Source: an uncultured Pseudohongiella sp. (GTDB lineage Bacteria; Pseudomonadota; Gammaproteobacteria; Pseudomonadales; Pseudohongiellaceae). Taken from it: a stretch of DNA of 64,000 nt. A program made the translations under genes and the position numbers. The notes beneath the pieces are model-generated. The model was not told where the DNA came from and did not search any database. It saw only the letters and a list, made by a program, of their open reading frames with translations. Shown here piece by piece: positions 1-64,000 of the stretch. The DNA lies in assembly GCA_951812965.1 (NCBI GenBank), contig OX638341.1:2090438-2154437 (forward strand), given 5' to 3'. Every line of letters begins with the position of its first letter. Positions within the stretch are counted from its first letter, which is position 1.

Positions 1-207
1 CGCGCCGCGAAAACCACCGGTCAGGGCAACGATCAGGCATCCCGCAAAGGCGCCAAAGAGTATCAGGCCAATTCCCTGGGAAGACCAGGGCTGCAAGGCG
101 CCCGAAAAGACAAAACTCGCGAAGGCGATGTGGCTGACCAGCAAGCCCAGCCCGGAAGTCGACCCCGCCGACAGCGCCGGTATCAGTCTGGAGGTCGCGG
201 ATTGCAC
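1..207 (-). CDS. SulP-family anion permease, N-terminal fragment (runs off left edge)
   Basis: An open frame starts at a GTG one base after the phosphatase stop codon and runs through the window edge; 69 codons are visible. The translation begins VQSATSRLIPALSAG and continues through an AFASFVFSGAL segment and a GIGLILFGAF segment. These resemble the first membrane segments of SulP transporters (LIPALTAG, FAxLIFSGPL, GIGLxLFG). SulP proteins carry sulfate, bicarbonate or other anions across the inner membrane. The substrate cannot be told from this fragment. The one-base spacing suggests co-transcription with the phosphatase. The family call rests on the N-terminus alone. Confidence 0.55.
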   Translation of the reverse strand, partial: MQSATSRLIPALSAGSTSGLGLLVSHIAFASFVFSGALQPWSSQGIGLILFGAFAGCLIVALTGGFRGA

Positions 208-208
208 C

Positions 209-961
209 TTAGTCCAGCCGCATCAGGATCGCGGAAATATTGTCCTTGCCGCCATTGCGGTTGGCGCTGTCGACCAGTTTCACGATGCAGCGATCGAGAT
301 CCTCGGAATTGTAATTAAGGATGTCCTTGATCTCCCAGTCGGCGACCATGCTCCAGAGGCCGTCGGAACACATCAGCAGCAGGTCGCCGCCTTGCAATTC
401 GTGTTCGAGGCGATCGATCTCCACCGTATCGTGAATGCCCAGCGCCCGGGTCAGAATGTGGTCGATATCGGTAAGTGAGAAGCCATTGTTCGGCATCGCG
501 CCCTTGGCCAGCAGATCGTTGATCAGCGTGTGATCGTGCGACAACTGCTCGAGTTGTCTGTTTCGCAACAAATACAGGCGCGAGTCTCCCACGCAGCCCG
601 CGAACATGCGCCGGCCTTCGATCCGGGTCGCGATCAGGGTCGTGCTCATGCCGTTATGGCATTTGTTGGCGCCGGCCGCGTGGAAAATCCTGAGATTGGC
701 CGCATTTATCGCGCGCAGCAATTCGTCGAACTGGTCGTCGGTTTCCGCATCGGGCGGACGGTCCGGGCGCAACTCGGTCAGAATCGATGTGACTGCCATG
801 CAGGAGGCGACTTCGCCCGAGGCGCGGCCACCGAGGCCATCCGCCAGAATCGCCAGGGCGGCGTCTTCGTCAAAACCGATGAAATCTTCGTTGTGTTCAC
901 GCAGGAGGCCGGTATCGGTCTTGCCGGCGATGCGAAGCTTGAGTCGTTCTCCTGTCATCAA
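209..961 (-). CDS. PP2C-family serine/threonine protein phosphatase
   Basis: The protein has 250 residues, the usual size for a stand-alone bacterial PP2C (Stp/PphA type). The metal-binding motifs appear in order: REHNED near residue 20, ADGLGGRASGE near residue 40, GDSRLYLLR mid-protein, CSDGLW near residue 200 and GGKDNIS near the C-terminus. It should remove phosphate from Ser/Thr using two Mn or Mg ions in the cytoplasm. No partner kinase gene is visible; one may lie left of the window. It is divergent from the AI-2E-type permease, with about 220 bases between them. A second ATG one codon in is an equally good start. Confidence 0.9.
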   Translation of the reverse strand: MMTGERLKLRIAGKTDTGLLREHNEDFIGFDEDAALAILADGLGGRASGEVASCMAVTSILTELRPDRPPDAETDDQFDELLRAINAANLRIFHAAGANKCHNGMSTTLIATRIEGRRMFAGCVGDSRLYLLRNRQLEQLSHDHTLINDLLAKGAMPNNGFSLTDIDHILTRALGIHDTVEIDRLEHELQGGDLLLMCSDGLWSMVADWEIKDILNYNSEDLDRCIVKLVDSANRNGGKDNISAILMRLD

Positions 962-1181
962 CAGGCCCCCTATTCTTGGTTTGTCCTTGATCGCGCCGGT
1001 TGCAACAGTGCCTGACGCAAGCCGCTATCTTTATTGATACGGGGCTTTCTGACAAGCCCCTTGCCGGATTGCGGTTGCGCGCAGTATTTTCTTTCGAATG
1101 GGAAAGGCCAAATATGGTAACCTTCGCGGGTTGTCAAGAACGGACGCGTTCCGAGCCTGTTCCCAAAGGAATTTTCGAACG

Positions 1182-2330
1182 ATGAAAGTGCCTAACTACC
1201 TGGCCGTCGTGCTGCTGGTAGTCGTAGTCTTCTACTTGCTGATCGTCGGCGAGTCGTTGCTGCTGCCGCTGGTGATCGCGATCGCCCTCTGGTATCTGAT
1301 CAACACCCTGGCGGCAACGCTGGGGCGGCTTTCCATCGGGAGCTTTTCGATACCCGGTCCGATTTGCCTGGGCTTGTCGGTGCTGACTTTTCTGGCGGCG
1401 ATCTGGGGTGTCGTCAATTTTCTGAGTTCCTCGTTCGGCGGCGTCTTGGAGATGGCGCCGATATACCAGGAAAACCTGATCCGTCGGCTTGAATCGATGT
1501 CGCTTCCTTTCGTGGACGTAGGAGACATCCAGGGGGAAAACTTCGGCCAGATGGTCATTGAATGGATCGATCTGCCAAGCTACGCCACCTCTCTGGCCGG
1601 TTCGGCGGCCGGAATCCTGGCTAGCAGCAGCCTGATCCTGATCTATATCGGTTTTCTGTTTTTCGAGCAGGGACAATTCAGGAACAAGATCAGCGCGCTG
1701 ATTTCCGACTCTGAAAAGGAAAAGGAAGTAAACGGAATTTTCGACCGCATCCGTGACGACATCCAGAAATACATCACCATCAAGATGTTCACCAGTACGC
1801 TCACCGGCGTACTCAGTTTCGGGCTCCTGCTGCTGATGGGAGTGGACTTCGCAGGCGTCTGGGGGCTGTTGATCTTTCTGCTCAATTTCATCCCCACCAT
1901 CGGCTCCATCATCGCCACCATGTTTCCGGCGATGATCGCCCTGGCCCAGTCCGACGGTTACTTCCTGTTCCTGCTGGTGCTCGGGGGCATCGGCGCTTTC
2001 CAGGTGATGATCGGCAATGTGATCGAGCCGCGGCTGATGGGCAGTTCGTTCAATCTCAGCCCGATAGTCATTCTCCTGAACCTGGCGTTGTGGGGAACGA
2101 TCTGGGGTATTCCCGGCGCGTTCCTGTGTGTTCCGTTCCTGATCATCTTCACCATCATCATGAGCCATTTTCCACGGACGCGGCCCATCGCCATCGTCCT
2201 GTCGAGCGACGGCGATCTGCGCGTGCCGCTGGAAGAAGCGCTGGAAACGTTTTCCTTCACCGGCGGAAGCGGCAATGCGCCGATGCTGGGCTCGGGCGAC
2301 GACGGCGAACACGACAAGCAGGGCGATTGA
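1182..2330 (+). CDS. AI-2E transporter family (DUF20/PerM-like) membrane protein
   Basis: This 382-residue protein has hydrophobic segments at the N-terminus (about residues 5-60), around 155-185 and repeatedly from about 220 to 345, the normal pattern of AI-2E/PerM permeases. The family motif region with [10 protein letters not shown] and [16 protein letters not shown], the latter near residue 300, is clear. Some members export autoinducer-2 and others act as Na+/H+ antiporters; the substrate here is unknown. I placed the start at 1182 because AAAGGA lies 11 bases upstream. An in-frame ATG 28 codons earlier would prepend a non-hydrophobic tail. The acidic C-terminal tail ([13 protein letters not shown]) is soluble. 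alaS follows after 34 bases. Confidence 0.88.
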
Positions 2331-2364
2331 CGCCGCACCAGACCCGCTACCCAGACCCGCTACG

Positions 2365-4980
2365 ATGAACAGCAATCTGATACGCAAGTCATTCCTTGAC
2401 TATTTTGCCGACCACGGTCACAAGATCGTGTCGAGCAGCCCGCTCGTGCCCGGAAACGATCCTACTTTGTTGTTCACAAACTCCGGCATGGTCCAGTTCA
2501 AGGATGTGTTTCTCGGCCGGCAGGCGCGGCCCGGCAAGCGCGCGGTCACGTCCCAGCGTTGCCTGCGCGCCGGCGGCAAGCACAACGATCTGGAAAACGT
2601 GGGATACACGGCGCGTCACCACACATTTTTCGAAATGCTGGGCAATTTCTCCTTCGGCGATTATTTCAAGCGGGAAGCGATTCAATACGCCTGGGAGTTT
2701 CTTACCGTCAATCTCGGCCTGCCGCCGGAAAAACTATGGGTCACGGTGTTTCGCGACGACGACGAGGCCGCGAATATCTGGTTGAAGGAAATCAGGGTGG
2801 ACCCCGAGCGTTTCTCGCGCATGGGCGAGAAGGACAATTTCTGGGCCATGGGCGATACCGGACCTTGCGGCCCCTGTTCGGAAGTCTTTTACGATCACGG
2901 CCCGGAGGTGGCGGGCGGGCCGCCGGGGTCGCCCGACGAGGACGGCGATCGGTATATCGAGATCTGGAACCTGGTATTCATGCAATACGAGCGCAAGGAC
3001 GACGGCTCGCTCGAACCCTTGCCGCGCCCGTCTGTCGACACCGGCGCGGGGCTTGAGCGCATCGCCGCGGTGATGCAGAAAGTGCACAGCAATTACCAGA
3101 TCGACCTGTTCCGTTCGCTGCTTGAGGACATCCGGCAAGTCACCGGTGTGGAAGACCTCGACGATCCTTCCATGCTCGTGATTGCTGACCATATTCGTTC
3201 GTGTTCCTTTCTGGTCGCAGACGGCGTACTGCCTTCCAACGAGGGGCGCGGCTATGTATTGCGGCGAATTGTCCGCCGCGCGATCCGCCACGGCCACCGG
3301 CTCGGCGTAAAGGATCTGTTCTTCCACAAGCTCGTGCAATCGCTGGCCAGGGTAATGGGCGAGGCTTATCCCGAACTGGTCGAACAACGATCGCGGATCG
3401 AAGCTGCGCTGCTCGAAGAAGAGCGGCAATTCGCGCGCACGCTGGAAAACGGCATGACCATTCTGGAAAAGGCCATCGCCGAGTTGGACGGCACTGTCGT
3501 CTCCGGCGCGACCGTGTTCCGCCTGTACGACACCTACGGCTTTCCCGCCGACCTGACCGCCGATGTCGCCAGGGAGCATGGCCTGACGATCGATGCCGCG
3601 GGATTCGAGCAAGCGATGTCGGCGCAACGCGAACAGGCCCGGGCCGCGAGCAATTTCAGCGCAGGTGATCTTCTGGATATCGATCCGGAACATTCCACCG
3701 AATTCATCGGTTATGAAAGTCTGTCGGGTGACGCTACCGTGATCGGCATATTTTCGGCCGAGGACCGCAATCCGCTCGATGAATTGAGCGATGACCGGGA
3801 AGTGCGCCTGCTGCTCGATGTCAGCCCGTTCTACGGCGAATCCGGCGGTCAGGTGGGCGATACCGGCGTACTGGAAAACGGCGATGCGCGTTTTCTGGTC
3901 ACCGATACGCAGAAGCAGGGCGAAGCTCTCGTTCATATCGGAAAATTGAGGCAGGGCATGCTGCGCCCCGGCGATCGTCTGCAGGCACAAGTTTCAGCCG
4001 AGGCGCGCGGCGCCATCACCTTGAACCATTCCGCGACTCATCTCATGAACGCGGCCTTGCGCAATACGCTTGGCGCCCATGTCACCCAGCAGGGTTCGCT
4101 GGTGGACAAGGACCGGCTGCGCTTCGATTTCTCCCATTCGGCGCCGATGGACACTGAACAGATTCGGGAAATCGAGAAGTCGGTGAACAGCGAAATTCTG
4201 CGCAACTCCTCTGTCAGCAAGCAAATCATGCCCATCGAAGAAGCCCGCAAACGCGGGGCGCTTGCCATGTTCGGCGAGAAATACGGCGATGTGGTACGCG
4301 TGGTAAGCATGGGCGGTGAATATTCGGTGGAGTTCTGCGGCGGTTGCCATGTCGACCGCACCGGCGACATCGGGCTGTTCAGGATCACCTCGGAATCCGG
4401 CATTTCCGCCGGCGTGCGCCGGATCGAGGCGGTGACCGGCCGGCGCGCCCTCGAACTCGTGCATCACGAGGAGCAGACCTTGCGCGATGCCTGCCGCATC
4501 GTGAAGTCGAGCCCTGACGAACTCGTCGAGCGGGTAAGCCAGTTGGCAAAGTCCAATCGGGAGCTGGAAAAACAGATCGAGCGGCTCAAGGCGAGACTGG
4601 CGACCGGCGCCGGCGGAGATCTTGCCGATCAGGCGCGCGAGGTGGCGGGGATCAAGGTTCTTGCCACGCAGGTGGAAGGACTTGACTCAAAGGCCTTGCG
4701 CGAAGCGGTGGACAAACTCAAGAATCGACTTGGCAGATGCGTCGTGGTGCTTGCCAACAGCGAGGGCGGGAAAGTCAGTCTGGTCGCGGGAGTCAGCAAG
4801 GATCTGACGGAATCCGTCAAGGCGGGAGACCTCGCCAACATGGTCGCCGGCCAACTCGGTGGAAAGGGCGGCGGCCGTCCCGATATGGCCATGGCCGGGG
4901 GCCGCGACGCAAGCGCTCTCCCCGCTGCGCTTGAAAGCGTGACTCCCTGGGTCGAAGAACAATTGACGAGTGCTCGCTGA
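2365..4980 (+). CDS. alaS: alanyl-tRNA synthetase
   Basis: AlaS attaches alanine to tRNA-Ala in the cytoplasm. The product has 871 residues, the normal full length. The class II catalytic core is at the N-terminus ([47 protein letters not shown]). The editing domain carries the zinc-binding [11 protein letters not shown] near residue 560 and [13 protein letters not shown] near residue 660. The C-terminal region holds a coiled-coil stretch and the glycine-rich DHHA1 segment [15 protein letters not shown] 2365 is chosen because [14 protein letters not shown] is the canonical start; the frame stays open 30 codons further upstream. Its TGA overlaps the lysC ATG by one base. Confidence 0.98.
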
Positions 4981-6209
4981 TGTCTCTCATCGTGCAGAAA
5001 TTCGGCGGCACCTCGGTCGCCTCGGTGGGTCATATCGAGGCGGTAGCCGACAAGGTCGCGCGATTCCGCGACGACGGTCACGATGTAGTGGTGGTGTTGT
5101 CCGCCATGGCCGGCGAAACCAATCGGCTGGTCGCGCTCGCGCACGAAGTCATGGAGCAGCCCACTCCGAGAGAGATGGACGTGCTGTTGTCCACGGGCGA
5201 GCAAGTTACCATTTCACTGCTGTGCATGGCGCTCGAGCGACGCGGTTACGGCGCGCGCTCCTTCACCGGCGGCCAGGTCCGGATTCTCACCGACGAGAGT
5301 CATACCAGGGCGCGAATCAGGGAAGTCGACAGTACCAGACTTCATGCACAACTTGAACAGGGCAATGTTGTAGTAGTTGCTGGATTTCAAGGAGTTACGG
5401 AGAGTGGTTGCATTACTACCTTAGGTCGCGGCGGCTCCGACACCACGGCCGTGGCGCTGGCGGCGGCGCTGGAAGCGGAAGAATGCCAGATCTTTACCGA
5501 CGTCAAGGGCGTCTACACCACCGACCCGCGCATGGTCGACGGCGCCCGGCTGTTGCGGCACATCACATTCGAGGAAATGCTCGAACTTGCGAGCCTCGGC
5601 GCCAAGGTGCTGCAAATTCGGGCGGTAGAGTTCGCCGGCAAATACAAGGTTCCCTTGCGGGTGCTTTCGACATTCGAAGACGGGCCGGGAACTCTCATTA
5701 CGCTGGAGGAAGAAGAAATGGAAACACCTGCGATCGCCGGCGTCGCCTTCGAGCGCGACGAAGCCAAATTGACCGTGAAGGGCGTGCCCGATGTGCCGGG
5801 TGTGGCTTACAAGGTCATTGGCCCGGTCAGCGAACAAGGCATAGAGGTCGACGTGATCGTTCAGAATGCGGCCGCGGAAGGCAGCAACGACATCACTTTT
5901 ACGGTCAAGCGCAGCGAAGCCGAGCGCGCGCTGGAGATCCTCGAGCAGGTCATGCCCTCGGTGCCGGCGCAGTCGGTGGAACTCGATACCAAGATCGCCA
6001 AGGTCTCCCTCGTCGGTGTCGGCATGCGCTCCCACGCGGGCATTGCGAGCCGGATGTTCAAGGCCCTGGCCGGGGAAAACATCAATATCCAGATCATCAC
6101 CACTTCGGAAATCAAGATTTCCGTGGTGATCGAAGAGAAGTACCTGGAGTTGGCCGTACGGGCGCTGCATGGCGCTTTCGAACTCGAAAAGCACGAAAAT
6201 GGGCACTGA
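4980..6209 (+). CDS. lysC: aspartate kinase, lysine/threonine-sensitive type
   Basis: The enzyme phosphorylates L-aspartate, the first step towards lysine, threonine, methionine and diaminopimelate. The 409 residues show the kinase N-terminus IVQKFGGTSVAS, the TTLGRGGSDTTA loop near residue 145 and FTDVKGVYTTDPR near residue 175. Two ACT domains follow from about residue 265 (VPDVPGVAYKVI and VGVGMRSHAGIASRMF), the usual layout for feedback-inhibited monofunctional kinases. The ATG shares one base with the alaS stop (TGATG), so translation is probably coupled. The alaS-lysC-csrA order is common in Gammaproteobacteria. Confidence 0.97.
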   Translation: MSLIVQKFGGTSVASVGHIEAVADKVARFRDDGHDVVVVLSAMAGETNRLVALAHEVMEQPTPREMDVLLSTGEQVTISLLCMALERRGYGARSFTGGQVRILTDESHTRARIREVDSTRLHAQLEQGNVVVVAGFQGVTESGCITTLGRGGSDTTAVALAAALEAEECQIFTDVKGVYTTDPRMVDGARLLRHITFEEMLELASLGAKVLQIRAVEFAGKYKVPLRVLSTFEDGPGTLITLEEEEMETPAIAGVAFERDEAKLTVKGVPDVPGVAYKVIGPVSEQGIEVDVIVQNAAAEGSNDITFTVKRSEAERALEILEQVMPSVPAQSVELDTKIAKVSLVGVGMRSHAGIASRMFKALAGENINIQIITTSEIKISVVIEEKYLELAVRALHGAFELEKHENGH

Positions 6210-6350
6210 GGAACGCGAACCGTAAAGAAATTTCCATAAATCAGTTTGCAAACGGCGAATCTAGGCGGATACTATTACCGTGCAATCGGCAAAAAAGCGC
6301 CAAATAATGAACGAGGGAACGGCAACTGAAAGCTAACCAGGAGGAATGCA

Positions 6351-6548
6351 ATGCTGATACTGACACGCCGGATCGGCGAAACACTGATGGTGGGGGACGA
6401 TGTAACTGTTACCGTGCTGGGCGTCAAAGGCAACCAGGTGCGAATAGGGGTCAATGCGCCCAAGCATATAGCCGTTCACCGTGAGGAGATCTATCAGCGA
6501 ATTCAGCGAGAAAAGGACAGCCAGTCAGAATCCCCCGAAGAAGAGTGA
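6351..6548 (+). CDS. csrA: carbon storage regulator CsrA/RsmA
   Basis: CsrA is a small dimeric RNA-binding protein that blocks or stabilises mRNAs at GGA motifs in loops. The 65 residues match the family from end to end: [18 protein letters not shown], then [25 protein letters not shown] and a charged tail. The RNA-contact residues Leu4 and the VHREEI arginine are present. A strong Shine-Dalgarno, AGGAGG, lies 7 bases before the ATG; this GGA is also where CsrA could repress its own translation. The 141-base gap after lysC is room for its own promoter. Confidence 0.98.
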
Positions 6549-6698
6549 ATTAGTTGACATAAGTCGCGGTTCCTCAAATTCTCTGTTTTCGATTTGATCG
6601 AAGATTTCCGCCCGCCTTTCTGACGGGTTCGAACTTCGAGCCGTACAGGCTTGAATCCCCGAGATTCCAAGTTTAATGCCACCTGCGGCCCTGGCGTT

Positions 6699-7994
6699 TC
6701 AGGCGCCGAGAAACACGATCTTGGCGACGAAAAGCAGCGCCAGGACGCCCACCGCGGGCCGAAGCTGATTGAATCGGCCCGAAACCAGTTTGATCGCCGC
6801 ATAGGTGATGAATCCGGCGGCGATGCCGTTGGCGATCGAGAAACTGAACGGAATAGTCACCGCCAATATTACCGCCGGAACGTACTCGGTCGCATCGTCC
6901 CAATCGATTTCGATCATGTTGCGGATCATCACGCAGGCGACGAAAAGCAGGGCCGATGCGGTGGCAAACGGAGGAATGGACGCCGCCAGGGGCGACAGGA
7001 ACAGCGTCAGCAGAAACAGCACCGAAACCGTAATCGCGGTCAGGCCGGTACGGCCTCCGGCTTTCACCCCGGCCGCGCTTTCGATGTAGCTGGTAACGGA
7101 CGAAGTGCCGAGGAGCGAGCCAAGCACCGAGGCGCCCGAGTCGACGATTACCGCCTGCTTCAGTCTCGGTAAATGGCCTTCCGTATCCAGCAGGTCGCCT
7201 TGTCTTGCGACTGCGATCAGGGTGCCGGAAGTATCGAACAGGTCAGTAAACAGGAAGGCAAAGATTACCCCGAAGAAAACCATGTCGAAGGCGCTGCCGA
7301 TGTCGAGTTGCAGGAATGTCGGCGCCAGCGAGGGAACTGCCGACACCGTGCCTTGCCAACTGGCTTCCCCGACCAGCATGCCGACAGCGGTTACCGCGAT
7401 TATTCCTGTCATCACGGCGCCGGCTTTCTTCAGCGCATCGAGCGCCGCGATCAATATCAATCCACCGAGCGCGAGTATGACGCTCCAGGAAGTCGCATCG
7501 CCGAGCGCGAGCAGCGTCGCGTCGTTGCCGACTACAAGCCCGGCGTTTCTCATGGCGATGATGGCGAGGAAAAAGCCGATTCCCGCAGCGGTAGCCATCT
7601 TCAGGGAGCGGGGAAAGGCGTCGATGATCCATGAGCGGATCGGCAGCACGGAGATGATTACGAAGCAGACTCCGGAAATGAACAGCGCGCCCATCGCCGT
7701 CTGCCATGGGTGTCCCATACCCAGCACGACGCCGTAAGTGAAGAAGGCGTTGATGCCCATGCCCGGCGCCAGGGCAATCGGATAATTCGCATAAAGGCCC
7801 ATCGCCGCGCAGGCGATTGCCGCCGCCAGGCAGGTGGCGGCGAACACCGCCCCCTGGTCCATGCCTGCCTCCGCGAGTATCTGCGGATTGACAATGGCGA
7901 TGTACGCCATCGCCAGGTAAGTCGTGACGCCGGCGGCAATCTCTCTCGAAACCGTCGTCCGGTGTTCGTCGAGGCGGAACAAGCGATTCATCAC
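6699..7994 (-). CDS. NCS2-family (AzgA-like) hypoxanthine/guanine permease
   Basis: This 431-residue integral membrane protein has the signature of the AzgA branch of the NCS2 purine:H+ symporters. It shows TTYLAMAYIAIVNPQIL near the N-terminus, NYPIALAPGMGINAFF near residue 70, and FLFTDLFDTSGTLIAVA near residue 245 followed by SVTSYIESAAGV. About 12 membrane segments can be read. It probably imports hypoxanthine, guanine or adenine. It is convergent with csrA, and the 150 bases between them show no convincing hairpin plus T-run terminator. No purine riboswitch-like sequence was seen upstream. Confidence 0.9.
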   Translation of the reverse strand: MMNRLFRLDEHRTTVSREIAAGVTTYLAMAYIAIVNPQILAEAGMDQGAVFAATCLAAAIACAAMGLYANYPIALAPGMGINAFFTYGVVLGMGHPWQTAMGALFISGVCFVIISVLPIRSWIIDAFPRSLKMATAAGIGFFLAIIAMRNAGLVVGNDATLLALGDATSWSVILALGGLILIAALDALKKAGAVMTGIIAVTAVGMLVGEASWQGTVSAVPSLAPTFLQLDIGSAFDMVFFGVIFAFLFTDLFDTSGTLIAVARQGDLLDTEGHLPRLKQAVIVDSGASVLGSLLGTSSVTSYIESAAGVKAGGRTGLTAITVSVLFLLTLFLSPLAASIPPFATASALLFVACVMIRNMIEIDWDDATEYVPAVILAVTIPFSFSIANGIAAGFITYAAIKLVSGRFNQLRPAVGVLALLFVAKIVFLGA

Positions 7995-8055
7995 GTCAAT
8001 ATGCCGATTGCAAGCCGGATCGCCGCCGGGATGCCCTGGGCCGGTAACGCTCCCG

Positions 8056-8484
8056 TCAGCCCTGCTGCGGCGCCGTATCGAAGTTGATCATCCACTGGAT
8101 GCCGAACTTGTCGGTAACCTGGCCGAAGTAGGCGCCCCAGAACATGTCTTGCATGGGCGTTGTCGCATTGCCGCCCGCGGACAGTTTGGCAAACAGTTCG
8201 TCGCATTGCTCCCGGCTGTCCGGCGTGACCGAAAGCGAAAAGTTACTGCCCGCTTCCGGCGCCGGCCCGAAAGCGCGTGATGAATCGCTGCCCATCAGCA
8301 CGCTGGCGCCGATCGGCAGCGATACGTGCATGATGCGGTCTTGCTCGTCCTCGGCAATGCCCATGCCCGGCGGACCCTCGCCGAAAGTGGAAATAAAGCT
8401 GAACTCGCCGCCGAAAACCTCGCGATAGAACTCGAAGACCTCGCGGCAATTGCCATCAAACGTAAGATAAGTTTCAAGATGCAT
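8056..8484 (-). CDS. VOC/glyoxalase-like (PhnB-type) protein
   Basis: The 142-residue protein starts MHLETYLTFDGNCREVFEFY and contains FGGEFSFISTF, IMHVSLPIGASVLMGSD and the C-terminal WGAYFGQVTDKFGIQWMIN. This is the usual layout of the PhnB-like branch of the vicinal oxygen chelate superfamily (two beta-alpha-beta-beta-beta units). Members include small metal-dependent enzymes and many of unknown substrate; the ligand cannot be told here. A GAGGAG-type ribosome site lies just before the ATG. It is transcribed on the same strand as the permease downstream, 61 bases away. Confidence 0.82.
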   Translation of the reverse strand: MHLETYLTFDGNCREVFEFYREVFGGEFSFISTFGEGPPGMGIAEDEQDRIMHVSLPIGASVLMGSDSSRAFGPAPEAGSNFSLSVTPDSREQCDELFAKLSAGGNATTPMQDMFWGAYFGQVTDKFGIQWMINFDTAPQQG

Positions 8485-8528
8485 GAAAAGCTCCTCAGGA
8501 ATCGCGACGGATTGTAGCAGTAGTTGGA

Positions 8529-9224
8529 CTAAATCAGGTTATTGGGTTCGAGTCTCGCGTAAGGTACTGACCAGACGGCGCCGAAACTACGTACCATGGC
8601 GCGCTTGGGGTTCATACGCTCGATAATGCCGGCCCGGAGTTGCCCGCGGCTTTTGAAGTTTACCGCGTCGCCGGTCCGAAACTTCGTCTTTGCGGCCTCA
8701 CGTTTGTTGCGCGACAGTTCCGTTTCCGGCGCACAGGATTTGGGTGTTGCGCCCAGTCGCCGGGCGATTTCCTTCCAGACGGGTCCGTGGCCAACTCTCG
8801 GTCCTGCCAACGCATGCGCTATTTCATGCAGGATGGTATCGGTGATCTGGACTGGCGTCCCACCTGCTGCGTGCTCGCGGCTCAGAAGTATCAGTTTCTC
8901 CCGGTATCGGCATACGCCGAGCTTCTTCCGGGCGGCATTGAAACGGAACGACCAATCGCCGAGCCCATGCCGGTCCATGAGTTCGCGGGCCTGTTCGGCA
9001 ACTTCCCTGAGCCGCTCCATACGTTTATGGCGTCCCTTCGCCGTAGCGTCACAAACGTGATTGATTTTGCCGTACGGCACGACCCAGGCATCGGCGCCGC
9101 AACGTACTTTTGCTCTTGTCGGATTCAGTTTCTCAATCGAGCCGTTCAGCCTGCCCCTGCCGCGGACCGGAAACCAGACCTCGTCCCCGGCTTCGAACAG
9201 GATTTGCTTGTCAGCTTCCTGCAT
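8529..9224 (-). CDS. SprT-like zinc metalloprotease domain protein with flanking KOW-like repeats
   Basis: The central part (about residues 70-170) is a SprT-like domain with the zinc motif HEIAHAL near residue 132 and a later GHGPVWKEIARRLG where the third histidine is expected. It is flanked by two similar beta segments. The N-terminal one has EAGDEVWFPVRGRGRLNGSI, then NPTRAKVR and VVPYGKI. The C-terminal one has RTGDAVNFKSRGQLRAG, then NPKRAMVR and SVPYARL. SprT/Spartan proteins act on proteins bound to DNA; a bacterial role for this architecture is not established. The ATG overlaps the upstream stop (TGATG), which implies coupling with the small gene before it. Confidence 0.8.
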   Translation of the reverse strand: MQEADKQILFEAGDEVWFPVRGRGRLNGSIEKLNPTRAKVRCGADAWVVPYGKINHVCDATAKGRHKRMERLREVAEQARELMDRHGLGDWSFRFNAARKKLGVCRYREKLILLSREHAAGGTPVQITDTILHEIAHALAGPRVGHGPVWKEIARRLGATPKSCAPETELSRNKREAAKTKFRTGDAVNFKSRGQLRAGIIERMNPKRAMVRSFGAVWSVPYARLEPNNLI

Positions 9225-9421
9225 CAGGCGCCGGAAGCTTTTTCTTCTGCAGCGAGTAACTCTTCGAACTGCCTTACCGCCTGTTCGAACTTGTCCCTGC
9301 AGCCGGTGTTACAGAAGCCGACGACATTGCCCCGATACTCGGTCAGCGAGTCAGCCTGGACGGGCTTGCCGGACCAGGGACAGAGAGTGTTAAGGCAATT
9401 AGCAGGAACTGAAGTCATCAT
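9224..9421 (-). CDS. small YHS/TRASH-like cysteine-rich protein
   Basis: The 65-residue protein has LCPWSGKPVQADS near residue 13 and VGFCNTGCRDKFEQAV near residue 35. The spacing of its cysteines (CPxxGK...GFCxxxCxxxF) is that of YHS/TRASH metal-binding domains. Similar short proteins are often mis-annotated as glutathione S-transferases. It may sense or carry a metal, but no function can be assigned. The stop overlaps the SprT-like start by one base, and the 5' end overlaps the preceding small gene by 23 bases in another frame, so the three are probably one transcript. Confidence 0.6.
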   Translation of the reverse strand: MMTSVPANCLNTLCPWSGKPVQADSLTEYRGNVVGFCNTGCRDKFEQAVRQFEELLAAEEKASGA

Positions 9422-9581
9422 TGCACTCCTCTTTCGCCGAGCCTTTGTTCAGCAATCGGTCTCGCGATTTCAATTTGCTTTCGATCTGCGCCTCTTCTTC
9501 CGCGGTGAGTTCAAGAAACTCCGCTGCGCCCCCGAATTTCCAGCCAGCCGCTTCCAGATTCTTTCGTTTGTCTGCATTCAT
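9399..9581 (-). CDS. small protein resembling the N-terminus of HigA/XRE-type antitoxins, no HTH
   Basis: The 60 residues begin MNADKRKNLEAAGWKFGGA and continue EFLELTAEEEAQIESKL. Many short XRE/HigA-like antitoxins start with this same pattern (KRKxLEAAGWxxG, EFLxLTxEE). The helix-turn-helix that should follow is absent, and the protein ends after a polar tail. It may be a real small protein or the remnant of an antitoxin. It overlaps the next gene by 23 bases and has no toxin-like partner on either side. Confidence 0.45.
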   Translation of the reverse strand: MNADKRKNLEAAGWKFGGAAEFLELTAEEEAQIESKLKSRDRLLNKGSAKEECNDDFSSC

Positions 9582-9831
9582 CGTCTTGAGATTTTCGGTG
9601 TGTGTATAACTAGTCTGCGGCGCCCGACGAGTTCACTGACAGAATTTGGCAAAAAGTGGACCATGTCGTGAACGGGCGGTAGAGTACCGCATCCGCATTT
9701 GATTGGCATCAAAACGGAGAAAATCGGCACATGGCGACGATGCATCTGCTAGTTGGGCGCCTGAAGGGACAATACGAGATCGCCTAGAAGATGTCTTGGT
9801 GACTCACAAGGAATCGCAGGGAGCAGGAGCC

Positions 9832-10601
9832 ATGGCCACCAGCGCATCAACAACGCCGCCTTACTCGATCACTCCGCGTATTGTTCATCTGGTGGCTCAG
9901 ATCACCGAAGCTATGGACGGTGCGGACGCCGCTGGGATTCAGGAGAATTCGCGTCTGCAAAGAATCAATCGTGTCCGCGCTATCAATGGTTCGCTAGCGA
10001 TCGAAGGCAACATTCTCGGCGAAAAGCAGATTTCGGCCCTTATGGATGGCAAGCCTGCGATTGGATCGTTGCGGGATATACAGGAAGCCCGCAACGCCAT
10101 CAAGGCTTACGAGAAGTACCCGCAGTGGAACCCCACCAGCGAAGCTGATCTACTCGATGCTCACGAAGTCTTGACTCTCGCATTGCTGGACTCCCCGGCC
10201 ACTACAGGCGTGGAAGCGTTGCGGTTGTCGGCGATGGAGAAATCCACCACATCGGACCATCCGCCAATCGCGTGCCACAACTCATGTCGAGTTTGCTCTC
10301 CTGGCTGGACGGCGCGGCTGAGCATCCGTTGATAGCCAGTTCGGTCTTCCACTACGAATTTGAGTTCATCCATCCTTTTACCGACGGCAATGGCAGAATG
10401 GGCCGACTCTGGCAGACCCTCATTTTGACGCGTTGGAAGCCCCTAATTGCTCATGTGCCCGTTGAGAGCCTGATTCACCAGCGACAGAGCGAGTATTACG
10501 AAGCTATCCGGGATAGTTCTGCCCAGGGAGCAAGCACGCCGTTCATCGTCTTCATGCTGGAGACTATTCTCAAAGCAGCGATTCTGGAATTGTATTGCTG
10601 A
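9832..10601 (+). pseudogene. Fic-family protein (AMP-transferase fold), interrupted by a one-base frameshift
   Basis: Frame one (from ATG 9832, MATSASTTPPYSITPRIV) covers the N-terminal helical part, including SLAIEGN, the usual N-terminal partner of the Fic core, and runs to about 10195. Continuing in another frame from there gives GHYRRGSVAVVGDGEIHHIG, then PSANRVPQLM and the complete active-site motif HPFTDGNGRMGR. The switch lies at the CCCC run at 10193-10196, and one missing base would explain it. Intact Fic enzymes usually add AMP to target proteins. A TTG at 9703 would extend the N-terminus without conserved sequence. Either a real inactivating deletion or a homopolymer sequencing error is possible. 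Confidence 0.75.
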
Positions 10602-10815
10602 GTATCAGGAACTCAGATTGAACTCCGCAAGCAGAATTGAATAAATTCAGCGGAGTGTCCGTAGGACACCCATCTTAGTGCCCGTCGAGCCCGCTCTGCT
10701 TAGGTTCTTGCCTGGGGTGTTGTGAGTATCCTCTGCTTGTCGGCAGCGGGCTTGGTGGGAGTCCTTCTATTTCTCGTTGCGCGGGAATTTTAACTTATTG
10801 TCCTTAATGCATTTA
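10602..10815. other. intergenic stretch between Fic gene and tRNA-Ser
   Basis: No coding sequence is seen in these 214 bases. A short perfect hairpin GTGTCC/GGACAC lies near 10657-10671, followed by GGACACCCATC. That segment recurs in the inverted repeat inside the CoA-transferase gene near 16930. It may be a decayed copy of a palindromic repeat or the Fic terminator, although no T-run follows directly. Confidence 0.4.
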
Positions 10816-10905
10816 TGGCGGAGAGAGAGGGATTCGAACCCTCGATAGGGATTAACCTATACGCCCTTAGCAGGGGCGCGCCTTCAGCCACTCGGCCATC
10901 TCTCC
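10816..10905 (-). tRNA. tRNA-Ser (anticodon GCU)
   Basis: On the minus strand the gene begins GGAGAGATGGCCGAGTGGC and has an anticodon loop CTGCTAA (anticodon GCT at 10869-10871). It also has the long variable arm expected of serine tRNAs, a GGTTCGAATCC T-arm, acceptor strand TCTCTCC, discriminator G and an encoded CCA. It reads AGC/AGU codons. In many Gammaproteobacteria this tRNA lies directly after csrA. Here it is 4.3 kb away and on the opposite strand. Confidence 0.97.
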
Positions 10906-11042
10906 GTTGGGGCGGGAAATGGTATCACAGGCGATCTGCCGCGTTGTATCGGGAAATTCGCCAGGGCGCCGTCTGTGATTCGGCGCAGGCGTATGCGACC
11001 ATTGTTCGGTTACGTGAAGCTGGGAAGAGCCAGGGGTTTGGC

Positions 11043-12761
11043 ATGAAGCATATTCCGATTGCGACAGGCATGGCGTTGGTCTTGTCTGCCATTCCACTGA
11101 TGGGCGTTGCCCAGGTCGAGTCGTTGACGATCTATCCGGCCGCAACGGTGATCACCATGGATCCGTCGCTGCCCCGCGCTGCGGCTGTTGCGGTCAGCGG
11201 AGGCAGGATCGTGGCGGTGGGGGACCGCGACGATTTTGCGGTCTGGGAAGCGGGCCGGGACGTCAGCGTGGACGAGCGGTTCGCGGACAAGGTGATCGTT
11301 CCCGGCCTGATCGACAATCACCTGCATCCGTTCCTGGCGTCTATCGTGCTCAATACGGTCTGGATAACGCCGCAGGAATGGCAGGTGGGCGATATGCAGG
11401 TGCCGGCGACGCGCACCCATGAAGGCTTTGTCCGGCGCCTGGAGGAGGAACTCGCGGCGAATGCCGACCCTGCCGCTCCGCTGCTCAGTTGGGGCTATCA
11501 CGCTTCCTGGCACGGCGAGGTCATGCGGCCGGAGCTTGATGCCATCTCCACGGAAAAGCCGATCGTCCTGATCCAGCGTTCGTTCCACGAAATCGTCATG
11601 AATACCGCGGCGCTCGATTGGCTTGGGCTCAACACCGACGATATCGGAATCCATCCGGATGTCGAGTTGGGCGAGGGGTTCTTTTCCGAGAGTGGAGTCG
11701 ATGTCGCGCTGGAGCGGCTGGTGCCGTATTTCTTCGACCCTGAACGATTGCGGGCGGGACTGGATGCCCTGCGCGAAGCCGTCCACGCGGGCGGTATAAC
11801 AACCATTGGAGATATGGGCGTCGGCGGATACCTCGGATTGCAGGAGGAAGCTCAGGTTTACCAGAACCACTTCGGCGATTCGCGAACGCCTTTCAGAATG
11901 TTCATGGTCGCCTCGCCGGCAACTATGTTGACGCCGCCGGCGAAGCCGGAGGTCGATGAGTTTGCCGAAGTCAGTTATCCCAGGGTCTTTTCGGGCCGGC
12001 ACGTCAAGTTTTTCGCGGACGGCGGATTTTTCGCACTGAATATGCGAATGAAGTATCCCGGATACACGGACGGGCACGAAGGCAAGTGGATGATGGCTCC
12101 AGAAACGCTGGAGGCTGCGATTCGCCCCTATTGGAGCGACGGTTACCAGATCCACGTTCACGTCAACGGCGACGAAGGGCTGGACGTGGTGCTGGATATC
12201 CTCGACAGGCAACTCCAGGAAAGGCCGCGGTTCGACCATCGTTTCACCTTGCATCATGTCGGCATATCCACCAATGAACAGCTTGGCAGGGCCGCGGCGC
12301 TTGGCGTGGTGATTTCAGCCCAGCCGAATTACTTGTGGGCGCTGGGCGACAAGTACGCCGAAAGCGGGTTGGGATACGACCGCGCCTCACAGATGTCCCG
12401 CATCGGGGCGATGGTGCGTAACGGCATCCCCACATCCCTGCATTCGGACTTCACGATGGCGCCGGCATCGCCCTTGTGGCTGGCATGGGTGGCTTCGAAT
12501 CGCACGACGGCCAATGGGACACTCATGGCGCCGGAGGAGCGCATCAGCGTCGAGGAGGCCTTGCGCGCGGTGACGATCGATGCGGCTTTCGCCATGGGGC
12601 TCGAAGACGAGATCGGCAGCATTGTCGCCGGCAAGAAAGCGGATTTCACGATTCTGGAAACCGATCCGCTCGAGGCGCCGGTCTCTACGCTGAAAGACAT
12701 CGAGATCTGGGGGACTGTTTTCGAGGGGACGGTTTATCCGGTTTCCTCCCCCGCAGACTAG
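11043..12761 (+). CDS. exported YtcJ-type amidohydrolase
   Basis: The 572-residue protein starts with a Sec signal peptide (MKHIPIATGMALVLSAIPLMGVAQ). The metal-dependent hydrolase core follows: VIVPGLIDNHLHPF near residue 95, IHVHVNGDEGLDVVL near residue 370, HSDFTMAPASP near residue 470, and the C-terminal SIVAGKKADFTILETDP, which is standard for amidohydrolase family 3. YtcJ-like enzymes hydrolyse amide or carbamate-like bonds; the substrate is unknown. The frame stays open for 76 codons upstream through the tRNA-Ser gene, so the true start is the ATG before the signal peptide. A weak GAAG-type ribosome site is present. Confidence 0.88.
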   Translation: MKHIPIATGMALVLSAIPLMGVAQVESLTIYPAATVITMDPSLPRAAAVAVSGGRIVAVGDRDDFAVWEAGRDVSVDERFADKVIVPGLIDNHLHPFLASIVLNTVWITPQEWQVGDMQVPATRTHEGFVRRLEEELAANADPAAPLLSWGYHASWHGEVMRPELDAISTEKPIVLIQRSFHEIVMNTAALDWLGLNTDDIGIHPDVELGEGFFSESGVDVALERLVPYFFDPERLRAGLDALREAVHAGGITTIGDMGVGGYLGLQEEAQVYQNHFGDSRTPFRMFMVASPATMLTPPAKPEVDEFAEVSYPRVFSGRHVKFFADGGFFALNMRMKYPGYTDGHEGKWMMAPETLEAAIRPYWSDGYQIHVHVNGDEGLDVVLDILDRQLQERPRFDHRFTLHHVGISTNEQLGRAAALGVVISAQPNYLWALGDKYAESGLGYDRASQMSRIGAMVRNGIPTSLHSDFTMAPASPLWLAWVASNRTTANGTLMAPEERISVEEALRAVTIDAAFAMGLEDEIGSIVAGKKADFTILETDPLEAPVSTLKDIEIWGTVFEGTVYPVSSPAD

Positions 12762-12835
12762 ATTATCTCGTTGCAGTTCGGCCCCATGCTCCTGGTTTCG
12801 GAATAGCCGAATTCGCGCAGGCCCGGCGTGAATGT
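12758..12835 (-). pseudogene. remnant of a CaiB/BaiF CoA-transferase C-terminus
   Basis: Reading the minus strand into the amidohydrolase stop gives a short frame TFTPGLREFGYSE, then MGPNCNEII and a TAG. The C-terminus of the intact CaiB gene at 16.5 kb reads SILSELGYSELEVRELARNEII, so the LxEx-GYSE core and NEII end match. Nothing upstream continues the homology. This is probably the 3' scrap of a deleted CoA-transferase gene. The match is short and could be chance. Confidence 0.4.
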
Positions 12836-13094
12836 CAGCCCCGCAGTAATATTTCATTAAAAACAATATGTTAGATCGAATAGACCCTGAACGTTCAGTT
12901 TAAGGTGGCAGTAGCGGAATTACTATTGCAATTATTTATACAAAGTTCTCTATCGGAAACTGTTCCCCGTATCTGCAATAAACTAAGAGTCAATGAGAAG
13001 CATTCCTGCGGAATTCGAACAGACCACGCAGGTTGCTCGGGAAGTTTTGGGGAAATGCCCAAAACGAAGACATTATTCATATTCGGGGAATCAA
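12836..13094. promoter_or_regulatory. AT-rich leader before the TonB-dependent receptor
   Basis: These 260 bases are markedly AT-rich for this window (around 12850-12980: AATATTTCATTAAAAAC, TACTATTGCAATTATTTA). No gene is seen apart from an in-frame upstream extension of the receptor ORF. The stretch probably holds the receptor promoter. A GGGGAA ribosome site sits at 13085-13090. I could not place a -35/-10 pair with confidence. Confidence 0.35.
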
Positions 13095-15953
13095 ATGAAA
13101 TCACTACTTACCAAGGCAGTTGCGCGCAACTATTGCAGACTGTCGATGATTCTTGTGGGTTCGAGCCTGGCGCTCTGGAGCGGTCAGGCAAACGCTCAGG
13201 TTTCCTCGGAAGAAACCATCGAGCAAGTTGTCGTAACCGGTTCCCGGATCACTCGCAGGGATTTCGCGTCCCCGAGTCCTCTGGTCACAACCGAGATGGA
13301 AGACGTTTCCACGTCGGGTAAAGCCACCATCGATGATTTCTTGAGGAATTTGCCTCAATTTGGGCCCGGCACCGGTGATTTCAGCAACGACAGTAACGGT
13401 GGTACGGCGGGGCGCGCGACCTTGAACCTCAGAAACCTGGGAGCGAAACGCAACCTTGTCATCATGGACGGCCGCCGTCTGATTTCTTCGGGAACGGATG
13501 GCGCAATCGATATCAATACAATTCCATCGCTTGCCATCGGCAGCATTGAAGTGATCACGGGCGGCGCATCCGCGACTTATGGTTCCGACGCACTGTCCGG
13601 TGTTGTGAACTTCAGGACTCGTACGGATCTCGACGGATTTGAAATCGATGCGCAGGGTTCCACGCTCGACGATGCGGGTGAAAACAACTACCGACTGGGA
13701 GTCGCCTTTGGAACGGACTACGCCGACGGCAGGGGTAACCTGTTGCTGACCGCCGAGTACAACGAACGCGGCGGCGTTAGATATCGCGAGCGTGAGTTCT
13801 TCAACGTAAATCCACAGCACAGTACGTTTATCGTACATGGTCACACCCGAATAGGGCGCAATATCTGGTCGGTCAACGATGACGGCACAGTGTTTGACGC
13901 GGGGGATATAGACCACCCTGACAGACCCTTCACCGGCCAGGCAGAACTCCCGCTATTGATCAGGGGCGATGATCTGAGAACCCATGGCCAATACCAGAAC
14001 TGGATTCAGGTACCCCTGGAGCAGATGAATATCTTCGCCAAGACGGACTATGAACTGGACAACGGCGTGACGGCCTATGGGCATGTTTTGAGTTCGTCTT
14101 CGACTGCCTTGAATGAGGGCGCCGCGCCCAATTCGGCCGGCATCTGGGGCGTGACCATCCCACAGGACAACTACTACCTGCAGCAGATTCCTTTTCTGGC
14201 TGACCGTGTAGGGCCGGCGGGCATCTTAAATAACCAGAGACGTTTCTTCCAGGCTGGCGGAAGAGTTTACGAGACTGGAAATGACGTTCTGCAATTCCTG
14301 GGCGGACTGCGGGGAGAATTCGCGGATCGGGATTTGAACTGGGACATTCATTTGTCCCGCGGGAGCACAAATACGGAAGATCGCACCACATCAGGCTCGG
14401 TCAGTTTTGCGGCTGTTCAGGACGTGATAAATTCGACGGATCCAGCAACCGGAGTATCGCCTCTTTGTTCCGGCGGTTTCAATCCGTTTGGCGGAACGAC
14501 GCCATTGTCACCCGACTGTCTGGAATTCGTTTCCCGTACGCCGGTGAACGAAACGACGCTTGAACAAACCGTTCTGGAAGGTGTCCTCGAGGGCAAGCTT
14601 GCCGACATGCCCGCGGGCGAAGCGCGATTCGCCTTGACCGGGCACTATCGCGAAAATTCCTATGAGTTCGATCCCGATGCCGACATCGCCGCCGGTAATC
14701 TGGCAAACCTGGCGAGTTCCGGATTCACAACGGGTAATGTCGAAGCCCTGGAAATCGCCGGTGAGGTTTTACTGCCGCTCATATCCGATTCCGAAGCGAT
14801 CCAATCCATGAACCTGACGCTGGGTTTGCGCCTTTCGGACTACGACCCGGCGGGTTCGAACCAAACCTGGAAAGCTGAAATCGATGCCCAGGTAACTGAT
14901 AATTTCATGTTGCGAGGCGGCCTCCAGCATGCGGTTCGCGCACCGAATGTCGAGGAATTTTTCAGAGCCAGACTGCTGCGCGTTCAGCCGTTTCTCGACC
15001 CTTGCAGCTCGCGTTACCGAGGTGTAAGTGTCGACCGCAGCGCCGAGTTGGCGCTGTGCGCGGAGCAAGGTGCGAGTCCAGGATATACACAAGGTGGATC
15101 TTCAGCACCTACCTTTACCAACGGTAATCCGGCGCTGACGCCGGAAGAGGCCAATACGTTTACCGTTGGCGCAGTCTACGAATTCGAGATGGGCGATGCG
15201 AACGTGCAATTGAGCGTCGATTACTACAACATCGAGGTGGACGACGCGATCGAGACGTTGTTCGCTCAGCAGGTCATGACCAAGTGTTTCAACCTGGATG
15301 CGACATCCAATCCCACCTATGACAACAACTATTTTCCCTGCCAGCAAATCCACCGTCCCATTCTGGCGCCGGCAACGACGGCGTTCGATCTGGATCCGGT
15401 TAATCAGCCGGTTCTAAATCTGGGAGGCATCAAGACAGCCGGTGTCGACGTTGCGGCGGGCATCGATGTTCCCGTTGAAGCGCTGGCCTGGGGCGGCGGC
15501 GCCGGACGCATTTCGCTGCAGTCGGGGGTTACCTTTCTGAACCAGCATGAAATTCAGGCATTTTCCGACGAACAGTTCGTTGACTTCGCCGGCGTTGTCA
15601 GCGGCAACGTCGCTTATCCGGAGACGAAGGCGTTTTCTTCCCTGACCATCGAGACAGGCCCATTACAGTTCGTTGCCATGTGGCAACACATCTCGGACAT
15701 GGCTGACATTTCCGCCGCCGGTGGCGTGGCGTCAACCATCCCGGGCGCGGATGCATATGATTACCTGGACCTGACCGGACTCTTGACGATTAACGACCAG
15801 CTTGAAATCTATGCCGGAGTCAACAATTTCTTCGATGAGTTGCCGCCGCAAATAGGCGGCGAAGCTGTCGGCAGCAATTTCTCGGGCACCAATCAGGGTG
15901 TGTATGACGCTATCGGCCGCACCACCTACCTTGGCGTAAGAACCCGCTTCTGA
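13095..15953 (+). CDS. TonB-dependent outer-membrane receptor
   Basis: This 952-residue protein starts with a signal peptide ending in SGQANAQ. Next come the TonB-box-like EQVVVTGSRITRRDF, the plug domain (DFLRNLPQFGPGTGD, LNLRNLGAKRNLVIMDGRR, IEVITGGASATYGSDALSG) and a long beta-barrel ending in the aromatic RTTYLGVRTRF. It imports a large substrate across the outer membrane using TonB energy. The length and plug resemble receptors of the carbohydrate or polymer type rather than classic siderophore receptors, but the ligand is unknown. ATG 13095 is preferred over 12993 because it begins the signal peptide. Its stop overlaps the next start by one base. Confidence 0.92.
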   Translation: MKSLLTKAVARNYCRLSMILVGSSLALWSGQANAQVSSEETIEQVVVTGSRITRRDFASPSPLVTTEMEDVSTSGKATIDDFLRNLPQFGPGTGDFSNDSNGGTAGRATLNLRNLGAKRNLVIMDGRRLISSGTDGAIDINTIPSLAIGSIEVITGGASATYGSDALSGVVNFRTRTDLDGFEIDAQGSTLDDAGENNYRLGVAFGTDYADGRGNLLLTAEYNERGGVRYREREFFNVNPQHSTFIVHGHTRIGRNIWSVNDDGTVFDAGDIDHPDRPFTGQAELPLLIRGDDLRTHGQYQNWIQVPLEQMNIFAKTDYELDNGVTAYGHVLSSSSTALNEGAAPNSAGIWGVTIPQDNYYLQQIPFLADRVGPAGILNNQRRFFQAGGRVYETGNDVLQFLGGLRGEFADRDLNWDIHLSRGSTNTEDRTTSGSVSFAAVQDVINSTDPATGVSPLCSGGFNPFGGTTPLSPDCLEFVSRTPVNETTLEQTVLEGVLEGKLADMPAGEARFALTGHYRENSYEFDPDADIAAGNLANLASSGFTTGNVEALEIAGEVLLPLISDSEAIQSMNLTLGLRLSDYDPAGSNQTWKAEIDAQVTDNFMLRGGLQHAVRAPNVEEFFRARLLRVQPFLDPCSSRYRGVSVDRSAELALCAEQGASPGYTQGGSSAPTFTNGNPALTPEEANTFTVGAVYEFEMGDANVQLSVDYYNIEVDDAIETLFAQQVMTKCFNLDATSNPTYDNNYFPCQQIHRPILAPATTAFDLDPVNQPVLNLGGIKTAGVDVAAGIDVPVEALAWGGGAGRISLQSGVTFLNQHEIQAFSDEQFVDFAGVVSGNVAYPETKAFSSLTIETGPLQFVAMWQHISDMADISAAGGVASTIPGADAYDYLDLTGLLTINDQLEIYAGVNNFFDELPPQIGGEAVGSNFSGTNQGVYDAIGRTTYLGVRTRF

Positions 15954-16504
15954 TGAGGAACGCCATCGTGGCGCGCACGATTTGTTCACAGCTGATTTTG
16001 GTGGCCTGTGCCACCCTGATCTCGGGGGGTGTTCCGGGAGCATCCCCTGATGTCTTTGAACAATATCCGGATCTTACAATTCCCTCTGTCAACACCGAAC
16101 CCGTGCTGCAACTGCACGTTACGCTATCCGACAATCTGCCGGTGGGTCTGACGGATAGCGGCGAACGGGCTATCGTTCCCATTACCGGCGGCAGTTTCTT
16201 CGGAGATGGTATTAGAGGAGAAGTAATGTCCGGCGGCGCCGATTGGCAACTGATCCGGGCGGACGGTGTGCAGGAGATCGTGGCAAGATACACTATCAAG
16301 ACCGATGACGGAGAAATTATTTTCGTTGACAATCAGGGCATTAGCCATACTGATGAAGATGGAATCAGATATCGTCTGACCGCACCGAAATTTCATGCCC
16401 CGCAAGGTCCGTACGATTGGCTCAACAAGAATATTTTCATTGGCACCATCACTTCTGTTACAGAGCCGCGGGCCGTTATTATCCGCATCTATCGGGTGGA
16501 ATAA
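15953..16504 (+). CDS. exported DUF3237 (UPF0311) family protein
   Basis: The 183-residue protein has an N-terminal signal peptide (hydrophobic residues 12-30) and the DUF3237 core: VPITGGSFFGDGIRGEVMSGGADWQLIRADG near residues 80-110, ARYTIKTDDGEIIFVDNQG after it, and the C-terminal FIGTITSVTEP. DUF3237 proteins form a small beta-barrel and often sit in aromatic or hydroxy-acid catabolic clusters; no reaction is known for the family. The start shares one base with the receptor stop (TGATG), so it is co-translated with the receptor and probably acts in the periplasm on the imported ligand (inference). Confidence 0.8.
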   Translation: MRNAIVARTICSQLILVACATLISGGVPGASPDVFEQYPDLTIPSVNTEPVLQLHVTLSDNLPVGLTDSGERAIVPITGGSFFGDGIRGEVMSGGADWQLIRADGVQEIVARYTIKTDDGEIIFVDNQGISHTDEDGIRYRLTAPKFHAPQGPYDWLNKNIFIGTITSVTEPRAVIIRIYRVE

Positions 16505-16527
16505 CTGAAATTTTCCTGGCCTGCGGA

Positions 16528-17757
16528 TCAAATTATCTCATTGCGAGCCAATTCCCTGACTTCCAATTCGGAGTAGCCGAGTTCGCTCAGGATGGATTCG
16601 GTGTGCTCGCCGAGCGCGGGGACCGGGCCGATCCGCGGCTCGTATGAACTGTCATTGCCAGGTGGCTTCAGGGCGCAGATCGGGCCAGCGGGGCTATCGA
16701 CTTCGATGAAGCGATTAAGCGCCATAAGTTGCGGGTGTTCCCATACGGCAGCCATGTCGTTGACTTCGGCCCAGGCAATGCCAATGGCGTCGAGTCTGGC
16801 GGCCAGCGCGGTAGAATCCAGTTTCGCGAAGGCCTGCTCGATCAGTTCGCGCAATTCGCCGCGAAACCGCGAGCGGGCGGCGTTGCCGGCGAACCTGGGG
16901 TCTTCAGCCAAAGGCGTCAATGATGGGACACCCACTTTTTTGGATGGGTGTCCCATGAGTTGTGGGTCCAGGATTTCGTTGCAGAAAGCCGTCCATTCGC
17001 GTTCGTTCTGAATGCCGAGCAGCAAGCACTTGTTGTCGCCGGCGGTGAAAACGCCGTAAGGATAGATGCTGGCGTGGTCGGCGCCGCTTCGTTCAGGCGG
17101 AGACTGGCCTTCGTAGGCGTAATAGAGCGGGAAACCCATCCATTCGGCCATGGCTTCGAGTAGTGAGATGGTGATATGCGAACCCCTGTCGGTTTTGCCG
17201 CGCTGGATCAGCGCCGCAAGGATGGCGGCATGGGCCTGGCTGGCGGCGGCGATATCGGCGATGGAGATGCCGCTCTTGACCATATTCCCGCCATCCCCCG
17301 TTACCGACAGGAATCCGGCTTCGGCCTGCATGAGCAAATCGTAGGCTTTCCTGTCGCAACAGGGACCACTGTCACCGTAACCGCTTATGTCGCAGACGAT
17401 CAGTCCTGGATAATCAAGTGACAACTTTGCATATGAAAGACCCGCCCGTTCGGCCGCGGTAGGGGCCAGGTTCTGCACGAGTACATCGGTCCCGGCAAGC
17501 AGGCGCTTCAGGATTTCCGCGGCGGCAGGCTGCTTTATGTCGAGAGTCAGGCTTTCCTTTGAGCGGTTGGTCCAGACGAAATGGGAGCAGAGCCCCTTGA
17601 CCCGGTCATCGTAATGACGCGCGAAATCGCCGCTTACGCGTCGCTCGATCTTGATCACCCTGGCGCCGAGTTCGGCGAGTTGCCGGGTGCAAAGCGGAGC
17701 GGCGATGGCGTGTTCCAGTGAGAGAACCGTAATTCCGGTAAGGGGAGGTTTGGTCAT
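16528..17757 (-). CDS. CaiB/BaiF-family (class III) CoA transferase
   Basis: The 409 residues begin LTGITVLSLEHAIAAPLCTRQLAELGARVIKIE, the standard N-terminus of class III CoA transferases. The catalytic aspartate is expected at about residue 165; the region reads KSGISIADIAAASQAHAAI, giving an Asp in IADI. These enzymes move CoA between carboxylic acids. With the neighbouring hydratases and lyase, an itaconate/mesaconate or similar C5-dicarboxylate transferase role is plausible. A short insert (MGHPSKKVGVPS) coincides with a perfect inverted repeat at 16923-16956. The start overlaps the upstream gene stop (ATGA). Confidence 0.88.
   Translation of the reverse strand: MTKPPLTGITVLSLEHAIAAPLCTRQLAELGARVIKIERRVSGDFARHYDDRVKGLCSHFVWTNRSKESLTLDIKQPAAAEILKRLLAGTDVLVQNLAPTAAERAGLSYAKLSLDYPGLIVCDISGYGDSGPCCDRKAYDLLMQAEAGFLSVTGDGGNMVKSGISIADIAAASQAHAAILAALIQRGKTDRGSHITISLLEAMAEWMGFPLYYAYEGQSPPERSGADHASIYPYGVFTAGDNKCLLLGIQNEREWTAFCNEILDPQLMGHPSKKVGVPSLTPLAEDPRFAGNAARSRFRGELRELIEQAFAKLDSTALAARLDAIGIAWAEVNDMAAVWEHPQLMALNRFIEVDSPAGPICALKPPGNDSSYEPRIGPVPALGEHTESILSELGYSELEVRELARNEII
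16923..16956. repeat. inverted repeat with 12-bp perfect arms inside a CDS
   Basis: The arms ATGGGACACCCA and TGGGTGTCCCAT are exact reverse complements, separated by a 10-base T-rich loop. The element lies in frame within the CaiB gene and encodes part of an extra segment not expected from the family. Part of it (GGACACCCATC in reverse) recurs at about 10665. It looks like a mobile palindromic repeat tolerated within a coding region. Confidence 0.65.
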
Positions 17758-18614
17758 TCCGGCGCCATCCGCGCTGTGCCTTGCAGGCATAGTGCGCCTG
17801 CCTCATTGGCAATCCAGATCTCGGTTTGCCCGGTTGTATCGGGCTCACGGCCGCACATGCTGAATGATTCCGAGTCGAATACGGGATGCGTCACGCGAAA
17901 TGAATATTCGAGCAGCGGCCGGCCGGGAAATCGGCGCAGTAACTCGTCGATCAGCAATGTCGCCAGCAAGGGGCCATGCACGAGCAGGCCGGGATAACCT
18001 TCCACCTCGCGCACGTAATCGCGGTCGAAATGGATGCGGTGAGCATTGAAGGTAAGCGCCGAATATCGGAACAACACGATCGCATCGGCCCGGGTTTCGC
18101 GTTCGAAGTCAGGACCGGCCGGCGCGGGTTTCGGCGGCGGCGCGGCGGAATCGGCTGACCGCGCCTCGCGATAGACAATGTCATGCCGCTCGCTGAAAGC
18201 CAGGCCTGCCGGGCTATTGTACTCGTGACTGACCTCGACGAAAGCGAGCTTCCCGCTGCGACCCTGCTTGAAATTTATGCCGTCAATGCGCGAACGCCTG
18301 GTAACGATTTCGCCTACGCGTAACGGTTGATTGAATTGAAACCGGCTGCCGGCCCACATGCGTCGCGGCAATTCGATGGGCGGCAGAAAGCCGCCCTTCT
18401 TCGCGTGCCCGTCATGGGCGATCAGGCTTTGCGGCGTCATTTCGAGGAAATAGAGCCAATGCCAGAGCGGCGGCAAGGGTGAATCCGCACCGGACGGTGT
18501 TTCCGGACGGTTGAGCAGGGCGGCGAAGCCGCGTAGCGGGCTCGGGCCGATAACTTCGGTGCGGGATTCAGTCTTGCCGAGCCATGCGTCAAATTTGCCC
18601 GCGGTATCTGTCAT
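17754..18614 (-). CDS. FAS1-like/MaoC two-hot-dog dehydratase (mesaconyl- or itaconyl-CoA hydratase type)
   Basis: The protein has 286 residues. The N-terminal half (PLWHWLYFLEMTPQ, GGFLPPIELPRRMWAGSRF, LRVGEIVTRRSRI) is the MaoC dehydratase N-terminal/FAS1-like domain. The C-terminal half (FRYSALTFNAHRIHFDRDY, GYPGLLVHGPLLATLL) is a hydratase-2-like hot-dog with the catalytic Asp/His arrangement. Mesaconyl-C4-CoA hydratase and itaconyl-CoA hydratase (Ich) have this build. The start follows a long open extension; ATG 18614 begins a normal N-terminus. Its stop overlaps the CaiB start (ATGA), so the two are one operon, divergent from the MaoC gene 57 bases away. Confidence 0.85.
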   Translation of the reverse strand: MTDTAGKFDAWLGKTESRTEVIGPSPLRGFAALLNRPETPSGADSPLPPLWHWLYFLEMTPQSLIAHDGHAKKGGFLPPIELPRRMWAGSRFQFNQPLRVGEIVTRRSRIDGINFKQGRSGKLAFVEVSHEYNSPAGLAFSERHDIVYREARSADSAAPPPKPAPAGPDFERETRADAIVLFRYSALTFNAHRIHFDRDYVREVEGYPGLLVHGPLLATLLIDELLRRFPGRPLLEYSFRVTHPVFDSESFSMCGREPDTTGQTEIWIANEAGALCLQGTARMAPE

Positions 18615-18671
18615 AATGCCTGCGCCGGAAGAGTAGACAATCCGGCGGAAAAATAGCAGGAATCGCGGTTT

Positions 18672-19130
18672 ATGTCCGGCAAGTATTTCGAAGAACTGGA
18701 AATCGGCACGGTGTTCGATCATCTCCCGCATCGCACGATCACCGAGGCGGACAACCTGCTTTTTTCAACCATGACCCACAATCCCCAGCCGTTGCACATC
18801 GACGCAGAATTTGCTGCGTCCTCGCAGCACGGCCAGCGCCTGGTCAACAGCCTGTTCACTCTCGGCCTGGTGGTCGGCCTTTCCGTCGGCGACACCACGC
18901 TCGGCACCACCATCGGCAACCTCGGCATGGAACAGGTCGAGTTTCCTAATCCGGTCTTCATCGGCGACACCATCCGCGTACAAACGCGGATTGCCGAAAA
19001 GCGCGAATCAAAAACCAAAGCCGACCGCGGCATCGTCTGGTTCGAACATATCGGCCGCAACCAGCGCGATGAAATCGTCTGCCAGTGCTTGCGCAAGGGC
19101 ATGATGCTGCGCTTGCCAAAAAATGTTTGA
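18672..19130 (+). CDS. MaoC-family (R)-hydratase/dehydratase
   Basis: This 152-residue single hot-dog protein reads YFEELEIGTVFDHLPHRTITEADN at the N-terminus, TMTHNPQPLHIDAEFA with the catalytic Asp/His near residue 40, and GNLGMEQVEFPNPVFIGDTI near residue 85. It belongs to the MaoC branch found beside CitE-like lyases, which hydrates branched unsaturated acyl-CoAs such as mesaconyl-CoA. It heads the plus-strand operon that includes the lyase and the acyl-CoA dehydrogenase. Confidence 0.87.
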   Translation: MSGKYFEELEIGTVFDHLPHRTITEADNLLFSTMTHNPQPLHIDAEFAASSQHGQRLVNSLFTLGLVVGLSVGDTTLGTTIGNLGMEQVEFPNPVFIGDTIRVQTRIAEKRESKTKADRGIVWFEHIGRNQRDEIVCQCLRKGMMLRLPKNV

Positions 19131-19166
19131 GATTGAAATGGAATAGGGTAGCGTACAGGCTATCGA

Positions 19167-20132
19167 ATGAACCGGAACCGCATGATGAATGGGTACCTGA
19201 TGAAATCACTGAATGCGCGCATGGTAGTTTTCGCCTCCGCCTTGGCATTGCTCGGCGCTTCTGCCGTGGCAGACGCCCAGGCAAGGCTCGAAAAAAATGT
19301 CGTTTACGGCATGTATTCGGGCCTGGGCTTGCTGATGGATGTTTACTATCCAGCGGAATCGAATGGCTACGGCGTCATCTTCATCTCGGGTAGCGGCTGG
19401 ACTCGGGAACTTAGCCTGGACGCGACCCCGCTCACCGAAACCGGCCAGGAGGAAATCTACGCACAGCCCCTTGCGGAGGCGGGGTATACCGTATTCAACA
19501 TCAACCATCGCGCCGCGCCCCGTTTCCGCCATCCGGCGCCGCTTGAAGACGCGCAGCGGGCGGCGCGCTTCATTCGGCACTATGCGGAGGAATACGGTAT
19601 AGACGCTGAGAGAATCGGCGCAATGGGCGGCTCTTCCGGCGCTCACCTCGTAGCCATGCTGGGTGTCATGGACGGCGACGGCGACCCGGACGATCCAAGC
19701 CCCGTAAATCGAGAAAGCGCGAAAGTGCAGACTGTCGTGACAAGGGCCGCGCCATTGGACCTGCGCGGCGACGCAGATGCGCCGCTCTTTGGTTTTCGCG
19801 GCAATGCCGGCAGGGAGGGAAGCGTCGAATACAGCCAAATGAGCGAAGCCTCGCCTATCGTCTACGTAACTCCCGACGACCCGCCGTTTCTGCTGATCCA
19901 TGGCGATGCCGATCCTGTCGTGCCATACGACCGCTCCGTGGAAATGCAGGCCGCGCTGGAGAAAACGGGCATCGATGCGGAGCTGTTGACGGTTCCGGGC
20001 GGAGGCCACGGTCCGAGATTTGAATCCACGGTAATGATTGACGGGAGGCCGGTCAGGCGCGAGCCGGAGAACGCTCCCGACTACATCGGCGCCATGATCG
20101 ACTGGTTCGACCGCTACCTGGTTGTGAGATAG
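19167..20132 (+). CDS. exported alpha/beta hydrolase, esterase-like
   Basis: The N-terminus carries a signal peptide (MKSLNARMVVFASALALLG, ending near ADAQA). The hydrolase core has YGVIFISGSGW as oxyanion region, the nucleophile elbow GGSSGAH near residue 153, HGDADPVVPYDRS for the acid and GGGHGP with the catalytic histidine. This is the BD-FAE/carboxylesterase type; the substrate is unknown. It interrupts an otherwise CoA-based operon and may release an acid from an ester outside the cytoplasm (inference). The start could also be ATG 19200, which begins a more typical signal peptide. Confidence 0.82.
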   Translation: MNRNRMMNGYLMKSLNARMVVFASALALLGASAVADAQARLEKNVVYGMYSGLGLLMDVYYPAESNGYGVIFISGSGWTRELSLDATPLTETGQEEIYAQPLAEAGYTVFNINHRAAPRFRHPAPLEDAQRAARFIRHYAEEYGIDAERIGAMGGSSGAHLVAMLGVMDGDGDPDDPSPVNRESAKVQTVVTRAAPLDLRGDADAPLFGFRGNAGREGSVEYSQMSEASPIVYVTPDDPPFLLIHGDADPVVPYDRSVEMQAALEKTGIDAELLTVPGGGHGPRFESTVMIDGRPVRREPENAPDYIGAMIDWFDRYLVVR

Positions 20133-20146
20133 GGGCAAATTCAACC

Positions 20147-21031
20147 GTGCGTCGGCGCAGCATACATTTCGTGCCCGGCGGCAATGACCGCATGTTCGAA
20201 AAGGCGCTGGGCCTGCCCGCGGACGCCTTGATTCTGGACCTTGAGGACTCGGTCACGCCGGAAACCAAGTCCGCGGCGCGGGATGCGGTTTGCGACTGGC
20301 TGCGGGAAGCGGATTTCGGCGGCAGGCAAAAGCTCGTGCGCGTCAATCCGCTCGCTTCGTCCTGGGGAGAAACCGACATTTCCGCCTCTGTTGCCTGTGC
20401 GCCCGATGGTCTCGTCGTACCGAAGGTGACCGAGGCAAGCGATATCGAATCCGTCGACGGCCTGGTCGCGGAACAGGAGCAGCGTTCAGGGTTGGCGCCG
20501 GGCTCGGTCAAGTTGTTGCTGATCGGGACCGAAACCCCCGGTTCGGCCTTTCGATTGCAGGAGATAGCCGCTCATCCGCGCGTCGATGCCTTGACCTGGG
20601 GCTCGGAAGATCTCTCCGCCGAACTCGGCGCCAGCGCGATCCGGGACGCCTCGGGTGAATATCTCGAAGTATTCAGCCTCGTGCGTTCGCTGGCCTTGCT
20701 GGCGGCGGCAGCGGCTGGCAAGCAGCCCATCGACACGATTTACGCCGATATTCGCGATTTGAAAGGGTTCCGGGAAGATTGTCGGCGCGCAGCGGCGATG
20801 GGATTCACCGGCAAGTTGACCATCCATCCCGACCAGATCGAAATCGTCAACGAGATGTTTACGCCGAGTCCGGCGGAAGTTGCCGAAGCCGGGGAATTGT
20901 TGGCCGCCGCCGAAGAACATCGGCGCCAGGGCCGCATCGCTTTTCGTTTCAAGGGCCAAATGGTCGATGTGCCGCACTTGAAACGCGCGCGCCGGATCCT
21001 GGCTCGAGCCGGTGTGCAAACGGAAGATTGA
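20147..21031 (+). CDS. HpcH/HpaI-family CoA-ester lyase (CitE-like, citramalyl-CoA lyase type)
   Basis: The 294 residues begin at a GTG and show RRRSIHFVPGGNDRMFEKAL, ADALILDLEDSV near residue 30, and VRVNPL near residue 65. GTETPGSAFRL, DALTWGSEDLSAELG and KLTIHPDQI near residue 230 follow. These are the substrate arginine, Mg2+ ligand and CoA-binding features of CitE/Mcl/Ccl lyases. Such enzymes cleave citramalyl-CoA or malyl-CoA into acetyl-CoA plus pyruvate or glyoxylate. With CaiB and the hydratases it completes a three-step C5-dicarboxylate route. It ends two bases before the acyl-CoA dehydrogenase ATG. Confidence 0.88.
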   Translation: MRRRSIHFVPGGNDRMFEKALGLPADALILDLEDSVTPETKSAARDAVCDWLREADFGGRQKLVRVNPLASSWGETDISASVACAPDGLVVPKVTEASDIESVDGLVAEQEQRSGLAPGSVKLLLIGTETPGSAFRLQEIAAHPRVDALTWGSEDLSAELGASAIRDASGEYLEVFSLVRSLALLAAAAAGKQPIDTIYADIRDLKGFREDCRRAAAMGFTGKLTIHPDQIEIVNEMFTPSPAEVAEAGELLAAAEEHRRQGRIAFRFKGQMVDVPHLKRARRILARAGVQTED

Positions 21032-21033
21032 AC

Positions 21034-22200
21034 ATGGATTTTATCGAAACCGAAGAACAGCGCATGATCCGCGAGTCGGTCGCGAATCTTTGTAGCCGCT
21101 TTCCGGACGAATATTGGGAAGAACGCGACCGGCTCGGCGAATTTCCGCAGGATTTCTACGACCTTGTAGCCGCCGCGGGCTGGATTGGCACCGCGATTCC
21201 CGAACGCTGGGGCGGCGCCGGCCGGGGCATACGCGACGCTGCGATATTGCTCGAGGAAATCGCCGCCTCGGGGGCAGCCATGAACGGCGCCTCGCCGGTG
21301 CATCTGTCGATGTTCGGCATTCATCCGCTGGTCAAACACGGCTCCGACGCCATGCGTGAGAAGTACCTGCCCGATGTCGCCAGCGGCTCGTTGCATGTTG
21401 CCTTCGGCGTCACCGAGCCCGATGCAGGCACCGACACTACCGCAATCCGCACGTTCGCCCGCCGCGAAGGCGATCAGTACATCGTGCGCGGACGCAAGGT
21501 CTGGACGACCAAGGCCACTCATTGCGAGCGCGTGGTGCTGCTCGTGCGCACCACGCCCCGGGAAGAAGTCGAGCGCAAGACCGACGGCATGACCCTGCTT
21601 TTCGCGGAGTTACAGCGGCCCGAAGTGAGCATTTCACCGATCCCCAAGCTGGGCCGCAATGCCGTCACGACTTGCGAAGTCGTGTACGACGATCTGCCGG
21701 TGGCGGATTCCGATCTCATCGGCGAAGAAGGCAAGGGCTTCTACCATCTGCTCGACGGTCTCAACGCCGAACGCATTCTCGTCGCCTCGGAAGCCATTGG
21801 CATCGGCCGAGCCGCAATGCGCAGGGCAGTGAATTACGCCAACGAGCGAACCGTTTTCGACCGCCCCATCGGCAAGAACCAGGGCATCGCCTTTCCCCTG
21901 GCCCAGGCGCGCACCCAACTCGAAGCCGCCGCGCTGATGGTGGCGAAGGCGGCCTGGCTGATCGACCACGACCGGCCTTGCGGCAAGGAGGCCAACATGG
22001 CGAAATGGCTGGCGGCGGAGGCCGGCTTCAATGCGGCCGATGTGGCGTTGCAAACCCACGGCGGTTTCGGGTATGCGCGGGAGTATCACGTCGAGCGTTA
22101 CTGGCGCGAGGCTAGGTTGATGAAACTCGCGCCAATCACCCAGGAGATGATCCTGAACTACGTCGCAGAGCATGTGTTAGGCTTGCCGCGCAGTTATTGA
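21034..22200 (+). CDS. acyl-CoA dehydrogenase
   Basis: This 388-residue FAD enzyme reads MDFIETEEQRMIRESVANLC at the start and AFGVTEPDAGTDTT near residue 130 (FAD/substrate loop). RKVWTTKATHCERVVLLVR follows, with RTVFDRPIGKNQGIAFPLA near residue 275 and QTHGGFGYAREYHVERYWREARL near residue 345. In the last motif the residue in the usual catalytic-Glu region should be aligned to confirm the active base. It oxidises an acyl-CoA at alpha-beta, passing electrons to ETF. A dehydrogenase of this type is part of the Pseudomonas itaconate gene cluster as well. The frame is open 85 codons upstream, but ATG 21034 fits the family. Confidence 0.9.
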   Translation: MDFIETEEQRMIRESVANLCSRFPDEYWEERDRLGEFPQDFYDLVAAAGWIGTAIPERWGGAGRGIRDAAILLEEIAASGAAMNGASPVHLSMFGIHPLVKHGSDAMREKYLPDVASGSLHVAFGVTEPDAGTDTTAIRTFARREGDQYIVRGRKVWTTKATHCERVVLLVRTTPREEVERKTDGMTLLFAELQRPEVSISPIPKLGRNAVTTCEVVYDDLPVADSDLIGEEGKGFYHLLDGLNAERILVASEAIGIGRAAMRRAVNYANERTVFDRPIGKNQGIAFPLAQARTQLEAAALMVAKAAWLIDHDRPCGKEANMAKWLAAEAGFNAADVALQTHGGFGYAREYHVERYWREARLMKLAPITQEMILNYVAEHVLGLPRSY

Positions 22201-22220
22201 CACGAAGGCAAGGGAAAAAA

Positions 22221-23555
22221 GTGGCTACCGACATCGTTGCGAGTCTGAAAGAAGGCCCCATGCGGCCGGTACAGGTCCTGGCGGTAACGATCTGCGTAGT
22301 CATCAACATGCTTGACGGTTTCGACGTGCTGGTGATGGCGTTCACTGCTCCGTCCATCGCCGCCGAGTGGTCGCTGGAACCTCAATCCGTGGGGATTTTG
22401 CTGAGCGCGGGCCTGTTCGGAATGGCCGCGGGATCCTTGTTCATCGCGCCCCTGGCGGATCGCCTCGGCCGCCGTAACAACATACTCATCTGCCTGCTGA
22501 TCATCAGCGTCGGGATGTTTCTTTCCGCCTTCACCAATTCCGTGACGGAACTTGCCGCCGCACGGGTCTTCACCGGTCTCGGCATCGGCGGCATCCTGGC
22601 GAGCCTTACCACGATCACGGCCGAATATTCCTCGTACAAACGGCAAGGATTCGCCATCAGCATGGTGCAGTCCGGCTACCCTGTCGGCGCCACCATCGGA
22701 GGTACGATCGCCGCGTTTCTGATCGTCGCCTACGGCTGGCGTTCAGTCTACCTGTTCGGTTCGGTCTGCACGCTGGTGATGATTCCACTGGTGCTCAGAT
22801 GCCTGCCCGAATCGCTAGAATACCTGATTGAACGCAAGCCCCGCGATGCGCTCGACAAGGTCAATCTGTTGCTCGAAAAGCTTGGCATGGAGCAACTCGA
22901 CGATCTACCGGAATCGCGGCGCGCAAGCGACGCCGGCAGAGCCGGCGTGATCGAGCTCGTTTCCGCCCCGCTGCGCGCTTCGACCTTGCTGCTGTGGTGC
23001 GCGTTTTTCATGGTGATGCTCAGTTTCTATTTCGTCCTGAGCTGGACGCCCACCTTGCTGACCGATGCGGGATTGCGCGCGGAACAAGGCATTTCCGGCG
23101 GCGTGCTGATGAACATCGGCGGCATTGCCGGCGGGGCGACCCTGGGCTACCTGACAGCAAGATTTTCCGCGCATCGGCTGACGAGCCTGTACATGGTGCT
23201 TTCCGTAGTTTTTATGACCGTTTTCGGACTGCTCGAAGGGTATCTCGGACCGATGCTTCTCGTCGGTTTCGTCGTCGGTTACTTCATCTTCGGTTCGATA
23301 ATCGGCCTCTACAGCATTGCGCCGGACATCTACGACACGAGCGTGCGCAATACCGGCATGGGATGGGCCATCGGCGTTGGCCGCTTCGGCGGGATCATCG
23401 GCCCGTCTGCCGCGGGTTTCCTGCTCGCGCAGGGATGGACGGGCGCTCAATGTTTCTACGCTTTCGGCATTCCCTTGCTAATCGCCATGGCCGCCGTGCT
23501 GCTGCTCAAGGCGCAGGGTGACAAACCGTATCGAGCAGCCGTTCAAGTAGAATAG
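22221..23555 (+). CDS. MFS transporter, aromatic acid:H+ symporter-like
   Basis: The protein of about 444 residues has 12 predicted membrane helices. It reads NMLDGFDVLVMAFTAPSIA in helix 1, LADRLGRRN between helices 2 and 3 (the MFS signature) and VGATIGGTIAAF in helix 5. The DGFD motif in helix 1 is typical of the AAHS family that takes up aromatic and other organic acids. A GTG start at 22221 is chosen; a TTG at 22197 inside the preceding stop region is also possible. It probably imports the substrate of this cluster. It overlaps the convergent LysR gene by 13 bases. Confidence 0.88.
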   Translation: MATDIVASLKEGPMRPVQVLAVTICVVINMLDGFDVLVMAFTAPSIAAEWSLEPQSVGILLSAGLFGMAAGSLFIAPLADRLGRRNNILICLLIISVGMFLSAFTNSVTELAAARVFTGLGIGGILASLTTITAEYSSYKRQGFAISMVQSGYPVGATIGGTIAAFLIVAYGWRSVYLFGSVCTLVMIPLVLRCLPESLEYLIERKPRDALDKVNLLLEKLGMEQLDDLPESRRASDAGRAGVIELVSAPLRASTLLLWCAFFMVMLSFYFVLSWTPTLLTDAGLRAEQGISGGVLMNIGGIAGGATLGYLTARFSAHRLTSLYMVLSVVFMTVFGLLEGYLGPMLLVGFVVGYFIFGSIIGLYSIAPDIYDTSVRNTGMGWAIGVGRFGGIIGPSAAGFLLAQGWTGAQCFYAFGIPLLIAMAAVLLLKAQGDKPYRAAVQVE

Positions 23556-24451
23556 CGGTCCAGATTGGTCTTGAGCAACTTGACCATCAGGGATCTGTAC
23601 TTGTCCTCGATTCCCCTTACCCAGGCCGCGGCCAGCGGCAATTCCCGAATCGCTTCCCCGGTGTTGGATACCAGGGGACGATAAACAACTCCGCTGACGG
23701 CGATGCGGCTGGTCCAGTATGGAACCAGTGCGGCGCCGATTTCCGCTCCGACCATGTTTATGATGGTCTGCTTCTCTTCCGCCTGCTGGGCAATTATCGG
23801 GTGCATTCCTTCATCCAGAAACAGGCGCATGGTCAAGTTGTAGCTATGGGGCCGCGTGCGCGGAGAAGGAACAATAAGAGGCACCTCGGTCAGGTCTGCA
23901 ATCTTGAGTTTTTTTCTTTTCGAAAGAGCGTGATTTTCTGGCAGAGCCACCACGGTGGCTTCGTCCAGCAGGAATTCGAAAACGATCGCTGACTTGGGCG
24001 TGTAGGTCGGGCGAACTATGGCAAGGTCCAGCGCGCCAGAGAGTATCTTGGGCAACAGTCTTACGGATTTGTCCTCGACCAGGACCACTTCAATTTTGGG
24101 TTCGACTTCGTGAAAATCATGCAGCAATTGAGGGACAAGACCGGTGGCTGCGCTATCAATTGCGCCGATCCGGAATACCCGCTCATTGCTGTCGGCCGTG
24201 TTTCTCACTCGCTCTTTCAGGGCCTGTTCCCGGGTGAGCAAATCTCTGGCTTCGGTAATCAGCAGGTGTCCGGTGCGGGTGAGTGTAACGTTACGCGTAG
24301 TGCGAGAGAACAGCCGGACGCCAAGTTCCTCTTCGAGCAGGCGTATGTTTCTTCCGAGGGCCGATGGATGGATATCGAGTGTCTGCGCAGCCCGGCCAAA
24401 ATGGAGTTGGTCCGCAACGGAGATGAAACATTCGAGTAGCTTGGAGTCCAT
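23543..24451 (-). CDS. LysR-family transcriptional regulator
   Basis: The 302 residues have the winged HTH at the N-terminus (LLECFISVADQLHFGRAAQ, then LGRNIRLLEEELGVRLFSRTTRNVTLT) and a periplasmic-binding-protein-like effector domain from about residue 90. Divergent placement against the MFS gene at 24562, with 110 AT-rich bases between, suggests it controls that cluster. Its 3' end overlaps the tail of the upstream MFS gene, so it sits between two catabolic units and could control either one. Confidence 0.92.
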   Translation of the reverse strand: MDSKLLECFISVADQLHFGRAAQTLDIHPSALGRNIRLLEEELGVRLFSRTTRNVTLTRTGHLLITEARDLLTREQALKERVRNTADSNERVFRIGAIDSAATGLVPQLLHDFHEVEPKIEVVLVEDKSVRLLPKILSGALDLAIVRPTYTPKSAIVFEFLLDEATVVALPENHALSKRKKLKIADLTEVPLIVPSPRTRPHSYNLTMRLFLDEGMHPIIAQQAEEKQTIINMVGAEIGAALVPYWTSRIAVSGVVYRPLVSNTGEAIRELPLAAAWVRGIEDKYRSLMVKLLKTNLDRYST

Positions 24452-24561
24452 GATGAATCGAAATTATCGTAATTATTTATATAATCAAAAGCCGCACTAC
24501 GTTAGACATATTTCATAGAATAATCAAGCCGTTCCAAATTGTGCGCTTGTACCGGATTACC
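24452..24561. promoter_or_regulatory. divergent promoter region, LysR gene / MFS gene, with candidate LysR box
   Basis: The 110 bases are much more AT-rich than the surrounding genes. An ATTAT at 24463-24467 and an ATAAT at 24481-24485 form a 5-base interrupted dyad, close in spacing to LysR-type T-N11-A boxes. The position, next to the regulator start, fits autoregulation. The site is a guess from spacing only. Confidence 0.35.
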
Positions 24562-25923
24562 ATGAATTTTCGCAAACCCGGTGTTTCCCATATGCCCCGG
24601 TCATCCTCGTTCGAAGCAGACGTCATTCGAAAGCTGACGATTCGCATCGTACCTTTCATCATGCTCTTGTATTTCATCGCCTATCTGGACAGGGTGAATA
24701 TCGGCTTCGCCTCCTTGACTATGAACCAGGATATCCAGTTATCCAACGCCGCTTACGGGCTTGGAGCAGGATTGTTCTTTATCGGCTATTTCCTGTTTGA
24801 GGTCCCGTCGAACCTGATCTTGCACCGGATCGGAGCCAGAATCTGGATCGCCAGAATCATGTTCACCTGGGGGGTGATTTCGGCCCTCATGGCCGTTGTC
24901 CAGGGTCCGGTCGGTTTTTATATCCTGCGCTTTCTGCTCGGTGCGGCGGAGGCGGGTTTCTTTCCCGGCATTATCCTGTATCTGAGTTACTGGTTTCCGG
25001 CGAGAAGCCGCGCGGGGATAACGGCCATGTTCATGGCCGCGGTTCCGATTTCAACCGCCCTGGGCTCGCCCATCTCCGGCGCCTTGTTGCTGATGGACGG
25101 CATCCTCGGCTTGCATGGCTGGCAATGGCTGTTCATCATTGAGGCTCTTCCCGCAATTCTGCTGAGTTTCGTCGTGCTGAAATTTCTGACCGACCGGCCG
25201 GAAAAAGCCGATTGGCTGGCCACTGACGAGAAGGATTGGTTGATCGGGAAGCTCAATGAAGAAAGCAGGGACATCAAGGAGAGTCCGACACTATTGAAGA
25301 CGCTCTCCAACCCGAAGATTCTTGCACTCTCCCTTGTGTATTTCGGAACATCTGCGGGTCTGTACACGATCGGCATTTGGGCGCCGCAAATCATTGCCGC
25401 TCAAGGTGTCGATCCTTTGGCCACGGGATTTCTGAACGCGGTGCCGGCCGTGTTCGCAGTGATTTGCATGATTTTGTGGGCCAGACATTCGGACAGCACA
25501 AACGAACGGCACTGGCATGTCGCTCTTGCCTGCCTGCTGGCCGCGACGGGCCTGGTTCTGGCCGCCTTGAGCACCAGTCTCGCGGCGGTAATCGCTGCGC
25601 TTATTCTGGTCAATATCGGAGTAAGCTCTTCAAAGCCCCCACTCTGGAGTCTGCCTACCCTGTTTCTGTCCGGGTCGGCGGCCGCGGCAGGAATCGCTAC
25701 GATCAATTCGATCGGCAATCTCGGAGGCTTTGTCGGCCCCACGCTGATCGGCTGGATCAGGGACGAAACAGGCGGATTTGAAGGAGGGCTGTTCAGTGTT
25801 GCCGCCCTGTTGACGGTTTCAGCGGTATTGGTCCTGTTTCAAGTCAGAACCGGAAATTCCCGTACAGAGCAAATTCATGAACCTGGCTTGCAAACTTCAA
25901 GTGAGGAAGTAACAAATGCCTGA
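24562..25923 (+). CDS. MFS transporter, anion:cation symporter (ACS) type
   Basis: This protein of about 453 residues has 12 helices. It reads FIAYLDRVNIGFASLTMNQD in helix 1, FIGYFLFEVPSNLILHRIGAR in helix 2/loop 2-3 and LRFLLGAAEAGFFPGIILYLSYW in helix 4. These are diagnostic of the ACS family (phthalate, tartrate, galactonate, hexuronate carriers). It probably imports the organic acid used by the following genes. ATG 24592 is an alternative start; neither has an obvious ribosome site. It overlaps the dehydrogenase start by 8 bases. Confidence 0.9.
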   Translation: MNFRKPGVSHMPRSSSFEADVIRKLTIRIVPFIMLLYFIAYLDRVNIGFASLTMNQDIQLSNAAYGLGAGLFFIGYFLFEVPSNLILHRIGARIWIARIMFTWGVISALMAVVQGPVGFYILRFLLGAAEAGFFPGIILYLSYWFPARSRAGITAMFMAAVPISTALGSPISGALLLMDGILGLHGWQWLFIIEALPAILLSFVVLKFLTDRPEKADWLATDEKDWLIGKLNEESRDIKESPTLLKTLSNPKILALSLVYFGTSAGLYTIGIWAPQIIAAQGVDPLATGFLNAVPAVFAVICMILWARHSDSTNERHWHVALACLLAATGLVLAALSTSLAAVIAALILVNIGVSSSKPPLWSLPTLFLSGSAAAAGIATINSIGNLGGFVGPTLIGWIRDETGGFEGGLFSVAALLTVSAVLVLFQVRTGNSRTEQIHEPGLQTSSEEVTNA

Positions 25924-27007
25924 ATACAAAGTGGCTGCCATTCCGGCGGACGGCATTGGGATTGAAGTCATCGCAGCAACGAAAGAAGTCCTTGCCGCCC
26001 TGGAGTTACAGGTATCCGGCCTGGAATTCAGTTTTACGGATTTCGATTGGGGCTCGGAGTATTTCCGAAAAAACGGCAGCATGATGCCGGCGGACGGGCT
26101 GGAGCAGTTAAAGTCTTTCGATGTGATTCTGTTCGGCGCCGTCGGGGCGGCGGACATTCCCGACCACATCACCCTGTGGGGATTGCGCATAGCGATCTGC
26201 CAGGGGTTGGATCAGTACGCGAATGTCCGTCCGACACGTATATTTCCGGGAATTACCTCGCCGCTGCGCAATTGCAAGCGGGAAAATCTGAACATAGTCA
26301 TCGTTCGCGAGAACACCGAAGGCGAATACTCTGGACAGGGAGGCCGGTCCCACCGCGGTTTCCCTGAAGAAGTAGCCACGGAGGTCTCCGTTTTCACCCG
26401 CACGGGCGTGGAACGAATCATGCGATTTGCCTTTCGGCTGGCTCAATCCAGGCCGCGCAAGCTCTTGACTGTGGTAACTAAATCCAACGCCCAGCAATTT
26501 GGCATGGTGTTCTGGGACGAAATCGCGGAGGAAGTATCCCGGGAATTTCCCGATGTGACCTGGGACAAGGAACTCGTGGATGCAATGACGGTGAGAATGA
26601 CGCTAAAACCGGAAACGCTGGATACGATCGTGGCCACGAACCTGCATGCCGACATTTTGTCCGATTTAGCGGGGGCGCTGGCGGGTAGCCTGGGCATGGC
26701 GCCAACGGCAAACCTCGATCCGGAAAGACGCTTCCCGTCCATGTTCGAGCCCATCCATGGCTCCGCGTTCGACATCATGGGGAAAGGGATAGCCAATCCG
26801 ATCGCCAGCTTCTGGTGTGCGGTCCAGTTGCTGGAACATCTTGGCGAATCAGAGGCCGCGCAAAAACTCATGACGGCTATAGAGCGCACTACCGAGGCAG
26901 GCTACCTCACGCCGGATGTCGGCGGAAGGGCAACGACAAGAGAGGTTACAGACTTCGTGATCGAGAGTCTCGAATACAAGAAAACGGTCGTGAACTTTCA
27001 GCCATGA
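25916..27007 (+). CDS. isopropylmalate/tartrate/D-malate dehydrogenase family protein
   Basis: The 363 residues match the beta-decarboxylating dehydrogenase family: IPADGIGIEV near residue 10, IVIVRENTEGEYSGQGG near residue 135 and TKSNAQQFGMVFWDE near residue 200. ATNLHADILSDLAGALAGSLGMAPTANL comes near residue 240 and FEPIHGSAFDIMGKGIANPIA near residue 285. The TtuC/DmlA branch oxidises tartrate or D-malate with NAD and divalent metal, giving pyruvate or related acids. Position after an ACS carrier supports D-malate, tartrate or a substituted malate as substrate. The leuB pathway context is absent. Confidence 0.9.
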   Translation: MPEYKVAAIPADGIGIEVIAATKEVLAALELQVSGLEFSFTDFDWGSEYFRKNGSMMPADGLEQLKSFDVILFGAVGAADIPDHITLWGLRIAICQGLDQYANVRPTRIFPGITSPLRNCKRENLNIVIVRENTEGEYSGQGGRSHRGFPEEVATEVSVFTRTGVERIMRFAFRLAQSRPRKLLTVVTKSNAQQFGMVFWDEIAEEVSREFPDVTWDKELVDAMTVRMTLKPETLDTIVATNLHADILSDLAGALAGSLGMAPTANLDPERRFPSMFEPIHGSAFDIMGKGIANPIASFWCAVQLLEHLGESEAAQKLMTAIERTTEAGYLTPDVGGRATTREVTDFVIESLEYKKTVVNFQP

Positions 27008-27040
27008 GTGGATTTTTCCCGGTTTCTGCCTGAGTTATTC

Positions 27041-27811
27041 TCAAGCTTTGCCACCACGACTGAATTTTTCGAAGTTCTCCCTTGTTTCGGCCTGTTTCGA
27101 AAGCGCGGCCGTCTGTGTCTGCTCATAGCGATAGCCGTTTCGGAGCGACATTTCCTCGGTAAACTCGAAAGATCGCTTGGCTGCCATAATGGCTTCCGCG
27201 TGTTTGGAGGCGATTTCTCCGGCGATCTCATTGGCCGTGGGCAGGAGTTGTTCCGGCGGCAGGCATTGCGAGACAGCGTTCATTCGGTAGAGATCGGACC
27301 CCGAAATACGCCTTGCTGTGTAGATCATCAGGCGGGCGTCGGATGGACTGAACAGGCGCAATAGATGGCGCACGCCTCCGGCCATCCCGAAATTGACTTC
27401 AGTCATCGAGAAGAAGGCGTTTTCTGACACGAGAACGATGTCGCAGACCGAGGCCAGAACGCAGCCGGCGCCGATCGCGGCGCCGTTTATCGCGCCGACA
27501 ACGGGTTTGGGGCATTCCAGTACGACATCGAAAGACGCACGAACGATCCGGTTGTGTTCAGCGAAACCGCCCGGTCTCGAATGAATCAGTTCCCTTTCCT
27601 TCAGGTCCGCTCCTGCGGAAAAACACTTGCCTTCCCCGGTCAGCACGATTGCCCGGACTTCGTCGTTCAATCCGAGTTGGTCAAAGACTGAAATAAGCTC
27701 AAGCCGTGCTTCCCTGTTCTGGGCATTTACCGGAGGCCGGGCGAGCGTCACCGTGGCGACTCCCGAATCGATCGAAACATTCAAGTTTTCTATTTCGCTT
27801 AGTTGCGACAT
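27041..27811 (-). CDS. enoyl-CoA hydratase/isomerase (crotonase) family protein
   Basis: This 256-residue crotonase reads GKCFSAGADLKERE near residue 62 and GAINGAAIGAGCVLASVCDIVL near residue 105, which together form the oxyanion hole. FFSMTEVNFGMAGG near residue 135 supplies a candidate catalytic Glu. It acts on a CoA thioester (hydration, isomerisation or ring cleavage). It is transcribed with the flavin monooxygenase upstream of it (78 bases apart), opposite to the flanking genes, so it may process the hydroxylated product. Confidence 0.88.
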   Translation of the reverse strand: MSQLSEIENLNVSIDSGVATVTLARPPVNAQNREARLELISVFDQLGLNDEVRAIVLTGEGKCFSAGADLKERELIHSRPGGFAEHNRIVRASFDVVLECPKPVVGAINGAAIGAGCVLASVCDIVLVSENAFFSMTEVNFGMAGGVRHLLRLFSPSDARLMIYTARRISGSDLYRMNAVSQCLPPEQLLPTANEIAGEIASKHAEAIMAAKRSFEFTEEMSLRNGYRYEQTQTAALSKQAETRENFEKFSRGGKA

Positions 27812-27889
27812 AACTCTTTTTCCAAAACTGATGACGAAGTGTGAAGCGAACGGAACGAACCCTATATTTTCATCAAGACCCTGTCCATA

Positions 27890-29140
27890 TCAATTTCCCG
27901 ATTTGCGAGCCGCATTACTGACATCCGCAATTGTAAATCCCGCCGCCTGCTTGTAACGCATCGCAATCTCTTCGAGTTCCGTGCGCGGAATGACCATTTC
28001 AATATTGTCGAATCCTTCGGGAGCCCGCTCTTCCGCGAGTTGCATAACTTGTTCAGGCCCGTTCTTGCGATTCATTAGCACGATTTTTGCGGTAGCCGGA
28101 CGTCTCACTTCCTCGTATGCTGCAAATGCTTCGATAACGTCGTCGCACACGGCCAGTTCGGCAGCCAGTTTCTCAGCGTCGAGAATTCCCTGGGAAGCGC
28201 CGTTGGAGCCTATCGGATACATGGGGTGCGCCGCGTCGCCGATCAGTGTCATGCGGCCATGGCTCCATCGCGGCAGGGGATCCCGGTCCGAAAGAGGAAA
28301 CTCGTAAACCGCCTCGCATTGATGGATGAGAGCCGGTATGTCCAGCCAGGAAAAGCGCCAGTTTTCGAACGATTTGCTGAAAACCTCGGCAGAAACCCGT
28401 TTGTTCCAATCCTGACGTCCCGGCTTGTGACCGGGCATGGACAATTCCGCGATCCAGTTGATCAGGGACAGATCTTCGCCAGGCCTGGTGATGGGATAAG
28501 CTACGAACTTGCAGTCCTGATGTCCGGCCATGAACATTGTGCTGCCGTCAAGAAATGCCCGGGACCGGGTAACGCCCCGCCACAATAACCTGCCACCGTA
28601 AATGGGATCGCCTTCATCCGGATACAGTCTTTTGCGGGCGCTGGAATTTATGCCGTCCGCCGCGATCAGGCAGCTTCCTTCAACTTCATGACGGTTTTCG
28701 TCCTTGTCCACAAAGCGGGCAACCACGTGTTGGTCTAAGTTCTCCCAGTCGGCAAGCGTCATGCCGGTAACTACGCCGGCCTCGCCGAGTTCCGCACGCA
28801 CCTGATCCAACAATACGAATTGGAGTTTCCCGCGATGAATCGAATACTGCGGAACGGGGTAGCCGGCCGCCACACCGCGGGGTTCTGTCCAGATCAATTG
28901 CCCGTGCTTGTTGTAATAATGCAGCGCGCTCGTGCGAACGGCATTCCTGTTCAGTTTATCGGCAAAACCCATATCTTGAAGCACTCTTGCAGAATGCGGC
29001 AGAAGATTGATTCCGACCCCCAATGGCTTCAGTTCGGAAACCGATTCAAGGATTCGCACCTCGCGTCCCTGCCGATGCAGCATCAACGCCAGCACAAGAC
29101 CGACCGGGCCTGCCCCGGCGATCAGAATGGGTTTATTCAT
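27890..29140 (-). CDS. FAD-dependent monooxygenase (PhzS/salicylate hydroxylase-like)
   Basis: The 416 residues have the Rossmann GAGPVGLVLALML at the N-terminus, the DG motif SCLIAADGINSSARK near residue 155, and TLIGDAAHPMYPIGSNGASQGILDA near residue 290 for FAD ribityl binding. Group A flavin monooxygenases hydroxylate aromatic rings with NAD(P)H and O2. The closest look is to the flavin-dependent oxidoreductase/PhzS subgroup. A divergent intradiol dioxygenase gene lies 148 bases away, which fits hydroxylation followed by ring cleavage (inference). Confidence 0.9.
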   Translation of the reverse strand: MNKPILIAGAGPVGLVLALMLHRQGREVRILESVSELKPLGVGINLLPHSARVLQDMGFADKLNRNAVRTSALHYYNKHGQLIWTEPRGVAAGYPVPQYSIHRGKLQFVLLDQVRAELGEAGVVTGMTLADWENLDQHVVARFVDKDENRHEVEGSCLIAADGINSSARKRLYPDEGDPIYGGRLLWRGVTRSRAFLDGSTMFMAGHQDCKFVAYPITRPGEDLSLINWIAELSMPGHKPGRQDWNKRVSAEVFSKSFENWRFSWLDIPALIHQCEAVYEFPLSDRDPLPRWSHGRMTLIGDAAHPMYPIGSNGASQGILDAEKLAAELAVCDDVIEAFAAYEEVRRPATAKIVLMNRKNGPEQVMQLAEERAPEGFDNIEMVIPRTELEEIAMRYKQAAGFTIADVSNAARKSGN

Positions 29141-29288
29141 GGGTTAAAATTCGGCGCATTGAGTATTATGCAAATTATTTAAATAAAACCCTGTTCTTGT
29201 GAAACAGGCTCATTCCAGAATAATGGACCGGTAGGGATCAAAACACTGATCCTTACAGGTTCAGTATGCAGATTGAAGGTATTCCATC
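29141..29288. promoter_or_regulatory. divergent promoter region, monooxygenase / dioxygenase
   Basis: The 148 bases include an AT-rich core at about 29163-29190 (ATTATGCAAATTATTTAAAT) and a small hairpin CCTGTT/AACAGG at about 29191-29208. No gene is seen. It should drive the monooxygenase-crotonase pair leftwards and the dioxygenase operon rightwards. Confidence 0.4.
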
Positions 29289-29996
29289 GTGAAAAGAAGA
29301 CAGATGATCGCAAGTTCGCTCGGTGCGCTGCTGGCCGGAAAATTTGGTTGGCTGAATGCGGCGGAAAATGAAGATCTGTTTGTTCCTCCGCAATCGTGCA
29401 AGGAGACCTTGCGACTTACCCAGGGGCCGTATCTTACCCGAAGCCCGCTTCGCTCCGATATCAGGGGTGGCCGGGACGGCGTCCCATTGCGGCTCAGGCT
29501 GAAGGTACTCGATCACTATTATTGCACCCCGGTCGAAGGGGCGCTCGTTGAACTGTGGGGTTGCGATGCCCAGGGAATCTATTCCAACGTGGAAAACATA
29601 GTCTTCGATTATGAAACGACGCAACGAGACGGGGTAGCGGACGATACCAGGGGATCGGACTTTCTCAGGGGACATCAATTCACGGACAGCAATGGGGAAG
29701 TTGAATTCCTGACCAACATTCCCGGCTGGTACGCGGGCCGCCTTCCCCATATCCACGTGCGAACCGTGGCGGCTCGTGAGTGGACCGCGCTCGATACGCA
29801 ACTGTTCATTCCGCGAGATATCGAGCGTCGTGTATTCGCCTCCGGCGCCTATGCCGGTCACGGACAGAATCCATGGACGATCGACAGGGATCTCGTCGTC
29901 AAGGGAGATCAGGGCATCGTCGATGAGCTGACCATACCCATGGTGGAAGAAGGCGAAGGTTTTGCGGGTGAATTCACGATATCCATGACTGCATGA
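29289..29996 (+). CDS. Tat-exported intradiol ring-cleavage dioxygenase
   Basis: A GTG start opens a 235-residue protein with a Tat-like leader (KRRQMIASSLGALLAG). The dioxygenase core has LKVLDHYYCTPVEGALVELWGCDAQGIYS near residues 72-100 and PGWYAGRLPHIHVR near residue 155. These supply the two Tyr and two His Fe(III) ligands of catechol 1,2-/protocatechuate 3,4-dioxygenases. It should cleave a catechol-type ring between the hydroxyls, but outside the cytoplasm, which is unusual. The stop overlaps the next ATG (ATGA). The Arg pair fits a short Tat motif; Sec export cannot be excluded. Confidence 0.85.
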   Translation: MKRRQMIASSLGALLAGKFGWLNAAENEDLFVPPQSCKETLRLTQGPYLTRSPLRSDIRGGRDGVPLRLRLKVLDHYYCTPVEGALVELWGCDAQGIYSNVENIVFDYETTQRDGVADDTRGSDFLRGHQFTDSNGEVEFLTNIPGWYAGRLPHIHVRTVAAREWTALDTQLFIPRDIERRVFASGAYAGHGQNPWTIDRDLVVKGDQGIVDELTIPMVEEGEGFAGEFTISMTA

Positions 29997-30949
29997 TTCC
30001 CATGCAGCACCGACCGGGACCGCTTTTGATTTCGTTTGCTTTTCCGGCGGCGCTCGCGTGTTGGACGTACCTGTTTACCGGATCTCAGGTATTCGCCCAA
30101 CCCGGCGATCAGCCAATACGGCTTATCGAGGCGCAACAAAGTTGGGAGGCGGTGCCGGAGCAGGTGGACGCGACGGAGGGGCTGCTGGACGTCGGCGGGG
30201 CCAGAATCTGGTACTGGGATACGGGCGGCGAAGGTGAACCCGTAATTCTCGTACACCCGTTCAGCGGCAGCGCCCTGGTCTGGGGTTATCAGCAACCCGT
30301 TCTGGCGCAAGCCGGCTATCGCGTCATTGCCTATTCACGCCGCGGTCATTACGGGTCAGATCTGGGCTCGGACGATATCCCGGGCACGGGCGCCGGCGAT
30401 TTGTATCGACTGGCCGAACATCTTGGCCTGGGTAAATTTCATTTGGTGGGGTTCGCGGCGGGGGCGGATGTCCTGCCGGATTTTGCGGTCTCCTATCCCG
30501 ACCGCCTGTTGAGTCTTACCATAGGCTGCACGATCGGAGTGCCGGGTGACCCCGCTTACCGTGAATCCGACAGCACTCTCATGCCACCGGAATTCAGGGC
30601 GCTGCCTGCTTGGTTGAAGGAACTCGGCCCCGCCTACAGGGCTGCCAATCCCGATGGCACGGAGGAATGGCGTCGGTTGGAAGCGATCTCAAAAACGCAG
30701 CGCGTGGCAGTGCCGTCGATGAACGAGATTACTCCTGCGCTGATTGCCGGTATAGATTTGCCTGTTTTGCTTCTGACAGGGGATGCGGACCTGTACATGC
30801 CTCCTCCACGGCTGCGCGACTACGCGCGATATTGGGTGAATCCCGAAGTGGCTATTTTTCGCGAAGCCGGACATGCGGTCTATTGGGAACAGCCCGAGGG
30901 ATTCAATCGCCTGCTGCTGGATTTTCTGCAACGTCATCGGGCGAACTGA
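29993..30949 (+). CDS. exported alpha/beta-hydrolase fold protein lacking the nucleophile serine
   Basis: The 318-residue protein has a signal peptide ending near VFAQ and a hydrolase fold most like enol-lactonases: VILVHPFSGSALVWGYQ, YSRRGHYGSD, and the elbow LVGFAAGADV near residue 155. The elbow normally reads GxSxG; here Ala155 replaces Ser. The acid (TGDADLYMPP) and histidine (EAGHAVYWEQPEGF) are present. It may be inactive, a lyase, or a cofactor-free oxygenase-like member of the fold. It is translationally coupled to the dioxygenase. Confidence 0.82.
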   Translation: MIPMQHRPGPLLISFAFPAALACWTYLFTGSQVFAQPGDQPIRLIEAQQSWEAVPEQVDATEGLLDVGGARIWYWDTGGEGEPVILVHPFSGSALVWGYQQPVLAQAGYRVIAYSRRGHYGSDLGSDDIPGTGAGDLYRLAEHLGLGKFHLVGFAAGADVLPDFAVSYPDRLLSLTIGCTIGVPGDPAYRESDSTLMPPEFRALPAWLKELGPAYRAANPDGTEEWRRLEAISKTQRVAVPSMNEITPALIAGIDLPVLLLTGDADLYMPPPRLRDYARYWVNPEVAIFREAGHAVYWEQPEGFNRLLLDFLQRHRAN

Positions 30950-30980
30950 AAAGTCGGCCGGCTGACCGGGGTATTTTCTT

Positions 30981-32297
30981 ATGGCTGTCCATCAGCAGGG
31001 CGTTTCCGGGGTTCAGGAACTTGATCTGGCCTACGGGAAAATCATCCGTCGCATCGTTCCCTTCCTGGTCGTTGGCTACATTGCCGCCTACCTGGACCGG
31101 TCCAACATCGGGTTCGCGAGGGTCCAGATGTTGGGGGATCTCGGTTTTAGCGAACTCGTGTACGGCATTGGCGCCGGACTGTTTTATCTGGGCTACAGCG
31201 CCTTCGAGATTCCCAGCAACCTGCTGTTGAAACGAATCGGCGCACGACTGACCTTTGCCCGGATCATGATTCTCTGGGGCGCGATTTCCGCGAGTTTCGC
31301 CTTCATTACCACGGCTTTTCAGTTCAACTTGCTGCGCTTCCTGCTTGGCGCCGCCGAAGCAGGATTTTTTCCCGGCGTGCTGCTCTATATCACTTTCTGG
31401 GTGCCGACTTACCGCCGCGCCCGCATAACCGCCATGTTCATGTCGGCGATCGTGATTTCGGGGCTCATCGGCGGTCCGCTGGCAGGCCTGATCATGGGCT
31501 ACATGGACGGAATCGCGGGTATGCGCGGTTGGCAATGGCTGTTTATCGTCGAAGGACTGCCCTCCGTCGCGCTGGGTCTGCTGGCCCTGGTCTGGCTGAC
31601 GGATACGCCCGCCACCAGCAATTGGCTGACGAGCCGCGAGAAAGAGATTGTACTGGCGGATCTCAAGCAGGACGAAGAGAGCCGGCGGAAGAGCGACGTC
31701 AAGGTAAGCCATAACCTGCTCGACGCCTTGAAGGACTGGCGCCTTTATATCCTTGGTTTCATGTCCATCGCCCTGATTTCAGGAATCGGCGGGCTTTCGT
31801 TCTGGTTGCCGACGATCTTGCAGAATTCAGGCATCGAGAATGTCGTGACACTCGGCTTTCTGTCCGGAATTCCCTACCTGATCGCCCTGATCGTGCAACA
31901 ATGGGTAGCCCATCACTCGGACAAGACGCAGGAACGCCGGCTTCACGTTTCGATTTGCGCATTGGTCTGCGGTTTGTCCTGGGTATTACTGCCTGCCCTG
32001 GCCCATCAGACCTGGCTGGCGCTGTTGTTGCTGACGCTGGCCTGCGCGGGGGCCTTCGGGGCGACCGGTCCATTCTGGTCCATGCCGGCGAGCTTTCTGG
32101 GAGGTTCCGCCGCGGCAGGGGGAATAGCGCTGGTAACGACATTCGGAGGCATTTCGGGATTCATCAGCCCGATTTTCGTAGGCTGGGCCGCGGACCTCAC
32201 CGGTTCGCTTTCCGCTGGACAATACTATTACGGCGGCCTGTACCTGATAGCAGCCGTTGCAATCTTTCTTGGCACACGCCAGGAGCGAAGGAACTGA
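30981..32297 (+). CDS. MFS transporter, ACS type (second copy in cluster)
   Basis: The protein has 438 residues and 12 helices. It shows the same ACS motifs as the carrier at 24.5 kb: IAAYLDRSNIGFARVQML, LGYSAFEIPSNLLLKRIGAR and LRFLLGAAEAGFFPGVLLYITFW. The two are paralogues, clearly diverged. It is likely an organic-acid uptake carrier for this operon. The downstream GST starts with a TTG only one base after its stop. Confidence 0.9.
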   Translation: MAVHQQGVSGVQELDLAYGKIIRRIVPFLVVGYIAAYLDRSNIGFARVQMLGDLGFSELVYGIGAGLFYLGYSAFEIPSNLLLKRIGARLTFARIMILWGAISASFAFITTAFQFNLLRFLLGAAEAGFFPGVLLYITFWVPTYRRARITAMFMSAIVISGLIGGPLAGLIMGYMDGIAGMRGWQWLFIVEGLPSVALGLLALVWLTDTPATSNWLTSREKEIVLADLKQDEESRRKSDVKVSHNLLDALKDWRLYILGFMSIALISGIGGLSFWLPTILQNSGIENVVTLGFLSGIPYLIALIVQQWVAHHSDKTQERRLHVSICALVCGLSWVLLPALAHQTWLALLLLTLACAGAFGATGPFWSMPASFLGGSAAAGGIALVTTFGGISGFISPIFVGWAADLTGSLSAGQYYYGGLYLIAAVAIFLGTRQERRN

Positions 32298-32298
32298 A

Positions 32299-32916
32299 TT
32301 GAAACTTCATTGGTCTCCGAGATCTCCCTTTGTCCGCAAGGTCATGATCGCCGCGCACGAAACCGGTCTGAGCGAAAAGATCACAACCGTCCGATCCGTT
32401 GCGGTGCGAACCCGGATAAACCCCGATATCGTCAGGGATTCGCCGGTCGGCCGCATTCCGGTATTGGTGCTTGACGGCGGGATTGTACTTTCAGGCTCGT
32501 TCGCCATCTGCGATTACCTCGATTCATTGCACGGCGGGCGAAAGCTGATCCCGCTCCAGGGCGAATCGAGATGGCGCGAACTGGAACTTCACGGAGTAGC
32601 CGACGGACTGCTCGATCTCCTGCTCATCTGGAGGGGCGAGACGATGAAACCGGAATCCCAGCGCAACACCGAGTTGTGTGATTCCTGCATCGCCCGGGCT
32701 CGACATTGCCTGATCTGGCTCGATGAGCGGGCCGGGGAATTCAGCGACGAAGATTTCGGTATTGGGCAAATTACAGCGGGAATCGTTCTCGATTACCTGG
32801 ACTTTCGCTTTCCAGAGGTCGACTGGCGCGCATCGAACCGGAATTTGCGCGAGTGGCACAAGCTGTTTTGTAAACGACCTTCCAGCAAAGCGACGGAGAT
32901 TGTAAATGACGAGTAA
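32299..32916 (+). CDS. glutathione S-transferase family protein
   Basis: From a TTG start the 205 residues read LKLHWSPRSPFVRKVMIAAHETGL, then VGRIPVLVLDGGIVLSGSFAICDYLDSLHGG, the thioredoxin-like N-domain with the cis-proline and the Glu/Ser pair that bind glutathione. A helical C-domain follows. GSTs in aromatic clusters often act as maleylpyruvate or maleylacetoacetate isomerases or reductive dehalogenases. The start is placed at the TTG because the fold begins there; an upstream extension lies inside the MFS gene. It overlaps the CoA transferase by 11 bases. Confidence 0.82.
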   Translation: MKLHWSPRSPFVRKVMIAAHETGLSEKITTVRSVAVRTRINPDIVRDSPVGRIPVLVLDGGIVLSGSFAICDYLDSLHGGRKLIPLQGESRWRELELHGVADGLLDLLLIWRGETMKPESQRNTELCDSCIARARHCLIWLDERAGEFSDEDFGIGQITAGIVLDYLDFRFPEVDWRASNRNLREWHKLFCKRPSSKATEIVNDE

Positions 32917-34147
32917 TGCTGACACCCGAAAAGGACCCCTTTCTCATGTGCGAGTTCTCGACCTCAGCCGAATCATGGCGGGCCCGTGGGCGAGCCAGAT
33001 TCTTGCGGACCTGGGTGCAGACGTAATCAAGGTCGAGCGGCCGGGCATCGGCGACGATACTCGCGGCTGGGGTCCGCCATTCCTGAAAGACCGGGATGGA
33101 AACGCGACCCGCGATTCCGGTTACTTTCTGTGCGTCAATCGGGGAAAGCGATCCATCACGATCAATATAGCCACCGAGAAAGGACAGGACATCGTCCGCA
33201 AATTGGCAAGAGAAAGCGACATTCTGCTGGAGAACTACAAAGTGGGGGCTCTGGCGCGATTCGGCCTCACGTACGATGACTTGAAGTCCGAAAATCCCGG
33301 GCTGATTTATGCCTCGGTCACCGGATTCGGCCAGGATGGCCCCAAGGCGCCGCAAGCTGCCTACGATTTCATGATCCAGGCGATGGGCGGCCTGATGAGC
33401 GTGACCGGAGAATCGGACGCCAAACCCGGAGGAGGGCCGCAAAAAGTAGGAGTGCCGATCGTCGACCTGATGACCGGAATGTATACGGCCGTCGCCGTGC
33501 TGGCCGCACTCGCTCGCCGGGCGGAAACGGGGCGGGGCGAGTTTATCGATCTGGCCATGCTCGACGTGCAACTGGGATTCCTCGCCAACCAGGCGATGAA
33601 CTACATGATTTCGGGTAAGGCGCCAAAGCGCAACGGCAACAGCCATCCCAACATTCAGCCACAAAATGTTTATCCTTGCCGCGACGGATATATTGCGATT
33701 GCAGTTGGCAACGACGGACAATTCGTCAAGTTTGCCGAACAACTCGGCCGCGGGGAATTGGGGGAGGACGAAAGATTTCGTCTCAATGCCGACCGCGTGA
33801 TTAATCTGATCGTCCTGAACGAGATTATCGTGGATTCGCTTGCCGAAGACTCGATGGCGGGATGGGTGGCAAAATTCGAGTCAGCCGGCGTTCCTTGCAG
33901 TCCGATCAACACCATACCGGATCTGTTTGAAGATCCACAGGTAAAACATCGTGGCATGTTGCGCGAACTCGATCATCCGCTGGCAGGAAAAGTCCCCCAG
34001 GTAGTGAGCCCCATGAACTTTCGTAACGAGTCCCTGACATTCAACAGGGCGCCGCCATTGCTCGGTCAGCACACGGACGATGTGTTGTCCATGCTCGGAT
34101 TCGCCCAATCCGACATTGAAGAGTTGCGAGGCAAGAATGTCATCTGA
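32906..34147 (+). CDS. CaiB/BaiF-family (class III) CoA transferase
   Basis: The 413 residues show LSHVRVLDLSRIMAGPWASQILADLGADVIKVERPG, GYFLCVNRGKRSITINI near residue 75, and VGVPIVDLMTGMYTAVAVLAALARR near residue 185, whose Asp is the predicted acyl-anhydride catalytic residue. It moves CoA onto a carboxylate intermediate of the cluster. The start overlaps the GST gene by 11 bases and the end overlaps the next gene by 11, so these genes are one tightly packed operon. Confidence 0.9.
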   Translation: MTSNADTRKGPLSHVRVLDLSRIMAGPWASQILADLGADVIKVERPGIGDDTRGWGPPFLKDRDGNATRDSGYFLCVNRGKRSITINIATEKGQDIVRKLARESDILLENYKVGALARFGLTYDDLKSENPGLIYASVTGFGQDGPKAPQAAYDFMIQAMGGLMSVTGESDAKPGGGPQKVGVPIVDLMTGMYTAVAVLAALARRAETGRGEFIDLAMLDVQLGFLANQAMNYMISGKAPKRNGNSHPNIQPQNVYPCRDGYIAIAVGNDGQFVKFAEQLGRGELGEDERFRLNADRVINLIVLNEIIVDSLAEDSMAGWVAKFESAGVPCSPINTIPDLFEDPQVKHRGMLRELDHPLAGKVPQVVSPMNFRNESLTFNRAPPLLGQHTDDVLSMLGFAQSDIEELRGKNVI

Positions 34148-34787
34148 CTCGGGCTATACGATCGGCGCCGGACAGCGAATACCCATGATCGATCCGGAGC
34201 GCTTGAGCGAATCCCAGCAAGCCGTTTACGACAAGATTGTCTCGGGTGCGCGCGGAGTCATAGTCGGCCCGCTGCGGGTCGCATTGTACTCGCCTGAACT
34301 AGCCGATCGCTGGCAATCGCTGGGGGAGTTTTTGCGCTTTAATTCAAGGCTTCCCAAAGTCGCAAGCGAATTGGCCATTATCGTGACCGGCCGATACTGG
34401 AACTCCCAGGTAGAGTGGTCCATTCATGCCGGCATCGCGCTGAATTGCGGCGTACCGCCTGAAGTCGTCGAAGCCATACGTCGTGCGGAAGCGCCGGTGT
34501 TCGATGATCGGGTCCAGGCGCTGGTCTATGAGTTTGCCAGGAAGCTTTTGGAATACGGCCAGGTTGACGATGACACTTACCAGGCGTTATACAGGCTGAC
34601 GGACAAATGCTACCTGGTCGAGTTGACAGCCCTGGTCGGGTATTACAGCCTGGTGGCAATGACCTTGAACGTCCATCGGGTGCCATTGCCCGAAAATCTT
34701 TCCGCTCCGGCCCTCGACTTGCCCGAAACCGGAGAACTCATTCATCCGACCCGTTTGCCGGCATGCAAACTGGAACAAAAACGATAA
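34137..34787 (+). CDS. carboxymuconolactone decarboxylase/AhpD-like family protein
   Basis: The 216-residue protein has RLPKVASELAIIVTGRYWNSQVEWSIHAGIALNCGVPPEVVEAI near residues 80-120, the CMD/AhpD helical motif (E-x5-T-x12-H). The AhpD CxxC is absent, so a peroxidase role is unlikely. In aromatic degradation such proteins decarboxylate gamma-carboxymuconolactone or act as related hydratases. Position right after the CoA transferase, and next to a LigI-like hydrolase, supports a ring-cleavage pathway role. ATG 34137 is preferred; the frame opens 19 codons earlier inside the upstream gene. Confidence 0.8.
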   Translation: MSSDSGYTIGAGQRIPMIDPERLSESQQAVYDKIVSGARGVIVGPLRVALYSPELADRWQSLGEFLRFNSRLPKVASELAIIVTGRYWNSQVEWSIHAGIALNCGVPPEVVEAIRRAEAPVFDDRVQALVYEFARKLLEYGQVDDDTYQALYRLTDKCYLVELTALVGYYSLVAMTLNVHRVPLPENLSAPALDLPETGELIHPTRLPACKLEQKR

Positions 34788-34801
34788 GGAAACCTGAAAT
34801 C

Positions 34802-35692
34802 ATGGACCACGTTCCAGCCGTACTTCCCGCCGAAAGCGCGGGGATACAAATCGAGAATATCTGCGACACCCACAATCACGTGTTCGGTCCTTTCGACCGG
34901 TTCCCGCTGCAACATCCTCCAGGCTCGTATCCGATGCCATTGGCGCCCGTCGCCACTTATTTAGAAGTGCTGGACCGGGTCGGCGCGGGGCGCGGCGTGC
35001 TGGTGCAGGCGACGCAACAGGATTGCGACAATTCGGATTTGCTGCACGCGCTGGAATTGGCCGGGGACCGCCTGCGGGCGGTGGGCGCCTTGCGCGGCGA
35101 CGCGACCGACGCGACCGTCGGGGAACTGGACAAGGCCGGCGTCAGGGCATTGCGTTTCGTCGAGGCGCCGCTCCCGGATGGCTCGCCGCGCCCCGGCGCG
35201 GTGGAGTTTTCCCAAATTCCGGAGCTGGCTTCAAGAATCGTGGCGGTCAACTGGGCCGTCGACGTGTGGGCGCCGCTACCGCGATTGATCGCCAACCTCG
35301 ACACGATCCAGCAAGATGACGTCCCGGTCATTTTCGAGCACATGGGAATGCTCGAAGTCCGCGCCGGATTGTCCGACAAGAATTTTCAAACCATGCTCGC
35401 CCTGGTTCGTGAGGGGCGCATCCACGTCAAGCTCTCGGTCTGCCGTTGCTCGACCCAGGCGCCGGAATATGAGGATCTGAGGCGGTTCCACGATGCGCTC
35501 GTGGAGGCGAATCCGGATCAGCTCGTCTGGGGCTCCGATTGGCCGTACATCCGCATGGCCGGAAACGAACCCGATCCGGCAAAGCTGCTGGACCTGTTCT
35601 GCAAATGGACGGACGATGCCGGGTTGCAACAGAAAATTCTCGTCGACAATCCCGAACGGCTGTACGGTTTCCGGGAAAGAGCTGGATCCTAG
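34802..35692 (+). CDS. amidohydrolase-2 family, 2-pyrone-4,6-dicarboxylate lactonase (LigI)-like
   Basis: The 296 residues contain ICDTHNHVFGPFDRFPL near residue 20, GVLVQATQQDCDNSDLL near residue 62 and GVRALRFVEAP near residue 110. VIFEHMGMLE comes near residue 178 and LVWGSDWPYIRM near residue 240. This is the COG3618 TIM-barrel of LigI and 4-sulfomuconolactonase type. LigI hydrolyses a pyrone dicarboxylate to an oxaloacetate-like product without a metal. The true substrate here is probably a lactone made by the pathway. It is the last gene of the operon; its end overlaps the convergent ald gene by 4 bases. Confidence 0.82.
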   Translation: MDHVPAVLPAESAGIQIENICDTHNHVFGPFDRFPLQHPPGSYPMPLAPVATYLEVLDRVGAGRGVLVQATQQDCDNSDLLHALELAGDRLRAVGALRGDATDATVGELDKAGVRALRFVEAPLPDGSPRPGAVEFSQIPELASRIVAVNWAVDVWAPLPRLIANLDTIQQDDVPVIFEHMGMLEVRAGLSDKNFQTMLALVREGRIHVKLSVCRCSTQAPEYEDLRRFHDALVEANPDQLVWGSDWPYIRMAGNEPDPAKLLDLFCKWTDDAGLQQKILVDNPERLYGFRERAGS

Positions 35693-36810
35693 AGTTTTTC
35701 CAGAGCCTTTTCCGGCGCGATGAACAGCCTCCCCAGGGCCTTCGCAATAGCCTCGTAGGTAATATGGCCGCGACAGACATTCATGCCCCGGCGCAGGTGA
35801 ACATCCCCTTCGAGCGCCTGCTTGACGCCCTCGTTCGCAAGCTTGCGAACAAAGGGCAAAGTGGCCCGGCAAAGCGCCTTGGTCGAGGTGACCGGCACGC
35901 TGCCGGGGATGTTGGCGACGCAATAATGCACGACGCCGTGTTTGATGAAGGTCGGCTCATCGTGAGACGTCGGCCGGGACGTTTCCGCACTGCCCCCCTG
36001 ATCGATACAGACATCGGCAAACACTGCGCCCTGTTTCATTTTCATGACCATGGGTTCGGTTACCACCGGCGTCAGCTTTCCGCCCGGCACGAGCAGGGCG
36101 CCTATGACCAGGTCGGCTTCGATCACCAACCGTTCGATGTTCTCCGGCGTCGAGTCGAAACATTCCAGCTCCGGGCCGAGCATTTCCCGCAACTGTTCCC
36201 GCCGCGCGGGAAACTTTTCGACGATGGCGACCCGGGCGCCGAGTCCGAGCGCGATGCGGGCCGCATTGCTGCCCACGGTGCCGCCGCCGATGACCACGAC
36301 CTTGCCCGGTTCCACCCCGGTGGCGCCGCTGAGCAACAGGCCCATGCCGCCGTTGCGCTTTTGCAGAAAACTCGCCGCCGCCTGCACCGACATGCGGCCG
36401 GCGATTTCCGACATCGGCATCAGCAAGGGCAGGCCGCCCTGATCGTTGGTGACGGTCTCGAAGGCGATGCATAGCGCGCCGCTCGCCATCAGATCGTCGG
36501 TCTGTTCCGCGTCCGAGGCCAGATGCAGGTAACCGAACAGTGTGTGGCGCGGCTGCAGGAGGGCGCGTTCGGCGCTGTTCGGCTCTTTTACCTTGACGAT
36601 CAGGTCGACCGCGTCGAAGAGTTCGGCTGTATCGGCCGCGATTTGCGCGCCGGCGCTCTCGTAGTCCGAGTCGCTTTCACCGATGCCCACTCCCGCGCCT
36701 GTTTCGACCCAGACTTCATGGCCGTCGGCCGTTAGAGCCGCGACGGACTCGACATCGAGCCCGACCCGGTATTCGTGATTTTTACTTTCCCTTGGCGATC
36801 CAATTCGCAT
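35689..36810 (-). CDS. ald: alanine dehydrogenase
   Basis: The enzyme interconverts L-alanine and pyruvate plus ammonia with NAD. The 373 residues match the family: MRIGSPRESKNHEYRVGLD, LIVKVKEPNSAE near residue 70 with the catalytic Lys, and LFGYLHLASD near residue 91 with the catalytic His. VVVIGGGTVGSNAARIALGLGARV near residue 170 is the NAD site, and VCIDQGGSAETSRPTSHDEPTF lies near residue 265. It is monocistronic, convergent with the catabolic operon and divergent from the metallo-beta-lactamase gene. Pyruvate made by the catabolic clusters could be its substrate (inference). Confidence 0.95.
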   Translation of the reverse strand: MRIGSPRESKNHEYRVGLDVESVAALTADGHEVWVETGAGVGIGESDSDYESAGAQIAADTAELFDAVDLIVKVKEPNSAERALLQPRHTLFGYLHLASDAEQTDDLMASGALCIAFETVTNDQGGLPLLMPMSEIAGRMSVQAAASFLQKRNGGMGLLLSGATGVEPGKVVVIGGGTVGSNAARIALGLGARVAIVEKFPARREQLREMLGPELECFDSTPENIERLVIEADLVIGALLVPGGKLTPVVTEPMVMKMKQGAVFADVCIDQGGSAETSRPTSHDEPTFIKHGVVHYCVANIPGSVPVTSTKALCRATLPFVRKLANEGVKQALEGDVHLRRGMNVCRGHITYEAIAKALGRLFIAPEKALEKL

Positions 36811-36946
36811 GATAAATTCCCCCCCGGGAATCGGCGGCGTTCGGTTCCGAACAAGTTATGGGATGGCGGTTCCTTATGCCAGTGATATCGTTTATAACGG
36901 CGTTTGCCGCGGATGCAAATTATAAATCCTTCACCGGGGAAAGGAA

Positions 36947-37792
36947 ATGAAATCAAAGGCGGCCAACTGGCCCGCGCTGCTGCTGGCGTGCCTGTTCGGC
37001 ATGCATCAGGGCCTGGCCCAGGACACTGCCGGGAGGGATGATCCCGAACAGCAGCGAGTCGCTCCGTTTCAGGTCTTTGACAATCTCTACTATGTCGGCG
37101 CCCGCTGGGTTTCCGCCTGGCTGCTGGAAACCGATCAGGGGCTGATCCTGTTCGACTCGCTCTATGGCGACCTGGTCGATATTGCCGTTGAGGGCATTCG
37201 CGAACTCGGCTTTGATCCCGACGACATCCGCTATCTGATCGTCAGCCATGCCCATTACGACCACGTCGGCGGCGCCCGTCGTTTCCAGCAGGAGTTTGGC
37301 GCGGTCGTGCTGATGACAGAAGCCGACTGGCAATTGACCGAAGGCGAGCCGGAGTTTCGTGAGTACCCGCGTCCCATGCGGCATCTTTCGCTGGGCAATG
37401 GCGACACCTTGAATCTCGGCCGCACCCGCCTGCGATTCCTGCAGAGTCCAGGGCATACTACCGGCGTTTTGAGCAGTGTCTTTACCGTCTACGACAACGG
37501 CTATCCGCATACCGCGGTCATGTTCGGCGGCGCGGGTCTCAACTTCGAGGGTGCGGAACGGCTGGGGATGTACATCGACAGTGTCGACCGGTTACTGGCC
37601 ATGCCCGATGTTGAAGTGAACGTCTCCAATCATCCCGATTCGGGCGATGTATTCGCGAGATACGAGATGCTTGAAGAGCGTCAGGACGGCGACCCGCATC
37701 CCTTTGTCGATCCGGAAAGCTGGACCGCCTGGCTGGAGCTGCTGCGCCGCGACGCCCAGGCCCGGCTCGATTCCGAGGCCGCCGGCAACTGA
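36947..37792 (+). CDS. exported metallo-beta-lactamase-fold hydrolase (B3-like)
   Basis: The 281-residue protein has a signal peptide (ALLLACLFGMHQGLAQ) and the zinc motifs SHAHYDHVGG near residue 100, SPGHTTG near residue 169 and VSNHPDSG near residue 228. The build is that of subclass B3-like enzymes, which include carbapenemases, lactonases and many proteins of unknown activity. Resistance should not be assumed. A GGGGAAAGGA ribosome site precedes the ATG. A perfect 30-bp palindromic repeat follows the gene. Confidence 0.87.
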   Translation: MKSKAANWPALLLACLFGMHQGLAQDTAGRDDPEQQRVAPFQVFDNLYYVGARWVSAWLLETDQGLILFDSLYGDLVDIAVEGIRELGFDPDDIRYLIVSHAHYDHVGGARRFQQEFGAVVLMTEADWQLTEGEPEFREYPRPMRHLSLGNGDTLNLGRTRLRFLQSPGHTTGVLSSVFTVYDNGYPHTAVMFGGAGLNFEGAERLGMYIDSVDRLLAMPDVEVNVSNHPDSGDVFARYEMLEERQDGDPHPFVDPESWTAWLELLRRDAQARLDSEAAGN

Positions 37793-37840
37793 CCGGAAAC
37801 GCCATCGGCTGACTCGCTCCGCTCAAGTTCAGAAATATGC

Positions 37841-37870
37841 TGTAGGGGCGAGGCATGCCTCGCCCCTACA
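37841..37870. repeat. REP-like palindrome, complete copy
   Basis: The half TGTAGGGGCGAGGCA is followed directly by its exact reverse complement, giving a 30-bp perfect palindrome centred on GCATGC. This is the most complete member of the family found in this window and serves as its reference. Confidence 0.9.
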
Positions 37871-37892
37871 TGCTGATGACTGGCGCTATTGC

Positions 37893-37929
37893 ATATCGTA
37901 TAGATAGCTATATAATATCTATATGATAT
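37893..37929. promoter_or_regulatory. AT-rich operator-like dyad upstream of the SPFH gene
   Basis: Arms ATATCGTATAGATA (37893-37906) and TATCTATATGATAT (37916-37929) pair at 13 of 14 positions across a 9-base centre. The dyad ends 20 bases before the SPFH start and just before the ribosome site TAGGAGA. It also includes TATAAT-like -10 sequences (TATAATAT). A repressor bound here would block the promoter. The RHH protein two genes down is a possible ligand (inference). Confidence 0.6.
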
Positions 37930-37948
37930 CACTTAGGAGAATCATTTC

Positions 37949-38818
37949 ATGATCAAGGAAATATCCCACAAGTCATTGCAGGGCATACCGGTTGTAATCG
38001 TGTTGCTGGCCGCATTGTTGACCGCGATTGCGCTGGTTGTTCTGGGCGCAATTATCGTAAACATTCCCATGATCGTCATTGCTGCGGTGACGCTTCCCGT
38101 ACTGGTTTTTCTTTTGGCGGGTCTGTTCATGGTCAACCCGAATGAAGCCAGGGTACTGCAATTGTTCGGGCGATACGTGGGCACGGTGCACGAAGAAGGG
38201 CTGCGCTGGGCGAACCCGTTCTTTACGAAAGGCAAGATCTCGGTTCGCGTGCGCAATTTCGAAACCGAGCGCTCGAAGGTGAACGATGCCGACGGCAATC
38301 CGATCGAGATCGCAGTTGTAGTGGTCTGGAAGGTGGTCGATACCGCCGAGGCGACTTTCGAAGTCGACGACTACGAGAATTTCATGCGCGTGCAAAGCGA
38401 TTCCGCCGTACGCAATCTCGCCACCCAGTATCCCTATGACAGCCGCGACGAAAACGTGACTTCGCTGCGAGGCAATACCGAGGACATCGCCGAACGATTG
38501 AAAACCGAAATCCAGGGCCGTCTGAACAAGGCAGGCTTGCAGGTGCTCGAAGCACGCATAACGCATCTTGCCTACGCGCAGGAAATCGCCTCGGCGATGC
38601 TTCAGCGGCAGCAGGCCGGCGCCATCATCGAGGCGCGGGAGCAGATCGTCGAAGGCGCGGTCAGTATCGTGCAGAAGGCGCTGGACGGCCTGTCGGAACG
38701 CGGCGTAGTCGATCTCGACGAAGAGCGCAAGGCGGCGATGGTGAGCAATCTGCTGGTTGTGCTATGCGGTGAGAAGGGCACCCAGCCGGTAGTCAATACC
38801 GGATCGCTATATCAGTAA
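37949..38818 (+). CDS. SPFH/Band 7 domain membrane protein
   Basis: The 289 residues start with two hydrophobic segments (about residues 13-38 and 42-62). The SPFH domain follows: [55 protein letters not shown] and [21 protein letters not shown] helical [18 protein letters not shown] region is near the C-terminus. SPFH proteins form ring oligomers in the membrane and organise proteases or membrane domains. Pairing with a small Arc-type RHH gene is recurrent in Proteobacteria, but the purpose is not established. No NfeD partner is next to it. Confidence 0.9.
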
Positions 38819-38845
38819 ACGGATTCCGCAATCGGAGCCGGGACG

Positions 38846-39049
38846 ATGAAGCGCAAGAACTTTCTGTTGCGGGTGGAGCCCGAGCTGCACGCGGCGCTGA
38901 ACCGCTGGGCGGCTGATGAGTTGCGCAGCGTCAACGCGCAGATCGAGTTCATTCTGCGCCGCGCCTTGCAGCAGGCAGGACGTTATCCGCCGGCGGAAGA
39001 CGAAGTTGCCGGGAGCGCGAAGGCGGCGGAGGAAAAGGGCGGCGCCTGA
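38846..39049 (+). CDS. Arc-type ribbon-helix-helix DNA-binding protein
   Basis: The 67-residue protein reads [40 protein letters not shown], a full RHH fold (beta strand KNFLLRV, two helices) of the Arc/HicB type, followed by a charged tail. RHH dimers bind operator dyads through the strand. It lies 27 bases after the SPFH gene and is probably co-transcribed. The operator-like dyad in front of the operon is a plausible target. No toxin partner is visible. Confidence 0.8.
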
Positions 39050-39064
39050 AGTATTGCCGGCGCT

Positions 39065-39652
39065 TTACTCGATCTGCCAGCGGGCAAAAATACGACGCGC
39101 TTCGCTGAGCTGTTCTGGCTGCAAGCGATCCTCGAGTTCATCCATCATGGCGCCGCCTTCGGGGTGATCGTAGCGCGCGGCCCATGCCGCCCAGGCGTGG
39201 GCCTGTACCGGGTCGCGGTCGACATGATCGCCGTCCCGGTACATTTCGGCCAGGGTGAACGCCGCCGCGGCATTGCCCGATTTGGCCGAATTTCCATACC
39301 ACTCCACGGCCTTGTCCCGATCCTCGGGCACGCCGTTGCCAAAGTAATACAGGCTGCCGAGATTGAGCTGGGCGCCCGCATGGCCCTGCAAGGCGGCAGC
39401 TTCGGTCCAGCGAAAGGCCTGTTCGTAATCCTGCTCCACGCCCTGGCCGGTGAAATACAAAATGCCGAGATTGTATTGCGCCAGATCGAGTCCTTCCCCG
39501 GCGGCGATCGTGAATTCGCGAAAGGCGGTATCGTAATCTCCGGCCAGCGCGGCGTTCACACCGTCCTCGTAGTCCCCGAACGCGGGCAATGGGAGAACGG
39601 CAAGTCCCGCAAGCCCCGTCGCAAGCAAGGCTGAGTAAACTTTTCGCCGCAT
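39065..39652 (-). CDS. exported Sel1-repeat protein
   Basis: The 195-residue protein has a signal peptide (MRRKVYSALLATGLAGLAVL, ending near AFG). About four Sel1/TPR-like repeats follow, for example AQYNLGILYFTGQGVEQDYEQAFRW, AQLNLGSLYYFGNGVPEDRDKAVEW and AAFTLAEMYRDGDHVDRDP. Such solenoids mediate protein contacts in the periplasm. The ATG at 39652 starts the signal peptide; the frame is open further into a palindromic repeat. It is convergent with the RHH gene. Confidence 0.85.
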   Translation of the reverse strand: MRRKVYSALLATGLAGLAVLPLPAFGDYEDGVNAALAGDYDTAFREFTIAAGEGLDLAQYNLGILYFTGQGVEQDYEQAFRWTEAAALQGHAGAQLNLGSLYYFGNGVPEDRDKAVEWYGNSAKSGNAAAAFTLAEMYRDGDHVDRDPVQAHAWAAWAARYDHPEGGAMMDELEDRLQPEQLSEARRIFARWQIE

Positions 39653-39708
39653 AACAAAGCACCTACCGAATAGCCGCCGACCAATAATAGTACATCTGCC
39701 ACCCAGAC

Positions 39709-39732
39709 GGGCGACGCATGCGTCGCCCCTAC
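39709..39732. repeat. REP-like palindrome (GACGCATGCGTC variant)
   Basis: GGGCGACGCATGCGTCGCCC is a perfect palindrome followed by CTAC. It differs from the reference by having GACG/CGTC in place of GAGG/CCTC, a compensated change on both arms. It lies upstream of the Sel1 gene. Confidence 0.85.
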
Positions 39733-39757
39733 GGGATTGCACGAAAGTCGTTTCAAT

Positions 39758-39784
39758 TGTAGGGGCGAGGCATGCCTCGCCCGC
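39758..39784. repeat. REP-like palindrome (GAGGCATGCCTC variant)
   Basis: TGTAGGGGCGAGGCATGCC continues into TCGCCCGC, the reference type with one diverged end. It sits 25 bases after the previous copy, making a pair between the Sel1 gene and tRNA-Arg. Confidence 0.85.
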
Positions 39785-39881
39785 AAATGTGCCGCAAAAC
39801 TGACATGGCTTGGCGGTTTCTAGTAGAATCTGCTCCTCGCTGGCGGCCGGGATTGCCCGGCGGCGGCGGTTTCACGACAAC

Positions 39882-39958
39882 GCACCCGTAGCTCAGCTGG
39901 ATAGAGTACCTGGCTACGAACCAGGTGGTCAGAGGTTCGAATCCTCTCGGGTGCGCCA
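39882..39958 (+). tRNA. tRNA-Arg (anticodon ACG)
   Basis: The 77-base gene starts GCACCCGTAGCTCAGCTGG and has anticodon stem-loop CTGGCTACGAACCAG (anticodon ACG at 39916-39918). The T-arm is GAGGTTCGAATCCTC, the acceptor strand CGGGTGC, with discriminator G and encoded CCA. The A34 is normally edited to inosine to read CGU/CGC/CGA. In many Gammaproteobacteria this tRNA follows tRNA-Ser(GCU) near csrA. Confidence 0.97.
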
Positions 39959-40011
39959 TAATCCAGGTCGATATTCCGGACACACTAGTAACAGTCGATC
40001 AAGGCAGATTC

Positions 40012-41289
40012 ATGCGGTCTCACCGGGTCCAGATACTATTCCTGCTGATCTCGATATTCTTCAGTGGAGTTGTTTCAGCAAACGAGGGCAGCATCGCCTT
40101 CACCGGCGCCATGATCATCGATGGCACGGATGCCGCGCCGCTGGCGGACGGTGTGCTCGTCATTACCGACGGGCGCGTGCGCAGCATCGGCCCGGCTTCC
40201 GAAGTGAGCATTCCCGCGGACGCCGAACGCGTCGATGTCGGCGGCAAGGCGATCATGCCCGGCATGGTCAACGCCCACGGCCATGTCGGCGACACGCTGG
40301 GCCTGGAAACCGGCCATTACAGCCGCGAAAACGTGCTCGACCAGCTTGGCCTGTACGCGCGTTACGGCATCACCACGGTGCTCAGCCTCGGCGGCGACGA
40401 GGCGCCGGGCTTCCAGGTGCGCAACGAGCAATACCATGCCGGGCTCGACCGGGCGCGGCTGTATGTCGCCGGCAGCGTGGTAAACGGCGACAATCTGCCG
40501 GAAATCCGCAGCCAGTTGAACGCCAACGCCGATTTCGGCGCCGATTTCATCAAGACGCGTATCGACTCCGAACTCGGCCAGTTGCCGACCCTGGCGCCGG
40601 AGGTATTTCAGTCCTTGATGGACCTTGCCGCCAGCCGCAGACTGCCCGTAGCGGTGCATATCTACTATCTGGAAGACGCGCGCATGGTGCTCGAGGCAGG
40701 CGCCGAAATCATCGCCCATTCGGTGCGCGATCTTGAAGTCGACCGGGACTTCATCGAACTGATGATCGAAAACGACGCCTGCTATATCCCCACCATGATG
40801 CGCGACGTTTCGACTTTCGTGTACGAGTCCGAACCCGAATTCTTTTCCGACCCGTTTTTCCTCGCCGAGGCCGATCCTGCGGTCATCGCCGGGTTGAGTA
40901 CTCCCGAGTATCGCTCAAGCATCCGCAACAGCCCGGCCTCGCAGCAATACAAGACGGACTTGCCGAACGCGCTGGTCAACGTGGGACTGCTGCATGAAGC
41001 CGGCGTACGCGTTGCCATGGGCACAGACACCGGACCTCCGGCGCGCTTCCAGGGCTATTTCGAGCACGAGGAATTGCGGATGATGGTGGACGCCGGCATG
41101 AGCCCGGCTGACGCGATTCGCGCCGCCACCGGAGTGGCGGCGGAATGCATCGGTCAAAGCGAGATAGGCACGCTCGAGCCCGGCAACTGGGGCGATTTCA
41201 TCGTGCTCGACGGGAATCCAGCGGAAGATATCGCCAACACCCGCCTCATCGACAGCGTCTGGATCGCGGGCAATCGCGTGCCGCGCTGA
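40012..41289 (+). CDS. exported imidazolonepropionase-like amidohydrolase
   Basis: The 425-residue protein has a signal peptide (ILFLLISIFFSGVVSAN) and the amidohydrolase-1 core: IMPGMVNAHGHVGD near residue 83, PVAVHIYYLEDARMVLEAGAEIIAHSV near residue 205, VAMGTDTGPPARFQGY near residue 338 and LEPGNWGDFIVLDGNP near the end. The residue after DF in the GADFIKTRID segment is the position of the carbamylated Lys in this family (FIK). Exported relatives include prolidase-like and organophosphate-hydrolysing enzymes. The substrate is unknown. It starts 53 bases after tRNA-Arg. Confidence 0.86.
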   Translation: MRSHRVQILFLLISIFFSGVVSANEGSIAFTGAMIIDGTDAAPLADGVLVITDGRVRSIGPASEVSIPADAERVDVGGKAIMPGMVNAHGHVGDTLGLETGHYSRENVLDQLGLYARYGITTVLSLGGDEAPGFQVRNEQYHAGLDRARLYVAGSVVNGDNLPEIRSQLNANADFGADFIKTRIDSELGQLPTLAPEVFQSLMDLAASRRLPVAVHIYYLEDARMVLEAGAEIIAHSVRDLEVDRDFIELMIENDACYIPTMMRDVSTFVYESEPEFFSDPFFLAEADPAVIAGLSTPEYRSSIRNSPASQQYKTDLPNALVNVGLLHEAGVRVAMGTDTGPPARFQGYFEHEELRMMVDAGMSPADAIRAATGVAAECIGQSEIGTLEPGNWGDFIVLDGNPAEDIANTRLIDSVWIAGNRVPR

Positions 41290-41298
41290 CTCGGCGGC

Positions 41299-41313
41299 GG
41301 GCGAGGCATGCCT
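41299..41313. repeat. left half of a REP-like palindrome split by IS110 element 1
   Basis: GGGCGAGGCATGCCT matches the reference repeat up to its central right side and then stops at the element's left end. The missing right half (CTCGCCCCTACA) is found directly after the element at 42560-42571. Confidence 0.9.
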
Positions 41314-41370
41314 TGTCTGTTACTAGTCTGTTAGATTGAATCCCACATCTGGGCCCACGGGAGGGTCCAG

Positions 41371-41534
41371 CCTTCGGCGCCCGATGCATCGGGCGCCGAA
41401 GGTGGCGGTGGACGGGCCGTAGGCATGCTGGTCTTAGAGACCGTGGGCGAGCGTGGCCGCCACCGTCTTTCCCGACATCCTGAACGGTTGCGTGGGCTAC
41501 GAGCCCGAATGACAAGGTGAGGAGGACGGAAAAG
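41371..41534 (+). ncRNA. candidate bridge RNA of IS110 element 1
   Basis: It starts with a perfect 32-bp palindrome (arms CCTTCGGCGCCCGATG and complement, 41371-41402). Loop one is closed by GGTGGCGG (41401-41408) and CCGCCACC (41457-41464). It contains AGGCATGC (41421-41428), identical to the left flank 41304-41311, and GGGCGAG (41445-41451), complementary to the right flank CTCGCCC 42560-42566. Loop two is closed by TTTCC (41468-41472) and GGAAA (41528-41532) and holds the two donor guides. The order matches the target and donor loops of IS621 bridge RNA. The exact RNA ends are not known. Confidence 0.85.
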
Positions 41535-42500
41535 ATGTCTGAGTATAACCCGGATTTTGTTGGTGTCGATGTATCGAAAGACTTTCTGGACGCGCATCGG
41601 CTGCGTGACGGCGTAGCAAAGCGCTATGCCAATGATCCCGGCGGGATCCGCGCACTATTGCGCTGGGCCGGACCGGAGGTGCGCGGCGTGGTGTACGAGC
41701 CGAGCGGCCCCTACCACCGCGATCTCGAGCAGGCGCTGCTGAACGCGAGCATGACAGCGCTGAAAGCGAACCCGCGGCGGGCGCGGGAGTTCGCGCGTGC
41801 GGCCGGGCGACTGGCCAAGACCGATCGCGCCGATGCCGAATGTCTGGCGCGCATGGGCGTTGCGCTGCCCCTGCGCCCGGTCAAACCGCGCTCGAAGCAG
41901 CAGCGGGAACTGGCCGAACTTACCCTGCTGCGCGATAGCCTGGTCCGGCAACATGTGGCCGAGAACAATCGCAGCGGGCAACTCCAGTTCGCCTATGCCA
42001 AACGCTTCCAGCAACAGTGCATCCGCCAACTGGCGAGAAAAATCGCCCAGTTGGACAAGCGCATCGCAGAACTGGTCCAGGCCGATCCCGACTTGGCGCA
42101 TAGCTTGGCCTTGCTGACCTCCATCCCTGGCATCGGCCACCAGACCGCCGTCATCCTGTTGACCGACATGCCCGAACTCGGACAGCTCGATCCCAAGGCC
42201 GTCGGCAGCCTCGCCGGCCTGGCTCCGGTGGCGCGCGACTCCGGCTTGCGCAGTGGGAAGCGGCATATCCAGGGCGGACGACCACGTGTACGCCGAAGCT
42301 TGTACATGGCTGCGCTCGCCGCAATTCGTTGCGCGCCACCGCTGAAAATCAAGTACCAGCGAATGAAAAACGCCGGCAAACCCCCAAAAGTCGCCATCGT
42401 CGCCATCATGCGCAATCTCGCCGTACTCGCGAACCACTTGCTCGCCGAAAATCAGCCATGGTCTCCCGAACCACCACGAAGAGCGGCTTGCGCCTCTTGA
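41535..42500 (+). CDS. IS110-family transposase (DEDD recombinase)
   Basis: The 321-residue recombinase has an N-terminal RuvC-like DEDD domain with Asp12 (VGVDVSK), Glu55 (YEPSGPY), and Asp97 and Asp100 (KTDRADAE). The C-terminal Tnp domain contains SIPGIGHQTAVILLTD and GLAPVARDSGLRSGKRHIQGG, with Ser235 the likely catalytic serine. IS110 enzymes cut and join through the DEDD site and the serine, guided by the bridge RNA. GGAGGA precedes the ATG and overlaps the last RNA stem, so translation and RNA folding may compete. The gene looks intact. Confidence 0.95.
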   Translation: MSEYNPDFVGVDVSKDFLDAHRLRDGVAKRYANDPGGIRALLRWAGPEVRGVVYEPSGPYHRDLEQALLNASMTALKANPRRAREFARAAGRLAKTDRADAECLARMGVALPLRPVKPRSKQQRELAELTLLRDSLVRQHVAENNRSGQLQFAYAKRFQQQCIRQLARKIAQLDKRIAELVQADPDLAHSLALLTSIPGIGHQTAVILLTDMPELGQLDPKAVGSLAGLAPVARDSGLRSGKRHIQGGRPRVRRSLYMAALAAIRCAPPLKIKYQRMKNAGKPPKVAIVAIMRNLAVLANHLLAENQPWSPEPPRRAACAS

Positions 42501-42600
42501 TTACAACGACTTCAACCCGGAGGATACAATCTGAATCAATACTTCACGCAACACGGTTGCTCGCCCCTACAATCGAATTGGCATCGCAGTTTACGCTGGC

Positions 42601-42626
42601 TGTAGGGGCGACGCATGCGTCGCCCG
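42601..42626. repeat. REP-like palindrome (GACGCATGCGTC variant)
   Basis: TGTAGGGGCGACGCATGCG continues into TCGCCCGCC. It lies 40 bases after the right end of IS110 element 1, downstream of the aldolase gene. Confidence 0.85.
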
Positions 42627-42637
42627 CCAGATATAGA

Positions 42638-43501
42638 TCAGGGACAGGGATCCTCGCCTTGCACCGGGGTGGCGCCCGAGGGCAGGAACCGGCACGGGTC
42701 CGATTCTTCCAGCATTACCCGCGCACCAGCGCGAATGATCGCGTTCGTGCCCGGGGCCTGGAAAAAGTTGTAGCCTTCCCGGCTGGTCATCCAGGCCGAA
42801 GGCCCGCCGAGATATTTACCGGCGCCGTTCGTATCCCCCACGACCTTGTCCACCAGCGCCTCGTATTCCGGGTCCCCCTGGCGTCGGCCGCTGAAGCTGC
42901 CGAGGTCGGAACTGGCGACGAAGACCACGTCGACGCCTTCAACCGCGGCAATCTCATCGGCCGCCTCGACGCCTTCCATGGTCTCGATCATGGCGATGAC
43001 CATGATGTTGTCATTGGCGCTCTGGCGATAGCCGCTGCCCCAGATCGCGCCGTATTGGCCACCGCCCTGGCTGCGACGCCCCATCGGCGGATACTTGGCG
43101 AAACGCACGGCGTTTTCCATTTTCCCGGCGGTGTCGACCATCGGCACGATAATGCCGAGAGCGCCGATATCGGTCGCCTTCTGGATATCGCCTTCGGTGG
43201 CGTCGGGTACGCGGATGAACGGAATTGCCGGGGCGTCGCGGCAGGCGTAGATCATGCGCGCCACGTCGGTGTAATTGAGATGGCTGTGCTGCATTTCGAT
43301 CCAGATGAAATCGAAGCCTGCGCCCGCCATGGCGCAATAGATGTCCGGGTCGGGCGTGGATACGGTGCCGCCAAGCACCTGTTCGCCGGCTTCGAGCTTC
43401 GCCTTGACGGTGTTGTAAAGCCCGCCGTCCTGGGCCGACGCCGCGGCGGTCCAGAGCAGGGCCGCCATGCCGGTAATCACGTATTTCAACAGGATTTTCA
43501 T
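42638..43501 (-). CDS. exported HpcH/HpaI-family aldolase
   Basis: The 287-residue protein has a signal peptide (KYVITGMAALLWTAAASAQ) before a HpcH/HpaI aldolase barrel. It reads GGTVSTPDPDIYCAMAGAGFDFIWIEMQHSHL near residues 45-75, PFIRVPDATEGDIQKATDIGALGIIVPMVDTA near residue 95, and IAMIETMEGVEAADEI near residue 170. VVFVASSDLGSFSG follows near residue 195. The metal ligands Glu (MIET) and Asp (SSDLG) and the substrate Arg (IRVP) are kept. Cytoplasmic relatives cleave 4-hydroxy-2-oxo acids or citramalyl-like esters; a periplasmic location is unusual. The selenoprotein gene lies 35 bases upstream, so co-transcription is likely. Confidence 0.87.
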   Translation of the reverse strand: MKILLKYVITGMAALLWTAAASAQDGGLYNTVKAKLEAGEQVLGGTVSTPDPDIYCAMAGAGFDFIWIEMQHSHLNYTDVARMIYACRDAPAIPFIRVPDATEGDIQKATDIGALGIIVPMVDTAGKMENAVRFAKYPPMGRRSQGGGQYGAIWGSGYRQSANDNIMVIAMIETMEGVEAADEIAAVEGVDVVFVASSDLGSFSGRRQGDPEYEALVDKVVGDTNGAGKYLGGPSAWMTSREGYNFFQAPGTNAIIRAGARVMLEESDPCRFLPSGATPVQGEDPCP

Positions 43502-43536
43502 ATTTTACCTCGCTGAATTCTGCGGCAGAGGCCGCA

Positions 43537-44421
43537 TCAGGCTTCTGAAATCATCGGCGCTCTCGATTCGCCGGACGCTTTGGCGGCGATTTGCTGCTGC
43601 CGCCGACTTTCACCGCGCAAACGCAGTTCCTCGCGATTGCTGTCGTCTACCCTGGCGTACTCGTCGCGCCATTCGTCACCGCCGCGCCAGCCGAGGCTCG
43701 TGCGCCAGGTTGTTTTCGGACCTTCGGCCTCCTCGAGCAGTTTAAATGCCCTGCGCACGATGCCGATCTGGCTGAGGATGTCCCCCGGCGCACCGCAGGG
43801 ATTGCCCAGCGGAAAATCTGTATGCAAATAGCGGGCGACGCCGCAATGCTCCACCACATCAAGCGCGCTGCCGATGATCACGGTGGGGATTCCGTTCGCT
43901 TCCAGATGCCGGCTGACCAGACTCACGGTCTGGTGGCAGACGGGTCACAACGGTACCAGCATGGCCACTTCGACGTGGTCTTCGCGGCATAGCTCAAGAA
44001 TTTTCGGCGCATCCTTTTCCGAGGTATTGCGTTTGCTGTAATCCGTCGGGGCCGAATAAAAGCGGCCGGAAAGGCTTTCGAACACCCCCGCGCGCGCCGT
44101 GTTGCGCAGATGATTGAGCGGCAGATAGCTGCCGAGGTCCCTGGTATGGGTTACGGTCTTCTGCCACGACAACTCGTCCGTATACATCGATTCCGGCGTC
44201 GGCGTCGACATGGAGGCGTAGACCTGCCGCTTCTCACGGCCTTCGACCGTGTCCGGCATCGCCGTCGTGATCAGTCCCAGGCGGCATTCGCGCAAGGGTT
44301 TCGGCAGCGGCGTAAAAGGCGCTTCGTCATGGTGAGCCCACACGTAATCCTTCTCATATCCCTGAGCCCGGTAGAAATCCCGGGTGCGTTGCATGTAGGG
44401 AACGTCGTACTTGCCCGGCAC
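43537..44421 (-). CDS. GrdB/PrdB-type (glycine/sarcosine/betaine/D-proline reductase family) selenoprotein with in-frame UGA
   Basis: Two frames, 44421-43948 and 43944-43537, are in the same phase and separated by one TGA (43945-43947). Reading TGA as selenocysteine gives a continuous 294-residue protein with MLVPL-U-PVCHQTVSLVSRHLEANGIPTV; U is residue 159 and forms a U-x-x-C pair. Selenoprotein B family members have Sec or Cys exactly before PVCHQ. A hairpin follows the UGA as expected for a bacterial SECIS. The start is GTG with AGAAGGAG 7 bases upstream. Classical GrdB/PrdB reduce C-N bonds with other subunits; none of those are seen here, so the role is open. Confidence 0.88.
43916..43947 (-). 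promoter_or_regulatory. candidate bacterial SECIS element (includes the UGA)
   Basis: After the UGA and 10 spacer bases, ACCAGAC (43934-43928) pairs perfectly with GTCTGGT (43922-43916) around the loop CGUGA. The loop starts 17 bases after the UGA and carries a GU near its 5' side, both as in bacterial SECIS elements that bind SelB. The stem is all Watson-Crick pairs. Confidence 0.75.
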
Positions 44422-44531
44422 GTTGATCTCCTTCTATCTTAAAGTCGGGGTTCCGGCGGCAGAATAACTCTTTAGAAATCTCCGAACAATTCCCTGCCTG
44501 CAATCGATGCGGGACTCAGGCGACGAAGACT

Positions 44532-45209
44532 ATGTACGAGACCGAACTTTACGGGCCGGTAAAAGCCTTTCTGGAAGCCCAGGGCTACGAGGTCAAGGCC
44601 GAAATCAACGGCTGCGACGTGGTGGCCGTTCGCGGCGAGGAGGCGCCGCTGATCGTTGAATTGAAAACGAAGTTTTCCTTGCCTCTGGTGCTGCAGGGAA
44701 TCGACCGCCAAGGGCTCACCGACAACGTCTATCTCGCGGTGCCGCCGTTCCCGGGCCGCCGCGCACGTCGCATGGATGCTCTGGCCCTGTGCCGCCGGCT
44801 CGGTCTCGGCCTGTTGGCCGTGCGCCCGGAACCGGCCGGTTTCGTGGAAGCCTTGCTCGACCCGGCCGAATACCGCCCGCGCCAGCGCAAGCCGGCGCTC
44901 GGCCGGCTGTTGCGCGAGTTCCAGCAGCGTGTCGGCGACCCGAATACCGGCGGTTCGACCCGCCGCAAGATCATGACCGCCTATCGCCAGGACGCCTTGC
45001 GCTGTGCCGGTTATCTCGGCGATAACGGTCCTTCCCGCGCGGCCAGCGTCGCGAAAGCCACCGGCGTGGCCAAAGCCGGACAGATCTTCCTCAAGGATCA
45101 CTACGGCTGGTTCGAACGCGTCGCCGAAACCCCGCGCGGCGTATACCATCTAACCCCCAAAGGCCACCAGGCAGTAACGGATTACATCGATGCAATGCCG
45201 GAACCATAG
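44532..45209 (+). CDS. DUF2161 family protein (PD-(D/E)XK-like)
   Basis: The 225 residues read YGPVKAFLEAQGYEVKAEINGCDVVAVRGEEAPLIVELKTKFSLPLVLQGIDRQ at the N-terminus. The D...(V/L)ELKTK arrangement fits a PD-(D/E)XK nuclease-like fold, as noted for DUF2161. A winged-helix-like C-terminal part (SVAKATGVAKAGQIFLKDHYGWFERV, RGVYHLTPKGHQAV) is typical of the family. The function is unknown. It is a single gene divergent from the selenoprotein, 110 bases away. Confidence 0.8.
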   Translation: MYETELYGPVKAFLEAQGYEVKAEINGCDVVAVRGEEAPLIVELKTKFSLPLVLQGIDRQGLTDNVYLAVPPFPGRRARRMDALALCRRLGLGLLAVRPEPAGFVEALLDPAEYRPRQRKPALGRLLREFQQRVGDPNTGGSTRRKIMTAYRQDALRCAGYLGDNGPSRAASVAKATGVAKAGQIFLKDHYGWFERVAETPRGVYHLTPKGHQAVTDYIDAMPEP

Positions 45210-45348
45210 CTCCGTCGTGCGCGTTGTCGGCAGTACGACTTGACAGTTGAAAGATTGTTCATTCAGTACAATCGTGATCCAAGAGATTGATCTGAAGAGA
45301 TTTTAGGTTGATCATCGGGCGTACCTGAATGGGTATCTGGCGAATCCA

Positions 45349-46338
45349 ATGTCGAAATCGATTTCCGGTACGGTCTTGCTGGCGGGCCTGTTGATTGTCC
45401 TGCCGGGGTCGGTGTCGGCCGCTGAACACGAGTATGCCAATCCTGTCGTGTTTCAGCGCTTTGATGCCGGTGGGGGAAATGCGGCTACGCCGGATATTCC
45501 CGGATTTTATGGCGGGGCCAGTATCTGGGTGATGGAAGCGGACGGCAGCATGCTGAAGATGTTGCGGCATCCTGGGGCAGGGCCATCGGCGAGACATCTT
45601 GACCATCCTTCGGTCACCAGCGATGGCCGCTTCGTGATCTATGCCGAATTCGATAGCGCCGAGGTCGGCAGGGAAGGCGTTGCCCGCCTTTACCGGGAAG
45701 ACCTGCTTACTGGTGAAAGGTCGGTTTTGCGTGAACAAGCGGGCTGCTCGCTGCATCATGCCTCTCTATCGCTGGACGATGCGGCGTTGACTTACGCCCG
45801 GGACTGCGGCCGGCAACGCTCGTTGATTACGGAGGTCGGGGGTGAGCCGATTCCAGTCGAATCGATTGAAGAAGGCGCCAGTGCCGGCAATGGTGTCAGC
45901 GCCCGAAACAGGGTTGTCTTCCAAAGTGAAAAGCGTGTTCCGGGGCAGACCGGCAGAACGATTGCCATCATTCTCACCGAAATCGGACACGACGGGGAAA
46001 TTGCTCACCGGATGCTGGCGGATTGGGAATTCCGCGACCGCCGCGCCACCGTCTCGCAAGACGGCAATCTGGTGGCCTGGCAGACAAATTCGACCACAGG
46101 CGGCGGCACCGACGATATCGTGCTGCTCGATCTGGAAGATCCCGATGCCGAACCGGTCAAGCTCACGGAATCACCGGCCAATGACGGTCATCCCTGGTTT
46201 TCCAGGGACGGTGACTGGCTACTGTTCGAATCGGACCGAATCGGCAACTGGGAGATTTTCACGTTGCACATTCCCACCGGCGACGTCGCCCAGCTTACGA
46301 ACGACCCGGACTACGTGAGCACACGCCCGCGTTGGTGA
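45349..46338 (+). CDS. exported WD40-like/TolB-type beta-propeller (PD40) protein
   Basis: The 329-residue protein has a signal peptide (TVLLAGLLIVLPGSVSAA) and blades such as LDHPSVTSDGRFVIYAEFDS, ATVSQDGNLVAWQTNST and HPWFSRDGDWLLFESDRIGNWEIFTL, the PD40 repeat pattern. Such periplasmic propellers bind proteins or peptides. No TolB/Pal genes are near. The 139-base upstream gap contains no other gene. Confidence 0.83.
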   Translation: MSKSISGTVLLAGLLIVLPGSVSAAEHEYANPVVFQRFDAGGGNAATPDIPGFYGGASIWVMEADGSMLKMLRHPGAGPSARHLDHPSVTSDGRFVIYAEFDSAEVGREGVARLYREDLLTGERSVLREQAGCSLHHASLSLDDAALTYARDCGRQRSLITEVGGEPIPVESIEEGASAGNGVSARNRVVFQSEKRVPGQTGRTIAIILTEIGHDGEIAHRMLADWEFRDRRATVSQDGNLVAWQTNSTTGGGTDDIVLLDLEDPDAEPVKLTESPANDGHPWFSRDGDWLLFESDRIGNWEIFTLHIPTGDVAQLTNDPDYVSTRPRW

Positions 46339-46419
46339 AGCGGCCGGCTTGAGAATGGGCTGAACAATTTTCCCCTGCCCGTGTTAGGCTTTGCCCCGGT
46401 TTTTTCCGAGGGTTCCCCC

Positions 46420-47493
46420 ATGTCCAGACTATTGCCGCTGATGGCTCTGGCGCTGCTGTTGGCAGCCGGTGTCCTGCAGGCGCAACAGGGAGACGACAAC
46501 ATGAATTCGCAATCTCCTGTGGACGGCGTTACCAGCCGGTTCATTGAAAGCAACGGCATTCGCATGCGCATTTTCGAGGCGGGCGATACCGGGCCGCTTC
46601 TGTTGCTGGCGCATGGCTGGCCCGAATCCTGGTACAACTGGCGGCACCAGTTGACCGGGTTGGCCGATGCCGGCTACCGCGTGGTTGCGCCGGACATGCG
46701 CGGCTACGGCGAAACCGATGCGCCACCCGATTTCGACGACTACGACATCATCGATCTGACCGACGATATGGTCGGCATTCTCGATGCCCTCGGCGAAGAG
46801 ACCGCGGTCATGGTGGGGCACGACTGGGGCGCTATCGTCGCCTGGCATGCGGTCGTGCGCTATCCCGAACGATTCGATGGACTCATCGCCATGAGCGTAC
46901 CCTACGGCGGTACGGCGCAGCGGTCGCCGATGGATGGTTGGCGCGAAACATTCGGCGACAATTTTTTCTACATCCTCTATCACAACGAGTTAAGCGGCGC
47001 GGCTGAGGCGGAATATGACAGTGACCCTCGCGGCTTGATAAGCCGGCTCTACCTGTCGCCGAGATCTCCCCGCGAAGCGCCCACCATCACAGATCCATTG
47101 CGTTCGGCAGGTGGCTGGATCGGCCGCCTGGGCGCTCCGGTCGGATTGCCTGACTGGCTGAGCCAGGAAGATCTGGATTATGTCGTGGGGCAGTTGGAGC
47201 AGGCGGGATTTCGCGGTGGTGTGAACTACTACCGCAACTTCCATCGCAACTGGGAAATCAGCCTGGAATACGAAAGCGACCGGGTCACCGTGCCGACGAT
47301 TTTCATCGCCGGCGCCGGGGACATGGTGATCGGCGGCGCCACCGCCGAGCAATTGACCGCAACGATGTCCCGTGTAACCGACGACCTGCGCGGCGTGGTG
47401 CTGATTCCCGAAATCGGCCATTGGGTGCAACAGGAAGCGCCTGCGGAGACCAACGCTGCAATGCTGGAGTTTCTGGAAGGGCTGGATCTGTAA
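46420..47493 (+). CDS. exported epoxide hydrolase-type alpha/beta hydrolase
   Basis: The 357-residue protein has a signal peptide (LPLMALALLLAAGVLQAQ) before an epoxide-hydrolase fold: LLAHGWPESWYNWRHQL near residue 65 (oxyanion HGxP), DMRGYGETDAP, and VGHDWGAIVAWHAV near residue 130 with nucleophile Asp. A cap domain follows, then GAGDMVIGG and EIGHWVQQEAP with the acid and histidine. It opens epoxides to diols or dehalogenates via an aspartyl ester. An exported version is less common than cytoplasmic ones. A palindromic repeat follows it. Confidence 0.88.
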   Translation: MSRLLPLMALALLLAAGVLQAQQGDDNMNSQSPVDGVTSRFIESNGIRMRIFEAGDTGPLLLLAHGWPESWYNWRHQLTGLADAGYRVVAPDMRGYGETDAPPDFDDYDIIDLTDDMVGILDALGEETAVMVGHDWGAIVAWHAVVRYPERFDGLIAMSVPYGGTAQRSPMDGWRETFGDNFFYILYHNELSGAAEAEYDSDPRGLISRLYLSPRSPREAPTITDPLRSAGGWIGRLGAPVGLPDWLSQEDLDYVVGQLEQAGFRGGVNYYRNFHRNWEISLEYESDRVTVPTIFIAGAGDMVIGGATAEQLTATMSRVTDDLRGVVLIPEIGHWVQQEAPAETNAAMLEFLEGLDL

Positions 47494-47501
47494 ATTTACA
47501 C

Positions 47502-47525
47502 GGGCGAGGCATGCCTCGCCCCTAC
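47502..47525. repeat. REP-like palindrome (GAGGCATGCCTC variant)
   Basis: GGGCGAGGCATGCCTCGCCC followed by CTACA; the left arm lacks the outer TGTAG. It lies between convergent genes, 9 bases after the epoxide hydrolase stop. Confidence 0.85.
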
Positions 47526-47582
47526 ACGCTGAAACCGCAACGCCCCTGCGCAGTACACAATGAACCGGCGATTCTGCAGGGG

Positions 47583-48200
47583 CTACGCTTGCGTCGCACG
47601 CAGCCAGACCATGTCCCAGGAGATTTCCGGTCGTCCGGCGGCATCCGCATGATGCGACGCGCGGACAACCTCCAGGCCTCGCTCGCGCGCCAACTCCCTG
47701 ATTTCGTCGGCGCTGACCGGCGCCATCGGCCGCTCCGGCGGCAACGGCCCAAGCCGCAAGCTGAACATCATGCTGCTGTCGGGTTTCAACAGCGATGCCA
47801 GAGTTCGAAATGCGCGAGCCCGATCATCGGGGGGCACATGCATCCACATGGCGCTGAGCCAGATCAGGTCGAATGCCGACCCTGATTCGCACACCAGGCT
47901 CAAGTCGGGCAGACAATCATCGATCCATGTAATCGCGGACGAATCGTGTAATTCCTGACCCCCCAGGCGCAATTCGCGTGAAGGCTCCACTGCGACGACT
48001 TCATGACCATGCCGCGCAAGCCAGGCGGCGTCACGGCCGGTTCCGGCCCCCACATCCAGAATTACAGCCGGAGCAGGCGGCAGCAGGTCGAGCGCGGCGG
48101 GATGGATTTCCTCAAATGCCAGGCTCTCGTAATCCGGCACGATTTCGCCCGCGAGCCGGTTGTAGCTGGCCAGTACATCCTCAACGGCAAACTTTTTCAT
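47583..48200 (-). CDS. class I SAM-dependent methyltransferase
   Basis: The 205-residue protein reads ILDVGAGTGRDAAWLARHGHEVVAVEPS near residues 45-75 (motif I and the acidic end of strand 2) and FDLIWLSAMWMHVPPDDRARAFRTL near residue 110. The fold is a standard class I methyltransferase. Small relatives act on tellurite, thiols or metabolites; the substrate is unknown. It lies 12 bases after the aminotransferase-like gene and is probably co-transcribed with it. Its C-terminal end reaches into a diverged palindromic-repeat-like segment near 47575-47600. Confidence 0.87.
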   Translation of the reverse strand: MKKFAVEDVLASYNRLAGEIVPDYESLAFEEIHPAALDLLPPAPAVILDVGAGTGRDAAWLARHGHEVVAVEPSRELRLGGQELHDSSAITWIDDCLPDLSLVCESGSAFDLIWLSAMWMHVPPDDRARAFRTLASLLKPDSSMMFSLRLGPLPPERPMAPVSADEIRELARERGLEVVRASHHADAAGRPEISWDMVWLRATQA

Positions 48201-48212
48201 CGAGGGAAATAC

Positions 48213-49469
48213 TCAGCCCAGTAACGCCGCCACTCCCGCCACTGCCTTGTCGATATGCGCTTCGGTGTTGTAGATCGTCGGACATAAGCGCAGGCCGCCG
48301 GTAGCCGCGCCGGCTATTCCGTATTCCGCATAGAGGCGGTTGACCGCGACACCGCGCCGGGCCGGATCGAGCCTGGTGATGCAGACACCGTGGCTGAATT
48401 CGGGGTTCATGGGAGTCAGCAGTTCATGTCCGGCATCGACGATGCCCTGCTTCAGTCGTTGCGCAAGATACACGATGCGTCGTTCGATGCGCCCTGGCCC
48501 GATCAGGTCGTGAATGTCTGCGGCCACGCCAAGCCCGGCAAGCGCGGCGTCGTCGCGCTGGCCCAGGGATTCGAACTTGCGCGCTCCCGTTAAGGTGGTC
48601 TGCGGACCATCGCCCCAGCCTGGAGCGACGACGGAAGGCCAGGTATCGTCGATTCGCGACTCCCTGACATAGAGCAGGCCGACTTCCTTCGGCCCCATAT
48701 ACCATTTGTGCGCGCTGGCGCTGTAGGAATCGACGTCGAGTTCGCGCAAGTCGACGTCCATGGCGCCCCAGGTCTGGGCGCCGTCGAGATGTACGTGAAT
48801 TCCGCGTTCGCGGGCCAGACGAGTCAATTCCCTGACCGGCAGCTTGATGCCGCTGACGTTGGAAACATGGGTAAGCGCCAGCACCCTGGTGTTGTCGCGA
48901 AACTCGTTTGCGAAGGCATCGACCAGCTCCCGCGCCGACTGTGGATTCTCCGGCGTCGCCACCTTGCGCACTCGCAAGCCGTAGCGAGCCGCGCGCACTT
49001 CCCAGGCGACATTGTTCGTAGGGTGGTTCTGATCCCAGATCAGCACGTCGTCGCCGGATTGCAAAGGCAGCCCGCCGTTGACGATGTTGTTTGCCTCGGA
49101 TGTATTGCGCACCAGCGCCACTTCGTCGGCCGACACGTTCAGTTGTGCGGCAACGCGGGAGCGGGCCAGCTCCAGCAGATTGCCGAACTTGTCGCGGTTG
49201 TTGAAGGAACAATCGCGGTCGATATCGGCCGTGAGCAAGGACACGTTTTCCGCCACGGCGCGAAAGGAAGGGCACAAATTGGCCGCATTCATGGGAACGG
49301 CGTCTTCGGTGAACGAGAACTGGGCGCGTACCATCTCCCAATAATCTTCGCCCGCTCCGGGAGTCGCCAGTTGCCGCTGGGCTTCGGCGGCCGACATGCC
49401 GGCGCCGCCGATAATGAGGGCGCCGCCGGTTTGCAGGAATTTGCGGCGTGATTGCGATCTGTTCATCAT
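48213..49469 (-). CDS. Tat-exported class V aminotransferase-fold PLP enzyme (isopenicillin N epimerase-like)
   Basis: The 418 residues start with a twin-arginine leader (SRRKFLQTGGALIIGGAG). The class V PLP core follows: LVRNTSEANNIVNGGLPL near residue 120, DQNHPTNNVAWEVRAARYG near residue 145 and ALTHVSNVSGIKLPV near residue 195. HLDGAQTWGAMDVDL near residue 225 has the PLP Asp, and YSASAHKWYMGPKEVGLLYV near residue 250 has the Schiff-base Lys. Tat export fits loading of PLP in the cytoplasm before export. The substrate is unknown; relatives include cysteine desulfurases, epimerases and ergothioneine lyases. Confidence 0.88.
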   Translation of the reverse strand: MMNRSQSRRKFLQTGGALIIGGAGMSAAEAQRQLATPGAGEDYWEMVRAQFSFTEDAVPMNAANLCPSFRAVAENVSLLTADIDRDCSFNNRDKFGNLLELARSRVAAQLNVSADEVALVRNTSEANNIVNGGLPLQSGDDVLIWDQNHPTNNVAWEVRAARYGLRVRKVATPENPQSARELVDAFANEFRDNTRVLALTHVSNVSGIKLPVRELTRLARERGIHVHLDGAQTWGAMDVDLRELDVDSYSASAHKWYMGPKEVGLLYVRESRIDDTWPSVVAPGWGDGPQTTLTGARKFESLGQRDDAALAGLGVAADIHDLIGPGRIERRIVYLAQRLKQGIVDAGHELLTPMNPEFSHGVCITRLDPARRGVAVNRLYAEYGIAGAATGGLRLCPTIYNTEAHIDKAVAGVAALLG

Positions 49470-49490
49470 AAGTGTCCTGTGGTTACCCGC

Positions 49491-49515
49491 GGGCGACGAA
49501 TGCGTCGCCCCTACA
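49491..49515. repeat. REP-like palindrome (GACG/CGTC variant, diverged centre)
   Basis: GGGCGACGAATGCGTCGCCC is followed by CTACA. The centre reads GAATGC instead of GCATGC, so the palindrome has one broken pair. It lies upstream of the Tat-exported PLP gene. Confidence 0.8.
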
Positions 49516-49685
49516 AGCAGATCGCAGAAGCAACGAACGCATTGCCCCTGCGGACCGATTGTTCACTTGCACAACCGTAGTATCTATGTTTGCAAGTGTT
49601 CTGTTGTACGGATAGCAACAGGCTCCGACAGCTAGTTGATTAGGGGATGTGATCGCGGGCTGTTTGCATTGGTCAGGCGTTTGCA

Positions 49686-50690
49686 TCATCCCGCGACATG
49701 GGCCGGTTTGGGCATGTGAGCTGCCTGCCAGGGTTTTCCTTCCCGTACGATGGCATTCGCGATCAGCACCATCTTTCGCATGGCTGCGGTGACCGCGACT
49801 TTGCCGGGTTTGCCCTGTTGTTTGAATCGCAGGTGTCGCTCCCGCATGACGGGATTCCAGCGGATTGCAGCCAGCGTTGGCATGTACAGCAGCGTGCGTG
49901 CGCGTTTGCGGCCGCCGCGGATGGACCGTTTCCCGTGCCTATTGCCGGAGTCGTCGGCCACGGGCGCCAAGCCCAACAGGCTTCCCGCCTCGCGGGTGCT
50001 GAGTCTACCCAGTTCGGGCACCTGTACCAGCAGCCCAATAGCGGTAGGGCGGCCAATGCCCGGGATTGATTCCAGCAGCGCCATGTTTCGGGTCAACTCG
50101 GCGTCGGCCGTCACCAGCCGCTCCAGTTCTTTGTCCAAGCGTTCGGTCTGCTGCATGGCGCGGGTAATGTCCTTCTCGATCTCGCGACGAACCAGACGGT
50201 TCCGGGTGTGCTCCCGCCTGCCTTTCAGCACGGTGAGCGACTTCGTTACCGCCTCGCGCGCGCTACGCAACTCGTCCAGATCTTTCTCCTGTCGGGTACG
50301 CACCGGCGTCCCTTTCAGGTCGTCCGCCAGCGCCCGGCCCATCTTCGCCAGCGCCAGCGCGTCCGCCCGGTCCGTCTTCGCAACCGAACCCAGCGCTTCG
50401 GCAAAGCGCTTGCCTCGCTGGGGGTTGATCCGCGACAACGGCAGCCGATCGACCAACATATCCTCCAACAGTACGTGGTAGGAGCCGGTGGACTCGTATA
50501 CCACTCGCTCGACGCGGGGGCAGGCCCAGGTGCGAAACGCGCGAACGCCTTCCCTGGTATTCGGGAACCGGGCCTCGCGTCCGCTGGGGAGTTCACGCAC
50601 GTCAAGATGACGCTTGGAAACGTCGATGCCGACCGTGCAAGGGCCGGGGTCGTCTTTTGGATGTACACATCTTGCGCTATGCTTCTTCAT
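49686..50690 (-). CDS. IS110-family transposase (DEDD recombinase)
   Basis: The 334-residue recombinase has Asp23 (VGIDVSKRH), Glu66 (YESTGSYH), and Asp107 and Asp110 (KTDRADALALAKM) in the RuvC-like domain. A coiled-coil-like middle follows, and the C-terminal domain has SIPGIGRPTAIGLLVQVPELG and GLAPVADDSGNRHGKRSIRGGRKR with Ser248. It is clearly diverged from the transposase of element 1, so the two are different IS110 members. The frame is intact. The upstream structured RNA ends 2 bases before the ATG. Confidence 0.95.
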   Translation of the reverse strand: MKKHSARCVHPKDDPGPCTVGIDVSKRHLDVRELPSGREARFPNTREGVRAFRTWACPRVERVVYESTGSYHVLLEDMLVDRLPLSRINPQRGKRFAEALGSVAKTDRADALALAKMGRALADDLKGTPVRTRQEKDLDELRSAREAVTKSLTVLKGRREHTRNRLVRREIEKDITRAMQQTERLDKELERLVTADAELTRNMALLESIPGIGRPTAIGLLVQVPELGRLSTREAGSLLGLAPVADDSGNRHGKRSIRGGRKRARTLLYMPTLAAIRWNPVMRERHLRFKQQGKPGKVAVTAAMRKMVLIANAIVREGKPWQAAHMPKPAHVAG

Positions 50691-50692
50691 GC

Positions 50693-50847
50693 TTTCCAGT
50701 CTCCTATCCTTGTTTGCGGTCTTGATCCGCGTATCTATTCAGGTTTGATTGGAAAGGCGGTGGTCCCACTCTACGATTCGCATTTCATGCGAGGGGCGAT
50801 ACGGGTTCGCCACCGCCTGCCGACGGCCCACCAGTGGGCCGTCGGCA
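50693..50847 (-). ncRNA. candidate bridge RNA of IS110 element 2
   Basis: Read on the minus strand, a perfect 14-bp hairpin (TGCCGACGGCCCAC and complement, plus 50818-50847) is followed directly by loop one. It is closed by GGCGGTGG (plus 50810-50817) and CCACCGCC (plus 50756-50763). Loop one holds TCGCCCCT (plus 50792-50799), identical to the left flank including the core CT, and CGTAG (plus 50771-50775), complementary to the right flank CTACG. Loop two is closed by TTTCCA (plus 50750-50755) and TGGAAA (plus 50693-50698) and holds both donor guides. The architecture is the same as in element 1 despite different sequence. Confidence 0.85.
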
Positions 50848-50865
50848 GCACTATTTAAACAAACA

Positions 50866-50888
50866 AGGGGCGAGGCATGCCTCGCCCG
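50866..50888. repeat. REP-like palindrome interrupted on its left by IS110 element 2
   Basis: AGGGGCGAGGCATGCC continues into TCGCCCGC. The expected outer TGTAG is replaced by the end of IS110 element 2, so the element entered at the CT of the CCCCTAC arm rather than at the centre. Confidence 0.88.
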
Positions 50889-50906
50889 CGAGATATCGGT
50901 TCAGGC

Positions 50907-52091
50907 TCAGATTACCCGTTTTGCCCGCAGCGCGTCGATTTCTTCGGTGTTATAGCCGAGTTCGCGCATGATGCGGTCGGTGTGTTCGCCGAGAGTCGGC
51001 GGTCGGCTGCGAATCTCTCCAGGTGTTTCGGAAAGTTCGACCGGCGTCTTCATCAGGGGCGCCGGCCGTGCAAGCCCCGGGTACTCCGTCGCCTGGAGGA
51101 TGCCGCGAGCCGCGATGTGCGGGTCTTCGAGCACTTCCCGGGGCGACTGTACCGGCCCCGCCGGCAAGCGCGCTTCTTCCATCGCGGAAAGCACTTCCTC
51201 GCTGGTGCGTTCAGCGCACCAGCGCGCCAGGCGTTCGCTGATGATTTCGCCGTTATCGCCGCGGGAAATGTCGTCCTTGAAGCGCGGGTCGTCGAGCCAG
51301 TGATCCTCGCCCATGAGATCGGCCCAGCGCTTGAAAAGCGGACCGCCGATGGACTGCACCAGCACCCAGCCGTCCCTGGTACGGAACGTATCCGCCGGCG
51401 CAGCCGTCTGGGCGCGATTCAGGCTGGCGACGCGGTCTCGCTCGATCGCATGCTGTTCGATAAGGGTGCCGTTCATCATCGTCAAGCCCGTATTGAATAG
51501 CGAGCCGTCGACAATCTGGCCCTTGCCGGTTTTCGCTCTCTCGTACAACGCCGCCATCGTGCCGAAAGCCGACAGACTGGCGGTGCCAAAATCGATGTAT
51601 GGCGCCCAGGCGCGCACCGGCTGATCCGGCGTGCCGGTTAGATACATGCTGCCGGACATGGCCTGGCCAAGCCCGTCGAAACCGACCCGGTTGGCGTAAG
51701 GGCCGCCCTGGCCGAAAGCGGAGATCATCGTCAGGATGACATCGGGCTTGACCGCGGTGAGGCTTTCGTAATCGAGCTCCATGGCCTGCAAGGTATCCGG
51801 CGGCAGATTGGCTACAACCACATCCGTGGTCGCCACGAGCTTCTTCACGATTTCGCGGCCTTCCGGCTTCATCGGATTCAGCGTCATCGATTGCTTGTTG
51901 CGCGCGATCTGCAAGAACAGCGCGCCATCCCCATTTTCCGTCACCGGCGACAAATAGCGGTCTTCCGAGCCATCGACCTTCTCGATGCGAATCACCTCCG
52001 CGCCCATATCCCCTAGCAGGGTGGCGCAGAACGGCCCGGCGATATAACGCCCGAAATCGAGTACACGAATGCCTTGCAGAATCTTGCTCAT
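50907..52091 (-). CDS. CaiB/BaiF-family (class III) CoA transferase
   Basis: The 394 residues show [52 protein letters not shown] near residue 85 and the region RAWAPYIDFGTASLSAFGTMAALYER near residue 165, with the catalytic Asp in IDFG. It transfers CoA between carboxylates; the substrate is unknown. It stands alone between IS110 element 2 and a toxin-antitoxin patch and is the third intact family member in the window. Confidence 0.9.
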   Translation of the reverse strand: MSKILQGIRVLDFGRYIAGPFCATLLGDMGAEVIRIEKVDGSEDRYLSPVTENGDGALFLQIARNKQSMTLNPMKPEGREIVKKLVATTDVVVANLPPDTLQAMELDYESLTAVKPDVILTMISAFGQGGPYANRVGFDGLGQAMSGSMYLTGTPDQPVRAWAPYIDFGTASLSAFGTMAALYERAKTGKGQIVDGSLFNTGLTMMNGTLIEQHAIERDRVASLNRAQTAAPADTFRTRDGWVLVQSIGGPLFKRWADLMGEDHWLDDPRFKDDISRGDNGEIISERLARWCAERTSEEVLSAMEEARLPAGPVQSPREVLEDPHIAARGILQATEYPGLARPAPLMKTPVELSETPGEIRSRPPTLGEHTDRIMRELGYNTEEIDALRAKRVI

Positions 52092-52137
52092 TTCAATCGG
52101 TTCCTTGTCGGATTAGAGTTGTATCGGCCTGCGCGGA

Positions 52138-52359
52138 TTAGTCGGACTGCTCCACCGCGGGACTGAAAGGATCATCAAAGCCCAATACCGAACCTCGTAG
52201 CGCGCCAATCAGTGGTCTGCCGTCCGCTTTTGGTGCCGGAGATAACACAGCCACTGGCTGGCCACGATTCGTAATGGTCACCGGCTCGCGATCAGAATTA
52301 ACCTGCTCTATCACTCCCAGACACCTTGCCTTGAATTCTGTTGCCGCCATGGTTTTCAT
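52138..52359 (-). CDS. Phd/YefM-type antitoxin, apparently without a toxin
   Basis: The 73-residue protein reads TMAATEFKARCLGVIEQVNSDREPVTITNRGQPVAVLSP, the full Phd/YefM DNA-binding fold. A short C-terminal tail, where toxin binding usually lies, follows. The toxin gene (Doc, YoeB or VapC) normally follows on the same strand, but only 46 bases separate it from the CoA transferase. A VapC-like PIN gene is present but divergent and has its own RHH partner. The start is ATG 52359, before the conserved core; upstream codons look unrelated. Confidence 0.78.
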   Translation of the reverse strand: MKTMAATEFKARCLGVIEQVNSDREPVTITNRGQPVAVLSPAPKADGRPLIGALRGSVLGFDDPFSPAVEQSD

Positions 52360-52512
52360 GATTGTCCCACTGACAAAAAATTCCATACATTTTTTCTGTA
52401 CATTGAGCCAATCTGGAATTGGTTGCAACCGTGTATCCTCGGAAAGCTTGTTCGAGAACAAGCCAGATGATATGGTGCGTTAACACTAATACACCAATTC
52501 AGGGTAGATACT

Positions 52513-52776
52513 ATGTCTCGGCTTACAATTACGCTGGACGATCGATTGCACCAGGCGCTGAAGGAGACTGCGGCGCGCCAGCGTAGATCCATCGGGTCGA
52601 TTATCGAAGAAAGCCTGCGTTTGCGCGGAATTCGCACTTACGACAGCGCGCTGGAAATAGTAGACAAAGTGCGCGCGACAGCCGGATTGGAGTCTGACGA
52701 AGCTCTTGCGCTTGCGGTAAGGGAAGTTCGGCAGCTACGTGAAGAAAAGAAAACCAGGTCCCATTCCAGTCAATAA
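52513..52776 (+). CDS. ribbon-helix-helix antitoxin-like protein
   Basis: The 87 residues start MSRLTITLDDRLHQALKETAARQRRSIGSIIEESLRLRG, an RHH/CopG-type DNA-binding fold. A helical C-terminal half (LEIVDKVRATAGLESDEALALAVREVRQ) is typical of antitoxins that wrap a PIN toxin. The PIN gene starts one base after its stop. The 153 bases between it and the divergent Phd gene should carry the promoters of both. AGGG lies upstream of the ATG. Confidence 0.82.
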   Translation: MSRLTITLDDRLHQALKETAARQRRSIGSIIEESLRLRGIRTYDSALEIVDKVRATAGLESDEALALAVREVRQLREEKKTRSHSSQ

Positions 52777-52777
52777 A

Positions 52778-53254
52778 ATGCGCAAGTTCGTGGTCATCGA
52801 TACCAATATTATCGTTGCCGGGCTGATTACGGCCGATATCGACAGCCCCACCGCAAGAATTCTCAACAGCATGCTCAAGGGGGAAGTCCCGTACCTGCTG
52901 TCGGAGGAACTGTTGTCTGAATATGTCGCAGTCCTATACCGCCCCAAATTGGCCAAACTGCATCAATTGACAAATACGGGAATCGATACCCTGCTTGCGG
53001 ACATAGTGGTCAACGCGGCCTGGAGAGAACCTGCGACTTTAGAAGTAGCCCCAGATCAAGGGGACAATCATCTCTGGCGCCTGCTGGGCTCAGAGCATGG
53101 AAGTATCCTTGTAACCGGTGACCAACTCCTGCAGAGCAATCCTCCAGTTGGTCATTCGGTGATTTCGCCGAGGAAATATGTCGATATTTTGAATCGCGAC
53201 ACCGTGCACGAGCCAGCGGGAAGCTACCAATATCGCCCGGCCCGTTTGGAATAG
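52778..53254 (+). CDS. PIN-domain toxin (putative endoribonuclease)
   Basis: This 158-residue PIN protein has VVIDTNIIVAGLIT at the start (first acidic residue), LSEELLSEYVAVLYRPK near residue 47, and DNHLWRLLGSEHGSILVTGDQLL near residue 100, giving the remaining acidic residues of the Mg2+ site. It belongs to the COG1569-type predicted toxins and would cut RNA when freed from the RHH antitoxin. A GTG at 52739 inside the antitoxin gene is an alternative start. The C-terminal tail overlaps nothing and ends 9 bases before the DUF5916 gene. Confidence 0.82.
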   Translation: MRKFVVIDTNIIVAGLITADIDSPTARILNSMLKGEVPYLLSEELLSEYVAVLYRPKLAKLHQLTNTGIDTLLADIVVNAAWREPATLEVAPDQGDNHLWRLLGSEHGSILVTGDQLLQSNPPVGHSVISPRKYVDILNRDTVHEPAGSYQYRPARLE

Positions 53255-53263
53255 CCTGCCAAC

Positions 53264-55546
53264 TCAAATCTGAAACAGTCTGTTGATCTTGATTGCCCAG
53301 CCGCGGTTGCGGAGTTCGAAGGATCTCGGATCGCCGAAGGGGCTGGTGTCGCGGTCGTCGCTGTAGACGATGAAAAGCTCGCTGCTCGGCGCCCATTCCC
53401 AGCGAAAGCGGAAATTGGTGCTGAAGGAGGAGGCGTTCGAGTCGTATTGCACGAGTCCGCTGAAATACATGCGCGGTGAGAAGGTGTAGGTGAGACGGAC
53501 TCTGCCGAGTTCGGTCTGGAAATCGCCTTCCGGCAGCTTCACCTGGTTGATCGAGTAGCCGGGTTCGATGGAGAGTTGCGGTGAGAGTTCGATTCTGCCG
53601 GTGTCGTAGCTGAAAGCGGTATTCTCGCCGCTCCAGAAATCGCCCAGCCGCACGGAAAAACGGCCGCTGAACCGGCGTTGCGCTCCAAAATGGTATGACA
53701 CTTCGTAACTGGTGAAATCGAAGTCGCCTGGTTGCAGCGTTACGTCGCGCGCGATCGCGAACGGCCGGGTCAGCATTTCGAAATCATCGCTTATCGAAAC
53801 CTGGAACTGATCGCTGCTTTCGAATTCGGTATTGAAAATCAGTTGGTGCTGGCGAGTTTCGAGCTCGCCTTCGTCGGCGGACCAGTAGGACTGGGACAGC
53901 GCCTGTAAATTGAAGCGGCGAATCCAGTCGATGGAAGCCGGTCGCGGGCTGAAGCGGACCGAGTTTTGCAATTGCCTGAAATTGTTTCGCCGCTTGAAGC
54001 CGATTTCGGGATTGAAATTCTTTTCGACTTCCAGATAGCCCGCGGTCAAGCCGTAACGGTCGCCGTTGTAGTCGAAATTTCCCATGTAGCTCTGGTCCTG
54101 ATCCAGCAATCCAGGGCTGTCGGTCTTCGCAAAGTACGTGTCGATGGAGAAGTCATCGAGAAAGTCGAAGGATCCATCGACGCCATAGAGTGTATTGGAG
54201 CCATCACCGGCGAGCGATTTCGAGCGATCGGTGAAAATCATGCCGACGGTGCTGCGGCCGAATACGTCCTGTTTGAGGCGCAATACCGAGAAACTCGTCG
54301 ATTCGATTCCGGGCAGGTCGCTGCCGTCGGTATTGATGTTCAAGGCGCCGACATCGACATTGCCGATCTTTCCCGTCAGCCGCGCGCCCGCATCGATGGG
54401 CACCACCTGCCCCTGTTCCAGACCGATGCGGCGGCTGAAAAACATGGTGGGGATATCGAGGTTCCGGGGCTGGACGAAATCGAAATTTCCCCGGCCTTCG
54501 AGAAAGAAATCGCGCTTTTCCGGGAAAAACAGATTGAAGCGCGTCAGATTGACCTGGCGCTCGTCGACCTCGACCTGGGCGAAATCGGTGTTATAGGTGA
54601 AATCGGCGGTGAGATTGTTGGTGATGCCGAACTTCACGTCGACCCCGTATTGCTGTTCGGCTTCGGTCTCGATCGTGGGCACTGCCTGCCGGTTCGTTGT
54701 CACCGTGCCCAGCCCATAGGGTTTGACTTCAAGATTGAAATTCCGCGGCGGCACCCGGAGATCTTCCAGATTGCCGGCCTCGGATATGCGCCACATGCCT
54801 GCCACCAGGCTGTTTCCCAAAGCAGCCGAGATCGGCAGTTCGGTCAGGTAGGAGGCTTCGTTGAGGCGGCGGACGATGCGCCGGAACTGTATTCCCCACA
54901 ACTGTTCTTCGCCCGGTTCGTAGCGCAGAGAACGGAAAGGAATTTCCATTTCGACGGTCCAGCCGCCGTCGAAACGGCCGACGCGGGAATCCCAGACGAT
55001 ATTCCAGTCGAAATTGACGCCGCGGCCGCGGTCGCCTTCGTTGGAAATCGCGAAATCGGAAAAACCGCCGATCGGCGAAACGAGGAAAGCGACGCCATTG
55101 CGCCGGTCCAGGTAGGTGTCGAGCATGACGGAGAACGAATCGTTGGTGCGAAGTTGCCTGGTGTCGCGCCGCATTTCATTGGCGACCCAATCCACCTCCG
55201 GCACCGATTCGTAGTTCTTCGCCGTAACGTACAGATTGTCTTCGTCGAAAAATACCCAGACTTCGGTTTTCTCGCTGGCGGGCTCGCCCTCATCGGGAAT
55301 TTGCTGAACGAAATCCGAAATGGGCTCGACCTCCTGATAAACGGCCTCGTCCAGATTTCCGTCGATATCGATGGGCTCGGAAACTTGCACAGCGCGAATG
55401 GAAATCCGCCCGTCTGCGCTTCTGCCCAGGACGACTTCCTGGGCGTCCGCGGGAAAGGGGGCTGCCGCGAGCAGCGCCGCCAGGCCGCCGAGTCGAACGA
55501 GAGCAGCAAGGCGACAGTGCTTGTTTGCGATCAGGGAATTGCGCAT
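53264..55546 (-). CDS. exported DUF5916 protein with N-terminal CBM9-like domain, predicted outer-membrane barrel
   Basis: The 760-residue protein has a signal peptide (LVRLGGLAALLAAAPFPADA). A CBM9-like sugar/ligand-binding domain follows at about residues 45-230 (EPIDIDGNLDEAVYQEV, VWVFFDEDNLYVTAKNYE, GWTVEMEIPFRSLRYEPGEEQLWGIQFRRIVRR). A long DUF5916 region rich in alternating beta strands runs to the end (FNLFFPEKRDFFLEGRGNFDF, YTFSPRMYFSGLVQYDSNAS, ELFIVYSDDRDT). It ends with an aromatic-rich tail, as outer-membrane barrels do. The function is unknown; relatives often sit near peptidases or TonB systems. ATG 55546 precedes the signal peptide. Confidence 0.85.
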   Translation of the reverse strand: MRNSLIANKHCRLAALVRLGGLAALLAAAPFPADAQEVVLGRSADGRISIRAVQVSEPIDIDGNLDEAVYQEVEPISDFVQQIPDEGEPASEKTEVWVFFDEDNLYVTAKNYESVPEVDWVANEMRRDTRQLRTNDSFSVMLDTYLDRRNGVAFLVSPIGGFSDFAISNEGDRGRGVNFDWNIVWDSRVGRFDGGWTVEMEIPFRSLRYEPGEEQLWGIQFRRIVRRLNEASYLTELPISAALGNSLVAGMWRISEAGNLEDLRVPPRNFNLEVKPYGLGTVTTNRQAVPTIETEAEQQYGVDVKFGITNNLTADFTYNTDFAQVEVDERQVNLTRFNLFFPEKRDFFLEGRGNFDFVQPRNLDIPTMFFSRRIGLEQGQVVPIDAGARLTGKIGNVDVGALNINTDGSDLPGIESTSFSVLRLKQDVFGRSTVGMIFTDRSKSLAGDGSNTLYGVDGSFDFLDDFSIDTYFAKTDSPGLLDQDQSYMGNFDYNGDRYGLTAGYLEVEKNFNPEIGFKRRNNFRQLQNSVRFSPRPASIDWIRRFNLQALSQSYWSADEGELETRQHQLIFNTEFESSDQFQVSISDDFEMLTRPFAIARDVTLQPGDFDFTSYEVSYHFGAQRRFSGRFSVRLGDFWSGENTAFSYDTGRIELSPQLSIEPGYSINQVKLPEGDFQTELGRVRLTYTFSPRMYFSGLVQYDSNASSFSTNFRFRWEWAPSSELFIVYSDDRDTSPFGDPRSFELRNRGWAIKINRLFQI

Positions 55547-55636
55547 CGCGCCGATTCTAGTCGAGTCCCGAAGCAAGCGCGAGAACGAATTTCCCGCGTC
55601 GAAATCCTGATCGAGCGACTGCTACTGGAGAAGCAT

Positions 55637-55782
55637 GCCTCGTTCCAGCCGCCGAGCACAGCTCGGCGTCGCTCGGGCTGCGCACGAAGCTATCGCTTCG
55701 TAACCGCTTGCCTCGTTCCAGCCGCCGAGCACAGCTCGGCGTCGCTCGGGCTGCGCACGAAGCTATCGCTTCGTAACCGCTT
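55637..55782. repeat. two tandem copies of a 73-bp unit
   Basis: The unit begins GCCTCGTTCCAGCCGCCGAG and ends CGCTTCGTAACCGCTT. The copies at 55637-55709 and 55710-55782 appear identical. Each holds two hairpins: GCCGAG/CTCGGC, and ACGAAGC/GCTTCGT around TATC. A third start (GCCTCG) follows but continues as the right half of a REP-like palindrome. The identity of the copies implies a recent duplication. Confidence 0.88.
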
Positions 55783-55796
55783 GCCTCGCCCCTACA
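55782..55796. repeat. right half of a REP-like palindrome
   Basis: TGCCTCGCCCCTACA equals the complete right arm of the reference repeat. The left arm is missing; a degraded AAGCATGCCTCG lies 146 bases before, on the other side of the tandem units. The tandem unit may thus have grown inside a REP copy. Confidence 0.75.
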
Positions 55797-55876
55797 TGTC
55801 GGAGCCGGACAGCGCATGGCGGAAGTTGTGCGGCTGATCTACAATCCGGCTTTCTACCCGCGCATTGGTGAAATCG

Positions 55877-56590
55877 ATGAAACTCCCGCCACGGCTGCTG
55901 ATTTTTGTCGCCCTTTTGCTCCCACTCAACGTTCAGGCCGCGGAACATCCCGGCTATGTGGTCGATTCTGATCGGCGCACGACCGGCATCGGCAAGTTCT
56001 ACATGGGCCGCGAAATCTCCTTCGTCATGGGACACCTGGCGGCGGACTGGCTGAACCGTCCGGGCCGCATCCAGGAAGAGATGCCCGACGAGGTGGTCGA
56101 GAACATGAATCTCGAACCCGATCAAGTGGTTGCCGACATTGGCGCCGGCTCGGGGTATTTTTCCTTTCGTATCGCCGAAAAGGTCCCCGATGGCGAAGTG
56201 CTCGCGGTGGACATTCAGCAGGAAATGCTTGACCTGATCGAGCGGCAAAAGGCCGAGGGCAGGGGCGGGAATATTCGCACCGTTCTCGGTGAAATCGACG
56301 ATCCGCGATTGCCGGAGAATTCCATAGACGCCGCCATCATGGTCGATGCCTATCACGAGTTCTCCCATCCCTTCGAGATGATCGACGGCATTTACCGGGC
56401 CTTGAAGCCGGGCGGGCGCATCTTCCTGCTCGAATATCGCGGCGAAGACCCTTCGGTGCCGATTCGCCCTTTGCACAAGATGACCGAGGAACAGGTCGTG
56501 CGCGAAATGAGCGTGTTCGGACTGGAATGGACCGACACTCTGGACTTCCTGCCCTGGCAGCACATGATGATATTCACCAGGGTGGAATGA
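55877..56590 (+). CDS. exported class I SAM-dependent methyltransferase
   Basis: The 237-residue protein has a signal peptide (RLLIFVALLLPLNVQAA). A methyltransferase core follows with VVADIGAGSGYFSFRIAEKVPDGEVLAVDIQQEML near residues 85-120, IDAAIMVDAYHEFSHPFEM near residue 150 and ALKPGGRIFLLEYRGEDP near residue 180. SAM is not normally available in the periplasm, so an exported methyltransferase-fold protein is odd; similar proteins with signal peptides do occur in Proteobacteria. The stop overlaps the next start (ATGA). ATG 55877 begins the signal peptide; a TTG four codons earlier is possible. Confidence 0.84.
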   Translation: MKLPPRLLIFVALLLPLNVQAAEHPGYVVDSDRRTTGIGKFYMGREISFVMGHLAADWLNRPGRIQEEMPDEVVENMNLEPDQVVADIGAGSGYFSFRIAEKVPDGEVLAVDIQQEMLDLIERQKAEGRGGNIRTVLGEIDDPRLPENSIDAAIMVDAYHEFSHPFEMIDGIYRALKPGGRIFLLEYRGEDPSVPIRPLHKMTEEQVVREMSVFGLEWTDTLDFLPWQHMMIFTRVE

Positions 56591-57711
56591 AACTTTTCAA
56601 GACTCTCGCCCAACTTTCTATAGCCGCCATCCTCGGTTCGGCCCTTGCTGCATGTGTCGAGGATGAGGCCCGGCAGTGGCCGCGGCTCGTCGACACGCAA
56701 GGCGGCTACGAAACCGTGCCACTGGAAAAGAATGTGGTGGTGGTCAAGGTGGTCCAGAACCTGGTCAGGAACATGGAAGATTTTGCCGACCCCCAGGCCG
56801 GTCTTGCCGAAAATCTGCAAAGAATGGAGTATTGGATCGAAACCGCCTGCGCCCAGGGAAGCAAGCCGGATTTCATCCTCTTCAACGAATTTCCGCTAAC
56901 CGGTTACTCCCGGGCGCCGCGCGACGAAAAACTCGACTACACGATCCGTATTCCCGGGCCCGAAACCGACCGCCTCGGCGAACTCGCCCGATCCTGCGGC
57001 AGCTACATCATCTTCGGCAGTTATGCCCGGGACGACGAATGGCCAGGGCATATTCTCAGCATCAACACGGTCATCGACCGCCAGGGCGATATCGCCGCGG
57101 AGTTCTGGAAAACCAGGAACATCAAGCGATTCAGCACCGATGGCGGCGATATTCCGACGACTACCGTGGAGAACGTCTATGACCGCTACCTGGATCGTTA
57201 TGGCGAAGAGCAACTGATCCCGGTACTGCGCACCGAGTTCGGCAACATCGCGGTGAGTACGGTGCAACTGGACCCATTCGTCTACGCTGCCTTCGCCATG
57301 CGCGGAGTAGAGATCATGTTTCGCACGGCAACGCTTTTTTCGGAAACCGATGTCGTGGCCATCGCCCGCTACAACAATATGTTCTCCGCCATGTGCAACA
57401 TCGTTTTTCCGGACGACAGTCCGGCGGCGTCCCAGGGCGGCAACTCTTTGATCGTCGGTCCGGGCGGTGAAGTGCTGGCGCAGGCGCCGGGCAATAATGA
57501 GGCCGTGATCGAAGCCGAGATACCCATCGCGGAGTTTCGGGCCGGGCGCGGTATTCACCGCTATCCGCTGGAGATGCTGCAACCGGTGTTCGCACAATAT
57601 CGCGGCGAGATTCCCCTGAATCATCTTGACCTGCCGCCGGAGCAACTGCCTCAGACGCGACTGGACATGGCAGCGTTGCTGGATCGCGTAAGCCGCTGGT
57701 TACAGCGGTAA
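56587..57711 (+). CDS. nitrilase-superfamily-like lipoprotein lacking the catalytic cysteine
   Basis: The 374-residue protein has a lipoprotein signal (AAILGSALAAC, lipid Cys23). A carbon-nitrogen hydrolase fold follows with Glu101 (LFNEFPLTGYS) and Lys175 (FWKTRNIK). The third triad position, normally Cys in a CxD motif, reads STVQLDPFVY, so Gln227 replaces it. The closing NSLIVGPGGEVLAQA segment is typical of the superfamily. Without Cys it should not hydrolyse nitriles or amides and may bind a ligand or partner. Translational coupling to the exported methyltransferase suggests a joint job. Confidence 0.83.
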   Translation: MKLFKTLAQLSIAAILGSALAACVEDEARQWPRLVDTQGGYETVPLEKNVVVVKVVQNLVRNMEDFADPQAGLAENLQRMEYWIETACAQGSKPDFILFNEFPLTGYSRAPRDEKLDYTIRIPGPETDRLGELARSCGSYIIFGSYARDDEWPGHILSINTVIDRQGDIAAEFWKTRNIKRFSTDGGDIPTTTVENVYDRYLDRYGEEQLIPVLRTEFGNIAVSTVQLDPFVYAAFAMRGVEIMFRTATLFSETDVVAIARYNNMFSAMCNIVFPDDSPAASQGGNSLIVGPGGEVLAQAPGNNEAVIEAEIPIAEFRAGRGIHRYPLEMLQPVFAQYRGEIPLNHLDLPPEQLPQTRLDMAALLDRVSRWLQR

Positions 57712-57719
57712 GGGCGTTT

Positions 57720-58472
57720 TCAAAGCAATTTCTGCAGATTGCCGTAGCCGCTGCGGCTGATCGGCAACTCGCGCTTGTCGGTCAGGATCGCTATTCGACT
57801 GTCCTTGCTTTCCGATTCGATGCGGGAAAGGTAATTGATATTGAGCAGGTAGGACCGGTGGATGCGGCAGAACTGGCGCGGGTCGAGCTTCTTCTGCAGG
57901 CGGCTGAGCCGGTCGAGCTTGATGTGGGTGTCCTCCGCCGTGTGAATCGCGACATAGTCATCCGCCGCCTCGATGTACATGACAGAATCCACCGGCAACA
58001 CGTGCACTTCGCTGCCGTCGCGCACCAGGATGCGGCGCATCAGTTCCTGTTCGCGCACCGGGTCCGCCAGCAGGCTTTGCAGCCGCGACGGCTCTTCCAT
58101 GCCAACTCGGGCAACGACTTTCTCGACCGCCTGGGCGAGTCGCTTCGGATCGACCGGTTTCAGGAGATAGTCGACTGCATTCGCTTCGAACGCCTGCACC
58201 GCGTATTGATCGTAGGCGGTGACGAAGATCACGAAGGGAATTTGTTCCTGTACCAGTTCGAGCACGTCGAAGCCGTCGAGCTTGGGCATCTGCACGTCGA
58301 GAAACAGCAATTGCGGATGTTGCTCGTTGATCGCCTTGACGGCCTGCAGGCCGTTCTCGCACAGGCCGATCACATCGAGTTCCGGATGCCGGGCAAGGGC
58401 GGTCTGCAGCGCCTGCCGCGCATGAGGCTCGTCGTCGACGATGAGGCAACGTATCGGTTCGCGTTTCGCCAT
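57720..58472 (-). CDS. LytTR-family response regulator
   Basis: The 250-residue regulator has a receiver domain (CLIVDDEPHARQALQTAL; phospho-acceptor Asp in LLFLDVQMPKLDGFDVLEL; FVTAYDQYAVQAFEANAVDYLLKPV). A LytTR DNA-binding domain follows (MYIEAADDYVAIHTAEDTHIKLDRLSRLQKKL, FCRIHRSYLLNINYLSRIE). It is activated by the histidine kinase gene 5 bases upstream and binds direct repeats in target promoters. The start at ATG 58472 follows from the receiver fold; the frame is open upstream inside the kinase gene. Confidence 0.93.
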   Translation of the reverse strand: MAKREPIRCLIVDDEPHARQALQTALARHPELDVIGLCENGLQAVKAINEQHPQLLFLDVQMPKLDGFDVLELVQEQIPFVIFVTAYDQYAVQAFEANAVDYLLKPVDPKRLAQAVEKVVARVGMEEPSRLQSLLADPVREQELMRRILVRDGSEVHVLPVDSVMYIEAADDYVAIHTAEDTHIKLDRLSRLQKKLDPRQFCRIHRSYLLNINYLSRIESESKDSRIAILTDKRELPISRSGYGNLQKLL

Positions 58473-58477
58473 ACCTC

Positions 58478-59551
58478 TCAATGTACGGCGGCGGACGCTC
58501 TTCGTAAAGGCAGGCATATGCGGGCTATGAAAAGATTGTCTTCGCGACAGGTCTGCAAGGTGGCTTCGTCGCCGTAGCGGTTTTTCAGCCGCTGCCGCAG
58601 GCTGATCAGCCCGATGCCGGTACCCTGGCGCTTGTGGCCGAGTTCGTCTACCGGGTTGCTGATTTCGATGTGCAAGCCGCCATCTCCGGCAACCGCCCGC
58701 ATTTTCAGGCAGCCGCCTTCGATGCAACTGTCGATGCCGTGCTTGATGGCGTTTTCCACCAGGGGAAACAGCATCAGCGACGGCACCGGCGTTTCCAGCA
58801 AATCTTCCTCTGCCTCAATGTCGGTGCAAAGCCGCTCGCCGAAACGCTCGCGCTCGATGCTCAGGTAATTTTGCACGTGTTCGAGTTCAGCGCCGAGGGT
58901 GGCTGTCGGCCGGTCGCCGTAGGCCACGCTGTAACGCAGGAAATCCGCCAGCCGCAGGCAGAAGTTCCTGGCCTGGGCCGGTTCCGAATCGGTAATGTTG
59001 GCCAGCACGTTGAGCGCATTGAAGAGGAAATGTGGATGGATCGTGGCGCGAATGGCGCGCAGTTCGGCCTTGCTGGTCAACAGTTCCTGCTGCAGAGTCC
59101 GTTTTTCCAGGTCGCGGCCGCGCTGCAGGGCGATCAGGAGATAGTGCAGGAGCACGAAGAATTCGAACTGCCCGGCAAAGATGATCAGGTTGCTGAACAG
59201 GCCCTCGGAAAAATACTCAAGGTAGGGGACGGAATCGGCGAGCGAGTCGAGAACCAGCGCGTAACCGCGGCCAAGCAGCGCCCAGATCAGCGCCAATGCC
59301 AGCAGGATCCACGTCTGGGTGGCGATCACCATGGTCCATGCACGCTTGTCGAGCGGCAGGGTGCGGCACATGTAGTAATTTGGAATCAGGAAAAACAGCC
59401 AGACAAAATAAGTCGGCGCGAACAGGATCAGTCCATGTCCGGTCGGGATATCGGTAATGCCGCTGACGAGCACCGACAGGCCGGCGCTGAGCAGGCTCCA
59501 GCCAACCAGCATCGCGATCAAGCGATTGGGTGTCCTGAATAATGGATACAT
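58478..59551 (-). CDS. LytS-type membrane sensor histidine kinase
   Basis: The 357-residue protein has about four N-terminal membrane segments (residues 10-150). The kinase core is of the His_kinase type: TIHPHFLFNALNVLANI near residue 190 with phospho-His, LMLFPLVENAIKHGI near residue 270 (N box) and GTGIGLISLRQRLKNRYG near residue 315 (G box). It phosphorylates the LytTR regulator encoded next. The input signal is unknown; with a LiaF-like protein upstream, cell-envelope stress is a reasonable guess. ATG 59551 is preferred over a GTG 15 codons earlier inside the LiaF-like gene. Confidence 0.92.
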   Translation of the reverse strand: MYPLFRTPNRLIAMLVGWSLLSAGLSVLVSGITDIPTGHGLILFAPTYFVWLFFLIPNYYMCRTLPLDKRAWTMVIATQTWILLALALIWALLGRGYALVLDSLADSVPYLEYFSEGLFSNLIIFAGQFEFFVLLHYLLIALQRGRDLEKRTLQQELLTSKAELRAIRATIHPHFLFNALNVLANITDSEPAQARNFCLRLADFLRYSVAYGDRPTATLGAELEHVQNYLSIERERFGERLCTDIEAEEDLLETPVPSLMLFPLVENAIKHGIDSCIEGGCLKMRAVAGDGGLHIEISNPVDELGHKRQGTGIGLISLRQRLKNRYGDEATLQTCREDNLFIARICLPLRRASAAVH

Positions 59552-59576
59552 GGAATTCCCGAAAGAAGCGATTCGC

Positions 59577-60326
59577 TCAGTTGCGGATTTCGCCACCGCC
59601 CATCAGTGCAAGTCCGGTAACTACCAGGGTCTTCGGCGGCAGGTTCAGTTCTTCCGCCATGTCGCGCGTCCTGTTGCTGTAGCCGCCCATGATACACAGC
59701 GCCCCGCTCTTCTCGACTTTCCAGTTGGCGGGCGCGGTAATTTCGACGCCCCCCATGATGCAATACAGGTTCAATTCCATCGAATCGCCTTCCATGTCGG
59801 CCTCGCTGAAATCGATATCGTAGCCGCCCCAAATGCACATGACCTCTCCGCCCCTGAGCTGTTTCGAATGGTAGTTCAAATCGCCGCCGCCCATGAATGC
59901 GAACAGCTTGATGTCCTGCTGGTTCGGATCGAGGTCATCGCTTCGGGTATTGAAATTGCGGGGGAGAAGATTGCGGGGATTAACGAGAAAGAAGGCGACG
60001 GCGATCAATATCATGGGAACAATCATGTCGCCGAAGGACAGACCGAACAGCCCGATCTGCGAAACGATCAGCACCACGCCGAAAACCGACACCAGCCAGG
60101 CCATTAAAGGCGCCTTGCCTTTGCCGGATCTGGTAATCCAGAAAATGCCGGCCAATGTAAGTATGTAAGGGATGGAATTGAAGATCAGCCGGAAAATCGC
60201 GCCGATCAGGTCGCGCAGGCCGAATATGTTGAACAATCCGGCGTTGGAAAGAACCAGCACACCGGCAATGGCGACAAGAACGTACGCCACGGTTTTCCTG
60301 CTTTGCGGGTTTTCAGGTTCGGACAT
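59577..60326 (-). CDS. LiaF-like membrane protein
   Basis: The 249-residue protein has about four hydrophobic segments between residues 12 and 130. A soluble C-terminal part of regular beta repeats follows (KLFAFMGGGDLNYHSKQLRGGEVMCIWGGYDIDFSEADM, LYCIMGGVEITAPANWKVEKSG, LVVTGLALMGGGEIRN). This is the LiaF/DUF2154 beta-solenoid pattern. LiaF proteins restrain two-component systems in Firmicutes, and similar genes accompany LytTR systems in Proteobacteria. It is the first gene of the operon with kinase and regulator, so it may tune their activity. Confidence 0.82.
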   Translation of the reverse strand: MSEPENPQSRKTVAYVLVAIAGVLVLSNAGLFNIFGLRDLIGAIFRLIFNSIPYILTLAGIFWITRSGKGKAPLMAWLVSVFGVVLIVSQIGLFGLSFGDMIVPMILIAVAFFLVNPRNLLPRNFNTRSDDLDPNQQDIKLFAFMGGGDLNYHSKQLRGGEVMCIWGGYDIDFSEADMEGDSMELNLYCIMGGVEITAPANWKVEKSGALCIMGGYSNRTRDMAEELNLPPKTLVVTGLALMGGGEIRN

Positions 60327-60576
60327 TGGCTGTCTCCTGTTTTCCAGCGTAAAGGCAAGCCTACCCGGTGCTGCGCGGTGCAGATTGTACGATTCGGTGA
60401 ACGCCCCCATATTCTCGGTAAAGCGCGTAAATGGGAGGCGCCGACGGCCGTTCGTTATTGACCGAGCAGGCGCCGCTGTTCGGAGAAAATTGCAGGTCAT
60501 ACGGCGCCGACGACTGTAGTATGCGCCTCGACCGTACAAGCAAGTAACTTTCCACAAAAAGAGGACGTTTGAGCAA
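60327..60576. promoter_or_regulatory. divergent intergenic region upstream of the LiaF-like operon
   Basis: The 250 bases between the LiaF-like gene and the small plus-strand ORF contain no supportable gene, although minus-strand frames stay open through it. It should carry the promoter of the LiaF-like/kinase/regulator operon. A LytTR-type direct repeat could not be picked out by eye. Confidence 0.35.
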
Positions 60577-60591
60577 ATGGGAGATATAGCC

Positions 60592-60741
60592 ATGCAGTAC
60601 CGTTATCACCATTTTTACCTGCCCATAGCCCGCTATGTGAACCGGCTTTCGCCTGCTGCGAAGACGGCCGTGGTTATCGCTCAGATTCTGCTTCTCGGCA
60701 CACTGCTGGCGTTCGAACTGACCAGTCTCAGATACATGTGA
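60592..60741 (+). CDS. small single-span membrane protein (hypothetical)
   Basis: A 49-codon frame begins MQYRYHHFYLPIARYVNRLSP and continues with a hydrophobic span AAKTAVVIAQILLLGTLLAFEL, ending in TSLRYM. GGGAG lies 8 bases before the ATG, a good spacing. An in-frame ATG at 60577 would add five residues. It is divergent from the LiaF-like operon and could be a small regulator or partner of the sensor kinase. It is short and unverified. Confidence 0.4.
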   Translation: MQYRYHHFYLPIARYVNRLSPAAKTAVVIAQILLLGTLLAFELTSLRYM

Positions 60742-60744
60742 GGC

Positions 60745-60771
60745 TGTAGGGGCGGGGCATGCCTCGCCCGC
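60745..60771. repeat. REP-like palindrome, diverged left arm
   Basis: TGTAGGGGCGGGGCATGCC continues into TCGCCCG. One base in the left arm (GGGG for GAGG) breaks a pair. It lies four bases after the small ORF. Confidence 0.82.
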
Positions 60772-60800
60772 AGATGGCCGCGATATCGTGCAACACTCAC

Positions 60801-60825
60801 GGGCGAGGTATGCCTCGCCCCTACA
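60801..60825. repeat. REP-like palindrome, diverged centre
   Basis: GGGCGAGGTATGCCTCGCCC is followed by CTACA. It has GTATGC at the centre instead of GCATGC. It forms a pair with the previous copy, 29 bases apart. Confidence 0.82.
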
Positions 60826-60920
60826 CGCTGAAACTGCAACGCCGCTAGGCCGATCTGACTCACGGGGGTAATATTCCCCGTATAGGATTTCCTCGGTCAA
60901 TCGGTTAGCGGAGTTGCGCC

Positions 60921-62495
60921 ATGCACATTTTTCATCCCGGCCGCCTTGTTTCGCGGCGGCTTTTCCTTGCTCATTCATCGCGATTGTACGCGGCGCTGGC
61001 GCTCGGCGCCTTGCCGGCGCTGGCGCATGGCGCCGCTCGCCGGGTAAACAGTCTGCCGGAAGATCCCTTCTACCTCGGCGTGGCCTCCGGTGATCCGGAG
61101 CCAGATTCGGTCGTGCTGTGGACGCGGCTCGACCCGACTGTGTTGCGACAGGCCGGTCTGGAGATGGATGTCCTGCAAATCGATTACGAAGTTGCCGCCG
61201 ATGCCGGATTTTCCAGTATCGAGCGTAGCGGCAGCGTCGCCGCGACACCTGAACTCGGCCATTCCGCTCACGCGGATGTGCGTGGCCTCCGGCCGGGTTC
61301 GGACTATTACTATCGCTGGCGTATCGGGGGCATGGCCAGCCCGGCGGGCCGCACCCGCACGGCGGCCGCCGGCGCCGACGAAGTCGACCGATTCCGCTTC
61401 GCTTTCGCTTCCTGCCAGCAGTACGAACATGGTTATTACACTGCATTCCGCCATATGGCGGACGAACGGTTCGATCTGATCGTCCACCTGGGCGACTACA
61501 TCTACGAAAGTTCCTGGGGAGAGAACCTGGTCCGGAGTCATGAGGGTCCCGAGATCCAGACTCTGGCGGACTACCGGGCACGTTACGAGACCTATCGCTC
61601 CGACCCGGACCTCCAGGCAGCCCATGCCTCGGCGCCCTGGGTAGTGACCTGGGATGATCATGAGGTCGACAACAACTACGCGGCGATGATCGCCGAAGAC
61701 GAGCAGACCCCGGAACAATTGCTGATTCGCCGCAGCGCAGCTTATCAGACCTGGTACGAATTCATGCCGGTGCGTCTGCCCGTGGGTAGGCAGGGCCCCG
61801 ACATGCCGATTCACCGGCGCCTTCGCTTCGGCAAGTTGCTGGAAATGAGCGTACTCGACACGCGTCAGTACCGCAGCGACCAGGCATGCGGCGACGGCCG
61901 CAAACCGAGTTGCGCCGAGCATCAGGATCCCTCGCGCACCTTGCTCGGCCAGGCGCAGAAACAATGGCTGCTCGACAGTCTGGGCAGCGCCGACGCGCGC
62001 TGGAACGTGCTGGCGCAACAGATCATGATGGCCGGGCTGCGTTCGGTCGGCGAAAACGGCGAGCAGCTCTGGCCCATGGACATCTGGGACGGCTATCCCA
62101 TTGAGCGGCAGGAATTGCTGCAGGCGCTGGCCGATGCCGGCACGCCGAATCCGGTCGTGATCACCGGCGATATCCATTCCCATTGGGCGGCTGAATTGAA
62201 GCTCGATTTCGACGATCCGGCTTCGCGAATCGTCGGCACGGAGTTTGTCGGCTCCTCGATCAGTTCCGGCGGCGACGGCCAGGACAGCAGCGACTACGGC
62301 GCGGCTTTGCTCGCCAACAATCCGCACGTAAAGCTCTACAATTCCCAGCGCGGCTATGTCGCGAATACGATCACGCCGGCGCAATGGCGCGCGGATTTCA
62401 AGGTGCTGCCGCGGGTGACCGTCCGTGGAGAGCCGATCAGTATCCGCCGCTCCTATGTGGTGGAAGATGGAGACCCGCGCTTGCAGGAGGCGTAG
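60921..62495 (+). CDS. phoD: PhoD-type alkaline phosphatase
   Basis: The 524-residue enzyme hydrolyses phosphomono- and diesters in the periplasm using Ca2+ and Fe3+. A Tat leader (SRRLFLAHSSRLYAAL) is followed by an Ig-like N-domain (FYLGVASGDPEPDSVVLWTRL, SAHADVRGLRPGSDYYYRW). The metallophosphatase core follows: FAFASCQQYEHGYYTAF near residue 160, LIVHLGDYIYESSW near residue 188, VVTWDDHEVDNNYA near residue 240 and VVITGDIHSHWAAEL near residue 415. The Asp, Cys and His ligands of PhoD are present. No Pho-box was recognised. A terminator-like hairpin lies in the leader codons. Confidence 0.92.
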   Translation: MHIFHPGRLVSRRLFLAHSSRLYAALALGALPALAHGAARRVNSLPEDPFYLGVASGDPEPDSVVLWTRLDPTVLRQAGLEMDVLQIDYEVAADAGFSSIERSGSVAATPELGHSAHADVRGLRPGSDYYYRWRIGGMASPAGRTRTAAAGADEVDRFRFAFASCQQYEHGYYTAFRHMADERFDLIVHLGDYIYESSWGENLVRSHEGPEIQTLADYRARYETYRSDPDLQAAHASAPWVVTWDDHEVDNNYAAMIAEDEQTPEQLLIRRSAAYQTWYEFMPVRLPVGRQGPDMPIHRRLRFGKLLEMSVLDTRQYRSDQACGDGRKPSCAEHQDPSRTLLGQAQKQWLLDSLGSADARWNVLAQQIMMAGLRSVGENGEQLWPMDIWDGYPIERQELLQALADAGTPNPVVITGDIHSHWAAELKLDFDDPASRIVGTEFVGSSISSGGDGQDSSDYGAALLANNPHVKLYNSQRGYVANTITPAQWRADFKVLPRVTVRGEPISIRRSYVVEDGDPRLQEA

Positions 62496-62504
62496 TTTTT
62501 GCCG

Positions 62505-63584
62505 CTATTGCAGGATTGCGACGGATTTGATTTCGGCGTAAATCGGACTTCCCGGGGCCAGTTCGAGCCGCCGGGCCGATTTACGTGATACGCGGGACAG
62601 CAGCCTGGTGTTTTCGCCGATACGCAGATGCACCATGCACATGGCAGTATCCGGCGAATCCTCAATGCGTTCCACGGTCGCCGGCAAGCGGTTGAGAATG
62701 CTCGAATGCGCCTCGACCGCATGGCTCAGGCTGATGTCGCGGGCAAGAATGCGCAGCCTAACCAGGCCACCTGTCGCCACGCCCGGATCGGGAATCAGCA
62801 TTACGCCGTCGGCGAATCGTGCTTCGGCCAGGTTCCACTCCGGATCATGGCCGGCAATGTTGGTCTCCAGCACCACGCCGCTTTCTCCTGCCGCATTGAC
62901 CGGTATTCGGCGCGACGCCATGAGTTCCGTAACCGAACCGCGCGCCACGCATTCGCCTTCGTCCAGCACCAGTACATGGTCCGCCAGCCGGGCGACCTCA
63001 TCTGGTGAATGGGTGACATAGACGATAGGGCAGTCGAGTTCCTCCGGCAGGCGTTGCAGATAGGGCAGCAGTTCCTGCTTGCGCGCCACATCGAGCGCCG
63101 AAAGCGGTTCGTCGAGCAAGAGCAGGCGGGGTTTGCTCAGCAATGCCCGGGCCAGCGCGACGCGCTGCCGTTCGCCGCCGGACAATTGGCGCGGGTGCTT
63201 GTCCAGCAATTGCCCGATTCCGAGCAGCGCAACGGCGTCTGCGATATCGGCGTCATCACCGCCTGTGTGAGAATCCCGGCCATATTGCAGATTGCGCCGC
63301 GCGCTGAGATGCGGCAGCAGGCTGCTGTCCTGGAATACATAACCGATGCGCCGCAAATGTGTTGGCACGAAGCGGCTATCGTCCTGCCAGATCTCGTCGC
63401 CCAATTCGATTCGCGCCGACTGTGGCCGGTCGAGCCCGGCCAGGCAGCGCAGCAGTGTGGTCTTGCCTGAACCGGAAGAGCCGAATACGCAGGAGATTCC
63501 GGTTGCCGGAATCTCGGCGTCCAGATCTAGATGGAAACGGCCGCCGTCGGGCTGCGCCATCATGTAGGAAACGCGCGCTCGCAA
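62505..63584 (-). CDS. modC: molybdate ABC transporter ATP-binding protein
   Basis: The 359-residue protein is the ATPase of the ModABC importer. It shows Walker A FGSSGSGKTTLLR, ARRNLQYG after the Q-loop, signature LSGGERQRVALARALL near residue 130, Walker B LLLLDEPLSALD and the switch VTHSPDEVA. The C-terminal half (from about residue 290: ISLSHAVEAHSSILNRLPATVERIE) is a Mop domain that binds oxyanion, which points to molybdate or tungstate. The start is a TTG 4 bases after the ModB stop; an internal ATG seven codons on would cut the first strand. Confidence 0.93.
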   Translation of the reverse strand: MRARVSYMMAQPDGGRFHLDLDAEIPATGISCVFGSSGSGKTTLLRCLAGLDRPQSARIELGDEIWQDDSRFVPTHLRRIGYVFQDSSLLPHLSARRNLQYGRDSHTGGDDADIADAVALLGIGQLLDKHPRQLSGGERQRVALARALLSKPRLLLLDEPLSALDVARKQELLPYLQRLPEELDCPIVYVTHSPDEVARLADHVLVLDEGECVARGSVTELMASRRIPVNAAGESGVVLETNIAGHDPEWNLAEARFADGVMLIPDPGVATGGLVRLRILARDISLSHAVEAHSSILNRLPATVERIEDSPDTAMCMVHLRIGENTRLLSRVSRKSARRLELAPGSPIYAEIKSVAILQ

Positions 63585-63588
63585 GACC

Positions 63589-64000
63589 CTAGCTTCCGTA
63601 TCTCATGCCGGGAATCGCACGGCGGCCGAGCGAGCCGTACACCACCAGCAGCACGAGGAAGGAGAAGACGACCATGGTTCCCGCCAGCCAGTGCGCCTGG
63701 CCGAATTGCAGCGCTTCGACCTGTTCGTAGATTTGCACCGAAACCACTCTTGTTTCGCCGGGAATATTTCCGCCGATCATGAGCACGACGCCGAATTCAC
63801 CGACGGTATGGGCGAAACCGAGAATCGAACCGCTGATGATGCCCGGCCGCGCCAGCGGGATGGCGACCGTAAAAAATCTCCGCCAGGGACCCGCGCCGAA
63901 GGTCGCGGCCACTTCCAGCGGTCCGTCGCCCATGGCGTGAAAGGAGTTCTGTATCGGTTGCACGACAAAAGGCAGGGAAAACAGGATCGAGCCGATCACC
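63589..64000 (-). CDS. modB: molybdate ABC transporter permease, C-terminal part (runs off right edge)
   Basis: The visible 136 residues hold the inner-membrane permease with the EAA coupling motif [26 protein letters not shown] and [35 protein letters not shown], strongly typical of ModB. Two to three membrane segments are in view. The 5' end lies outside the window, so the true start is not seen. It is co-transcribed with modC; modA presumably lies further right. Confidence 0.92.

What the first reader, a model, noticed from the sequence alone, without database searches (positions are those of the whole stretch)
41312..42561. IS110 element 1: bridge-RNA-like guides match ends and flanks
The RNA upstream of the transposase holds two donor-guide matches to the element ends (8 and 6 bases) and two target-guide matches to the flanking DNA (8 and 7 bases), each in the expected loop and polarity. 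This gives exact element ends without terminal repeats. The left target guide departs from the flank at the core dinucleotide itself (TG versus CT).
Basis: partly seen in the sequence, partly recalled or inferred. Interest (0 to 1): 0.85.

Follow-up and report, generated by a model that had tools for sequence, protein, structure and literature searches.

The report
Bridge-RNA jumping gene in palindromic repeats
A small mobile DNA element present in six identical copies in this genome sits every time at the same spot of one palindromic repeat, and the RNA it is predicted to make carries short matches to that repeat and to its own ends, which likely steer where it inserts, as in the known bridge-RNA elements.

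Summary
Element A (41314-42559 between two CT cores) is an IS110-group insertion sequence; its upstream 221 nt carry the four guide-like stretches described. Joint guide score 28: 0 of 3000 random CT-site pairs reach it. Six letter-identical copies in the genome have the same ends and all lie in the REP-like palindrome GGGCGAGGCATGC^CT^CGCCC, which exists uninterrupted hundreds of times. A covariance model built only from 17 plasmid relatives finds this RNA (86 bits) and that of a second element, B, and nothing else at E<1 in the window. Over 20 elements guides fit their own flanks better than swapped flanks (0 of 20000 permutations), though not every element does singly. The left-guide departure (UG for CU) is real and shared by both full copies in a sister species. 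Half of it is ordinary: 9 of 14 readable guides, A included, lack U at the second core base; U at the first is unique to A. New member of a known kind: IS621-like and REP-targeting. Unusual points: a palindromic target usable on either strand, a second IS110 in the same repeat 7 bp away, and the guide mismatch. RNA expression and transposition are untested.

The parts
41299..41313 (+). left flank: REP half GGGCGAGGCATGC plus core CT (41312-41313)
   Evidence: shared by 6 of 6 copies
41314..42559 (+). element A, IS110-group insertion sequence (plus one CT core)
   Evidence: six exact copies in the genome
41371..41402 (+). 5' stem-loop of the predicted bridge RNA
   Evidence: fold, z -5.9 for 41371-41534
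41404..41465 (+). target-binding loop (stem, LTG, hairpin, RTG)
   Evidence: fold and covariance model of relatives
41421..41428 (+). left target guide AGGCATGC; followed by UG (41429-41430) in place of the core CU
41445..41451 (+). right target guide GGGCGAG; handshake bases CG 41452-41453
41484..41491 (+). left donor guide ACGGTTG plus C of the core
41511..41516 (+). right donor guide GACAAG; handshake bases GU 41517-41518
41404..41526 (+). stretch matched by the covariance model of relatives (both loops)
   Evidence: 86.2 bits, E 3.6e-20
41535..42500 (+). DEDD/serine recombinase (321 aa)
   Evidence: PF01548, PF02371, NF033542; IS621 and ISCro4 recombinases
42553..42559 (+). right element end, left donor ACGGTTG
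42560..42566 (+). right flank: core CT plus CGCCC of the REP
   Evidence: shared by 6 of 6 copies
49581..50865 (-). element B, second IS110 in the same REP type, core CT at 50866-50867 and 49579-49580
   Evidence: its RNA 50699-50817

Best explanation
This is an IS110-group insertion sequence whose upstream RNA is predicted to act as a bridge RNA: one loop matches the REP-like palindrome in which all six copies sit and the other loop matches the element's own two ends. By analogy with IS621, the element would leave as a circle joined at the CT core; the bridge RNA would hold the circle's joint (ACGGTTG-CT-TGTC) in the donor loop and a REP (GGCATGC-CT-CGCCC) in the target loop, and the recombinase would exchange strands at CT. 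Shown here: the ends, the repeated target, the guide matches, the conserved RNA fold, and the joint change of guides and flanks across relatives. Inferred: transcription, circle formation and recombination. The REP is a perfect palindrome, so each REP carries the target on both strands; this fits insertion in both orientations relative to the REP tails (4 copies with GTAG on the left, 2 with CTAC on the right). The LTG mismatch at the core is likely tolerated: the first base could form a U:G wobble, and the second core base is not held as U in this clade.
For: Six exact copies, same ends, same repeat; 673 uninterrupted repeats at up to 2 mismatches, reversed control 0; guide score 28, 0 of 3000; fold z -5.9; 14 of 24 consensus pairs of 18 relatives change on both sides; covariance model without A and B finds A and B in the window and all 13 IS110 copies of the genome; guides fit own flanks over 20 elements, 0 of 20000 permutations; handshake base after the RTG pairs with donor position 7 in 18 of 19, base after the RDG with target position 7 in 16 of 19 plus one wobble; recombinase related to IS621 and ISCro4.
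Against: No RNA reads and no transposition data. No Rfam family matched at its cut-off. The LTG does not pair with the core as IS621's does. A promoter at the circle joint was not supported: 193 of 1000 shuffles score as well. Several relatives fit their own flank no better than many others (L080 8, L086 16, L090 8, L093 13, L094 12 of 19, L094 because its loop was misplaced). B's handshake base after the RTG does not pair.
Confidence: 0.93

Rival explanations
1. The recombinase finds the REP by protein contacts or DNA shape (the palindrome could extrude as a cruciform), and the RNA matches are incidental.
For: Every copy of A and of B in the genome lies in a REP, and REPs are palindromes; no expression data exist here.
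Against: Guides follow flanks across 20 elements (0 of 20000 permutations), and A and B hit different CTs of the same REP with different, matching guides. Sister copy L102 sits in a site whose left arm is degraded outside the guide-matched bases.
Confidence: 0.04
2. The LTG core mismatch means that this RNA is defective, and the copies were moved by another element's RNA.
For: U at the first core base is unique to A among 14 readable elements; core pairing is strongly preferred in IS621 (PMC11208160 section 8).
Against: All six copies are exact and carry UG, so it was there before they spread; both full copies in the sister species carry it, as does the left-end remnant L108 (read); the recombinase frame is open in all six.
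Confidence: 0.1

Closest known systems
IS621 of Escherichia coli (IS110 group; PMC11208160, PMC11208158)
   Same: DEDD/serine recombinase (100 bits), upstream RNA with two guide loops, CT core, insertion in REP elements, handshake bases
   Different: Other REP and donor sequences; the LTG here reads UG where IS621's reads the core CU; RTG match 7 nt against 4; the target is a perfect palindrome
ISPpu9 and ISPpu10 of Pseudomonas putida (PMC1525189)
   Same: Two IS110s in one genome, each with 7 of 7 copies in the host's REP, two-base repeats at the junction (passages)
   Different: There both use the same point of the REP; here A and B use CTs 7 bp apart. Their RNAs were not compared here
ISCro4 recombinase (PDB 9t56)
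   Same: Closest solved recombinase by sequence (114 bits)
   Different: Its RNA and target were not compared here

Membership tests
IS110 family | Recombinase with DEDD (RuvC-like) and Transposase_20 domains | tested here: met
   PF01548 and PF02371 above their cut-offs; NF033542 206 bits against cut-off 140
IS110 family | Conserved catalytic D, E, D, D and serine | tested here: met
   Read by eye from the alignment to the ISCro4 recombinase: gvDvsk, vvyEpsg, ktDraDa, ardSg all aligned; no activity test
IS110 group (against IS1111 group) | Longer non-coding region upstream of the gene | tested here: met
   221 nt upstream (41314-41534), 59 nt downstream (42501-42559)
IS1111 group | Longer non-coding region downstream of the gene | tested here: not met
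   Downstream region only 59 nt; subterminal inverted repeats were not searched for
Bridge-RNA element (IS621-like) | RNA with target and donor loops whose guides match flanks and ends | tested here: met
Bridge-RNA element (IS621-like) | LTG, RTG, LDG and RDG all pair with the core | tested here: inconclusive
   RTG and RDG pair with both core bases, LDG with the first; the LTG reads UG. Second-base freedom of the LTG is common in the clade
Bridge-RNA element (IS621-like) | Promoter rebuilt at the circle joint | tested here: inconclusive
   Best hexamer pair matched by 193 of 1000 shuffles
Bridge-RNA element (IS621-like) | RNA made, bound by the recombinase, and needed for recombination | not testable with these tools
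   Needs expression and recombination assays

The most novel reading that the evidence does not exclude
The LTG core mismatch is a protection device. The LTG is a literal copy of the left target, so a CU after it would put an intact target half plus core inside the element's own RNA gene; replacing the protein-read T of the core (UG here; CA, CC or CG in relatives) marks the guide as self and blocks insertion into itself. In A the change also breaks what would be a 10-nt self-complementary guide (AGGCAUGCCU, dimer -17.8 kcal/mol, against -12.2 with UG), a problem peculiar to palindromic targets. Fits: 9 of 14 readable LTGs lack T at the second core base and 18 of 20 LDGs lack it (L094 read from alignment A2). 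Against: IS621's LTG, 5 of 14 LTGs, and the LDGs of L095 and L097 keep T.
Probability: 0.13. Interest if true: 0.6.

Novelty: new member of a known kind. Interest (0 to 1): 0.36.

Why it matters
It is a natural, multi-copy IS110 whose target, ends and guides can all be read from sequence, with a second, diverged IS110 in the same genome reading the same repeat 7 bp away. That makes it a clean natural test of guide rules. It shows a spread element whose left target guide does not match the core, and a clade in which the second core base of that guide is free, which bears on how far core pairing is needed when bridge RNAs are designed. The palindromic target also predicts that both strands of each REP are usable and that an insertion leaves a complete target beside itself.

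Tried and rejected
Rfam scan of the window: only two tRNAs reached their cut-offs. The genome-contig scan gave 3 relatives at 45-46%; viral contigs gave none. An order-wide protein search of 390 genomes found, besides G000, only G416 (50-51%) at E up to 1e-60; it was not analysed further. A promoter at the circle joint was looked for and not supported. A one-base slip in the LTG (CCT to CT) was weighed: with one more C it would match the core, but the sister species carries the same UG and element B has the same LTG-RTG spacing of 23, so the short form is old. My first reading of IS621 (note: LTG pairs only to the first core base) was wrong; section 8 of PMC11208158 has A50-U58 pairing through both core bases, and the report uses that. 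A RAYT-type (Y1_Tnp) transposase was searched for and not found.

Rows dropped and weak points: 20 of the 125 plasmid records with a match were fetched. L085 and L089 have no located left core and are in no guide count. Left cores were found by the conserved motif NTTGTC; for L087, L088, L090 and L093 I chose one of two or three candidates by eye, and L097's came from the guide scan itself, so that row is partly circular. L087 (left core GT, one N) is in the permutation tests (20 elements) but not in the 19 rows. A1 has 18 relatives (no L087, L089), A2 has 17 (also no L085). In one search five of 19 LTG readings match fewer than 5 of 7 bases (L081, L086, L088, L093, L094); the tally of 14 leaves them out. 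In some searches the loop region of L094 was misplaced (a second ACGGATA in its gene), so its poor score is an artefact; the base after L086's RDG was misread. One search corrected both points for the donor side. After that check the LDG count changed from 15 of 15 to 18 of 20, and I lowered the novel reading from 0.15 to 0.13.

Full report
OBSERVATION. A script that demands all four, anchored at the CT core and in the order LTG, RTG, LDG, RDG, gives 28 matched bases (8+7+7+6, LDG counted without the core base). None of 3000 pairs of random CT sites from the window reaches it. Element B in the same window scores 26 (0 of 3000, same call).

ENDS. Search of the genome (one 3.43-Mb contig) with 41200-42700 finds six full copies (the window's included), a 125-bp right-end remnant and a 73% identical remnant. 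All six are exact from 41314 to 42559, share GGGCGAGGCATGCCT on the left and CTCGCCC on the right, and diverge outside. The repeat GGGCGAGGCATGCCTCGCCC, a perfect palindrome, is found uninterrupted at 673 places at up to 2 mismatches, against 0 for the reversed control. The 15-nt target AGGCATGC-CT-CGCCC occurs exactly 416 and 419 times on the two strands.

PROTEIN. PF01548 and PF02371, NCBIfam IS110 above its cut-off. The solved relatives found by sequence are the ISCro4 and IS621 recombinases. The nearest proteins in the large protein set are 93% and 78% identical; 4446 proteins pass E 1e-20 among the 7997 candidates scored.

RNA. 41371-41534 folds far better than shuffles (z -5.9), into a 5' stem-loop and two loops each with an inner hairpin. 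B's region has z -4.5. An alignment of 18 plasmid relatives gives a consensus in which 14 of 24 pairs have at least one change on both sides. A covariance model from 17 relatives, without A or B, matches A at 86 bits and B at 37 bits in the window; the third match is at E 3.6. In the whole genome it matches the six A and seven B copies and one weak place at E 0.096. The PF01548 matches in the genome are the same 13 elements.

GUIDES AGAINST FLANKS. In 20 of 20 fetched relatives (43-49% identical over the recombinase) an ACGG- or ACAG-type end followed by CT lies shortly after the stop codon. In 18 the left core was placed, five of these with some choice on my part (see Tried and rejected). Over A, B and these 18, guides fit their own flanks better than swapped ones: 0 of 20000 permutations, in two versions of the test. 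A fits 14 of 14 positions, with no other flank as good. Not all do: other flanks fit as well or better for L080 (8 of 19), L081 (4), L082 (3), L086 (16), L090 (8), L093 (13), L094 (12, loop misplaced by the script), and L079, L083 and L088 (1 each). Some may be off-target insertions or later changes. The handshake base after the RTG pairs with donor position 7 in 18 of 19 elements (T-A in 16, C-G in 2, A being one of the 2; B fails). The base after the RDG pairs with target position 7 in 16 of 19 plus one wobble, in three pair types. This handshake is described for IS621 in PMC11208158 (passages).

THE CORE MISMATCH. In IS621 the LTG pairs through both core bases (PMC11208158, section 8), and pairing with both strands of the core is strongly preferred (PMC11208160, section 8). 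A has UG. Among 14 elements with an LTG matching at least 5 of 7 bases (A included), the two core positions read CA 6, CT 5, CC 1, CG 1 and TG 1 (A). So the second base is not held in this clade, while the first is C in all but A, where U could wobble with G. Both full copies in the sister genome G465 (about 95% identical) have the same UG, so it is not a mutation of this copy. PMC11208160 selected only CT core guides in one of its natural analyses (passage), which would leave such cases out of it.

PALINDROME AND SECOND ELEMENT. Because the target is palindromic, both strands of each REP carry it. Four copies have the GTAG tail on the left and two have the CTAC tail on the right. The left flank of each copy, read on the other strand, is still a complete 15-nt target (41299-41313 in the window). 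Element B (seven of seven copies in the REP tail, TCGCCC^CT^ACGG) uses the next CT, 7 bp away, with its own matching guides; its 11-mer CTCGCCCCTAC occurs 248 and 243 times on the two strands, reversed control 1 and 0. ISPpu9 and ISPpu10 of P. putida are a precedent for two IS110s in one REP type, at one and the same point (PMC1525189, abstract and passages).

VERDICT. What is new is modest: another REP-targeting IS110 pair, and the naturally mismatched LTG core. The protection reading is a hypothesis with no direct test here.

Noticed in passing
G000 genome-wide; window 37846, 39763, 47502, 50868: A REP-like palindrome (GGGCGAGGCATGCCTCGCCC, often with GTAG/CTAC tails, paired or in arrays) at 673 places at up to 2 mismatches, yet no Y1_Tnp (RAYT-type) transposase was found in the genome; how it spread is unexplained.
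   Followed up: partly
L004 and L005, right flanks: Both A copies are followed by a second REP whose left half is replaced by CGCAACACGGTTG, the last bases of A's right end, joined to a REP spacer at CGCAAC: likely a deletion scar of an older A insertion, carried by two loci.
   Followed up: partly
L108 (G465): A 155-bp left-end remnant that keeps the target loop and is joined to CGCCCCTAC at a CT inside the RNA gene.
   Followed up: no
L007 and L008 (G000 2156351 and 1698424): A 125-bp exact right-end remnant of A beside an intact REP, and an older 73% identical right end whose last bases read ACCGTTG.
   Followed up: no
window 41519-41534: The 3' side of the donor loop overlaps the GGAGG in front of the recombinase start, so folding of the RNA and translation may compete on one transcript (by eye).
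   Followed up: no
L087 (Rhizobium tropici CIAT 899 plasmid c): Relative with left core GT but right core CT and LDG core base G: a possible core switch or decay.
   Followed up: no
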